Below, piece after piece: positions 1 through 64,000 of a stretch of DNA of 64,000 nucleotides. Positions within the stretch are counted from its first letter, which is position 1; each line of letters opens with the position of its first letter. The stretch spans positions 5,202,236 to 5,266,235 of the forward strand of contig FN649751.1 of NCBI GenBank assembly GCA_000310025.1. The letters run 5' to 3'. Position numbers and translations under genes: made by a program. Origin of the DNA: Ectocarpus siliculosus. Its lineage: Eukaryota; Sar; Phaeophyceae; Ectocarpales; Ectocarpaceae. Under the pieces are notes generated by a model that saw nothing but the letters and a program-made list of their open reading frames with translations, did not search any database and was not told the DNA's origin.

Positions 1-66
1 CGGCTGTCTCCCTCGAGTTGTTCAGCTCGTGGAGCTACAGCTTGTGCGACAAGAGTTCCAGGATGG
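1..66 (+). CDS. Possible upstream exon of the RIC8-like gene (left edge)
   Basis: The first 66 bases stay open in all three forward frames and end at a consensus donor (GTGAGT from 67). The left-most gene runs on this strand, so this could be one of its internal exons. I cannot choose the frame: frame 2 gives a helical-looking peptide, but only frame 1 ends in phase 0, as the exon at 989 needs. Another exon may lie in between. It could also be plain intergenic DNA. Confidence 0.25.
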
Positions 67-988
67 GTGAGTAGTAAAAGACTATGGTAGATACCGGTAG
101 ATTTTACCATATCCGTCCAACCCGACGTAGACCCGACTCGAATGGAGCACCTGACGACTTGCTGGCGGGCCATATTGAATACGCTGTCTCGACTCTCTCT
201 CTTGTGCTTGCTTCGTCTCAAGGACCGACATATTCTGACCCATGGTGCTAGCAAACACGAGCCAGAACTAAATTTTCGCCCATTTTTTTCCCCACCTCTT
301 TGCCTCGTGTCGTAACCGGCACTCGTTCCTCGACAGCGGTGTCGACGCAGCCGCTGAGCTAACCCCTGGGCTGCTGGTGTTGAATAAGATGGTGCTGGCA
401 TCGGAGGAGTCCAAGATGGCCGTGAAGAGAGCGATATTTCCCCCCGAGGCTGATGAGGTGGGAGATGACCAATAGGGAGGAACGTTTGGGTACACCTGGC
501 TGGAGTCGGGCGCAACGCAGGAGAGGACTCCTGTACCCCCCCGTTTATGCGATTGCTGACCCCGAAGCTCGCTTGAAACACCAAACCCGCATGGTTCAAT
601 TTGTGTGCTTTGGTTGCAGACGCTTTTTGCCCACAGCAAATAGTGTGATGAGGTCTTGAACCTCAATATACGGACTTTGGGAACATAAGCAATCATCACC
701 AACCACCGCTCAATTGCGCCTTTGCGAGTGATCCAGCGACAGCATGTCGCACCGTGACAACAAGGCCACATGATACTGTCTCGTTTTCATGCTGCATCGA
801 CATCCCATGGTGTCATATAGCCTCACAAGGTACACACAAGTGGGTTTACCACTCCACCAGGGCATGAAATTTTGCTGAGACTCGAGATGCCATGTCTCAG
901 CGTACCGAAGGTTCTTATCATCAGTACCCTATCCGCACGCTTTTGTGAACATCCCGCCTCTCTTTATCCGCGCTCCTTGCTCTGGTAG

Positions 989-1491
989 GTGTGGAAGCAG
1001 AGGCTGGAGCGAGAGAAGAGAGAGCTCGCATCTCTAACAGGCGATAACTACAAGAGAGCCGAAAAAATCAGCAAGGACAAGAGGGTTCACCCCGTGGACG
1101 CGCCGAAGGGGACGCTTAGAGCCAGGTTCCTGAAGCAGATGACGGCAACAGAGTCCTCCTCGAAAACGGCAGTGTCCGATCTGCTGTTCAATCTCTGCGT
1201 AGACGAAGGTGCGGCGAGTGTATGCCGTGGTGAATGGGATTTAATGCAGCGGAAAACGCCACCCTCCTCTTGTTGGTAGGTTTCGCCACAACGAAGGCAG
1301 AGCTCGTGGCCAGTCTCTTGTGATAGGGGTTGCGCAAGATTGTTCGTGCTCTGTACGAGATACTCACTTGCCCCGTGCTCGCCTCGTCTCGTTATCCTTG
1401 CGCAGAAGAGTTCACCACAAGGTGCGGCTTTGGGAACGCCGTCAACACCCTTAGGCTCCGAGGGATGATCTCGGTGCCTGGCATAGGATGA
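989..1491 (+). CDS. RIC8/synembryn-like G-alpha exchange factor/chaperone, C-terminal exons (partial)
   Basis: Two exons, 989-1208 and 1406-1491, join in matching phase (one base plus two) to give the end of an armadillo-type protein. The segment reads WKQRLEREKREL, later LLFNLC, then CGFGNAVNTLRLRGM before the stop. This lines up with the RIC8 region that in animal RIC8A reads LLFxLC...YTGYGNAAGLLAxRGL. RIC8 proteins are cytosolic chaperones and guanine-nucleotide exchange factors for heterotrimeric G-alpha subunits. The protein stops about ten residues after the RGM segment, well short of animal RIC8, which continues for roughly a hundred residues; either this lineage has a short tail or a further exon is missed. 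The 5' part of the gene lies outside the window. The assignment rests on one conserved block, so family confidence is moderate. Confidence 0.6.
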
Positions 1492-2885
1492 GTTGATGCC
1501 AAGGGACTTTCAAAACGTCTGTTGGATTGCAGAGGACGTGTTGTAGCGAGAAGTCACGGGCGTCTCTTGCCGCATTTGCAAGCAGCGTGACCATGCAGTC
1601 GGTGATATTGTATCTAACTTGCGCGCTGTCATCTGTAACTTCTAGTAGTTTTAACGTTTTAACAAGTAGATGCATGCTTGTACTTGGTTGAAGTAAATCA
1701 AGAGTGGGACCGACACACCACGAACGTTTGTGTCTTGCATAGTGGTTTCACGAGTTGGTAGACTATGTAGACTATTACTGTAAAAGCATTCCGTGGTAGT
1801 CTTTTTAACCAAGATCTGATTGGACCACCGAGGGGGACAACACACGAGGAAACAAGCGAAGAGTCCGAAATGGACTGCGTTCCAAACTGGGCGTGGGGGT
1901 TGACAGACTGTCCACTGCTGTAGATGCCTATTGTACGAAGAAGAGAGCAGCGGTAGTGCTTCGACTAAAAAGAAGACATAATTAGTAGGTTTGTCCACTT
2001 CCTTTCTTTGCACCGATCTTTCAGCATGACGGTTTTTATGTGGCATAGTACTGCGTTAATTTACAAGAAGCTGGGGAGGCGCTGCCAAAACACCAATATG
2101 TGGCAGCCAAAACCGGCCCTCCGAGATGCCTTACAATGTAGGGTGATTTGCGGACATTTGATCGGGACACCGTATGCATATCACGATATGAAAGAGATCG
2201 GGTTCAGGTTCTGGTGTTTCATGGGGAGGGAGGAATGGTTGTCTACAGTTGGTTGAGTACATAAAAGGGGCTCTGTGAATGGTGTACCAAACACCTTCGT
2301 TCTCTCTGCCCCTCATATTCTGTCAGCAGCGTGCGCGGGTACAATGCGGGTTGTGGGTGCTTTAGCACAAAGAGAGTGCAAGAAACGACCTCTCTGCACC
2401 CGACGCCCCGCCAGCACAACACCAACCACACAAGATTTTGGATTTGCACCAGGGTCACACCCACCACAAGTTTTTTTTCTGCTGGATCAGATTTGGACGT
2501 GTATATACGAGTTCCAACACATCTGCGTGCCCCCCGCGATGTGAGGCGCCTGGAGCTTGCTCCTTGGCTTGGAGAAGAGCTCGTGTTGCTCCTGTCATTG
2601 CGCTTCAGGCTTCTCTACCTTCCTCGAGAGAGAGGAAACGTTTTCGGCGCTTTCGGGGTTGGCCGTGACGCATCGATCACCAGGTTTGTGCTGGTCGAAA
2701 GCTAGGAACACTTGGTTTGCCTCCAAGTGTCGGACAAGGGCGATGCTTGCACTGCTGATGAAGAAGGCTCCCCCTAGTCGGCGTTGCCTAGGTTGAGCTG
2801 CTGCTTGATCCCACTGCTGTTAGGGGCAGCGGGATTCCGTTGCTCCATCGTTGCAATGACCGTCGCACGGCATCATCTGCTGCCG

Positions 2886-2888
<3 letters not shown>
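1492..2888. other. Intergenic, RIC8-like 3' side to eIF2-alpha 5' side
   Basis: No coding segment with family resemblance or good splice sites was found on either strand. The right part should hold the promoter and 5' UTR of eIF2-alpha. No TATA box or other element could be assigned. Confidence 0.5.

Positions 2889-2956
<68 letters not shown>
2889..2956 (+). repeat. (TC)34 dinucleotide microsatellite upstream of eIF2-alpha
   Basis: An uninterrupted TC run of about 68 bases ends 120 bases before the eIF2-alpha start codon. It may lie in the promoter or the 5' UTR. Pyrimidine-rich leaders are common in translation-factor genes, but a pure dinucleotide array this long is likely to vary in length. 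Confidence 0.95.
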
Positions 2957-2959
<3 letters not shown>

Positions 2960-3076
2960 TTAGCCCGACCCCCCATCACCAGACCGCAGGGCAGACAAAC
3001 AGCAGCGGCCCTCGTCGCTCCTCACACTCCCTGCTGTTCCGCACCGCATCCCACCACCACCAGCAGCAGCAGCCCG

Positions 3077-6000
3077 ATGGCGGCACAAGTGGTAGTACCG
3101 CCCGTGCAGGGCAAGGCAGAGATGGCTCTGGACGCGGCCCGCGTGTACGCGGAGGAGGAGGCCAAGCGGAAGAGGCTGGAGTGCCGCTTCTACGAGGCGC
3201 AGTACCCCGAGATCGAGGAGGTGGTGATGGTCAATGTGCGCAACATCGCGGAGATGGGGGCGTACGTGGTGTTGCTCGAGTACAACGACATCGAGGGGAT
3301 GATTCTCCTGTCGGAGCTGTCTCGCCGGCGTATCCGGTCGATCAACAAGCTCATCCGGGTTAACCGAAACGAGGTGGCCATGGTGCTGCGTGTCGACAAA
3401 GAGAAGGTACATACTACTGGTAGAAATTTACTACAACAGCAGTTACGGGGCGTTTTGATTTGAACCAACAGGAACGACAGAGGAACGACATTATTACCTG
3501 TTGCGCGTAACTACAGGCAGCTTCTGCGCATCGGTAGTCTTTGCCTATGCCTAGAGGGGCAAACAGAGAACAAGGGCATGGGAGATCCCGCTGGTGCTGG
3601 TCCGCGTTGGTTCTTCTTGCCCTACGCTGGCTTCCCACACAACGTCGTATTCGGAGGCATGTGTACCTACAGGAGAGCAGGCTCACCGAAGCCATCCCCA
3701 TCTACTGTAAGGGATACGCATACTTTATCGCGCTCAAGCCGTGCTTGTTGCAGCGGTACAGGGTGCTTTCCTTTCCGTTCCGTGTGCCCGTGTTCAAAAT
3801 CGCTGCTAGAGAAATCCCTACAGCCGCCAGCGCAAACGCCAATGGGCGATGATCAAGTCGTAGTCGTTTCTTACGAGTGACATATTGAAGGTGATCGGTA
3901 GACTCATCAGGGCAGCTGTATACCGGATGTGACATTCGGCTCGTCTCATCAGTATTGTACCATTATGGTCAAAATGTGTGTTACACCATCCTCGGTATTG
4001 AGTGGGACGAGGCGTACAATAGAAACTACGCCAGAGTATAATGCATGTGGCAAACAAAAGCCGGTACCAGTATAAGGGAGCTGGGGCAGACTCGGGAATC
4101 ACATGTTCACATATATGGCACGGAGGCTCGTGGAATCACCCGCCTCACGCACTTCGGTGGCGGCGTCTGTTGTATGTCTGAACATTCGCCTTAAGCTTTG
4201 TCCATTGATTCCAGGAAACCTGAAATCACGAAGGCAGACAAATGCCCGAGGAGAATCAGTCTACCACCTATCTTTGACCCCGCCGTACCACCCTCGCCTA
4301 ACTACTCTTTGAAGAGTGCTCTGCCGCTGCGTCTTTCATGGGGTGTGGTTGCAACTGAATGTGTTCTCTCGCTTTGTGGTCATTCCGCGACGCTCAGGGT
4401 TACATCGACTTGTCGAAGCGGAGGGTGAGCCCGGAGGACGTGGCGAAGTGCGAGGACCGATACAACAAGGCGAAGGCGGTGCACAGCGTGCTGCGCCACG
4501 TCGCCGACCTGAGGGGCCTCGTGCTCGAGGACCTCAGCACGAAGGTCTCCTGGCCGCTGTACAAGAAGTACGGGCACGCCTTCGACGCGTTCAAGCTCAC
4601 GCTGCAGGACGAAGAGGACGTGTTCGTGGGGCTGGACATCGACGAGGAGACCAAGCAGGCGATGATCACGCACATCAAGCGCCGGTTGGCACCGCAGCCG
4701 AGCAAGGTGGGTTTTGTGTTTCCGCTGGGTTTTACGTTTTTCGCCACTCGTTTGTCGAGTCTGCGCAGCGTTCGACTTTGCGGCACACGCTGTACCTGCC
4801 GTTGTTCCGTCCAAGCGGTATTTGGTGGCTGAGCATTTGGTGCTGCTGTAAGATGGCACATCAGACGAAATTATCTTAAGGTTGGTTGTGTGTCACCACC
4901 ACCGTCACACAATCACGAACACAGGTGCGCGCGGACATCGAGGTCACGTGCTACACGTACGAGGGGATCGACGCCGTGAAGGCGGCGTTGATTGCAGGGA
5001 AGGCCGTGGGGGACGAGAGGACGCCCATCCAGATCAAGCTCATCGCTCCCCCGCGGTACGTGATGGACACCATGACGCTGGACAAGGACCTGGGGAAGTC
5101 GGTGCTGGAGAAGGCGATCGAGGTGGTGACCGAAAAGATCATCGAGTCGGGGGGGAAGCTCGAGGTGAGCGAGTGGCGGAGTCGGTTGTCGGGGATCGGT
5201 TTTGTGTGTATGCTGGTTGTTCTTTGTTGAATTTTTATATCTAGAGTGAGGCTGCTGCTGCCGTATGCCAGTCTTGGACACTTGAGGAGGCATTTCTTCT
5301 CGGTCGAGATCCCTCTAGTTTTCAGGGTATGATGGTGCGTAAGAAGCAAATCGTTTCTTGGGTCGTCATACAGTGGAGAAGAAACCTACTCGCTCGTGTT
5401 TTTCATTGTGTGGAGCCTCTTGTGCTTTTGGTGTTGGTCTTGTGTTTTGCGTTTCTCCCCGAGTGTTGAGACTGATCTGACATTCTTGCTCTTGATTTGT
5501 CAGTCTTGATCTCACATGCGACCATGGAAGGAAGTGCATGGGTGTTCCTTGAAAGGGTAAAAGAGGTGTTGGATACAAGCCAACGACTTTGGTGTTTGAA
5601 GATAACAACAACAACCGATCTTTGACAACCGGTCAAGTCGTGTTTTCAGCACGTATCTAACAGCCCGCTGCCTCGAAGGACCAAGGTGCCTCCTAGAGCG
5701 CATTCAGCCGCGTTGTGCAGCCTCTCGTTTACACCCGTGAGCTCTGGCAGTAACAAACGTACTCTGTTCATCACATGCGTCCTTTGGGTGGCGTGGAGGA
5801 AAGCTTGGCCGGTGTGCACAATTTCCAGCCAAGCGCAGCTGACGTGGCGATGAGCGACCTCTCGTCTCTTGCCATACTATTGGAAACGCGCCTATGCATC
5901 GAAGAGCGTTGTTGTTATGCTGGCCAAAAGTGATTACACATCTCACTTCCCCCCTCTGCTTGGTTTCGTCCGGTACCCCTAAACGTGACATGACACGTGG

Positions 6001-6120
6001 CAGGTTAAGATGGCGCCAAAGGCGGTGAGCCAAAGGGAAGAGTCCGAGTTGCAGGCCATGCTGGAGCGCTTGGCACTCGAGAACGAAGAAATAGATGGGG
6101 ACGCCCCCGAAGATGTTTGA
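3077..6120 (+). CDS. EIF2S1: Translation initiation factor eIF2 subunit alpha
   Basis: Four exons, 3077-3406, 4398-4706, 4925-5164 and 6004-6120, all join in phase 0 and give 331 residues, close to the usual ~300-330. eIF2-alpha is the regulatory subunit of the ternary complex that brings initiator tRNA to the 40S ribosome. The S1/OB domain follows an extra ~30-residue Ala/Glu-rich N-terminus ([12 protein letters not shown] near 34-45). The phosphorylation loop is intact: [10 protein letters not shown], so the Ser51 equivalent is about Ser82. Next come [14 protein letters not shown] in exon 2, the helical domain, and the C-terminal alpha/beta domain with [15 protein letters not shown] and LIAPPRYV in exon 3. 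The acidic tail ends [11 protein letters not shown]. The ATG at 3077 was chosen because it is the first in-frame ATG in the spliced model and gives an N-terminus of plausible length. Control by stress kinases is expected since the Ser is kept. Identification is secure. Confidence 0.97.
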
Positions 6121-6161
6121 TTTGGTCACTCACGCCTTGCATTTCTCGTTGCGCTGATTCA

Positions 6162-6352
6162 GGGGGGGGGGGGGGGGGGGGGGGNNNNNNNNNNNNNNNN
6201 NNNNNNNNNNNNNNNNNNNNNNNNNNNNNNNNNNNNNNNNNNNNNNNNNNNNNNNNNNNNNNNNNNNNNNNNNNNNNNNNNNNNGGGGGGCCGCTCCACT
6301 CCCCAATGCCTTTTTTGTTGGGGAGGTTTCGGGGGGGGGGGGGGGGGGGGGG
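6162..6352. other. 100-N assembly gap flanked by poly-G runs
   Basis: A run of 23 G (6162-6184) leads into exactly 100 N (6185-6284), followed by 6 G, 40 bases of unique sequence and another 22 G (6331-6352). The gap starts 64 bases after the eIF2-alpha stop codon, so its 3' UTR may be interrupted. The fixed gap length is probably a placeholder and not a measured size. Confidence 0.97.
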
Positions 6353-7682
6353 CAGTTTTCTTTCCCCCTGCTTTCGATGCATTTTTTTTGTGCTCCTGTT
6401 GTTGGCGGGCTGGTCACGTCAGCGAAGCCGAGTGTCCTGAAAGCTTTTGGCGTACTCTGGCACAATTCGTTTCAGTGATTTTATTTTGGCCATTGGGCAG
6501 CTGGTGTGGTAGCGGCTACGCACATGCAAGTCAGGTGCTAGCTGCGACGTTTCAGGCCGCGTCGTTAACGATCTCTTTGTGCTGTACAAGGAGTTTGACT
6601 GGCTGAGACTTGGCAGCGTTATTAGTGCGATGAGGAGTCAGGGCTATGTAGCAGGCCTATCGGATGTGATTTGGTGTGGGCAAAAGCGCCCAACAGCACA
6701 GCATTGTCCGACTAATAAGGGTGCCACATGACTATGCCACAAATGGCACGTGTAGTCAAGCATAATCTGTTGGCTGCACGCCGCGCGTTGGACGTACGTG
6801 TTTGTGTGTTGTTTTAAGTGGCAGGACATTTCGTATGCCCGATGTTTGTGTGCGGGAGGAATGTAGTGACTTGGCAAGCACTTAACAAGAAACAATTTGC
6901 AGGTGATGTCTGTCATGGCTCGTCTTCTGTTGTAGGCAGGTTAGTTCGGCCTCAGCCTACCCTCGGCTTCTGAGTCGTGCGGGCGTTCAAACGTGTCTAC
7001 CCATCGTAGGCGCTGGCGCGTCTTGACGAAATCTAACCGCTCCCAACTCTGTGGTCAGCGCATGATTTAGCTCAGTATATACGACCACCGCACGCGGTTG
7101 TCTTTGGTTCGCAGCGATCCTTGTAGCCAACAGGCGCCAGCTCCGAGTTTTTTATTTGGGCAATCACTCACTCCCTGAAGAGAACGGACACTTCGGCAAA
7201 GGACGTGGATCGATCAAAAGCATCGAAGGTGCCGCGAAAGATCGTAACATTCTAACATTCTCCTTCGGAGCATGCACCTAGGATGCACCTGACTCTTGTC
7301 TCTTTACAAGAGTCTGAAACTGTCCACGAACGAGATTCGTGTTGGTCTCGAAATCATTTTCTTTCCACGAGGCCATTACGATATATACATGACAAGAGTG
7401 GAAGAATTGAAGGACGGCGGCTGATGGCTGGTCCCCAAGCACCCAAAAAGACGTGGAAACATTAAAAATGAGAGAACGAACCAAACCCAGATTTTAGACA
7501 GTCACACCTTAATTTACTTCACGCTTTACATCGACGGAAATGTAGTGACGGAATCGCCCCCGATCCCTCAACAATGTGGATTGTTCATGTTTGAAGCCTT
7601 CATGCATTGTTCTTACAGAGCCAACACGTCTAGAGCGAAGAAAAAATAACGTCTTTATGATCGCCTCCCCTGCCCGTTCGTC
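6353..7682. other. Intergenic, convergent 3' ends
   Basis: This lies between the eIF2-alpha stop (+) and the stop of the next gene (-), so it should contain two 3' UTRs. Open frames are short and match nothing I recognise. Confidence 0.5.
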
Positions 7683-8715
7683 TCAAAGAGGAGCCAAACC
7701 ACCTTCCTCGACTCGGAAGAGCTTGTCTGTGTCGAAGACCTCCGGCACGGTGACGCCCTTCTCTTTCATCTGAGGGAACCACAGCCCGGCCCCCAGGGCC
7801 AACCCCAGCCCAAACGACCCCTGCGGGGCTCTCGTGTCGACCTGCTCCTTTCTCATCTCCTCGAGATCGTAGACGGCCTTCTCCATCCGCTTGACCGTCG
7901 CGTCCACCTGTCGAGGGGGTCGGGAGGACAGCAGCACTGCTTCATCAAGAGCATCACTTCAAAGCACTTGTACTATAATAGCGTCGTTCTCTGCAAGTAT
8001 TTAGTTGTTGACGTACTCAGCAGCAACCGAGAGCGCAGCTTATCTGACATCCGGCTGCGGCCCGTGTGCACCTAAATTGTCGTCTAACCGATAGAGATAT
8101 ACGTGCACTTGTCAGGGGAGCCCGCAAACTGTTGTCCCGCCATACGACTGCCGTAACTTCTTGGTCAGCCGGCTAGCGCGGTCAAAGGAAAACACACAAC
8201 ACACACACACATACCTCAGGCATGACCTCCTCGGTCACCCGGTCGATGGCCACGTACAACGCGTGCAGCTTTCGGGCGTTCTCTAGTAAGGCCGGGAACA
8301 CCTTCGACCGCAGCATGCCGGCGTCCTTCTCGAGCTGCGCCCCGAGCCGTTGCGACCCTCGCAGGCTGAGCTCGGCCTCCGCCACGTACGATCCCAGGGC
8401 GCTCCGCTCACCCGGTCGCAACGACGACGATCCGCCGGGATTCCTACCGCTGTCACCGCTAGCAGCAGCAGCAGCAGCAGCAGCGCCTCCTGGACGCGGA
8501 GTCGCGGAGGCCGCCGCCGCGGTTGTAGCGCTGCCGCCACCTTCGCTGCCACTGCCGCCGCCGCCGCCGTCGGCGGCGGCCGCCCCGCCGCCTTCTCGGA
8601 AGGAGCGGCTGACGACGAGGCGCGCGAAACGAGCGGCGAAGTCTCTCACTTCTTCCTCGATCCCGACCTCGCCGTCATCGGCCACGGCGTTTTTGTCTGT
8701 TGCTTGATCCGACAT
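7683..8715 (-). CDS. Unrecognised two-exon helical protein with Ala/Gly-rich linker
   Basis: On the minus strand, exon 8715-8215 (167 codons) ends at GAG|GTATGT, and exon 7907-7683 begins after CAG. Both are phase 0 and give 241 residues. Start ATG at 8715. An acidic N-terminus (about 1-30) is followed by a helix FAARFARLVVSRSF, then a Ser/Gly/Ala-rich low-complexity stretch (about 48-100) coded by GC-rich triplet repeats, then a long predicted coiled coil (about 110-190) rich in Leu, Glu, Arg and Lys that crosses the intron (EEVMPE then VDATVKRMEKAV). The C-terminus has a Gly/Leu-rich patch, LGLALGAGLWF. The shape recalls small coiled-coil subunits of tethering or organelle-positioning complexes, but no signature supports a family. 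The splice sites and phase make the gene itself fairly certain; the function is unknown. Confidence 0.7.
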
Positions 8716-11412
8716 CTCTGGTCGCGGCGGATCCCCCCCCCCCCCACCCCGTTGCCCTAGCTGGCACGACCAACCGTCCAGGAGAGCCGAAGAGCGGTAA
8801 CCTACAAAGAGGAGCAACAGCAGTGGCCCATTAAGTGATGTTGTGGATGTCGGTTCGGCAGATTTGGCTTCCAGGATTGCTCAGCTTCAGATCGGCGATT
8901 GAAGGATAGAACCAAAACCCGCCGCTTTCTACAAAGAGCACTGGATAGACAATGCACCGTTCGTTTGACGCCGCTCATCCGTCTGCTCCCTACTGACCTG
9001 CGACGTGAAGAAGAAAGCTGGGACCCGCGGGTGTGTCATCTCTCTAGGTTGAATTTCGACCCTCTAGGAGTATTCCTAGGGGGAAACAAAGAGCTAAAGC
9101 ACACCAAACTACCGCGGTAGGCATGAGACGAATACATGGAGAAGCAGGCGCAAGGCACTCCATGTATACTACCGATGTCTTCGCCGCCTCAGCCATTGCA
9201 GAATTTTGGAAACAAACCGTGACAAGCGCCTTTGCTTGTGACCTGCCTGGTTTTCCAGTGTTTCTCTTACGTCGGTCGGAGACATTTCCTTATTTTCTGT
9301 TTCCGTGTGAACACGCACTCTTTAGGAACGTGAAACTTCCGTACAAAGTGGTGCACCATCAGAAAAACGCTTGGAAGTTTGAGGTCGTATGGTGCATGCA
9401 CAAGTGAGGGGATTTTAAACTCTGCGCTTGTTGCACGCACAACCAAAACCATCCATTGTTTGCCACGTGCGGCAGTCCTGTCGGCAGGCAAGCGCAACTG
9501 CCTTACGGCACCTGAAAAAGGTTTATGTCAGGTCAACGGGCCTTTCTTTCACCATTTACGCACATGCTTCGGTGGGTATCTTCGCTGGCTTGCCATGCAC
9601 GGGATGTGACCCAACGACCAACGCGAGCATGAGGCATGCAGGAGGTGACATCAGCGAGCGACTGCTGTAACCTGGGGTGGTATGTTTTGAATAGGCTTGG
9701 CCATGACGGGGCTCCCAACGGCACCATCAATTTATTCGCTACACATCTCCCTACAGTTTCACAACATACAGCTACCCCTGCGAGCTCGAAGCGGTGCTTG
9801 TCCTGACAATGCATGGAGCAACCACGACACGCCTGCGGACAAACAACCCTGGGAGCAAGTCTAAAATTCAAATTCCGCCGCATCCATCTCGCACAAAAAA
9901 CGTGGAGGAGCCAGCCACACCTGTGCCTCCCAGGAATATGTTGTCCAGTGTGCGCGATGTCCGGGCTTGATAGCAACCTCTTTCACTGCCTCTCGACTGC
10001 TCTTACTGCCAGGTTTGGGTGGTTGCTGTGTGCTGCGTCGCTTTGCTTTGCACTACACAGCAGAATGTAAGGGGTTCCGCACTTCCGTAGGATTTGCAGT
10101 AAAGCAGGTACTGCTGTTTACCCATGAGCAAACCCCCATGTCCTGCCACTGGACTGCCAAAACGAGTTGAACTACAAGAGCACTGCCCCTCTTTTGCGAC
10201 CCCTTGACCCGGCACGACGGACTTAGAGCAAGAGATAGAGACATCTCCTTCAACCGCACAGGTGAGGCCATCTTGCTTGACGATATAGCAGATCGTGCGA
10301 GTCGCTTTACGAGAGTAGTAAAAAAGACGCTACTTGGAGAAAGAGGCTCGAGCTGGCTTTCTGGTGACACATTGTTTTCAAGCAGCTGCCTCGTTCGGTG
10401 CAACGTTGGATTCTGGGTTGGTTGTATCTCGCTTCTCCTTGGTGACGTGGACTGTTCACTACAAAGCCGTCGACGCTAGGTTGTGTACGTGCTAGGGCTG
10501 GCACGACTATATACCTACCTAGTTTCCCCAGCCTGTTTTCAGTGCTGTACCTTGGGTCTCGCTGGACATGGTGCATATCTTGTCTGAGAAGTAACCTGGA
10601 TCCCACGATGTCACCCGCTCTTTTTTGAGACGTAGACTGCTTGTACATCTGGCGTCCCCGAGGGTTGCCTCTCTTGACTGGTACTTCGTTCTCTGGGTGT
10701 CTGGGTGCGATCGGGTTGAATGGTGTGTGGATAGTCGCTGCGAATGCACGACGATACTCTTGTGCTGAAACGTTGCGGAATAAGCATATTCTTAACATGA
10801 CAAGAGTATGCGGGGGCGGGGAATAAACTGGGGCCGCTACGTACAGGCGGCTTGTTTTTTAGCGACACCGCCACGCTTGCCGGTTGTGCTGAAACATGAA
10901 CATTGTTAGAAAATCCTTTTTAACAGATTAATGTGTCGGCGGGGAATTAGCTGATGCTGTACAACGCAACGACTTAGCGATCGTTGTCTTGCGACTAGGG
11001 ACATTAATCTGCTGCTGTTCGCTCTTTATTAATAGTCAATCTACACTGAAGACATTGAGCTGACGAGCAATGAAATCATGATACATTTAGTGGGGACCTC
11101 GCGTGCTATGTGGCAGCTCTGATGTACTACATGTACAAAGGATATTAAAAATCATTTTCTTCTAGTACGGTGTTCGGGGCGACACTTCTGACTGCAATTT
11201 GTCTCATCTGAGCAAGCAGTAGCCACACCCTAGCAGAAACATCAGCGAAAAATATCCCGCAATTCGAAATGGTCAGCGAGCTGCCCCAAATACATTCTGA
11301 AGTCCCCTCCTCCTCTCTGTTACCCTCTGTTCGTGCTGACTGTATTGAACTATGATCCGCCACACACGGGCTTCATTGTTGTTTAGCAGAAAGGACGGAA
11401 ACACAATCAATC
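8716..11412. other. Intergenic between divergent genes
   Basis: The genes on either side point away from this 2.7-kb stretch, so it holds two promoters. Several open frames of 60-160 codons exist on both strands, but none has splice-site support, compositional bias or a family match. No gene is called. Confidence 0.45.
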
Positions 11413-13243
11413 ATGGTCACCGCCGATAGCGACCGTTTCAAGGGCATTCGGCGTGATACACTGCACAACGAGGTGGACGGATGCTTCGACGACCTTGAGG
11501 AGTTCGAAGACCGCAACGAAACATCTCCGCAATGTGAGTCAGTCTGTCGCATGCTTGGGTCAAGCTAGAGAGCGGACCAACTCGATAGAGGCATGCGCCT
11601 TTTCTTCATGTCAAATGACGATGAACAGGCGCTCCAGCAATAGTGTGGAGCCGTTTGCGCATGTTGATGGCTTCGACTTGATGGTCTTCCCCAGTGAAGC
11701 TTATTGCATCGGGAGTTTCGGGGTGTTGCCGGTGCAAGTCTGGATAACGATCCGTGGGCTTGGGTGAAGAACGGAATGACGTTGCTTGGAAATCTATGTA
11801 GTTTGGTGGTACACGTTTAATCATGCAATGTGTTGCGTAGAACGGCTTAAAACCTAGGCGGACCGCAACCGGAGCCCCGGAAGATCTCGCGCGAGAGGTA
11901 ACCACGAAGTGCTCCCCAAAGGCGAAACCGCACTACAGAACGCCGCTCCTCGCACACCGCAACAAAGCAACATCTATGCTTACCACCGCGCACCGCAATA
12001 ACGGCAATATGTACATATTTGCCACCTTCGTTCGTTTTGTTGCTCTTCGAACCGAATCATTTGAAGCCCGATTTGACGCACGGACACAATTTCCACCTTT
12101 GTTTCGTTTTGCGGCGCTCTTCGACCCGAATCATTTGAAACCACACACACACAGACCGGGTTACCCACCAGGAGTGTGTGTTGCTTAACCGTGTCCTCTC
12201 GGACAAGTCCACGCTCCCATCGGCCTGCTTCGTGCCGCCGGGTGCTGAAGCAGCGGCACGGAGAGCCTCCTCCTCCTCGCAGAGGCCCAAAGAACCCAGG
12301 CCGCTGCCGGAGGACGGCGAGACCGCCGTGGTGCAGCTCGTGCGGCGAATTACGGGGGCCGTTCAACCGGTACTAAGCAGCCTCACCACTCCTTTGCACG
12401 CGCGCAAGAAAGGTGTGGAAATTCTGCAAGCAATAAGGACGCTGCGTCGTGGCAGCATGGGTGTCTGTCGTCTTCTGTAGACGAAGTGGCACCGCAACGC
12501 AACAGCCCCTCCCCAACGCCTACTCGTGCTTGTTGCTGTCATGCTGATACGCAGTTCTCAAGTTGCGTCTGTGCTTCGTTGTTTTTACATTAAGTCGTGG
12601 AGCGACAATGCAGTACATGCAGCGGTACACCCTGCAACACGAGTTCCTCCTCTGTAGTACTGTAGAGGGTGCAGTGTTCCCTCACCGAAACGAACGATAG
12701 TATATGAACAGCTGCACAAGGCTTGCGTGACGTGACTCCACCATGCACGAAGCATGCGGAAATATCCATCTGACGTTCCAGCGAGTTCGTCCTGCTACTG
12801 CAATACGGGCACCACACACAAGAATACATTCCAAGTGCTCACGACCCCCTCCTTCCAATTGCTACCGCCTCACTCCCCGTATTCTTGTACCCCTTTGCTG
12901 CTTGATCCCGTTCCTTGCTCGTTGCATCTCTGTCCCGCTTGCTTTGGCCGTGTGCTTCTCTGCCCCCCGGCGCTCTCCTCCACCCACCCTCCCCTCTCAC
13001 GGTCTCTGGGCAGAGATGGGTGGAACGATAACAGAGGAGCAATGCCAGGCCCTGGCCGACTACCTCTCCCCTAGCGTCGGCGGGGGTTACCTGTTGCCGA
13101 CGGCGTGCTTCGGCCTCCTCAAGCCTCCTGACGAGGAGCAGGCCAAGATGTACGTCATGCAAAACGCCGAGATGTACGTACGCCTCAAGAAGCGACACAC
13201 CGGAATGGCAGAGGAGGGCTATTTCCCCCCCACGATGTGCTGA
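11413..13243 (+). CDS. Unrecognised three-exon protein, 202 aa
   Basis: Exons 11413-11533, 12155-12412 and 13014-13243 join in matching phase (1 to 2 at both junctions) and give 202 residues. Exon 1 encodes an acidic N-terminus (CFDDLEEFEDRNE). Exon 2 starts YRVTHQECVLLNRVLSDK, then has a Ser/Pro/Arg-rich linker and a helix VVQLVRRITGAV. Exon 3 reads MGGTITEEQCQALADYL, then CFGLLKPPDEEQAKMYVMQNAEMYVRLKKR and a short tail ending in Cys. No family is recognised; the C-terminal part looks helical. The first acceptor (CACAG at 12150-12154) has a poor pyrimidine tract, so exon 2 might begin elsewhere, but the simpler acceptor 22 bases downstream would create an immediate stop. Consistent phase at both introns is the main support. 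Confidence 0.6.
12016..12141 (+). repeat. Imperfect 74-bp tandem duplication next to a splice acceptor
   Basis: Two similar blocks each contain a TTTCGTTTTG-like stretch, then GCTCTTCGA and CGAATCATTTGAA; the last motif starts at 12053 and again at 12127. The second copy ends a few bases before the exon 2 acceptor of the 202-aa gene, so the duplication may have created or displaced the acceptor context. Confidence 0.85.
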
Positions 13244-14999
13244 GGACACTTCCCGGTGTGGCAGCGCCCACGAGGCCGGGTTTCGAAGCAACCCCCCGCC
13301 CCCACCTTCATGCACGCCGAAAGTGAGGTTGTATTTTGGGTCTTTCTGTCTAGCTACAGCACGTTCGCGAATTTAAAGACGTGGGCTCGGTGGTCGAGGA
13401 CTCGCCCGGTGCCTCTTTCATGATTTTGTGTCTTCGCGGTCGTTTCAACTGCGGAAGCTGTTTCCGTGCGTCTTCTTAGGTAGTGCAAGCAGCAATACGT
13501 TGATGGTGTCATGTTGAATGGTGGGGTGTATATTAACAATCGCGCACGAAGATCGAGGTTGAGGTGCTTCTCCACAGTAGTGTTGTGGCCATTGTCTTTC
13601 CTTTTATTGGAACAGCAGATTGTACAACTTTTATCGTGTCATGTTAACAAGTGTTAATTTCCGGTTGTGGTTGGTCGAGGCGCGCGTTGTGTGTAGCCTA
13701 TTTGTATATCACGTACACTACTGCGAGAGAAAATGGCGAAAAGAGATGCGCCGCAGGTCGATGTTTTTGTCGTGTTTTTGCTTGCTTGCTCTGCATGAAA
13801 CAGACTTGTAAAGGGTCGGGGCTGGAACGGGGGGGCGAGGGGGGTTGGCATCACGGTTCGCGTAACGCAGAATAAGTGCGAGGTTGCTCTGCAGTAGAAA
13901 CGTCCAACATCTGATCTAGCGACGACATTGGTCCTTCGATTTTCTTGCCTTCTTGTGAAAGTCCAAAACGTGCGCGCGTGGAAAGGAATCTATGGTGGCA
14001 ATTCAAGTTCGGGACCCTGTGTGTGCGGTAGGTATAGGCGAGCGCAAGTTTCTCGTGTAGGGGAGTGTCGGGAAGGAAGGTGTTCGTGCCATCGTTCATT
14101 GGCTGCAGACCGTAGCGGCTTGAGCTTTACTTCCCGCGGGAAATATCGTACCCCGCAAAGTACTGACCACGTTCTTTCGCGAACGTTCACCCACCTCGCT
14201 GGTGTGTCCATGTACGCGTACCCTGATTTGACAAAAACGGTAACCTGAGGTCTTTCATCACAATAGCTGGGTCCTGCCCCACAACGTTACGAGGACGTCG
14301 GCCGGCGCTAGTGCTGTTCCTACTAGCCTCTTCCCGCACGCCTCGCGCACACACGACCGAACGTTTTTCGTTCGTGCAAAGATGGGTCCGATCCTCCTAT
14401 TGCTGGATGTATGTATTTTGTCCTGTTCTTCGGCGGATGGGTCGGTCCATCGTACCGAGACGGCGACAACAATTACCAATAAAAAAGTGGAGGATTCGAA
14501 GCAACCCTGACCAGCAGAGGCAAACAAAGGTTTCTGGAGCGCGAAGTGGCTGTAATTAGCTCACGGCATCCCAAGCGGTTGTCAAATGGCGGTAACTGCG
14601 TGTGCCCATCCCGATATTCCCACATCGGCGCACGGGGTCTTGCGCGCTCTCGCCTCTCGTCGAAAAGTTTAAAATTCAAATTCAAATTGGGGAAGCAGCC
14701 GTGGCACACGGCAATCTGTCACTAGTATCACCCACCACTCATTTGATCTAGCATATTCGTATTCACATGTTGTGGTTGTCCGCTATTTAGCTTACTCCCC
14801 TATCCGGATGTCAACAAAACAAGATTTCCCGTCGAAGGAGGTGGCTCTTTCACCCGCCGACCTACTTCTTCTTATGATCAACAAAAGGCAGTACACAACA
14901 AACACCAGAGAGTGGTAGGACTACCGTGCCACCAGGTAACTCGTTTCGTGCGTCAAGAGCCCCACCAACACAGACACGCACAATATTCTCGCAAGAAAA
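13244..14999. other. Intergenic, convergent 3' ends
   Basis: This lies between the stop of the 202-aa gene (+) and the stop of the RWD-RING gene (-). It should contain both 3' UTRs. No exon could be supported. Confidence 0.5.
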
Positions 15000-17900
15000 C
15001 TAGCTGAAGGCGCCGAAGTCGTCCCCCCGCCCCACCCCGGTCTGGAACCTCGCATCCACCGTAAAGAAGTCTCGCACTTCTCCGACCTCCCTTCGCTTCG
15101 CCTGCCTGTTCGCCCATGCCTTCTCCAGCTGCTTGGGTTCCTGCGGCCAGTCCGGGTGGTAAACGCGGTGTCCGCACCGAGGGCAGTCCTGTCGTGCAGC
15201 AAGGGATGGAAAAACTGGGAAGTATTAAACTAAATTCGCTGAAGCAAGTCAAGGAACTAAGATTGTTTTGTTCTTTCGTTGTGTAACTATTTCCTGTTTG
15301 GTGGCGCAAATCGTTGTTGCGGGACGGAGAGCGCGGCTCCTGCTTTTCTCTCCACTTTTCAATCCGCGCGTCCGAGAGATTAAATTCCTTCTCTTGAGGG
15401 GGACGGGGGAGGAGAATATCCCACCTGCACGAGAGAATGTCGTGCAATACCAGGACACTACGAGAACAAACACATCAGCAGAGTGTCACGTCTCTGTTGA
15501 TGAAGAAAGCCGAGCTCATGGATAGCAGTCAAAACTTGCCCTTCCTTCGTGCCATACCTTCGCGAACGGTGGCTCGGTCATCCACACGCGGAGGCAGTCG
15601 TAGTGGAACCAATGCCCGCAGAACACCCTGAATCAAGAAAGCATAACACGAAAGCATGCCGACAGATTAGACGAGGCGCGGTCAGTCGAAAGATCAGAGC
15701 TCCAAACAACACGGCGAAAAACAGGTAAAACGACAACACGAGTACAAGTACGAGGGGCTCGATGCATATCTATTGACGTACAGAAAATGTAATATAAAGA
15801 AAGCTCGGGCGGAAAAACAACAAAAAGTCCAGACAAGGTCTAAGCAAAACTCAATCGAATCTCAAAAACCAAGCGCTCGATCGATGCCAACCAAATACAG
15901 CATCTAGCGGTCGAAGCAATATAACATCTAGAACGTTTCACTCTGGGCACATAGACCGCTTTGGTTTCGTGTCACAAGATACCACCGCAGCATCTTGACG
16001 CTCGCCTGGTGGGTCTCTCCTTGTGTGCAGGGTCTCTGAGGGATGGGTGACGAGGGTCTTCCGGCATGACTCTTTTGTCGCACGCGACACACGTCTCCTG
16101 GGGGAGTCTCCACCCAAACACGTTCACCAGGAAATCGACCAGCGGCAGCAGCGACGGCTGGGTGGAAAAACCAGGCACGATATTGTACAGGAGGGTCGTT
16201 CGGCACTTACTTGTGGGCGCAATAATATATGAGGTGCATCGTGATCGAAAGGCCTCCCCGCCCCGCCGCTAGACGTGACTCTCTTCGCAAGCTGCCGGGA
16301 TGTTCGCGTGCCTCGCCTCAACGAGCACCACCAGCTTCGCGTCAACCTAAAACTATTTGCGCGCTCGGGTGAAGCACAGCCGACCCAGAGCAACCAAACA
16401 CAACTTCATCCCACTGCTCCCGCTGCACTGCAAACACGTGGGGCAACGATGTACCGACTCGCGCGCGGGGGTGGGTGTCGGAACAAGCACGAGTTGACAC
16501 TGGGTACCGGTACCTGCCTACAACGTACAGAGAAGTTTGACTCTCTCGCTATTTTCGCGTTATCCACCTGCGAGGTATCACTCAGCTGGGAGTGCAGGAG
16601 CTCCTCCTGCTCCTTGAGCTCTAGCTCGGCCAGTTTCTTGGCCTGCTCCTCTTCGCTCACGGCTTCCGTCTTGGCGAGGGTCTTGAGCTCTCTCCGCGCC
16701 GCCCGTCTCTCCTGCGTGCTGCATCCCCGAGCGTGCGAGCGAAATCGAAACCGGTCGGTCATACGACGCTCTCACATGCCAGCCATAAATGCCTCAGGGC
16801 AATAGAAGTGCACCCAAGCGCGAGCGACCGACGCTACTTTTCGACAAAGTGCGTAAAAAAATATCACCCTGGGTATCTACACCTACTATTTATGCGTTTT
16901 TCCGGCTGAACCCCCACACGCGGAAAATCGTGGGCGCGTAACCCTACCATGGTGTGTAGCCATATGTACCTCGGCGGTGCAACCTTTGCGTTAGGCTTGT
17001 TCTTGCCCTCGCCCACGTCGCGCAGATCGTGCGCCTTCTTGATGAATTCCACGTCGTGCTTCAGGTTCCGCACGTGCTCGCTGGTGATGCGAACGTTTCC
17101 CGACCCCGCGGGCTTCCCACCTCTCCCTGGGGGAATTTTGATGGGGTTGCTCGTCTGGAGAGCTAATTCCGGGCTGTACCCGCAAAGGCAACGTCGTACG
17201 ATTTCCTCGCCCTAAAGACGAAAAAAAATGAAGGACAGCTGCTCTAAGCGTGGGGGTGTCGATTTGCTAGGTGTGGTTGTTGGCGACAAAAAACGACAAT
17301 GAATTGTCATGCTCCAGACGACGCCGTACAGCAGTCGAATCAGATGAAACTTTTCCCCAACACCAAATTTATCTGAACCAACCAACGCTAAGAACTCTTG
17401 TCATCGGTAAAAGCCTGGATCCTGATTTTCCGTCTTATAATGAAGGAAGTACGTCCGCTCTCACATTTTTCCATGCCAGGATGCACAACGCCACGATACC
17501 CTCCTCGTGCGATCAACGATATTAGAGCCACCACCAACATCCAACACACCACCGTGGACACAATCATGATCATCACCTGCACGAGGTGACGACGCGCTAT
17601 ATGCGCCGGAAAGTTGTGCGACTTCAACTCCACGCCGCAGCCCTCCATCGGGTACCCGTCCGGCACTTGTATCAACGCCACCACGGTGTATCGCCCAGAC
17701 TTTACCCGGATCGTCACCAGACCTGATTCCTCGTCTGCGCGAAAGCCCCCTCCTCTGCAGCCGCCGTCGCCGCCGTGCCGACCAAGAGTGCACCGGGTAT
17801 TCGCAAGGCTTTAGTGAGTGGCATGGAGTGGGATTCGAAACCTTGTGTGCAACAAACGAAAAGGAAACACAACAGGATACGCGAAATTCTAGCATATATC

Positions 17901-19218
17901 TTGCCGCCACTGCTGTTCATACCCAACAACCGACCAAAGCACGGTCCATTCAGAGAAGCTCCCATGCGACACCCTTTGGTCTGCGTTAGAAAACCAGCAC
18001 AACCCTCTAAATAGTAGCTCAGGGTTCACTCTCACAGGCTCGTCACGAGCGTTGCCGCCTGTCTCAATTCCTTCCAGCACGGCAGAAACTTGTTCTTGTT
18101 CACGGCGTCCACCACGACCTTCAGAGCGGCCACCGCCTTCCCCGTCTCGCCGCCGCCTACGGCTTCGCTCTTCGCCGCTGTCGGGGTGCACGCCCGAGCG
18201 GCTTCCTCGGCGCTCTTGATGAGCTTCCTCAGGAAAGGCTGGGGCAAAGAGGCGCTTGTGAGCTCCAAGATCGGGGATGTCGACCTAGCCGGGTAGTCGT
18301 CTGGAAACTGCAACCGCGCTTGGATCTTAGCGTAGGGAGTTCGCCTGTATAAAAAAGTGGGAAGCTGTGTTTTATTGCTTGGCGCCGTTGGAAGAAAGCT
18401 AACCGAAGTCAATGCATGCATGCAAGGTAATCCCATCTTGGTTGGTGGGTTCGACTTCATTGTAGCAGGGGCTGCACACCGCACTTCCTGGCTGTTTGTG
18501 CATCATGCTAGCAAACTCTTCGCATCTATTCAGGTATAGCGTTTTCAACTTGGTTGGACCACAGAATCGCCGAGCCCTCACAAGCTGTCGAGCTGCCTGG
18601 AACAGCTGGGCAATCAAGGTTGTACCACGTAATTTTATTAAAGACAGGAGAACATGTTTCGCTGCTATCTGTTTCGTTGCTGCTGTTGGCTGCAGGCGAC
18701 ACCTGCTGTCAACCAGGACGAACCAGGACGAACCCGAAGTTTCAAAGTTTCAAGTGCTGTGAAATCTCACATTCTTGCATGTTCCGTCCACGTTAAAGTT
18801 ACAGAGGGCACACGGCACCAAGAACACCATTGACGGCAATGTAAGCTGTCGTTATCGACCGGCACGCAAGCTCCGAGGAGGGAGCGACGCCAGGTTGGGG
18901 GAGGATGTACTCCCTACAACACTGGTAGCGAGAGATCGGGACGGATACTCAGAAAATATGACCACCATTATTATAGCGTACAAATAACAGCATCATACAT
19001 TGTACGTAGAATGAAGCCAACGCCTGCACTCACATGACAACGACCTGGACGAAGCTCGTGTTAGCAGCCTGTATCATGGGCGCAGGGAACAACTCCCGCA
19101 CTTGTTGCAGCTCGCTCATGATGTACTCTCTCCTGCTTGTTGTCTCCGCGCCGGCTCCCGCCGCAGCAGAAGCCGATGCCATCTGTTCTGCTGCGTTATC
19201 TGAATCAAAATATGCCAT
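15000..19218 (-). CDS. RWD-domain plus RING-H2 protein, probable E3 ubiquitin ligase
   Basis: Eight minus-strand exons: 19218-19034, 18344-18036, 17754-17577, 17211-16970, 16718-16568, 16205-16000, 15627-15558 and 15188-15000. Every junction keeps phase, giving 509 residues. Residues ~15-135 form an RWD fold (MSELQQVRELFPAPM, MRTPYAKIQARLQFPDDYPA). A second module in exon 3 has VALIQVPDGYPMEGCGVEL, also RWD-like. Exons 4 and 5 hold basic linker and a Glu/Lys-rich coiled coil (KKLAELELKEQEELL). The C-terminus is a RING-H2: CVAC, then CGHWFHYDC across an exon boundary, then CPRCGHRVYHPDWP. That spacing gives eight zinc ligands (C-x2-C, C-x-H-x2-H-x2-C, C-x2-C). Proteins joining RWD and RING usually bind an E2 and transfer ubiquitin; the substrate is unknown. 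The exon 6 acceptor (TAAG) and donor (GC|GTCAAG) are weak but are fixed by the zinc motif. It is divergent from eS28 across a short shared promoter. Confidence 0.85.
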
Positions 19219-19487
19219 GACTATCGGACGTCATGCTCAGCTAGTCTCCATTCTTCGATACGTACAATACGCACGCTCCAGCAGCCTCTCTGCCTCAGCT
19301 GGCTGTGTGTTCCTGCTGCGAGCAGCGAGCAAGTTACCCCGCGCAAGGAGGCCCCGTACATCAATATTTTCTTATGTACGGCACCCGTGGTCCTCCCCGT
19401 TGCTGTTTTACGGCCCCCCCCTTGGGAAATCGATCGCGTGTGGCAGGCAGCCCACACCCCACCTCTGTCGACCAACACGCTGACACC
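19219..19487. promoter_or_regulatory. Putative bidirectional promoter, RWD-RING (-) and eS28 (+)
   Basis: The RWD-RING start codon (19218, minus) and the eS28 start codon (19488, plus) are only 269 bases apart and point away from each other. Both 5' UTRs and both core promoters must fit here unless UTR introns exist. No TATA box was seen; a GGGGGGG/CCCCCCC tract lies near 19414-19422. Confidence 0.6.
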
Positions 19488-21883
19488 ATGGTGAGTCTAC
19501 TTTGCTGGCGGTCGCTTCTTGAGTTCCATTGCCATAGCAGCGGGATTCTCCTTTGCTATTCCTTGATTGTGAGCTGTGAACTTCGCCGCTGCGGTATTTG
19601 AAGGGCAGGGATGCGCTCAGGGACCTATGGCAACGCGGCGTTCGTGGCAAGGCGGTGCAAAGCAGTAGTAGCGAGTCCGTGTTCCACTTAAAGCTGTCGT
19701 GGTGACTTGAGGTTGATAGCATTGACCGGTGAATCGGCTGCAGTGGGAGTTGGCGAGCTCCCTCTGCTGGTGAAGGTCCTTTGCATGGAGTGATTTTTTT
19801 TCCGTGTGTACATCATGTACAAGCAGTCGCTGTAGCAAGCGAGCCCCTCTGGTGTGCTGTGTCCGATGCTCTTTGCGATCGTCGTGTGTATGGATGTACA
19901 GTATGGAATGGCCGATGTACTCTCCTGTTATTGCGATGCGGCCTGTTCTTCTCGATTGACGTTTTTCAAGGAGGGAGCGATATTTTTGGTATTGCTGTTG
20001 TGTACATAAGGGCCACAGTCCTTCCGACAGCAGCAATCAAGCGAACCGCGGGGATTTGAACCATGAGAGAGGCTTGAGGGTCAGCATGGAAAGTGAAAGG
20101 GTACCCTTCGTGCGATACAGCAGTGTTGTTGTGAAAGTCGAGTACCCAAGACAGAGCTGTTATTGTGGCAAGTGTCTTGTTGTGAAATGTAGTTGCCTTG
20201 CTTGCCGCGTGGGAGCGACGAAAAAGCAGGATCTGTCGGATGAATCAGCCCGGTATTGCGCTGTAATCAACGAACCTGAACCCGGCGTTAGCCTTGGTTT
20301 ATGCTGAAATGAAGGCAAACGAGCTTTGTAGGTAGATAGGATGTGGGTTTCCCCTCTCATTGAGTAGTCAAGTAAGCTTGCTACGAAAGGGTACAGCGAC
20401 GAGATGACACTCACACTCATTTGTACGTCGCCCTTTGTGACTGTACGAAGGGTAGCCAATGAACAACAAACTCCATGTGCTTGCTCTCTGTGCTTTTCGG
20501 TCCCGGCCCCGTCACGGTGTCTTCTCCTGCGAATTCTCAACTGCGTTCTCCTCTCGTCGAACCACTCCACATACATGTCGGGTGCTGGCGTTGGCTCTTT
20601 TTAATCCTCCCATCTTGTCTTGTTTTGCCCTTGGCCATGTTCTCTCTCCCCAGGACAACCAGGGCATCAAGCTGGCGAAGGTGAACAAGGTGCTCGGCCG
20701 CACCGGTAACACCGGTAACGTGACCCAGGTGAGCCCGTGCTTGACTGTTTCGAAAAAATACCGTCCCGCCGAGATCATAATCTGCGTGTGGTGGTTGGAA
20801 AAGACTCTGCCAATGAAGGCGAAGTCGCCACTCGTTTCCTGTGCGTTTGATATCGACTTTCGTTCCAGACGTGCAGACGCGCGTGAATTCCTCACGGTTT
20901 GCTTTCCTAAGGACCTCTTGCTTCACCGTGTATATTCCAAGCTTGTTGCTATGGTTCCATTGGAGTCCATTGACAGAACCATTCACGCAAAGAGTTTCCC
21001 CCCCTGAAACATTTTCGCAAGTCTATTTGTGCAGGGATTGGGGCGAATGCAAGCGTTTAGTTCGGACGCCGTCGTCAGTACAGATAAGAGTAGATCAGCA
21101 GATCGGGTCACCTGGTACTTAATTCACTAGTAAAATGTCACCACAACGAAAGGAGACAAACGGCCGTTCGCACGCTCTTTTGGTGGTGCGGCAGTTTTTC
21201 CAATGGTCTGTTTGATCCTGAAACACTCTCGAACCTGATCCATTTTCCAGAGCTAGTCGTTTAACCACGTTGGCAAATGACCGCCGCCTTTGTAGTTCGG
21301 CATGACTTGTCGTTCTCCGTCGGGTGCTATTCACTCTCACGCGGGAAATTCCTCTGTTGCGTAATTCCAATACCCACGCGGCTATGACAGTGAAGCAGCG
21401 CCATCCGTAGCATCGTGTACATGGTGGTCGATGTGACGGGCTGAACCGGCGATTGTGTTGACTTTTTTTTAGGGGAAGCGGGGTGCAGCCTTGTCCCAGC
21501 GAAGCAATGACGGCACAAAAATTGGTCGAGCTGTTGTTTTACTTGCGTTTCGGAATTTTCAGGGTTTCTTTGAAACCCGACCCATGTGGTTGGTTTTGCT
21601 AAGCAAGAAAGAGTTCGGACAGCAATTTGCTTGCACAATACCGCGCAAGGGCAGGGCGCTAGTTCACGTGCATGTGAAGCATATGCTAGTTCGCCGATCT
21701 CGGTTGTTTTGGTGCTCATTTTTGTTTTGTCTGACACTCTGGTCCGTTTGTTGTGGGCAGGTCCGCGTGGAGTTCTTGGACGACCCTACCCGTTCGATCA
21801 TCCGTAACGTCAAGGGCCCCGTCCGCGAGGGCGACATCCTCTGCCTCCTGGAGTGGGAGCGCGAGGCCCGCCGTCTGAGATAA
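19488..21883 (+). CDS. RPS28: Small ribosomal subunit protein eS28
   Basis: Three coding pieces: 19488-19490 (the ATG alone), 20654-20728 and 21761-21883, giving 66 residues, the normal size (65-69). Exon 2 encodes [25 protein letters not shown] in two halves: the IKLAKV and KVLGRTG segments match eS28. Exon 3 gives [25 protein letters not shown] and the family-defining C-terminus EREARRLR. Exon 2 has no in-frame ATG before its acceptor, but ATG directly followed by a perfect donor (CACCATG|GTGAGT) lies at 19488; joining it gives Met-Asp at the start, as in animal eS28. eS28 sits at the mRNA exit channel of the 40S subunit. Residues Trp and Cys near the C-terminus (LCLLEWERE) replace the commoner TLLESERE. 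The exon 2-3 identification is certain; the remote start exon is an inference from phase and position. Confidence 0.93.
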
Positions 21884-24800
21884 GGCGCCCCAGCCTACGA
21901 GACGCTGAACCGCTCCAGCACAGTGACCGCAGTCATGGGCCAGCAACCGCAGCAGTAGCAACAGATGGGGGACGTTGTTCTCCTCGCTCATTGCGCTTGA
22001 ACGCGAAGCATTTTTTGCAGAGCAGACAGCTGTAGCTTCGCTGCTGCCTTTCGTCTTCGCCCAGGATGGGGACGATGAGCGGGACGGGTTTGCTGTAGCT
22101 TTTCTGCCGCTCGGCGGTGAATGCTGCCGTGCGCGATTTGGTGTGATGGTACAGCGAATTGGTAGTACCGCGTACGGCTGTGCTACAGAGTTGGAAGGTG
22201 TCGGAGTGGGGCTTTGACCTCTGGCGTGGCTGTGGTGGGTTGCGCATTTGAGTCGAGGGGAGGGGTGTGAGGGGCTCGGCTCTTTCTTGCCGTGCTTCCA
22301 GCACGTCTTCGGGAATAAAAACTAAAGACAAGGTTGATCTGAATCATCGAGGACCATGCTTGCCGGGTGGCAGTTGAGACAGCTGGATTATTTGCACAGC
22401 TCTTGAGCATTTGCTCAACTCTTCACCCTTGGTTTGGTGCCCCATCCGGTGGTACCACTGCCGTGCTACCGTAGCCTGGGTTAAGAGCTACCGTGTGCAA
22501 TGGAATGGCCCCATCGTGACTTATGCCGGCCAGGCTCCTCTGTATCTCAAAAAAAATTCTCGACACATTTTCCCGTGTGCTGTAATTTGTAATTTGTTGG
22601 CATTTCTACATTTCTACGCGTACCTTGGCTGTTCTGAGATTGCCAAGATGGACACCATCAGACGTGACACCCCCGAAGCCTCTTCGGCAGCTGCCATATG
22701 GTACAAAAGGGGGCCAAGTTGCTGCTTTGAAATCCGGTTGCCCAAAGCAACTTCTTTGAGCTCTCTTTCTCAGTGGATGGATGTGTGTTGGCGTGGATGA
22801 AGCCAACCAATCAGAGCTCGACATTTTATTTTTATTCTTCGAACGACCGTAACGGCCTCAATATTCATTTGTCCGTGACATTTGAACGACGTAGGTGGCG
22901 GCACCCTCCTCCCTCCATCTCCTCCTTTGGTCGTTGTTTCGATACCGGCTTCAGTATCTGTCTGGTGTTCTCGCCTGCCTTTGTTTTGCCTCGTCACGGA
23001 CAGCTGGGGGCTCCGCAATACGTTTATTGTCTGCAGTCACCCTGCGGCCCAGGGATAAGAGGGCTCGCGGAGTCAGATTATGGACGTACTGCTACCCCAC
23101 CCCCCCCCATTTTTTCGGGCGTTTAGGCTGACTCTTATGGCAACCGAAAGTTGGCCCGACGTTATTTTTTGGGCTGGCATACCCCCACCCCGCTGATTTG
23201 CCACGGATTCGACCAAGAGACAGACCTCTCACCACGTCACCACAGAGTTCTCCCTCCATGATGGTCGGATCGTCACCAGAACTTGAAGGCTGTACACACC
23301 ACACCTGTAGGCGTCTTTGAAGCTAGTGGTGACTGCTGTGGGGTCCGTGTGTGCTGAGAAATGTCAATCCATGTGAGCAAAAGTAAGAATCCGTATGGAG
23401 AATCCACCAGCCCTGTCGTGACGTCGTAACGGCGTGTGCAAACTTTCAGAATCAGGGCATCATGGGATATATATATATATGTACCCGGAATCCAGTATTT
23501 GCGTACGACAGGCTGACGGCATTTATTTGTCGATGCACCTGTGAGCTCCTGGAAATAGAAAACAGTATGAGGAGCGGACGACGGTCATCAATGCATAATA
23601 ACAGGTTCTCGGCACTTTTGAAGGGGGAAAACAGCTACTACTTGCCAATGTAATAATACGCAGATTGAGCGAGCGAGAGAGAGAGAGAGAGAGCTGAATA
23701 AATCGTAATTACTTTAGTGTGTGTTTTTGTTTTTCCTTGTACTGTACCAGTAGTCCACGCCACAATACGATCTTCACTGGAATCTTTCTTATTTATGTTC
23801 ACAGCAGCAAAATACACTTCTTCATGTGAAAAGAGGGAATCGTCCTCGACAGACGTTGGGGAGTTTCTACCTTTATGAAGGTGGTCTCCACATTACCCCC
23901 CCCTTTTTTCGAGACTTTTTCTTGTTGCCCAGGCAAGAGAAGTCTTCTTGGGGTAACCGGAACCCGACCGGCTGGCGGCGGGGCGATTCACATTCCTCAC
24001 AATCCTCTGTACGTGTTTTACGGGTAAAACATTCAGACTTGAACAAAATTTAAAAGTGTTGTGGTACCGCCCTTCGTCGTATAGAGTTAGTTGCGAAGAT
24101 TAGGAAGATAGATCGAGAGACCTCCACCCCGCAATCGCCTATAGCAACGAAATTGTACAAGCCAAGGCAATGTATGACTCGCCAACTAGGAGCTACTGTA
24201 CGAGCTGGTAACAGCTGGCAATCAATCGAAGAGCGTTCTCGGGAATGGTCTTTGTACACACGTACGGTACTGATGATGTACATGGACAACAAAATTCTAG
24301 CTTTCCAAGTAACAATAGACGTTTTCCATCCCCCAACTCCACTCACGAACGGCCTGTTTGGATCCCTCCTCCAGTCTGTCCTCTCCTTCTTCAGCTGGGC
24401 TGCCGCAATTAATTCCGCTCGTCATCGGGTTGTTATGGGTATATCTCGAATGGGTATAGTCTTTCTGTGTGTGTGTTCATTATTCATTAATTTAAGTTTT
24501 GCTGCTGGTTTCAAATCTGATGATTTTTTTTTTTGTTTGACACTTTCGAGCTGGTTGGTTGTATCGTGCTAGAGTACCTACGGGAACCGCTGGGTTTCAC
24601 CCACTGTTTTTTCCTGTTCACCGGCCCTAGGGGTGCTGAAAGTACTGTAGCAATTAGTGCAGCCGTTTATGTACTTCGTACACAGCAGTGAGTACAGCTC
24701 CGACGCTCATACGCTGCTCCGAGGTGGGGGGACGACAACCAGCCTTCTAGTCTGCGATCCCCCTCGGCGATTTGATGTGAATGTGCGAACGTGCTGCTGG

Positions 24801-25012
24801 CTGTGTGATCTCTGGCAACACCCAAGGGCCGGCGACTAGGACGAATCAGTGGCTTAGGAGATCGGCGATTCCCGTAGCCATATTAGCTCCGCGGTCACCA
24901 ACGAGCTTGAGAGTTTTTAAAAATATCAACAGTTTGAAGGCAACTGCATCAAAAGTTTGAGGCAACTGCTTGTTGAATATCGTCATCACGTCATCACCAA
25001 CAACGGCAACCG
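21884..25012. other. Intergenic, eS28 to UBC9
   Basis: A 3.1-kb stretch between two same-strand genes. It contains a short GA run (about 23676-23693), an AT run near 23469 and a pair of near-identical 15-mers (GTTTGA-GGCAACTGC) near 24932 and 24955. No exon was supported. The right end should hold the UBC9 promoter. Confidence 0.45.
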
Positions 25013-28000
25013 ATGAGCGGAATCGCAGCAGCCCGACTGAAGCAGGAGAGAAAAGACTGGAGGAGGGATCCAGACAGGCCGTTCGTGAGTGGAATTGGGG
25101 ATTGGAAAAGCGTCTGTTGCTTTGCTATGGAGAGCTATGTAACGTCGTGTTGCAGACCACCATCGTCCATGACAGAAGATATCATCCCCCCCCCTCCCCC
25201 TGCTTGCCCGATTTTTGAAGGCTCGATTACATACCCCACGGCCGAATGAATGGCGGCGCCGACAATCGCGGCGTCAGTACCGTCTCGTCGAGGGTATTCT
25301 AATATTGTATCGTGTGGTGTGTACATTGTCTCCCGCCCGTGGGGAGAACACGAGTTTTGAAAATCGGTCCAAGGGGATGTGCTATCTTACGTCATGTATA
25401 CTTCAGTTCATGTGTGCGTGTATAGACCATTCCCCGGAAAGCTCCTCACGCGCCAGCTTTACCAGCTCGTAATATGTTCATGTTGGCGAGTTGCCTTAGC
25501 CTCTACAATTCCGTTGCTTTAGGCAATCGCGGGGTGGATGGCTCTCGATCTATCCTCTTGGTCACGAACCAAACTTTCTAGAACTTCTAGAAGTTTTTCC
25601 CCTAGATAGCATAAAACTACGGGGGAGATGTGGTGATATTCATCAGCTGATATTTATACCCATACGGTGTTTTTGTGGTCAACACCTACCTGCTGGCGTC
25701 ACTGAAAGTGTGCACATCGTAGGAGGCGTCGGGGGCGATCTTTAGAGCCCGTTGCCAGCTGCTAGCAGCGAAAGCGAGGAAAGCAAGTGCACACCCATCC
25801 TGCACGGCAGCAGCAACAGCAGCAGCGCAGCACAGCAGCAGCTACATGTAGCTGATGATTATGAGAGATAAACAGCTCTCTCAGTCATCCCCTAGCTGAC
25901 TGGTGATGTCGGGTGAGGTGTGAGCGTGTGCGCTGGTGACCTTCGTGGTGGCGTACGCTCCATCCATATCTATCTACGCTTGCTGTGATGTCTCTCTCCG
26001 GACCTTCTTTTCGCGCTCTTTTTTTTGTTGGACCCCTCTGTACGCGAGGTGAGATAAAAATCGCTGTTTACACTTCGCCAATTGTGTGCACACGGTTCTG
26101 ACAGGGCTGGTGGACGAGGCTTTCGGCCAATCCTGATGGATCGTCGTCGATCATGAAGTGGGAGTGCGGCCTTCCAGGACCGGTGAGCAGAACGGTTACA
26201 ACTGCGGTATATTCGAAACACATCTCGCTATGGATGCGACACCAATTTTATCGTAAACAAGGCAGCAGTTAGTGTTTCATGTATTTTCCTTTCAACATGC
26301 ATCCCCCCGTACTTGTATCCAAGAAACTTCTGCGGCAGGCGAGTCTTTGTAATAGTGCGGTGTTTCCTCTTCGGCGTTTGAAATCTCGCCCGACTGTTGT
26401 CAACAGCCACTGCTCAAGAATCCTTAGCTGTTGGCGTATTCCCTTCATTCTTCTACCGCTTGGCGTCGGCTACGTCTGTCCTCGTGGCTCCTTGGTCGTG
26501 TCCCACAAAACACGAGCGCCGCGGCAACAGCAGCCGTACAGCTTTACTACGGCGTCGGTAGCGATGGTCGTGCCCTTTGGTGTCTTTTCGGGCACCAGGC
26601 AAACAACACCGTCGGCTGTTTTTCTCTCTCCGGGTGAATCGGCAAGTGCTGCCTCCAAGTTTGACCTGAACGTCGTGCGCTTCTGCTGCCGAGTGTGATA
26701 CCGTGCACGCCACTTAAAACGACATCCCTCTCGTCTGTTACCTTGCTACACTCCTGTATGCTGCACGGCGCCGGCATGACCCCCCTCGCGGTTTCGCAGA
26801 AGAATACCAACTGGGAGGGCGGAGAGTACCGGATCCATATGGAGTTCACCGAAGACTACCCCTCAAAGGTACGTGTTTGTACTTGAAACGTTTCGAGCGC
26901 GTTGGCCCTCAACTGGTAGAGGTTTGTATCATAGGTATTTGTCAATGTCCGACTCCATGCTCACAGAAGAAAAAGGGCAGGCTGAGCCTATGTTGTGGTT
27001 CGTCAGTTCGCGCCGGTTGTAGTGTTTGCGATCCCGTGCGTGAATTGCTGTCGTGCTGTGATATGCTCACCCGACCGAGCTGTTTTTTGCCTGGCTGGTG
27101 CGCTCGTGCCCTTCTCGCCGCTCCCCCTCAGCCGCCCAAGTGCAAGTTCGTGCCCCCCCTGTTTCACCCCAACGTCTACCCGTCAGGCACCATCTGCCTC
27201 AGGTAAGTACGATCCCGGGGTGGCGAGTAGATATCGCCGTCGTGACTGTCGCCACAAAGCATACAGGGAAAATTCTCGAGTTTGCGCCAGGAACCTCTTA
27301 TTTTATTTTTCTCTGCCTGCCTTCCGCGTCTCGTTGCGCTCTATATGGGAAGTGTCTGGTAGTCGAGCGTTTTGAAGTATATCGCAGTCCTCTGCGCGTT
27401 GTCAATGCGTCAATTTTTCGGCTCAAGTGCCGAACGCTGCAGGCATCACATGCAGGAAGTGTGGCATTAGCGCGGGGTTGCCTCTTCCTTGCCGCGAGCG
27501 TCCTGCCCGGGAGCTCGTACCCTGCATACATATTCAAGTGTTCCTCCACGTATTTTTCGAGGTGCCACCATTCGTGAGATGAAAAAAGGTGTGCGCGTAT
27601 GTGCACGCTCCTCGCGGCGTTGCAGGTAGTCCGCAAAATCCCGTCCACGCTCGCTTCGTTTTCGCCGTCCTCCCTTTCCGGGTCGGGTATCAAAAACCCA
27701 GCTAGCATTGGCGCGTCCTACTGCTGCGTTTATTGTTTTCCTTTCCAATTGCCTTCATCATTATTTTTCCACGGCCGAAGGAAAGAGAGAGGTGCCAACT
27801 GCTTCTCTCTCTTTCCTCCGAGCGGCAACCACAAATTCTCTTTTTCTCGGTGCAGGGGCTAATCTTACTGCCCGCAGTAGTCTCAGATGACCAAGTCCCC
27901 AAAATGGTTCCCTACCATTTTCTTCGCCAATTAGCAACTGCAACGGTCCTTGCCTCCCCCCACCTTCGAAAGGAAAGGGGTGGGTGGGCGGGAAAGACCA

Positions 28001-29445
28001 AACTTGTTTGCCGCTCCTCCAGCTGGCAAACCACTCGAAGCCCTCGCAGTGTCCACCTCGCTCCTTGTCTCTGCGTTGCTCTCTCTAGACTAGTCCTCGT
28101 AAGACTTTGTGTGAACACCTAGCTTCGATAGAGTGCCGAGGTGGTGGCTACTCCCATGCTCCCGCTTGGGAGGGGACCCCGTATTTCCGTAGCAATTTAT
28201 GCATACCCTAACAACGACGTTACAAATTCGACTACTTTCAATAAACCTTGATTTGTTTCCGTCTGCTCCTACAACGAATCTCCCCTTGTGTAATCGAAAA
28301 GGTTGCGTCCGCCCCTTCCTGCGCCAAGCGCACATTGCTCTCTGGCGCTTGTGCGGCTGCTACTTCCTGAGGCACTTCGTGTTTTGACGATAATTTCCAC
28401 TGTCAAAAAGGAAGGCAAGGCATGCTGATTATTACACTGCCCCGGTCTATCCCGTAGCTTTTCCACCACGCACGGGACCTACCGTCTCTTCAGGGCAGCA
28501 TCGTGTAGACTTTATCTTCCGCCGTGAACCGCAGCGTTGCCACTTTCCCTCCGAATGGCTTTGTTGGTGGCAGCATCCTGAACGAGGGCCAGGGATGGAG
28601 ACCAAGCATCACCATCAAGCAGATGCTGCATGGGATCTTCGAACTTCTGGACAATCCGAACCCCGACGACCCTGCCCAATCAGAGGCCTACCAACTGTTT
28701 GTGTGAGTGGCGCTGGCCTAAACTGCGCCGCTATGCGAGTAGTCGGTGCTGTTGCTATTAAAGTATTTGTGGAGTGCTGATGGTTGTGCGTCGCCGGTTT
28801 GAGTGGCCTTCTGTCCACGTGCGCGGCTTGTGCGGCTGCGGCTCCGGCTCTGCGTGGCCGTAATGGCCGTTTCTTGTGTGCTTCCAACCGTAAGACGCGA
28901 CAATGAAGGCGCCTACCGGCAGAATGCCACGCGAGTATCCGTGAATAATCGCTGGTAGAGCATTTTGCCGGCGTGTTGGATGCGTTGAGTCGATTTCCGT
29001 GTTGAGCTATTGTAGAGGCATTCGATATCAAGAGTTACCGTTATTGATCGCGTCGTCGCCAGCTCCCACCCCCATCTGTTTATCTCTGACCAGCTGTGTA
29101 ACAATTTCGTCACCGGACAGGTCGTCAGATACACGTAGTAGCAGATATTTTCGTCCAATCTGTGTCGCTGTGTGTTGTGTTTTCGTCCAATCTATTCTGG
29201 CGCCAGTCTCCACCTTGCAGTATATGAAGCACAGCGGTCAAGCCATTAACTATCAGTCTCGGGCAGCATGTCCACGATGCAAACGAATATGAAACCATTG
29301 TGATAGACCGAACCGATATGTACCTGCCGCGGTGCGGCGTGATGTCTCCCCAAACGCTACGCAACGCAACACCTGCAGGAACAACAAAGCGGAGTACGAC
29401 AGGAGGGTGCTCATCGAGGCCAAGAAGAATCCCCCCGCTGCATAG
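25013..29445 (+). CDS. UBC9: SUMO-conjugating enzyme E2, UBC9/UBE2I type
   Basis: Six exons: 25013-25084, 26105-26182, 26800-26868, 27132-27202, 28574-28702 and 29379-29445. All phases match and the product is 161 residues (UBC9 is usually ~158). It accepts SUMO from the E1 and passes it to lysines, mainly in the nucleus. The N-terminal helix reads [19 protein letters not shown], the SUMO/E1-binding face of UBC9. Then come [37 protein letters not shown], and the catalytic core [13 protein letters not shown] with the HPN Asn at about 87 and the active Cys at about 95. Downstream are [14 protein letters not shown] and DPAQSEAY, the UBC9 versions of the C-terminal helices. The substituted GWWTRL replaces the usual GFVAxP after the first intron. 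The tail is [15 protein letters not shown]. Identification is secure; this is UBC9 and not another E2 because of the Met-Ser-Gly-Ile start and the DPAQSEAY segment. Confidence 0.96.
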
Positions 29446-31091
29446 CACCGCCGCCTGCATATCTATCCATGCACAAGCTGTGGGTACCCTCATCCTCAAG
29501 AGGGGGAGCGCGATTGAGATGACGGCGCTCAACATCGAGCAAAACAAGAGCTCACAGCACAATGTACATGCTCGGACAAACGTTGGCGGTACAACGTGTC
29601 CGGTCCAGAAGCAGGTTTAGGCAGCCGATTGGCATGCCCCCACACTTGACTAGGTGGTACATGCGCAAGTAGTGTGTTCTGTCGTGCGTCGTCTCACCCT
29701 CCTCTCGAGGTTACTTGTGAGGCCGAGTTGCGGCGAGCTCGACACACATGCAGGCAATTTGAGTGCCGATCGATTGTAGAGTAAATGGCAGTCGTGGTGC
29801 TAAGCACCGTGTCGCGGGTTGCGGGACCGTGGTGTATAGTTCATCTTTTCGTTCGGGCGTTTCACTGTGCTGTCCGAGTGCGTGCCGACACAAAACGGCA
29901 ATGTTAATGTTGAGCGCGTGCATGGTGGCCGTCGGACTGAAGCTGCCCGAGCATGTTAGCCTTGTGCCCTCGTCTAGGTAGTCGTAATTCCATGAACGTG
30001 CTCGTCATTTCTTGTTGGATCCACTTCCTTCGATTGGACATGGATTCGTCGGTGAGCATTTTTTTTTTTTGCCCCAGATTTAGGCAAGCTTGGCATCAGG
30101 CAGAGCAGACGAGGCTCAGAACAAGACCTCGGACGATCCCGGGGCGACGGGTAGACAGAGAAACCTCAGAACAACGTACAACAGCCTTCTTGTGTGTAGA
30201 TATGCGTTTAGAGTTGCTGCCAGGATTTCCGGGCGGATCGCATGCCATGTCAACATGGAAAAGAGGGTTTCTAATCGTGCATAGCAGCCAGGATTTTCGT
30301 TTCGGGGCGTTGAGAGGTTTCGCCCGATAGATTGGGTATGCTGCTGTCTACGCGTATGCGCGGGGTTGCTCTACACAAAGAAAGATTTACGTGACTGTGC
30401 CGCTGGGCAGGCGTTGTGTCATTTTCCTGCTTTTTTGTGCGGCGCATGAGGAGAGACGGACACGCACGCTTTACTCTCAAGTTCATTCCGCGATCTGATT
30501 CCCCTTCCCCGTCGGCTATTGCCGCTTCTCACGGTAATTTCGCTCACGCTCAGCAATCTTATCCCGCGGTCGCAAACCATAAATGATGCATGCAGCAACA
30601 CAACGACCAACCAAGGACCTCCCGCGCGCAGACGTTGGAGTACCTACGTTGGACACATGTTTGGATCTGCGAAGAAATGATGCTTTCGCTTTTTCTGTGA
30701 TCGCTGGGGGGGAGAGTCTGTTCCCCGTGTTGTCATGCCCAGGATTCAGCAGGATTTCGATTTCAGAAATGCGCGCGCCGCGGAGTCCGGGAGAGCCCGC
30801 GTCAGGGACGGCGTGCATGCTGCAGAGTGGGGGGTACTCCACGGTTTTTCCCACTTGGAGGATGCCCTGGCAAAAACGAGTATACAGGAGGAAATGTCCG
30901 TCCCAACTTCATTCTCTATCCGTCAAAGCTCCTTAGGTTGGTTTAAGGCAGGCTGCCTTCTTCTAAAAAAACAAAGAGGCAGACATTAAAAGAGAGTGGC
31001 ATCATGATGAACAGTTGCGACAAATCCGTCCGCCATCAAGCCCTCCTTCTGCCGACGAAGCCCCTATTGAAATATCGTCGGCTATGTCCAA
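29446..31091. other. Intergenic, convergent 3' ends
   Basis: This lies between the UBC9 stop (+) and the EngB-like stop (-). It should contain both 3' UTRs. No further exon was supported. Confidence 0.5.
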
Positions 31092-34000
31092 CTATCGATC
31101 GTCGCCGCCTTCACTTTCGCCATCTTTAGGGACGGCAGCTGCTGCCGCCGCCACCGGCTTGGGATCCAAAGAAGAGAGTTCTTTCTGCAGCTCGACCATC
31201 CCTGCCCCCTTCAACGCGCTGAGGGTCATGACCGACAGGTTCGTCTGTCGCCGCGAGACCTAATTGCAGGCAGGCAGGCGCACAACAGAGACCAGACATT
31301 CAAGTTACTCCCTTGTGCCCGCTGGGAGAAGGTACAACGGACGCAAGCGGAAGTCGGTAGAATGTTTCCTGTCCTCCGTCAACGCACATGCACATAGATG
31401 GATGATGACGTTTCAAGGCTTGGGGCGGATGCACGTGGAACGTTTGGTTTCTTCATCGCCATGGGTTGGTGTAATCTGTGTGCGTGTTTTCGTCCCCATG
31501 CCTGCTGGCACCAGTTTACACCTGCAGCTGCGCAAGAGGAAACAGCAGCACGACACAGTGTACACAAAACATGTGCGCTGAGAGATGTCCAACCCCGCCA
31601 ACAGGCAGACAGACAACAACGTTTTTGTGGTGTTGTCATCAACCGAGGAGAGCACACTTCGCCGTTGTGCCGGTTCTCTGCGGTCTCTGCTGTGCAAGGT
31701 GCAAAAGCAGGTGCACGCAGCCGTTGACCTCCCGCTCCCGCTCCGCGCTCACCTCCTCGAGCTGCTGGCGAACGAAAACGACTCTCCGGGCGAGATCTAT
31801 CCGCTTCACCAGGTCGCACTTGGTCAGCAAGATCTGGATCTTTGGGGGGCGGTACTTGCCTGCAAGAGAGGGAGGAGGGGGGGGGGGGGGGTCCCACTCG
31901 CACGTTGGGACGAATCTATCGACCACGCGGTCGTATCAAAGCATCCTGAAGGGGGGCAGTTCGGAACGGGGCGCTCCTTGGAAAGACGTCGGTGGGAGTG
32001 ATCCGAAAAAATTTCCCACTACAGTATTTGGGCCCCATGTAAAAACCTTTTGCCCGCGCGTGTATTCGCTCGTCAACTGACCAGTCAAATAAAACGGCCA
32101 ACTCAAGTCACAGGACGCACGTCACCCTCAGAGGTTGTCAACGTTTTCTCATGGCAGACGCGCACACCAATTCCGCGATCGCGGGCTGCAACACTCAAGT
32201 ACATATTTCCTCACGAGATGGTGCATCATCATCATCGTTCGAGTTAATGTCCGCGACATTGAAAGGGAGTCTTACCGAGAGGCGAAGGCCCCTTGGGGTC
32301 GTACAAAAGCCCAAGAAACTCGATGTCCGCCTTCTTGAAACCGTGCCTGGCATCCAGGAGCAGCATGACTCGCTGCAAAACGCCCAACAAAAAAAAAATG
32401 TAGGCGAGAATCGCATTATTTACCCCACGTACATCGCTTTCACGAACGGGCGGGCTTGAGAGCGGGCGGTACAATATTCGTGGACATCAATTGACCACAA
32501 CTCCCTCTTTAACCGGATTATCTTTCCTGACGCACAGACATCAAGCGGGGGAGGGTTTTCATCCTGTGACGTCGCTACCACTGACCTTGAGCGGTGCTCC
32601 TCGCCCTCGCAGATAGGCCATCATCTGAGGTGGCAAGGACCAAATCACACGACAACCGAGGAAGGCACCGACGATTAGTCCGGGGGGGGGGGGGGCGAGG
32701 CAGACGAAGCGGGACAAATCAGCATGAACTTATCAACGCTCTCATGTCACCAATACTGCACACGGATTTGTCTCGCCAATGTTATTTAGCCATGACGCAC
32801 ACGGCTATGACTCGCCCGTGAAAGCTTGCTGCACATCCGATCAAAGACCCAAAAGGCGACAAAGACAAGGCTGAAACGTCCGACATGTTTGGCGATCTGC
32901 ATCGCCCACAGCGCTCGGTGGCAGCGCGTGCAACGCATCCGCTTCTTTGTACATTCACAAGTGCTTTGCCGTTCGCGCAAAAATGGGCTGACGCCCTCAC
33001 CCCCTCCCACGATCAACTTCAAAATATTTCACAGGTGCATCGAAAACAAAGGCAGGTGGATGGCTCACCAACCCCTTCCAGTCTTGCCGTTGCTCCTCGT
33101 TCGCGTAGGCGAACCCGTAGCCAGGCATATCAGCAATAATCATCTTCGCCCTGCAGAACGCGCGGACGATATACATACATCATACCGTAGTTGGCCGGCT
33201 GGTCTACGAAAAGCCTGATGCGGAATCCAGGAAGTTTCTCTACGAAAGAAGACGCTTGGAGGTTGGGTGTGAAACTCGTTCCGAACACATTCCGGAGTAG
33301 ATGTCGCACACCAAGCTTCAGTTTTGGCGTCGATGGGGGCCGACAGCAGACACGACTAGTTTTGACGCGGCAGCAGTCGTAGCTGCGTCAGCAGCGTGTT
33401 CGCGAAACGGCCAGCGAGAAATCCAACCACGAGTTACATACGCGTCGGGAAACGAGAGGGGCAGATGATCGCACACGAGTAAACCGTAAGAATAAAAAAT
33501 GACAATCATCCAGCCTCCGCTGTTCGTGTGCACGCCATAAACAGACGAATGGCCAAAAATCGCCCTAAAATGAAATACGGTGGGAAATACGGTGGGAACT
33601 GGCCCACCCGCACACCCACGGAGTTGCTAAAGAACAGCGTTCATGGGGGGTCTTTCTCTGCATGACAGCAGCCGCACAGCGCAGCAGAAAAGGGATGCGT
33701 CGAAAACCCCCGCAAAGTGGCCCAAAACAATGAGTGCTCACCTTTTGCCTTTCCCTATCTGAAAAAAGTCGAGCGTTCGCGTTTCTCCAGGCCTGTTGGG
33801 CGCGCACGACGATCAACACATGGCCAACAGGAAAGCGAGCGAGAGCAAAACAAAAGTCGGGACTGGAGGGATAAATACCACCACTACTGCCGCTCGGTCA
33901 AACGAAAAAACGAGAGGAATCGATATCCTGCCCCGTAGCAACAAACGCGTTGAGATCGATGACATGGAGATATTTTTTACTGGTGGCTGTAGAAAGCTCA

Positions 34001-36321
34001 GCATACACACCCCGGCTGCATCAGATTCTCTCGACAGCAAATAGGTGCGTAACTCGTGCGCCGACATACTCCTGGATCGAAAGAGCCCAATAGCAGAGGT
34101 GTTGGTAGTAGCCAACATGACTCATGGCGGGAGTTAGGATGTTAGTTGCCTTACAGCTTTCAAAGACGAGCATTCCTTATCGCCTGCTGTGATCTAAGAG
34201 CAAAAGCAAGACTGCCCTAAATAAACAACCCGAAGCGCCGGCGGAACCACTGGAGACAATCGATGCACTGGCTGTGTAACACACGCGTGCCTTTCTTTAC
34301 CAGTAGCCTACGCAGGGTTTCTATTATGCGAGCATGTTGGATGAAGTATGGAATCGGTGGGAATTTCGGTTAGGGTTAAAGCCTTCGTATCCCCTGCCTC
34401 TCTTAAGTCATAGATGAGCGACTTAACATCTTCGCGTAGGCGGTCCTGTCTCACAGAGCGGTCGTGAAAGTCGGCCAACACTACGCCCGGCGCTCACGTT
34501 TTTGAGACGGTGGCTCTCTGGTCCGGGTGCTTCTTGAGGCCCACGAGTGCGTTGAGTAGGGTCGACTTGCCCACGTTGGACCTGCCAACCAGGGCTACCT
34601 CGGGTAGGCTAGCTGCCGCAGGGGGGATCTGTTAGGAGCAAAAGCAACAGAGTAACAACAACAGCAGAGGAACGTGTGTTCGTCAAACACAATAGAGTTG
34701 GGGTTTTCACAATATACAAGGATGATGGAAGAAGGGGCACGGGGGCACTTTTTGTGGCTTGTCTTCGCGGTGGACGTCCGATCAAGTCTCGACACTGAGT
34801 GGGGTAGTGTTGGGGGGGGGCGTACTCTGATGTTCTGCATGCCTTCGTTGTTAGACCATTGACCACGCGTCCTCGAGAGAACGGAGCATTGTTCCCATAG
34901 GACCGATCACCGATGGCCAATCGTTCCTTCCTACTTTGCCTAAGGTGGCTCAAAAACGTTTCCCCTACCCTATTTATCAACATGGTGCTGGGAGTGTGTG
35001 TGTCAAAGGAGACAACCATGCATCTCCGTTGAGACGGAGTTCCGGTTCTTTTCGAGCTCCTGCTGACGGCTTGACTGCCGGCGTGCGCGATTTTGGAAGG
35101 AGGGGTTGGGGGCGTGCGCTTTACCTCCTCAAGCGTGGTAGCGGAAGATAGCTGCTTCACGGCCCACGTAGGGTGGTCGAACGTCCTGGGCTTGGCCGCG
35201 GTAACCGTAGCTCCAGGCACGGCAGAGGATACGGCACCCCTGTAGGTGTTGTGCGGACGGTATTGTAGGCGCAGAGCCGGCAGAGATTCAGCGCGCGAGG
35301 TCGAAGGCAAGAGTCGTCGGAGTTGCGACGATGGCCTCGTTAGATGTAACGAACGCTGTTGATAGAAGCGTCAGACTGGAGCATCAGCCACGGGCAAGTT
35401 TGAACGTTGTACAGCCACACAAACTCCCGTTCCAAATTGAGAACCGGTACCGGCTCGGGGTCACCGACGACAAGGATGAGGCGGGTTTGTACCGCGTTTG
35501 GACAGGGTAAACGCATGCGTAGGCTACCGCAGTATGTACTACAAGCCGACCGTTGAAAAAGGAGTGGCGTACATAGCGCAAACTGCCGTGTAGTCTACCC
35601 GAGAGAACAGTGCAGCGTGCGAGCGGTAACGATGCAAGCGTCTGGTCGTCGCCAAGAACCGCACCTTCGGTAGAGACGAAGCTTTCGACCCCGTTCGATT
35701 TTTTTTTTCTCCATGCCCAGCCCCAGCGCGTCCAAATGCCGCATCACCTTGGCGTCGACAGCGATCTATGATGCGACACGAAAGCATCGGCGCGGGTTGC
35801 CTCAGTTGGGAACAAATAATAGAAAACTTCTCTTCCTGGAGTAAGTATAATAGCGCCCTGTTGATGTGTGCAGTAGTCGGCTGTGCATGTTCTCGTTTAG
35901 AGCCCATCATCCGTTCCAGTGCGACCTATCTGGGGTGTATACAGATGGTGAAGAGCACGCTGACCTTCGCCCTTCGAAACATGAACCCTTTGGATGCACA
36001 TGCCAAATCAACAACGTGGTGTGGAAGGATGACTGCCATCGGTAAATATCTACAAAGGCTGCGGTGGCTCTCTTGCATACTCTGTGGCATGGCGGGACTG
36101 TCAACCACCCGACCGACCTCCACCTTGCTGATTCCACACACCTGTTTGAATTGCTGCCGCTTGCTGATTTCCGGTCCTGCTGGTTCCGTAGAAAACACGC
36201 GAACAGCAGTGCCACCGCTGCTTCCCGTCCATGCTCCCTGCGGCTGTCGGCAGCTCAATCGCAAGCCGCCAGTTGCGGACACTTGACGTGGACGACATCG
36301 CGCGAAGCCTGATCGAAACAT
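31092..36321 (-). CDS. EngB/YihA (GTPBP8)-type ribosome-assembly GTPase, organellar
   Basis: Nine minus-strand exons: 36321-36142, 35355-35125, 34628-34498, 33274-33179 (start uncertain), 33150-33069, 32624-32586, 32372-32276, 31859-31753 and 31259-31092. All phases match; about 376 residues. The first two exons are Arg/Ser/Ala-rich and lack acids (MFRSGFARCRPRQ), typical of a mitochondrial or plastid presequence. The G domain begins VALVGRSNVGKSTLLNALVG (G1, GxxxxGKS). G3 is DMPGYGFA, the EngB hallmark. G4 is LTKCDLVK (TKxD), and G5-like VMTLSALKG follows. Between G3 and G4 are YLRGRGAPL and LLLDARHGFKKAD, also typical. These GTPases help assemble the large subunit of bacterial-type ribosomes. 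G2/switch I is odd: the usual TPGxT is replaced by KLPGFRIRLF after an insert. The first exon is assigned only by phase and its presequence character. A C-terminal Ala run and acidic tail follow the domain. Confidence 0.85.
34811..34920 (+). repeat. Decayed partial copy of the G-flanked intronic repeat
   Basis: A G run is followed by CGTACTCTGATG, then CTGCATGCC, TTAGACCATTGACC and CGGAGCA in the same order and spacing as the starts of the copies at 43020 and 50216. Only about the first 110 bases are recognisable. It lies in intron 2 of the EngB-like gene, in antisense to that gene. Confidence 0.7.
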
Positions 36322-38932
36322 TTTGGCTAGACCGCTCTCGAGCTGGTTTGTCGAGCGCACGCAAGAGCGGATCAACGCCAGATTGGAGGCAGTTGTCTCC
36401 AAAACCCAATTACCAGCGGGGCAGCATGTATGTGTGCGTGTCAGCTGGCAATCCACCTTGCAAGTGCAGTACGGCAGTGCTGCTGTGGCCGTGGAACAGG
36501 GAACGGTTTGAACGTAACGCAGCGGGTGCTGCGCAGACTGTGCTGGGGGAGGCGTGAAATGTGATCGACGGAACTCCCGGTTTCCCCGTGAGCCTCTCCC
36601 ATCTCGACCTGCCACCGCCACCCCCACCGCTGGCACTGACTGCCTGGGCAACTGCTCTGCCTGGACAGATCAGGTACGCTGATTGCCACTGCTTCGCACT
36701 TGCTTGATGCACTTCGCACCTCCATTTGTATCGCGTATCGATGCATCAAATCCCGCAAATGAGCACTTGGGAACTTGGGAATTATGATCCGAGATCCGGA
36801 ACTAGACTACACTGCTTACAACAACACCGCCTTTTTTGCACACCTTTTCGGACTACTTTGTTCGTGCATGCAACACATCCATGCAAACAGCTCACGCCTT
36901 GCGCATGCTGTCCGTACACGTTTGTTGGGAGCAGGGGTAAGCTTTGGCTAACTGGTAGCATGTATATTGATTGTAGTCGGTGGCTTATTGTGATAACTTG
37001 GCACTCACTGCTTCGCGGCTACACGAGTATATGCTGCGTTTTGTGTGCTTTGTTGATTCGTGATCTGCGGGGAGACCTACACCTGGTGACCGTGACCTTG
37101 CTGTACGGGGATACCTTGTGCCGAACGTATAAGCAATTGCTGGATGCGCATGGGGATCACGCGCCAACAAAATAAACGCGACTCACAGAAGAAACAACAC
37201 CGAACGTTTCACATTTTCCCCTAAATATGTAGTGTTGCGTTCACTCTGGAATTTGAAACCGCGATTGTGTTTGAAAACCGACCGAGACTAGAGGTTCAGT
37301 ACATGGGCGTCACAAAAAAGCTGCAACAGCAGGGTTTGGGTTGTTGGCGAGGGAGAGGGGATCGATCCCATGATAAAATTGAGGTGACGCACCACCGCGG
37401 AGGGCGCCTTCCGTGTAACCCCACATCGTAGCTCCGCAGAGGCAAAGGCAACACCATACGGCTTGCTACCGGCGGTTTTTCCGTGCAGGACGTTGTGACC
37501 AGCGTGACTAAAAACTAAAAACTAACGGCATTGTAGAACATCCAACAGACACCGGGGCGAAAAAAAAAATGATCTGGCTGCGCGGAACAAAATACTTCAC
37601 ACAACATCCATCACACGTGTGTCTAACGGATGTCTACATATCCAACCACTGGCTCATGCGCGCCTCTTTGCGTCTATCCAAGCCATTCGTTCACCAGACA
37701 GCTGTACCTATGTACTGCGGTAACCTGCAGGGTACAAGGTACCAGGTGCTTGGGGCGCGAATATTGGCATATGCTACGGCTGAATGTACATGTATGTGCT
37801 GCTAGATGACACCACTTTTTCTCTCTCAAGAGTTTTCTTCCGTGGTCAGGCCATCACCCCCAACCAATTGCCCTCGCTCCGTTTGCAGTACTTGGCAAGA
37901 ACCAAGGGTTGCGGGTGTCGGGTCGGCTCTGTTGTAGAAAATGGAGGTGCTGTAGATTACTTGATACTTTTACTAAATACGTAGGTTGGGGTGGGGTTAA
38001 GGTCGACCTTGTTGCTACCAATTTTCGGTTGAACGAATCCGGCGCGGCGACGCACGTAGACAGAGAGTGGTTGGAGTTTAGGTGTGTCGCGCGTCAGTTG
38101 TCGTGCCACGACTACTGAAGTCGCGACTTGCAGAATTTGTCGTCTATAAGGTGTATTTTAGAACTACAGCAGTAGATCCTTTCGCATGTTTGCTCGGCCT
38201 TTCAAACGTATTTTTGGCCGGCTTTTTCTTGGAATCGTTTGAGATTTGAATTATCTTTGAACTCCTTCGTTTTTCGTTGCGGCGTGCAAAGTTTTGAATG
38301 TCCGCGTGTATTCTTTGCCCATTCGGCTGTACTGTCTGTGTAGCAACAGACCCAGCACGACGTACCACCACATCCAGCAAGTCAAGGCTACCATGTCGTT
38401 TGATCAAAAATCGAGTATCGCATACATTGTAGAGAATATTATTCGGGGACATGGACTATCTATTTACTTGAAATCGCGACCGAGGTGCTGAAGAACACCC
38501 CTACTGTATTGTTGTCTTCGGCCCGTGTCCTCTCGTATCTTCATGTCGCAATTTTTTACAAGCGTTCTCATGGTTAACGCGTACGCATACTCCATTCATG
38601 ATTCTCACAAGTTGTATGTCCGAGAAGCACTCGCCGCCGCCAGCATGTTCGGCGGCGAAACACCTCCCGACGAAACGGTTTCACGAACCGGATCGTCACC
38701 AACACCGCCACCAACACCGATCAAAGTTGTAAGAAGTTTGGCTGGACAGAATCATCGTTTTTGGGCAGGGAGGCAAGTTTGTGTAGGAGGCATCCTCTGC
38801 CAGCAGTAGTCCGGTGTTCTTGCCTCACGGTCTGTACCTCGTGTGTATTTGTCCTTGTGCCTGCCGTGGCTGTCGTCGTTCTCTTGTGTCCGTTCCCGTG
38901 TACGCATCTTTACCGATGAAGCGGGGGGTGGC
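36322..38932. other. Intergenic between divergent EngB-like and helicase genes
   Basis: This 2.6-kb stretch separates the presequence exon of the EngB-like gene (-) from the helicase start (+), so it should hold two promoters and the helicase 5' UTR. No supported exon was found. A short open segment with Pro/Thr-rich coding at 38645-38728 was considered and set aside because its phase does not fit. Confidence 0.45.
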
Positions 38933-38936
38933 ATGA
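38916..38936 (+). promoter_or_regulatory. Six-codon upstream ORF overlapping the helicase start codon
   Basis: An ATG at 38916 opens a frame of six codons (MKRGVA) whose TGA (38934-38936) overlaps the ATG of the helicase (38933-38935) as ATGA. If the leader is transcribed here, ribosomes that translate the short frame would terminate on top of the main start, a layout known to allow coupled reinitiation. Whether the leader includes this stretch is inferred. Confidence 0.5.
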
Positions 38937-39444
38937 CCCAGGGGTCTAGGTTCGGGGGAAGGAAGAGCCCCAGCCCCGGCCCACCCCGCTCGGAGAGTCT
39001 TCAGCAGCAGCCGTGGCAGCAACCTGGACCGCCTGTGGTTGGGATGGCGTCGCTGACCGAACAACAACACCAGCAGCAGCAGCAGCAGCAGCACCCAGCG
39101 CTTTTCCAGCAGCAGCACCCAGCGCTGGTCCAGCAGCAGTCAGGGCCACTAGCGGCGATTGGGATAGCAGGAGCCGCCGCGCTCCAGAACAATATGGTGG
39201 CCCATCCGCAGCAACCGCTCCCCGTGACTCGAGGCCCCGCGGTGGTGGTGAGTCCGCGAGCACTGCTAGCGGCCCCCGGGGCGGCAGTGCGGGGTCCAGG
39301 GAGCCCTTCGCCGCCCTTGTCGCTCGAAGGGTGGCCCTCTCTGCAGGCGGCGATGGCAAGCTTGGCCCCCGGGGCAACGGTCGGAGGCCCTCCTCGCGCT
39401 CTTGCGAGTCCTCCGCCACCCCCAGGAGTCATTGGCGGGGCTTG

Positions 39445-39502
<58 letters not shown>

Positions 39503-42500
39503 GCGCCGTCGATGCAGATGCAGCCACACATGCAGCAGCATCACCCGCAGGTTCGAATGCAGCCATATTTCCCGCCACAGCAAGTTTTCCCGCAACCTCA
39601 GCGGCAGATGCAGCCTTTCCCGCAACAGCAACAGCAGCTGATGCCGCCATCCAGCATCCCCATGGGGCCTGCGATGTTCAACCACCCCCCCGCGCATCAC
39701 TTTCAGCACGTGGGCATGGCTCCGGGTTTCGTGCCCATTCAGCAGCAACAACAACAACAACAGCCATTCCAAGGGCAGATGGTGGGGCCGTCTCAAGCCT
39801 TGTACATGGCGCAGTTGCCGGGGGGGGCGCAGATGGGGCGGGATCAAGGGCCGGCTGCCAACGAGCAACACACGATGTGGACCCTCAAGCTGCACAGGCG
39901 GAGGATTGCGGTGCTGAAGAAGCGGCGACGGGCAGAGGCGGCAACCGGGGCCCAGCCAGCAGCAGTCGCGCCGCATCCGGGGGAGACGGACGGGGCGGGG
40001 TCTCCTGATTGTTCCCCCGCGTCGCCCAGTGGGTTCCGCCCCTTGCCGCTGGGCTCGAGCGTCGGGGATGACTTGGGACACGTTTCGAGCAAGCTTGACC
40101 AATGGACTGTATCTCTCGGGGGAGCGCTTGCCTCCAACACGGAGGTCAGTAACTCTTGCCGTGGGTTGTGTTGTTGGCGTGTTTTGGTTCTCCATCGTTT
40201 TTTCTTGCACGCGCGTGGTGGTGGTGGTGGTGGTGGTGGGGGGGGTGCTAAGGGGAGGGGGATGTTTGCTTCTCGTAACACCCTTGGGAGGCAGTAGTAG
40301 ATTCGCCTTTTCGGTATAATCGTCCCCCTTTTCCTTCTTCTAAACCGGCATTTGCGCTCCGTCTGACCGGAAGGTGTGCGATTACGTCACGAAAGGCAAG
40401 TATGGCGTGGTTCTGAGCCTCGGAGAGGACCCGGAACCGCCGGTGGTCGACTTCGGCGACGTCGCCACGGTGGTTCCGTCTCCCCGAGAAGGAGGGAGGG
40501 GGGGGGGACGCGGACAGCAGCCTCTAGCTGAAAACGGGGAGGACCAAGCGGCCGAGCGACCCTCCGAGTGGGGGGCGACGCAGCACGACGACTCCGTGTG
40601 GGGGGCGGGGTGGGGGCAGAACGGACAGCAGACGCTCGGAAACGGCGGGATGCAAGGGCGAGAGGACCGGGACGAGGAGGAGGAGGACGGCGAATACCTT
40701 CCGCAAGGGTGAGAAGTTTTTTTTTGTTGTAGTTTGTCCTCCTCCGGTGAACAGAGGGCTTGCTGGTGTTGCTCCGCTACTGATTGGTGCGCAAACAATC
40801 AAACGCGCTTGTTTTCGCCGTTTCCTGGCTAAATACCCAACGTCTGGCGCGCTGGTGGAGTGAATGAGTAGAGAAGCAGGGGTGCAGGGCAGGGCGAGGG
40901 GGGTGAAGAGGGTGAGAGGTAGCCAGTGACGCCTTTACCGGTTAAACCTTTTGCCACCCGTGCCTCTTGCATCGTGTAAAGCCTTGGCATGGCGCAGTCT
41001 GGACGATATTGAGAACGACGATGTCAGTCGATGCATGTAACTACCCGAATAAAAACACGCAAGTCTTGATTATGCTCCGCCGTGCAATACCACCGCTACA
41101 TGCATCAATAGCTGTACAGTCGCCGTAGACACCCACATTGCGGCTTACTTACTATGTATCCAAAACACGATTCCTGGCAGTCGATTGATTTTAACACCTC
41201 CGCCGCCGCCGCTCCCCGTCCGTGTGCCCGATCGTCCCTCTGCCGCCCAACGCTCATCACAGATACAACTTTTCGAGAGAACGGCGGGCGGTCATGCACC
41301 CCAAGCAGCAGCAGCAGCAGCAGCAGTCTTCTTCAAGGGGTCGAGGGCAGGACGGCGTCACGGGCAGCACGGGAGGGGCCGCCAAGGTCGAAAGCACCCC
41401 CAGCATAAGCTTCGGTGATTTCGAGGGACGGGCTGCTCACTGGGAGGACGAAGAAGACGACGATGACGATGAGGACGGCACCGGTGGGTCGACCGGCTCG
41501 GGCAAGGATGACGTCGCTTCCGGGCCTGGGGACGCGTTTTCTCCGAGAAAGGGGGACACCCAGATGGGGGAGGAAGAGGGCGGCGAAGGGGAGGAGGAGG
41601 AGGAGGAGGAGGAGGAGGATGTGGCGAGCGTGGTGCGGACGCTGGAGTTGAACAACTTCAGCAACAGGCGTGTCTTCTTAGAGGTGAAGCACCCCACGTT
41701 TTTTGTGTTCCGCGTCTCCTCCCCCCGGCTTCTTTTTTTGTCCTCGGCTGTCGTCCTTTTGCGGTGGGAGGCGCGTGCGTGATGAGCGTGTTTTGGGCAC
41801 CCCGGCAATAATATTACCGCACAAGCACGCGGAGGAGACCTAACGGCTTACAGGACGTATCTCGCTGGGTTTGCGCTCCGTGTGCGATGCTTGGCGCACC
41901 AACAGGACTTACGGCTGATGCCTAGGGACGATGCGGGAAGAGCACCCCCCTTCATCGTGAGGATAGGCAACGAGCTAGACTCGTCTCTGCGGCACACGCA
42001 AGAGGAGGAGGGGGGTCGCAGACGGTACAGCTTGGCACCGGGGACCCACTTGGAGGTGGAGGTGGAGTTCAACCGTCAAAATCAGGTACAACTAAATGTG
42101 TCTTTCGGTTGATGTGATTGTGGAAATCAATCACCAAAATCAGACACATGCTGTTCTTTGTTGTTGAACAAATCGTCTGGTCTGGGCTCTACGGAGCTGG
42201 ACGCACCACGGTGTGGAAACTGTCCCCCAACCTTGACGGGGTGTACGCCTGCTGCTCTGCCGTCCGTGTGCGTAGCTCTCTATCCGTTTCGCTGTCTCTC
42301 CATTCCGCCATTCATTCCTACCGTCTTCCTCACGCTCGCGCCCATCTGGCTGTCTTTTTCTGTCTCCGACGCATTCCTCGACCACAGGCAGGGTTCTGCG
42401 GAAAGTGGCTGACGCTCGCGCTCAGCGTCGTCGATCCCTCGCCACCGAACCAGCCGCTCCTGCACCTCGTGGATCGCGTAGAGCGGACGTTCGTGCTTGG

Positions 42501-44667
42501 AACCAGGTAACCACACCACTGCTGTTCTCCATTTTCACCTCTTCCACCACGTGTCGCATAGGATACCACGAGGGCGACGTCTAGAACCGCTGCTGGAAGG
42601 TTCCATGTGTGACATGATATGATTCCGCTCGTGCTGCAGTCTGCGTCGAGCAACTGGCCGTTGGTTGGGGGGGGGGCGGGGTGTTGTCACAGGATGTATG
42701 ACGCGCGTCCCCCTTCCTAGCCAGCACCGGCAGAGGGAGAAGATGTTCGAGGGGAAACAATGAGTGCCACGGGGGGCAACAGCTCGAGGAAGGGGCGATA
42801 GAAACTGCTGGCCGCGCAAACCCCACCACTCCGTGGAAGTTCATCTCATCGTTTCGGGCCTCTCGGGCATCCACGAGCAACCCAGTATTAGGAACAGCAG
42901 CAGTTGAGGAAGCTACATTCGTACTCGGCAACCTGGCTTGTACGTTTTGATGGGAAATCCGCCCATCCGAAAAAGAAAAAAAGACGCACACACACACACA
43001 GGTCTAACTACAGCAGGCAGGGGGGGGGGGGGGTGTACTCATAGTCGTGCATGCCGTAGTCGTTTGACCATTGACCTCGCATCCCTACAAAGCCGGGACG
43101 GAGCACGCCGGGTTCTCACCGGACCAGGCTCTCACATCACCAAGCGCGAAGCGCCGTGAGGTATTTGGCGAGTCGCATGAAGGGTGAGCTGCATCCTGCT
43201 AAGGGTGTTCGGCATCTTGTGCTTACTTCCTTGCGTACGGATGACAGCTGCGTATGACTTAATTTATTTTCTGGTGCTTTCACTTCCAGAGACAGTTATA
43301 AGCACTGTGTAACTGCCTCGAGGAAGCTTGACCATTTTAACACAACGTGGTGCGATCATCCCCCGTTGCGCGGAGTGAGGTTTCTCGACCCCGCACAACA
43401 TGATCTACTCGACCACCATTATGGTTACCGCCAAAAAAAAAAAAAAACGAGGTAAAAAAAAAAAAAACGGTAACCTGGTTGCCGAGTTCACGAAGTGAAT
43501 TGGCTTCTTTTACAACGTCTTTGCCAAGCGACGAAAACCCAACCCCGATGGCAAACACCGAGTGGGGGGCTTGTTTTACAACGTCGTTGCCAAGCGACGA
43601 AAACCCAAACCCCGATGGCAAACACCGGGGGGGGGGGGGAAGCAGGGGGGGGGGGGGNNNNNNNNNNNNNNNNNNNNNNNNNNNNNNNNNNNNNNNNNNN
43701 NNNNNNNNNNNNNNNNNNNNNNNNNNNNNNNNNNNNNNNNNNNNNNNNNNNNNNNNNTTGGAACCGGGTAACCACACCCGGGGGGGGGGGGTCATCCGAC
43801 TCTCTGCCGGCCCTATCATGGTCTTGACGATACGGATTTGTTTTTGGGGGGGGATAGGCAACTCACGGCAGATTACGGTCTACCCGCCGGCGTGCTACAC
43901 CACTTGGCACGAACCCTGGGTTGCGATCTTCGAAACTCGACACCATCTGGACAGCAACAGGCTTTGTACCCATACGCAAAAGACACTATGATGGCAGCGA
44001 GTGCTTCTTGTGAAACCCGTCGTCGAAACCTTTCCGCCACCGCTACCCGGCTATTATTTCGTCTCTGTAGACTCTTGGCCCAGGCGGTGGACGGCCGTGC
44101 CGCGGCGGTCCTCAGCGCCGAGGCGAGGCGTTTCTTGCCGGCCGCTCACCGCGAGTGGTTCAAGAATCCCGTCAAGGTAACCGCGGGAACGGGTGGGGCG
44201 CAGCTCGTGCGGAGTTGGAAATAGTTTTGGGGGTTCGGGGTGGGGGTGGGGGGGGGTTACTGGCTCTGTGAGAACCAGAAAGTCTGTTATTTTTCTGTTT
44301 TTTGGAGGAGGAGGGGCCCTGTGATGCGGCTTTCTGTCGTAACCTTGCCGGTTCTGGAATGCTGGTGGTACGGTACAAGAACCATTTGGCCTGGCGGTAT
44401 GATACACGAATTATATGGCGCCGGAGCCGCGGCTTCCTCTGTTGGTTTGCTGTGTTCGTGCTATTCTGCCTGAATTTATGCCTTCTTTGCCAAGTCCAGG
44501 GCTCGCAGCAAGCGGGTTTCACTTCTTCGATTAACGTGCGCGCGATATACAACTGACATAAAGCCGTACCGTTGGCACAAGCTTTCCAAGCACGCAGCTG
44601 ATTCCGTGTGTTCCACGGAAGCAAAACCCCGTTCGACTCGATGCCTCTCTGGTGCCGGGCTTCTCAC

Positions 44668-44700
<33 letters not shown>

Positions 44701-47700
44701 TGCCGCTTCTGCTGCCGCTTCTGCTGCCGCTGCAGGGTGTTGTGGCGACCCCTCGAGCCAACAACCCGTTCTATCTCCCGCGGCTCAGATCGTTGGACGT
44801 TCTGGAGTTTGAGGTGCCGGAGGCGGTGCAGAAACGGTTTCTGCAGTGAGTGTGTTGCAACGAGGTCTCATTTTTTTTGTGCCTCCGATCTCGGGTGATG
44901 CGCATCGGTGCAACGTTGGTCGTGCTGTCAGCCAGCCACGCGCACTCGTTGTTGGTCCCAGCCGTGTGGCGCAGGCTGTGTCAATTTCGAGAGCTTGGCA
45001 GGGTCGGTGTGCACGAGTGCTCGCCGGTTTGTGTCGTTCCGTTCAGATGTCGCCCGCGTATAGTATTACACAGTATGACTCGACACAGCAGGACTGCATA
45101 CAGTACATACCAAAAGAAAAACGCGCGGCCGCGCCGGCAAAAACAGCTCATTGCCCGGGCAATAGTCAAAACCTTTTGCATTTTCACCTTCCACACGCAG
45201 GGTTAGACCGCGCTGGCAAAAACAGCATATGGCCCGGGCAATAGCCAAAAACCATTTTCACCTTCCGTACACAGGGTTAGCAGTAGTTGCTCGTGCTGTT
45301 ATTCAATACTGGTACCAGACACCCGGTGACACAACCCTTTTCCGCACACGGCCCGCCCCGTTCCGCCCTGACACAACGCCACGTCACTGCCAGGGGCGCG
45401 GAGTCGAGAGTGCCGTGGCTGGTGCGCGACCACCGGGAGATCATGGCCCTGGCCGGGGTGGAGGTCGGCCCCGGACGGCTGGACGACTACGTCGCGAGGT
45501 ACTCGGCCCTCATGTGGCTGGAGGAGAGCCAGATGTCCTGGGACGTCCACCAGTACGACCTGCACGACGTCAGGGTCACCCTGGACTCGAGCCGCTACCG
45601 AGAGGGTGACCCCTCCACCAAGTGAGGGTGGTGTGTTGTTCGTTTCTGGCAGCTGCTGCCGCCACCGCCAGCTGTTGTGTCCGCTCTGTCTTTCTATCTG
45701 GCTGTCTGGCGGTCTGTCTGTTGCGCTTTGGGGAAGGTGGAGTGCGTCGGTGGAGTTTTGATGGGTATCATTTTTGCACATCTCCACGTTTTCGTGTATA
45801 TTTTCCGGTTTGGAATCCGGGGGGCGCCGTGGGGCGTTTCGTAACCCCGTCCGGGGGGCAGGAAAGCCTACGAAAGGCGGTCGGAAAACAGACCAATTTA
45901 TGTTGGCACCCAGTGCTCGCCTCACAGGAACGTGTTTGCATTAAAACCTTCAAGGCTGTATGCTCAGCTCTTGGGAACCAATTATGAGCAGCTAGGGTAG
46001 AGTATGCACCCATCACGCGTGGTTATACTAGGATTCCGTGTGCAACTTACAATTAGGATTGGCTGTCTGTATTCAAGGCATACTCTGCGCACGCGCCACT
46101 CTAGTTTATCAAATTTGGCTCCGAGAAGGTCACAGCAATGGAGCTTGCAGCCTCGAAGGTTTGATTACAAACAGGCCTCCTTGGGGGCGAGCACTGAGCG
46201 CCATCGTGAGTTGGTGTGCTTTCCAACCACTTTTCCGCAGTCTTTTCGCTCTCTGTGGGGGTTTTCGAAATGTACCACGGCACCCCCAGATTCAAGATCG
46301 CAAAAATAGTATCTGGCACAGTGGTGCGATAGCTCGTTGCTTGGACGAATCAGCCAATGAATGTAGGCCGCAAAATTTTTGCCTTTGATGGGTACAAATT
46401 TGGGGAAGAACTGCCAACCGTACGGAATCGTTTCACAGAATGCCAGACAAGGTAGCGCCGAGAAGACCGAAGTCTCACCCCCAGGTTTCACAGCTCATCC
46501 TTTCCGCGACGCCGCTCGCGCCTCTGCTCTCCTGCTGCTGTTGTTTGATGTTCCGTACGTAGCATTGTTGGCAGGGTAGAGGTACCGGGTGTGTTGGAGA
46601 GTCGGCCCAGGCTGGCCATGGGCGACGTCGTCCGACTAAGACCGCCCGCTCAAGCGAAGGCGGGTGCGAAAAAGGTGTCCAAGGCGAACGGGCAGCATTG
46701 GAACGGCGGCGTTGGCGATGTCGTGAGCGCTGACGGCACCGACGGTTCTCACCAAAAACTGGGAAACGCCCCAGATTTCGAAGTGCAGGTATATGGTGTT
46801 TGGTTGCCCCTGTTGCGATGGCGTTCGTTTTTGAGTCTGGTCTGGATACAGCATCTTTAGTGTTCTTTTTTTCGGCTTTCAGTGTGGTGTTGCTCTAGCA
46901 CCTCGTCGTCGCTTCGTGGCATCAGTTAAAAGTTGTGCGTCCTCTCGTAACTCTTCTATTGCTTCAGATTGCCGTTTTTCCGTTTTTCCGTTTTTTTTTT
47001 GTTTTGCCGGTTCGGTCGAGCGCGGTTGTATCGCATAGAGCGGGCCGTAGGGGGGGTAAGTCGCCGGTGCGCGTGGTGAAGTTGACCAGACCACACCGCC
47101 CGTCCCAATATTTTCGAAGGGCAGTAAGCACCACCATCCACTAGAACAATGCGCACCAGGTACAACGTGTACACCACGAGAATCAAGCCAAACGCCAGAC
47201 TCAAGAGGTGGCCTTTTCGGCAACGGGAAGGTATGGCTCCGTCGCGATTAATGCACGTGGTCAAAAGGAAGACGGAGGCAAGCAACGCACCCTTACCCCG
47301 CCCTTATCTTTACGAGATTTTCTGACTTCGATCCAATAGCGCCTCACTTGCCGTCCGTGGTGCACCCCTGTCCCGCGCCGCCGCCGCACGACCGTCTATT
47401 TGTCTCGCTAGGCCTTAGTGAGCAACGTCAGCTTGTCCCAGGGGGTGGTCACGCTCCTCCTTCCGCACCCCGGCTCGCTCACGGCGGCCTCGTCGTCGAC
47501 GCAGGGCTCCGAGCTCTACGCCAAGACCATCGCGAGGGCCGTCAAGGCCGCGAGGGCCAGCGTACAGGCGGCCGGCGGCGGCGGCCGCCGTAAGAACAAG
47601 GAGGAGGCTGCGATGGACGGGTGGCACTGCCGGTTTCAGCTGGAGCGGCATGGCTTGCAGGTGTGACGATGGGACGAAGTTTACGCGAAACTCCAGGGCG

Positions 47701-50700
47701 CAATCAGTTTGTTCTTGTTTGCGGAAGGGGGTTGATTCTTGTTTGGTTTCTTACGACTTGGTAGGCCCCTTCCGTAGAAAGACGTGGCAGAAGGATCCTG
47801 AGGTCGAGGTAGCTTTAGCCCGCTGTCGAAGGCAGGCGGGTTTCTCCGATGTTTGGGCAAGGAGAGAGGGTCCAGAGAGAGACAGAGACAGAGAGAGAGA
47901 GAGCAGGGCGGTGTCACATGTGGTTCACCTGCTCATGCCAGGAAGTGATATGTGGAAGACCCGTGCATCCGTCAGTGCCCAAGTTCCCATGGTTCTCGGA
48001 CCGCTTCTAAGGATCGATTCTTCCTACACTTTGAACATGTCCACATCGATCCTATGCTTACACACTTCTCTGTTTCTGCGTTGAACGTGTGTTGGTCATG
48101 TTTTGACCTTGGAATGTGTCTGTAACCACATACACAGCGACGGAAAATGGAGGTGCTGGGTAGATAGATCAGAAGGAGTAGTTTAGACACAACAACGATA
48201 CATGGCTTGAGGCATGCCGCGGCATGAACGGTGTTCGGTACCGCTGAGGCCCCTGTAGCGAAACTGCGGTGGCTTCATGATCGTGATTTTTGCGACGACA
48301 GCATCGATTGGTGTATGAAATTGTGACGCTTATTTTTTCATGTTGTGGTGGCGGTGTACGTTTACATTCAGAAGCCGACGATTTTGGCACCCGCGTCGGA
48401 GCCTAAAGTTTCCGTGCATTCGTGAAGTTGGTGGCGAATGTCTCAAAATCGTGTTGTTTTTGTGTTGTATCTAGATGGAACCGCACACAGACGTTTCTCG
48501 ACCCTAAGAACCAGGAGCCGAGTGCGCACGTGACAGAGAAAAGAAAAGTGTCCACTATTAGTGGGAACAGCAGTAGCTTATTTAGTCCTCGAAGAATTTT
48601 CCGGAGAGGCAGGCCGAGGCGCTTCCACCCTCCGCGGTTTGTGTCACCGGTCTCGTCATGCCTCTTGTTGCCGCCGCTCTTGTGTTCCAATTCCTCCGCT
48701 CGTCCTCGCCTGTTCTCACGATCGTCCATACACTTACCCGTCTCTGGCGCCCGACTTTGCTGCGGTGGTGTTGATCGATCGATCCTGCGCCCGCCGCCCG
48801 TCTCTGGTACGGCCCGCCCAGTTCATCCACTACGCCCTGAATAGGCTGGTGATGTTCGGGGACAGTGTGAGCGGCTCCTCCCCCCTCCGGTACCTGTTCC
48901 CCGAGCCAGAAATGTTGCCCGAGACTCCGCTCTGGGTGAGCGAAGAAAGGGCTTGCAAAGTTGGGGTTCTGCTTGCTTGTGTGGGGGGAAATGGGTTACC
49001 TGCTGTTCAGGGTAGGCCAAGCAAGCGTGTGAGTTCGGTTTGTGGGCGGTAGGGTTGCACGGTGCTCCGGGTGAGCGAGTGGCGTTACAATTGAGGTAGA
49101 TTCATAGATTTAGCCCGCACAGAATTAGGCGTAAGGTGGTCAGCTTGTCGCCGATGGCGGGCAGACTTGGGCTATAGAGGTAAGTTCACGAAAACACGAA
49201 AAATTTCACCCATGTTTGGGTCCTGTTTTGGAACTAAATATCGTAGAGGGCGATGTGGGAAAACCTTATATATATCGACGAGGAGGGTCTGATGTTGACA
49301 TGCCCACTGATGGTCGTGACCATACCCGCCCCTCCCTATCGTCGTTTGGCACAGCCTTCGTCTCTTCACTAGCGCGGCTTTTTTAGAAAGGAAACATACC
49401 CTCACAGAAAGACTACCCCGACTTTTTCGACGGGTTTTGCTGCTGCTGCTGCTGTTGTGGTGTTGTTGTTGGACTGCAGCCTCTTCCGGAGAGCTCATTC
49501 GAGTGGGTCATGCCTTCCACCAACGACTCTCAGAGGACTGCGGTCAGAGACATCGTCACCGGAGCTCACGGACAGGCAAGTCGCTGCACCTCTTGACAGC
49601 ATCCTCCCCGCCCTCCACTTCATCTCGGTCGCCCGGCGCTTTTTTGGAGTGGTGGTTTGCCGAGGCCTACACGCTTGCTTGCTGTTCACGCATGGTAGCC
49701 CGCAGGATGCGACGCCGCAATAGCAGCAAGAGTAGCAGCAACGGCAGCACGGCGACGGCGAAACGCTGCCGAGTACTGTCGTAGACCTGCTGCGTAGAAT
49801 ATCCATGATTCTTATGTATGTTCCGCGGTAAACTCCTCGCTCCATGCTCCCGTTGCCCGCAGGTACCTTACATAATTTTTGGTCCTCCTGGCACCGGCAA
49901 GACGTGCACCGTTATCGAGTCTATCCTCCAACTCGTCAAGCTCAGACCGGAGTGCCGGATTCTGGTGAGGTACAAAGATTCATCATTTGATTGATCGACA
50001 CATATTATTGTACCATATTATTTGATTGAAGTGATACTCTCCTGTGTGCTCGGGGGAAGAGCTTCTGGAACCCCGATGTCGGCCAAGCACGAGTTTTGGA
50101 TACTGCAGGAACGCTGGCAGCGAAACCGTTCAGGGGGAGGGTAGCCTCGCATTGAGTTTGTGTTGCATGTCGAGATGTCGAGAGGCGCTTTCGCGGAGGC
50201 AGCCGTGGATGGGGTGGGGGGGGGTACTCATAGTTGTTTATGCCGTAGTCGTTAGACCATTGACCTCGCATCCCTACAAAGCCGGGACGGAGCACGCCGG
50301 GTTCTCACCGGACCAGGCTCTCACATCACCAAGCGCTAACCCCGTGAGGTATTCGGCGAGTCGCATGAAGGGTGCGCTGCATCCTGCTGAGGGTGTTCGG
50401 CATCTTGTGCTTACTTCCTTGCGTACGGATGACAGCTGCGTGTGACTTAATTTATTTTTCTGGTGCTTTCACTTGCAGAGACAGCTATAAGCACTGTGTG
50501 ACTGCCTCGAGTGTGCTTGACCAATTTAACACAACGTGGTGTGATCATCCCCTTTGCGCGGAGTGAGGGTTCTCGACCCCGCACAACATGATCAAATCAA
50601 CCACCATTATGGTTACCGCAAAAAAAAAAAAAAAAGGCGAAAAAAAAAACGGTAACCTGGTTGCCGAGCTCACGAAGTGATCGGCGTGTGTTACAACGTC

Positions 50701-53700
50701 GTTGCCAAGCGACCAAAACCCAACCCCGATGTCAAACACCGAGGGGGGGGGGAGTCATGGATAGGGGGAACGTTTGATACCGAGCCGTGGCGATTCCTAA
50801 AATACAGAGCGCCGGACACGCGTGCCGCACGTACTGCAGGAGTGGTGTGGATAGCCCTGCTGTTCTGTGCTTTCCGTGATCCGACCCGGGTCATCTTCCG
50901 CCTTGTCCATGCGCGGCATTTGGCGTGGGGCACATGTTCGTAGTTTTAGTGGTGTTCGCTACTACACCGTCCGGCATCTATCTAAAAATAATTGTCATGA
51001 GCCCTGGCGGGTGGACGTCCTTTCTCGCCACGCTTTCCTGCTTGCTGCCTCTTTGCCTGTTTCCTACTGTCGTTCGGTTCTCTCGCCCACCCTCTCTTTC
51101 TCCCTCTATCTCTCCCCCCCTCTCCCTCTCTCTCACGACACGACTGTTCCAGGCGGTGGGACCTTCCGACACCTCTGCCGACGTCATCTGCGAGCGGCTG
51201 TCGAGGCACATGTCTAGGGACCAGCTCGTGCGGATAAACTGGTGGCAGAGGCTGACGGCTGGCGTTCACCCGAACATCCTCTCCTACTGCCCGCAGGTAG
51301 GCCACCACCGGGCGCGGTTCGTCCTGTCCTGCGGCTGCCCTAAAGCCACCTCCCTCCCTTGAAGTGTTGTGCCCTACGGAATAGAGTCAACCTGACCTGC
51401 CGTATGGCACCCCGGTGCGATCGTCTCATTATAGGAGTATTGTTTAGTTCCCCATCCTTCCGGCGCACCCCTGCGGCGCCAATTCGGGGCACCGTGCCAG
51501 ATCAAGGACCCGCCCCGAGCGGAAAATGAAGTAGATCGCTTGCTGTATGGCTTTCAGGTGCACCCCCGTGCGATACAGCTCATGTCGTGCTGATGATTGT
51601 GTTGTCGTTGTTGTTGTACTTGTTGTGTTTGTTTCGATAGCAAGAGGTAACGTTCGTACAAATCAAGCCTGTAGCGACGGCTCTCTCCGTGGCATGCTCT
51701 CTTCCGTGGTTTGACTGGCTGATTGATTTGTTGCCCGGCATCCAGTATTTGCTGCAGATCAAGGGAAGCCCGGTCTTCGAACAGCGCTGACCAACCCAGC
51801 GCGCGAACGTACTCCCTCACCTGCCCCTGTACAATTGTCTGGAGTGGTATGTGGACCGTTCTTTGAAACATCCTTCCTCTCCCGCTCGCTCGTCCTCTGT
51901 TTTTTGTCTCCTTTTTCCGTCTTCGCCGTAAACCCATACCATGGTATCTGTCTTTACCTCGGTCGTTTCAGGACAGCAACCGCGGGATGTTCGTGCCGCC
52001 TTCCACAATCACGCACCAAGTCGTGGTGTGCACCTGCGGGACGGCGGGAATGCTGAGCGTGCTGGGCGTGGACGAAGTGAGTATTCGCCGCATTTTTTCG
52101 GCCCCAACGGACAGTACGCCTAGCGTTGCAGTGCCCTGCCAAATCTGAAGGAACGGGCACGAGATCGCGGCAGTGTTCAATCAACGAGTGGTCCTTTTTC
52201 CATGTTTTCGATACGAGAGATGTATGCCACTTTTGTCCGATGTACCCACAAACGTCATAGGAACACACGGAACTGGTATGGTTTAATGTACAGCCAAGCC
52301 AAGCGGTACATAGCCTATTGTGCGCTTTGGTAAAAAAAATCGCCGCTCCCCACCCGTTTCATCTGTTGTACTACGCGAACAACAATCACAATCACAGCAC
52401 CACCGACCTCGTCCCCACGAACACACCAAACTCTTCGTCCAACTTTTGGAAAAGGGCGCCCTCTCCCCCCCTCCGTCGGCCAAAGCTGGCATCGTACATG
52501 CTTTCGCTTCAAACGACGGAAATAGACCGATAAGACACAACCAACACAGCACAGCAACGAGGGGCACGAAAATCGGCCAGCTTTCAACTTCGGACTCCCG
52601 CTGTCAAGAAACGTCAGTTTTGCGGTCCAGGCTTTGCTTCCTTTTTGTGGTCCTCGCTGTCGAGCATGGGTTCCCACTTAAGGTGTAGTGAAGGGTACAC
52701 CCCTGAGCTGGCTGAGTCTTCCCGACCAATCTTTCTATTCTGAGACTCATGTTCTTGAGACAGATTTGTCTTGTTGGTAGTGAGGGTGTCGTTTCTGTCC
52801 AACAAACTGGTCGCCGCTAGGCCGCCTGTTCTTCGTGCCGGTTCGTTCACTGTCCACAATTTTGTCCCGCTCGTGTTAAGTGCACCGCTTGAGGTCGTTC
52901 GTTGAGAAAGGTAGACCGGTAGGGTACGTAAAGTCTGCGAGACTACAATGGCAACCAGTATCAACTGGGGTGACTTTGAAACCGCACGTGCCGTTTCCGT
53001 GACCACCGTGAAACCGTCCAGAATTACTTCACGCACATTTTTGTGGACGAGAGCTCCAACGCCATGGAGACGGAGCTGCTGGTGCCCCTTTCGTACGCGG
53101 GTAGAGCGCAGATTATCCTCTGCGGCGACCCTCGACAGGTGTGTTTGTGTGTTTTTTATTTTATTACCATCGACCGCGCTAACCGGCTGACCAATGAAAA
53201 GCCGTCGGTCTCAGTGCGGTTGAAAACACAAAATGCGTCTAAAGACCACAATCTGAGACCCTGTGACCGAGCGTCATGGGGGAGTCTACGCTACTCTCTA
53301 GATCAAGGACAGATACCGTAGCAATAGCAGAGAAAAACTGCACGTGCTTACCAGGTGTGTGTGTGTGTGCTTTCTTCATTTTGGATCGACGGCTCTAACC
53401 GGTTGACCACGGAAAAGACGTCAGTGAGTCTTGTAGTAGTGGGATAAGAAACGCAAACATGCTTTCGAATAAAAGGGTTCTACCTACAGGGGGGGGGGGG
53501 AATTGGACGCGTGCGTGTGTGAGTACGCAATTGAGTTCTTGCATATACCACGTCCCTCAGTCCTCGGCCTGGGCTTTCGGGTACTCTTGTGTGTGTTTTT
53601 GAGGCTCGAAAATGGTTGCTTGTGAAAATGGTGCTACTTTCAAACGATCTCTCGTTTGTGGCCGTTCTTCCGCGCATTGTGTGGTCTTGCTCTTGCCGGT

Positions 53701-56700
53701 AACGACACGCAGAGGCGCGGAGGGGCACGAAATTAGGGGTAGGGCTAGGGCAGAGGTAGTACCAACCCTCCCGCAGGGAACCAGGAATCAAGGTCGAGCC
53801 CCGCTTGCTGATGCGAAGCCAAGTCGAGCTTGTCTATTGCGTGGGTGGGACTTGGAACGTGGCTTTCGCCCCTGAGCCTCTGCACGTTCAAGCACCAGCC
53901 TCATTTTATTCCAAACTGGTACTTTCGTACCAGGACCCGCGTTGGCGCACTCCATACACAACCCCCATCAACCTGCTCTTGTTGCGAGATCTTTCCGGCA
54001 GCGTCTGCTGCTAGGCTTAGCTGGAAGTGTTGCAATTTCACGGCTCCCGCACAAGCTTTTATAGCAGCGTCACTCCACCTAGGGTGATGCGTACGCACAC
54101 CAACATTCAACGAACGAGGTGCTTGAGAAACAGCGAAATTTGTCGTGTCCTGCCAACTGCTGCCTGTTGTTTTTGCACTTTAGCTCCAAAAGACGATATA
54201 ATAGTGTTGTGTTGGAGTACCAGGGGGTTCTCGTCAGTAATCAGTTAGCCCTTTCGTGCAGTCAAAGGTTCTCTTTCTCTTTTTGGCTGCAGAAGATGCC
54301 GGGACCCGCACACAGTGGCGCCACAGCAAGTACATGTATGTGTACGGGGGGTGGACTCCCTCGAACAAACTCACTTGGCTGTTGTTTTTTCTATGACCCG
54401 TGTTTTTCTTTTCTTTGTTCCCCCGTGTCTTGCCAGCTCGGCGCGGCTGTTCGAAGTCCTGCCGCAAGAGCTCTCGGGCTAGAGGTCTCCCTGCAGGTGG
54501 GAGATACAGAGATTGCTTGTTTTTGCGTGAAATTGGGGGTGCAAAAGTGGTGCTATCCGGTGTTTTTTTCGGTCGACAGCAGTGTCGCACGTCGTGCGCA
54601 TAGCTTCGGACCTGATGCTGGGGATGGGGTGCTTTGTAGGCGGCACAGAAATCGGGCCCGGGCGTGTCCTTTGTTTGTTGTTATTGCAGTGCACGCCACG
54701 ATGGCCTCGCAGTTTTCTAGGGTACTGACACCTCGCATTGTCCACGGTGCCTCCTTTGTGGGCTTAGGCTTTTCGGGATTGACCAAGAACAGTGTGGGGG
54801 TAGAGCCGAGACGTCCGGCTCGAATATGGATGTGAATTGAAATGGCCCACAAATAGCACGACCACTCGAGAACAGCGGGTAGTATTCCTTGAAACGCACG
54901 CCCAGAAAAACAATGCAAGGAAGGACTGAGCGAGAATATATGATGGGGTCGAGCCCAGTACTCCAACGCGAAAGCTGAGTCAAACACACACAAGGAGCTA
55001 GACTAGGGTGCATACCGCCATTGATTATGCCAATGCACCTGAAGAAGCGATTTTTGCACCCTTGCGATTCGTCGAAGAGTTGATCAACGAGGCGGGACAG
55101 GCCCACCTCAGCCCCCCCCCCCCGGGGGTGGGAGAAGAGCTCTCCAAATCACATCGAAAATAAAGAAAAAATACCCGTTGAACCACCTCACGCTCGCTCT
55201 GTCTTGATCGCGGTGTCCCCGCCTGCCTTTTTGTTATTGGCCTCCTTGTCCCCCACGCTCACTCCTCCGCGGATTCTTGATCGCCAGTCGACGTCGCGCG
55301 CACCAGTTCACCCTCGCTTGTTGAAACGCGGGTGGAAATGTTCTCGTCACTGTTTCATGTTCTTTGTTGTTGCAGGAGCGGCTAATGGAACAGGAGATGT
55401 ACTCGAAGCACGCCCAAGCCCCGACGGCACTGTCGAGTGCGACCTCTAACGGAGCGGCTGACGTAAGGTATACTCCATGCTGTTACACACGTAGAGGTTT
55501 GCGGAATGCTATCTTGTGCTACTACCGTTGCTGCTGCTCCTGCTGCTGCTGCTGTTGGTATTGCTGCCGATGGCTGTTTAGTGCGTGGTGATTCAACAGG
55601 TCAAGTACTTCGACTCTCATATTTTTTCGCGCGCCCTCCTGGCAGACAGAGTGTTGGGATTCATGACCGTTCTACAATCTAGTCTAGATGGTGCCCCACG
55701 AGTTCGTACCCGAAACAAACTGAGAACAAGGCGTTGCTGGTGTACATTTCAGGGGAGTCGATAGTGTTTTTTCGTGTGGTTTGACCTCGGGTCGGGGATG
55801 CGTTTAGATAGTGATTTGCATGGTGTGTTTCTAAATGTGCATCGATTTGGTTTGTGGAGGGTCGTTTCCCCTCGTACTCTCTCTCGTCGAGTTGACCCAG
55901 AGTTTGCCACATAGCTTTGTCGGTCGTGCATGCACCAACTAACATAGGCGTGACTCTCCCCTCCCGCCCGACCCATCGAACGCTGTTTAGTTTATCAAAG
56001 GTAGCTCGTAGCAGAGAGATGAGAGCACCTTCGAAGCACTGCTAGTTGCCGACCTAGAACAACCTGCCTGCCCTCCCCCTGACTGACCCTCAGGCTGCCC
56101 GCACAAACCATGGAGTGTCTCCCTCCTCCTGGAAGAACCTCAACCCGTGGTAGAAATGTGCAACACATCCTTCACGCAGATGCCGTTGCCGGCTAGTAGA
56201 CCGCCTCCCCTCTCCTTGCTTAACGCCGGCCATGTCCGCTACCCGTCGTCCGGTGGGCGCTTGCCTTCGCAGATGTATGACCCAGCTCCTCAACAACTAC
56301 CGAGCCCACGAGGTCTTGCTGACCCTCCCTAGCGCCATGTTTTACGGGGGGAGTCTCGTGAGAAGCGCGGAGCGGTCGCAGACGGACAGCATGCTGACGT
56401 GGGAGGAGCTCCCCGAGACGAAGGCCTTCCCGCTGCTCTTCTACGGCATCCAGGTTAGGGTCAGGAAATATTTTTTGAGAGTTCGTGTTTTAGGTCAGGC
56501 TTTAAGGTATTGGTCATTCAGGTTAGGCTACGGCTGTATGCATTGTACAGCAGGAGACTACTACTGTAGTCTTGAGAGGAAGCTCTTCGATTCGTGTCAG
56601 TTTTGTCCTTCTGCGGACCCATCCATTTCATGGGTAGTCTCTAGGATTACGAGTGGTGGTCTTTTAGGCTTAAGAAGTGATACTTTCAGATTCGGGTTTG

Positions 56701-59700
56701 GGTGATCTTTTCAGGTTAGGGTGGGGAAACAAGGGTTAGAGCTTGCGGAGAAATCTTGTTCCCCGCTCACGCACAGCAAGATATTCTGGAGTAGTGGCGC
56801 GTTGTTTACTTTGCGTCTCGAGCGCGCCCAAGCGTGGTTGTAAACTTGGACTATTATAGTACGCGATACCTTCGTGATGAGTGCTCTCGTGAAATTTTGT
56901 TCAAGTATTGCTCGGACTGCAGTTGTATTTTTCGTTTGGCGTCTCTCTCGGGCTGACACGGGGAGCCTTGGCTAAGGTGCAGATGTCTCTCGTGCGGGAT
57001 GACAATCACGGGGGCCGCCAAGTCTCATTGGCTTCCGCGGGGACTCGGACCGTTTCCTTCGTCTAGACAGAAAGAAAACCAAAGGTTGTGGCCAGCCGCG
57101 AGCGACACGATGTACAGGGAACATTGTTCTGAACGTTTTGTAAGAACTTAAGAACGTCGAACGCCCATGTCTCTCGTCTCTCTGTCGGTAACCGTTGTTC
57201 TGACCCCCCCCCCCCGCCCCCCCCGCTCTCTCCCCCATGTTGACCGTGCCCCTTTGTTCGTTGTCCTTGTCGCTGCCATGCCAACGACGATTCCCAAAGG
57301 GCAAAGACCTGTCCCCGTTGGACTCCCCTTCGTTCTACAATCCGATCGAATGCTCCAAGGTAACCATTCCCTCCTTCGATCACCTCCTTCTGGAACAATC
57401 CCTGCCATCGGTTGAGTCTTCAGCGGGACAAGGTCGCATTGATGATAGTGGCGTGGGTGAAAGCTTAGGCTTCCCCCGCTGCATTTTTCAGCTGTATCTC
57501 TGCAATGATATTCGACTCATTTTGCTTCGAGGCGCTTGGAAGAGACACGCTGGTACACCGATCGCCGGTTTCGCGTCTGTATCTTGCGGCGTCGGTTCGT
57601 GCATCGGCAATGCGCACGTGCCTTTTGCGTCTCGAGGTACAAGAGCGGCCAACGTTCATCAATTCTGTTGTTTTTGAGAGGAAGAAGGCTTTGCCCGTTC
57701 CGTCCCGTCCGGCGATTTGCTACATACGGGGTGGTTTACGGGGTGGTTTCCGTTCTTTTGCTTTTCTCGTCGCTCCCCGGGCCTGACCAGGTGATGGAGA
57801 TTATCCAGGTGCTGCTGGCGAGCCCAAAAGTGCAAGTTTCTACCGGAGACATCGCCGTCATCTGCGCGTTCCGCATGCAGGTACGGTGTTCGATGCCTTC
57901 GGTGTGTTGTTTGTTGCCGGAGAACCTATGTACCTTTGACGGAGATTGTGCGGGGGAGGTTTACTATTGACCATGAGCCACGCCCATCTCGATCGGTTTT
58001 TCGAAGAGTTGAACCCGCACGTGTTGGAGATATATACCCGTTCTGTCCATCGTGTCCATTTTTCAAACAATCGCAATTCGGTAGGGGACCTCAGGGAGAG
58101 GAACCCTTCTGTGTGTGACCACGGGTTGGAGCAAACGGCATGCTGTAAGCACTGATTGCGGTGAAGACAAAAAAAACAAAACGTCTAGGGTAGGGATGGT
58201 CGCCAAATGCGCGCCAACGCAAGTCTACCCACATTGGCTTCTTGCACACACCCTACACCCGACTTAACCTTGTCTAACGGGAGACGGGGCTATCTGTGCT
58301 TACCCCGGTGAACCGTAGCGGCCGAAAGAGAGAACGAGAGACCGGAATAATGTTGCGAAAAATGAGGGATGAGTAACCAAGAATTGGCCTCGATGACGAC
58401 TTGAACGAACATGTGAACACAGTAGAGCTGGTCCGACCAGCGTCAACAACAGCCGCTTGTTTTGTTGAAGCCACGGCGTTTGACAACGGTTGTTGCTTCG
58501 TGGCAGATGCCCTTGCGCTCACGGTCTGGAAGCCTTGTTGTTGCGACAGTCTCCACCCCCTGCATCTGCATCTCCCCCCACCCCCCGGAGCCGTAGTCGG
58601 CGCACGCACAGGATTTCCAGACGGCTTGGTGCGTTACGCATTTCCTGTAACGACAATTACCCCCTGAACGTATTGAACGCCGTTTGTCGGCGGCAGGTGT
58701 TGAGGCTCAGGAAGCTGCTCAGGGACAACAACCTTGGAATCGTCAATGTTGGCCAGGTGGGTGATTGAATTGGCGTAGAAACGTGAGTGTATAGAGGTTG
58801 TTTCGGTCCAGAGGGGGTAATATAAGGTGGCAATAATCTGCGTTAGAAAAATGACGAGTACGTCGAGAAGTATCCCTAACACCATGAGCAGTTACGAGTA
58901 AAACAGCCAGGCGGTATAGTCCTGAGTGAAAGGCGCTTGTTTTCTGTCACAAGGTTACGTGGACAAGACAGAAGCGTGCCCTTTGCTCGCATAGCCGTCG
59001 GTATCCGATCCGCAATACAAAGGGGGTGAGGTGTCGGTAATTTCCTGGTGTTTTTGTGTGTAGCTCATGTTTCGCACTCTGGCATCAAATGTAGGCGCAG
59101 CTCACCATGCAGATTGTTACTGGGGAAAATCAATCGAGCCTTTTACACCACCAGCAAACAAAAACATCGACCAAAACCATCCCACACACACACCCGAAAG
59201 GTGGAAGACTTCCAGGGCGGCGAGAAAAAGATCGTCATCATCAGCACCACCCTGTCCAAGAGACACCGGGTGGAGAAGGAGGGCAAGATCGGCTTCCTTG
59301 GCGACCCCAAGAAGTTCAACGTGGCCCTCACCCGGGCCCAGGCGCTCGCCGTTGTGGTGGGAAACCCCAACCTGCTGGCCGGGGAGGAGTACTGGAAGGA
59401 GCTGCTCATGTTCTGCAAGGAGAACGACGCTATCCGAGGCTGCGCGTGCCCTGCTCTAGAGGTAGGCATGCGCCTGCGCCGCGGGGACCTTACGTCCCAC
59501 CTGCGAGCTCTATTGGCTCACCACAAGAAGTTTCTGGGGCGTGTTTTTGATCCTTGTCGTTTTTCGCGGGACTCGTTGTCATTCTCTATCACCCCCACGT
59601 CCCATCACAACACAAATTTCTCAAGCTTTTTTTTTCTTTCCTGCGAGCAGGTGGGAGGGAGGGAAGACGAGGCCAGCTTGGTCGACGCTGTGCTCCAGCA

Positions 59701-59794
59701 GAGCTTGCTGGGGGGGGGAGGGATGGATCTCATGTACCCGGAGCACGGCGACTTCTACGATCAAGACGACCTGCAATGGAGGGTCATGCTCTGA
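38933..59794 (+). CDS. MOV10/SDE3-type SF1 RNA helicase with long Q-rich, WG-bearing N-terminus
   Basis: About 24 exons: 38933-40144, 40374-40708, 41263-41683, 41854-42085, 42388-42506, 44071-44176, 44736-44845, 45394-45621, 46575-46788, 47412-47660, 48822-48935, 49480-49575, 49863-49964, 51153-51296, 51972-52076, 53022-53138, 54437-54496, 55376-55467, 56273-56453, 57300-57359, 57791-57880, 58697-58756, 59201-59461, 59651-59794; roughly 1,615 residues. Exons 1-3 are disordered: Gln-rich (19-Gln run), Pro-rich, WG motifs, acidic runs. Exons 4-11 match the MOV10 beta-barrel region ([31 protein letters not shown]). Helicase motifs: Q-like [14 protein letters not shown] (~1152); Ia [18 protein letters not shown] (~1271); [50 protein letters not shown]. 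Family members unwind RNA 5'-3' in silencing, mRNA decay and transposon control. All junctions keep phase except exon 3-4. Intron 12 is GC-AG. The start is the first in-frame ATG of exon 1. Identification as MOV10/SDE3 is strong. Confidence 0.93.
39446..39502 (+). repeat. (CAG)n tract coding for 19 glutamines
   Basis: Eighteen CAG codons and a final CAA in frame within helicase exon 1 encode a polyglutamine run. Shorter CAG/CAA runs occur at about 39061-39115, 39610-39640, 39739-39765 and 41305-41330 of the same gene. The near absence of CAA interruptions suggests recent, length-variable expansion. Confidence 0.95.
43020..43657 (+). repeat. G-flanked intronic repeat, copy 1 (helicase intron 5)
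   Basis: A G14 run opens the element, then TGTACTCATAG, TTTGACCATTGACCTCGCATCC and a body that stays nearly identical to copy 2 at 50216-50752. Inside are two A-rich runs (about 43432-43446 and 43455-43468) bracketed by GGTTACCG and CGGTAACC, which are reverse complements. The last ~57-base segment (TACAACGTC to CAAACACCG) is duplicated in tandem with a 66-base period (43511 and 43577). It ends in G runs at 43627-43639 and 43645-43657, then a gap. The class is unknown; no coding capacity was seen. Confidence 0.85.
43658..43757. other. 100-N assembly gap inside helicase intron 5
   Basis: Exactly 100 N follow the second terminal G run of repeat copy 1. Sequence resumes with TTGGAACCGGGTAACCACACC and another 12-G run (43780-43791). 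No exon of the helicase is missing, because exon 5 (ends 42506, phase 2) joins exon 6 (starts 44071) in phase. Confidence 0.97.
44667..44735 (+). repeat. CTG/CTT-rich tract forming the 3' end of helicase intron 6
   Basis: About 68 bases of CTG repeats with CTT and CCG interruptions run straight into the CTGCAG acceptor of exon 7. The tract takes the place of the usual polypyrimidine stretch. A shorter CTG/TTG tract does the same before exon 12 (49436-49479). Confidence 0.85.
50216..50752 (+). repeat. G-flanked intronic repeat, copy 2 (helicase intron 13)
   Basis: This ~537-base copy begins with a 9-G run and TACTCATAG and ends CAAACACCGA plus a G run. It is collinear with copy 1 over its whole length with scattered substitutions and small indels, mostly in the A runs. 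It carries only one terminal ~57-base unit where copy 1 has two. It lies between the Walker A exon (13) and the motif Ia exon (14). Confidence 0.88.
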
Positions 59795-60979
59795 TGACTG
59801 CCGTTCTGCGGACATGGTTTTCTCTGATGCACACTTGTTGCTGCTGTGCCTGCGTGCGTGTCTTGTGCAGTGTCTGCTGCAACACGGTGCTGCAGGGATT
59901 TTCAGGAGAACGCACTAAAAGCAACAGAGTCGACAGTGAAATCAGTCGATGGTTTTTTTTTTTCGTTTTTTTTCCGAGCCGCATTCGCAGTGTTCTTGTG
60001 TGTGTTTTTGTGGATATGTGCTGATCCTATTGTGATATAGTGTCCTCTCAGGTCCTCGGTCCTCGGTTTTGTTTGTGGCTGTGTTATATGTGTAGAGACT
60101 TGTACAGCCCATTTTGTCTCAGCATCTGCCTGGCAATCGGTCGACCAATCAACGAACCCCGGTTCTACACTCGACAAAAGTCATTAGCACGGATGTGAGA
60201 CAGCTCCCCACGGTTCTGGTTGCGTGAGAGGGATAGACCAGGCTCCATGCTTCCATGCCTACGTGCCCTACACGAACGGTAAACACAGATCTCAGTGTTG
60301 CGTGTCGCCCCTGAATGTGTTATCTGCGTGATTTCATTATTGAGCATGGGGGATGTTAGTAGTAGGCGTTTTCTACGTGTGAGGCGCAGAATTGTACCAG
60401 ACACCAGAGGCATTTTTTCTGTTGGGAGGGAAGAAAGGGGCTGACCTCGCCTTCGTGTTGGACCGCGAGGACGTCGTTGGTATGTCCTCGTTGTGCCGAA
60501 GCACGGCGCAGACACGCGGGTAGGGAGGGGGGGGGGAGGTCACGAGAGAAGTCGGGCGATGCACCAGCGTTGCTTGATCTGAGGGATACTGCGAAGTAGT
60601 TCGCTAAATAATGAAGGAAGAAGACGCGTCCGCAGTTTACTATTTTTGAGCAGGGACAGTTTCATGTAGCTCCAACGCAACCGTAAACACAAACAGGGCG
60701 ACTTTTTCTGCAGAAGCGCCGTGCTTGCGTGATATGCACGAAGAGCAGTGCCGCCTTTTTTGCGCCCCGATCTCAAACGGCCCCAACAACAGCGAGCGGT
60801 GATGGTCTAGTCTATTGCGTAGAAAAATAATACGTACACCAACGTCTCTTCTTATTGCGTCTCTTCGTACAAGAGGCCCATACAGCACAGCAGTGCCGGG
60901 AAAATGTACAAAATCTAAATTATAAGAGAGGTGTGCCAATCATCGATGATTTGTGACAAACTCAGCAGAAAGGTATGCA

Positions 60980-60980
60980 G

Positions 60981-61011
<31 letters not shown>
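60980..61011 (+). repeat. (GTT)n microsatellite
   Basis: About ten perfect TTG units lie in the intergenic space between the helicase and CFAP91. Confidence 0.95.
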
Positions 61012-61352
61012 CTTCAAACCGTTCCGTGCTCTCTACCTAGTACCTTCTTCTGCCCGTACTAGCCTACACTTGACGCGGTCGATTCCCGTGGTCACAGGCT
61101 AACTTGCCCAAAAAAGGTACAAGTTACGAAAAAATGGACCCGAAGGATTGTAGTCTACAGTATAAATCCAGTGTTGTAATCTGTCACAAAGATTGTTAAT
61201 GCACTACAAGCAGAGCGCAGACCATGAGCAGTCTTCGTTTTCTGCACCGCTCTGTCAGCTGGTTTAGTAGTGTGAGCGCACGCTTCGGCTGCTCTCTCTC
61301 TCGGGCTCAAGCTGTATTGTAGACTGCTGTGTCTCAAGGGTGTCTACATCCA

Positions 61353-61391
61353 AGATCTCCGTCGGAGAATGTCCAGATCTCCGTCGGAGAA
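61353..61391 (+). repeat. Twin palindromic 17-mers upstream of CFAP91
   Basis: AGATCTCCGTCGGAGAA occurs at 61353-61369 and again at 61375-61391, a 22-base period, about 160-200 bases before the CFAP91 ATG. Each unit contains CTCCG-T-CGGAG, an inverted repeat, and a related half (TGACGGAGAAA) follows near 61403. Paired palindromes in this position could bind a dimeric regulator; this is inference. Confidence 0.8.
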
Positions 61392-61548
61392 CTGGTTTTC
61401 CCTGACGGAGAAACCGCCTGTCGAAAAAATCACGACCGACGAACCGACGCCCGACTCATCGTGTCGTGTCTGCCTATTTGTCTCGCACTCTTCCATCTTG
61501 GCCTAGAGAATACCAGCGGCTACAGCCCTGGTGAAAGGGTTCAGCGTG

Positions 61549-63765
61549 ATGTCTTCCACACGCGTCATGGAGTCCAGGGCGTTGGATCACTACTATGGTG
61601 AGATCGTAGGCGGCGGTCATGAACGTCGACCGCTCGTCGACCCTCCTCTTTTCGCCGCCTCTCGGCTGTCCCTTGTACGTGTGTTCAACGGCGCAGCTAG
61701 TTTAGGCCTTGTCTGTTCTTGTTGTCGATGTTGATCTAGCACCGTTTGTCATCTTGATACGTGTCTTCCGTAGAAGAAATGTATTGCGAGTATCGACCAA
61801 ACTTTGGGGCGGTAAGGGTTGTTCGGTACATAAATTACAGTACATCGGGCGACGTAAATGGAGACCACGACATACTATTGCGGATTGTAGTCCTGGAGCT
61901 CTGCACATGTGCGTGTGCATGAAGCGGGGCCCGACTCCGTCGCGTCCGTTCATAGTCGATCGTGGTGCACTAAAACTGGTATGTATGAGTAAACAATAAT
62001 CTAGACTATTCCAAATGAGGTGCCCGAAAACGCCTCCCTCCGGCCTGTTGTTGTTCCTGCTTCCACGTTCACCTCAGACCCTGTATACACGACTCCTTTC
62101 GAAGATAATGGACTGTACAAGCCCCTTCGACCAGCTATTAAAGCTGACGGCGGTAACGCTATCATTGGGCCCAACATGACCAAGTATCTCAAGCGGCCCG
62201 TCATCCCCCAGCTCAATTCGGTTGCCCCGGAAGTGTGAGTGCGTGCACGTCAATGCGGCTTTGACCATGTAGTCTGGCGTTTGCGGTACTGCTATTGTGT
62301 ACAATAGTTCAGTACACGCAGCATCGCCTACGCAACCCATAGATGCAAATGCCGTTCGTAAGCGCCGCCATATGCTGCAATGCGACGTCGATGTGTAGCA
62401 CTTCCAACTACATAATATGCAGTGGGATTGGTGAAAACTGAGACAGCGTTAACGCCAGATAGTCAGAGACGCCCAGAGCGCCAAGGTTCACCGGGTATTC
62501 TGTTCAAAATGCTATGCAATGGTACGAAAATAGGCTACGAACAGAAACAGGTTCTGTACACATGCAGAGCACATATTGGAAGCAGACTACATGTAATCCT
62601 TTGACTGCATCATGACCGACGGTTGCAAATCCAACAGTACTGCCCACAATGCGACGACTCGATTGATATTGATCGCGGTAATGGTAGGCTTTTGGCGCCA
62701 ACCCTCAATGAGGACCCTATGGAAGCCCCGTGGGAAGAGCCCGACACATTCACCAAGGACGTCGGATCACAGACCAAGTACCGGGAGAGCGAGGCCCAAA
62801 CCGTGCCGTACAGTCGGGACTTCGTGCTAGATCCCGAGTCTGAGGAGCCCGAAGTTCTCATGCTGCAGGGCCTAGTACACGGTGAGCTGATGGCGATGGC
62901 CACTATGAATAAGGCATGAATGAGGCTACTGTTGGTGGTGCGTCACGGTCCTGCAGAGGTTATGCGAATATTCTACGTTTTTCCCAGCAAGAAGTATCCA
63001 AACCAGCATTGGTGCATCGCGTACCATATATCCACCACGTTAGCCAGCAGCACAAGCTGCCTTCAATGCCTAGGTTCTTTGGGACAGGCCGGGGAAGGGG
63101 TGGGCTAAGAAGCATAATCTTCGTTCCACGGTGTGCAGTCGTTCATTTCGATGACGAAAACCATTGCAAGCTGTGCCCGAGGAAAACCTGACGCGAAGCA
63201 ATCCCAACGATGGCTCGCGGGAACGGTACGGGGTCGTCATGAGCAGCGTCCGCCTTTCTGACCGTTGGCTTAACAGGTGCTGGGCTTCCCGTGGGCAAGC
63301 GAGAGGTGGAGATGCTGACGCATGCGCGTGCGAAGCGCCTACTAGAAGCTTCGCTTCCTCCCTTCACCGATGAGGCTTCCCTGGCGTTGAGAAAAAAACT
63401 GATGGAGAAGCAGGAGCTGACAGAGCTTGGTCTAAGGGAACGAGAACTGACCAGGCGAGCCGTCGTGCACGATCTTTGAGTCCACCTGCAACACTCGGCA
63501 GTTGGAAAATGTCTATAAGATTTCACGATCGACTTGTTTGCAATGTGTCGCGATGGACCCTCAAACACAACACTACGTACTTCTCGGCAGCTCTGTCATG
63601 AGCTGGTCACCCATTTTTTCTTTGTTTTTAGAAATCCTTACTCTATACCGTGGCGGGTCTGACTCTTCACACCCTAGGGCTCGAGATGAACGGCTCAAGA
63701 TCCTGAAGAGAGCTATGCGAGAACGCGACCAGGGAGCTGAGTTTCTCGCGCAGCAGCGCATAGAG
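61549..63765 (+). CDS. CFAP91: CFAP91 (MAATS1/FAP91) radial-spoke-base protein, 5' part (partial)
   Basis: Exons recognised: 61549-61597, 61774-61811 (tentative), 62020-62234, 62688-62881, 63277 to about 63456, and 63632-63765; the gene runs off the right edge. Exon 1 reads [16 protein letters not shown], like the RAYDFLYDP start of animal CFAP91. Exon 3 has [13 protein letters not shown], matching the KYFERPFLP block. Exon 4 carries the family signature [22 protein letters not shown] and PEVLMLQGL. Exon 5 has [11 protein letters not shown] and [13 protein letters not shown], then a charged coiled coil (LGLREREL). Junctions 1-2, 3-4 and 4-5 match in phase. The 5-6 link does not fit directly; a small exon near 63500 or an unusual donor is likely. 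CFAP91 anchors the calmodulin- and spoke-associated complex at the base of radial spokes in motile axonemes, so the organism makes flagellated cells. Confidence 0.88.
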
Positions 63766-64000
63766 GTGAAGGTTCAACCGGATATAGCGTTCCACAGTCC
63801 GTGACCGCACTGCCTGCGATTCGAGATGCTCGTTATCCTGGTCACTGCCCCCTAGTCAATGCTCCGCCCAAGTGCAGCCATGTCGTGACGCGAGAGGGCT
63901 GGGGGTCTGTCACAGAAGCATAGCCACGCCAAGAGGGGCAGCGGCGACTCGCAAAGAGTTCGTTCGTCTAAACGGTGCCCCTAGAGCAGCTCTCAGCGCA
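63766..64000 (+). other. CFAP91 intron running off the window
   Basis: The last recognised exon ends at GAG|GTGAAG. No further coiled-coil coding segment is evident in the remaining 235 bases. Confidence 0.5.

Follow-up and report, generated by a model that had tools for sequence, protein, structure and literature searches.

Does a brown algal helicase carry its own docking site for Argonaute (AGO)? The question is raised by a gene in the 64,000-nucleotide stretch of Ectocarpus siliculosus DNA analyzed here (the window; contig FN649751.1, positions 5,202,236 to 5,266,235). There, a preliminary description made from the letters alone had noted a cluster of tryptophan-glycine pairs in exon 2 of a MOV10/SDE3-like helicase and had read it as an Argonaute hook. 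The gene model was built from open frames and splice consensus alone. Its 24 exons join in phase throughout and contain no internal stop, so that the reading frame of the cluster is secure, and the introns are of the GT-AG type with a single exception, a GC donor behind exon 12. The parts that matter for the argument, all placed by the gene model, are the following:

38933..59794, + strand, gene of a putative SDE3/MOV10-like SF1 helicase, 24-exon model, 1,599 aa
38933..40144, + strand, exon 1, Q/P-rich N-terminal region with CAG tracts
40374..40708, + strand, exon 2, which carries the WG cluster
41263..41683, + strand, exon 3, a short Q tract and a long acidic stretch
49863..49964, + strand, exon 13, Walker A (GPPGTGKT), also placed by Pfam
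53022..53138, + strand, exon 16, Walker B region (a segment of 11 residues), also placed by PDB matches
59201..59461, + strand, exon 23, the last of the helicase exons and the query for paralogues
59651..59794, + strand, exon 24, the C-terminal 47 aa, with one Trp and zero GW/WG

The apparent GC-AG intron (CAG/GCAAGT, at 49575-49576) lies directly upstream of the Walker A exon. An uninterrupted CAG tract of 18.7 units is found in exon 1 (39446-39501), and its length is expected to vary from strain to strain. Introns 5 and 13 each hold a copy of a repeat about 0.55-0.6 kb long (43022-43635 and 50211-50750), 90-98% identical over most pieces and 89% and lower in the last one; the first copy is followed by 100 N, and the pair is probably a transposable element. 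Elsewhere in the window, the ORF at 2924-3457 codes for an S1 RNA-binding domain (E 4.9e-10) and presumably resembles the start of the translation initiation factor eIF2 alpha.

The core of an SF1 helicase is present, with AAA_12 (E 5.1e-36) and AAA_11 (E 7.5e-27) both over the Pfam cut-off. The helical and beta-barrel domains of MOV-10 were recovered in the correct order by a sub-region search, at E values of 0.011 and 0.0072 that fall under their curated cut-offs, and no accessory-domain model in Pfam other than these two matched the helicase. In the PDB, 19 distinct sequences were matched at E <=0.001, of UPF1-like helicases, the best being UPF1/NAM7, IGHMBP2 (SMUBP-2) and SEN1. These closest matches, together with the position of both MOV-10 domains under their cut-offs, are what could be invoked for a different UPF1-like SF1 helicase that is not a MOV10/SDE3 orthologue, in which case the comparison with the SDE3 hook would be misplaced. 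We consider this highly improbable, since the two MOV-10-specific domains stand in the right order and place with no rival accessory-domain model. As for the PDB, the 19 matches do not include a MOV10 chain, and MOV10 could therefore not have emerged as the best one. Judged by its domains, the gene very probably codes for an SDE3/MOV10-like helicase, and the context given in the preliminary description is thus supported. A single SDE3/MOV10/Armitage homologue, Esi0216_0047, is listed for Ectocarpus by reciprocal best match in Table 2 of PMC4513859, and our gene is probably Esi0216_0047 or its orthologue. Members of the MOV10 family are described as functioning in post-transcriptional silencing (PMC6769256).

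The cluster itself was found as claimed. Exon 2 encodes three WG pairs within 15 residues, at W470, W480 and W484 (inside a segment of 19 residues, itself part of one of 33), and the further GW that had been placed at about 39330 in exon 1 is there as well:

39329..39334, + strand, lone Gly-Trp in exon 1 (EGWPSL, aa 133-134), Trp codon at 39332
40569..40574, + strand, W470-G471, TGG GGG
40599..40604, + strand, W480-G481, TGG GGG
40608..40616, + strand, G483-W484-G485, GGG TGG GGG, Trp codon from 40611

An additional GW (DGWHC, aa 1046) is located in the helicase part of the protein. W470 and W480 are indeed 10 positions apart, W480 and W484 are separated by 4, and W470 and W484 by 14. However, the spacing of hooks that had been attributed to the first two tryptophans fits them less well: the TNRC6 site is described as having “ten or more” residues between Trp (PMC9262622), and with 13 residues in between W470/W484 suits this better than W470/W480, which has nine. 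One published rule calls a hook from at least three motifs, each of sufficient Wsearch score (PMC10991848). Exon 2 has exactly three, to which the lone GW of exon 1 can be added, so that, by number of motifs and leaving Wsearch scores aside, the helicase sits at the threshold for a hook call. For one AGO, two or three Trp are given as enough by the same source.

The setting of the cluster appears to be disordered. The charge-hydropathy score was below 0 in all of the 11 windows with centers from aa 451 to 701, which predicts disorder, and among the 36 residues around the cluster there are only 2 from the set VILMFYC, along with 7 G and 5 Q. The preliminary description was right about the disorder, but not quite about a Q-rich neighborhood, as the long poly-Q tracts belong to exon 1 and to the beginning of exon 3, while the surroundings of the cluster are G/Q-rich. 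A single-sequence structure model of exon 2 had a mean pLDDT of 58.4 and no secondary structure, which, coming from one sequence, is weak evidence. A folded domain within exon 2 was rejected given this poor model and the Pfam search, which returned zero matches up to E 10.

Relatives of the helicase were also sought. The viral contigs yielded 36 pattern stretches and 0 relatives, and among the matches listed for the genome contigs (at least 595 pattern stretches) there were 15 loci with prokaryote titles and no eukaryotic orthologue; these loci are uninformative for the hook because the N-terminus is disordered. Three further loci of the same genome match the helicase (38-46% identity over 53-81 aa), but the similarity is confined to the last helicase exon, and they cannot test the Trp residues.

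The lack of an Argonaute in the genome had been named as one result that would speak against the hook. We searched the genome (189,456,909 bases in 492 contigs) for Piwi domains, with scores computed for the best candidates only, and an AGO locus was found in which key residues of pockets 1 and 3 are kept, so that this objection does not apply. The six Piwi-domain matches fall inside 4.6 kb of one contig (C2) and thus make up one detected AGO locus among the candidates scored. This agrees with the single AGO published for Ectocarpus and five other brown algae (section 5 of PMC12867755). The best matches of its PIWI exons are human AGO3 and AGO2 (best E 1.2e-43), far better than the chains of the PIWI clade. 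In the numbering of human AGO2, to which worm positions were converted by a constant offset of 143, the algal protein retains K660, L694, E695, Y698, C691, P700 and P590 and has Ala in place of F659 and Thr in place of V591. The pocket assignments of L694, Y698 and V591 are our assumption. Pocket assignments were otherwise drawn from PMC5147811 and PMC9262622, and mutation of the worm equivalents of K660, E695, P590 and F659 is reported to abolish GW182 binding (PMC5147811). By these correspondences, F659A and V591T are predicted to alter Trp pocket 2 of the algal AGO, and pockets 1 and 3 look usable. A Trp of the algal PIWI domain (SMDRWVSRH, locus L007, contig C2, ~6873539) lies at most one residue from the place of the Trp that fills pocket 2 in plants, in the AGO10 sequence register that we assumed for placing it against position 732. 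If that register is right, pocket 2 may be closed in the algal AGO too, perhaps in parallel with plants. The plant residue, Trp at AGO10 position 732, is described as occupying pocket 2, and all three Trp pockets are said to be conserved in animal AGOs only (PMC12477606).

The weight of the cluster depends on how easily it arises by chance, for which we used shuffles and 88,556 bases of the genome, a cluster being defined as at least three G-flanked Trp inside 20 aa. Amino-acid shuffles produced it in 0.31% (exon 2), 0.17% (first 645 aa) and 0.44% (whole protein) of cases, and dinucleotide-preserving DNA shuffles of exon 2, with stops allowed, in 0.19%. Only 2 of the 935 six-frame ORFs of at least 60 aa have one, namely, exon 2 and a second ORF, which overlaps with the AGO locus. 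Enrichment of GW/WG across the whole protein was rejected (5 of 22 Trp G-flanked, P 0.38), and in the first 645 aa an excess is not clear (4 of 8, P 0.095). All four Gly codons of the cluster are GGG, versus 60 of 155 Gly codons gene-wide (probability of four GGG 0.02 with the codon usage of the gene and 0.05 with that of exon 2). Runs of at least 5 G are dense on the coding strand: exons have 2.9 per kb and introns 2.3, compared with 1.5 for the window. CAG, GTG and GGA arrays lie in the neighborhood. The cluster is thus rare, and yet, as four of its four Gly codons are GGG, an accident of G runs in a low-complexity exon is possible. The WG pairs would then come from G-rich runs of the coding strand in a fast-evolving exon and have no binding role, the helicase working in silencing or elsewhere via other contacts. 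The GGG codons, the G runs, the neighboring arrays and the missing overall excess all point that way; at odds with it are the shuffles that keep the composition or the dinucleotides of exon 2, which yield the cluster in just 0.19-0.31%, and its occurrence in a family of helicases for which a hook is known from plants. We give such an accident a little less than an even chance.

Docking on AGO stands about level with it. The hook proposed by the preliminary description is in this sense partly supported: the sequence makes docking plausible, although we hold it only tentatively, and it is the likeliest of the functional readings, with a functionless cluster about as likely. It is favored by the rarity of the cluster in shuffles (0.17-0.44%), the predicted disorder, the correct sequence of the MOV-10 domains and the residues of pockets 1 and 3. 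Weighing on the other side are the absence of a protein-wide GW/WG excess, the uniform GGG codons, the F659A and V591T substitutions and a similar cluster in 1 other of the 935 ORFs, and also the C-terminal place of plant SDE3 hooks, when the C-terminus of this helicase has no GW/WG. Besides, the three WG pairs are the least number that PMC10991848 accepts for an AGO hook. Alternatively, the tryptophans could be there for a different surface that binds Trp, for instance that of CNOT9 in the CCR4-NOT deadenylase, or could work as aromatic stickers through which the protein enters RNA granules. GW182 is reported to use the Trp pockets of CNOT9, the UPF1-like helicase HELZ is described as working through CCR4-NOT (PMC6769256), and the cluster is flanked by long Q-rich and acidic disordered stretches; nothing specific speaks against this alternative, which we nevertheless rate as quite unlikely.

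If AGO docking is the right reading, the exon 2 cluster would be a minimal, independently gained docking motif in the disordered N-terminus of an SDE3/MOV10-type helicase. Two of W470, W480 and W484 would occupy pockets 1 and 3 of the PIWI domain, the helicase would thereby be tethered to a loaded RISC, and the target RNA could then be unwound or cleared of protein. What we infer here comprises selection on the tryptophans, AGO binding through them and the effect of docking. Brown algae evolved complex multicellularity separately, and the broader proposition would be that, in a lineage that has a single AGO and lacks GW182, a minimal hook was independently grafted onto the SDE3/MOV10 N-terminus, turning the helicase into a RISC adaptor; this full version we regard as rather unlikely. 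Were it true, the hook on the helicase would be the first candidate adaptor of the pathway, with a simple mutant test, and a separate origin of the SDE3 AGO hook, located at the opposite terminus. Ectocarpus ago mutants are reported to have strong developmental defects with transcript levels little changed, and translational repression has been proposed with its mechanism left open (section 12 of PMC12867755). A helicase acting as adaptor could help to explain these defects in spite of the nearly unchanged transcripts.

Among known systems, the Argonaute-binding domain of GW182/TNRC6 resembles exon 2 in having its Trp in a disordered Q/G-rich region, with a spacing able to bridge two AGO pockets, but it has several sites, no helicase and no sequence match to exon 2. 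A sequence link to TNRC6 was rejected: the exon 2 peptide gave 11 matches in the PDB up to E 10, none of them a TNRC6 chain. They were of the WD40 or RCC1 type throughout, the best at E 0.0017, and were dismissed as chance, resting on strings such as one of 11 residues. The survey of PMC4513859 reports no TNRC6/GW182 homologue found in Ectocarpus, and for Esi0216_0047 the accessible part of that article makes no mention of WG motifs. The words “helicase,” “MOV10” and “GW182” have zero occurrences in the main text of PMC12867755. No hook in an algal MOV10/SDE3 appears in the open-access titles and abstract beginnings listed. The closest parallel is Arabidopsis SDE3, whose AGO hook, reportedly the work of Garcia et al. 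in 2012, is C-terminal. Both proteins combine a MOV10/SDE3-type helicase with WG/GW pairs, but here there are only three pairs, they are N-terminal, and the C-terminus has none: an Arabidopsis-type C-terminal GW/WG extension is lacking, and exon 24 has no Pfam match. In green plants, hook-bearing SDE3 is reported in Asteraceae and Brassicaceae only (PMC10991848), and given this limitation to two families, a true hook in Ectocarpus would have been gained independently, and at the other terminus. The presence of hook and helicase in one protein is thus not new in kind, as Arabidopsis SDE3 illustrates; any novelty would lie in the N-terminal position and in the lineage.
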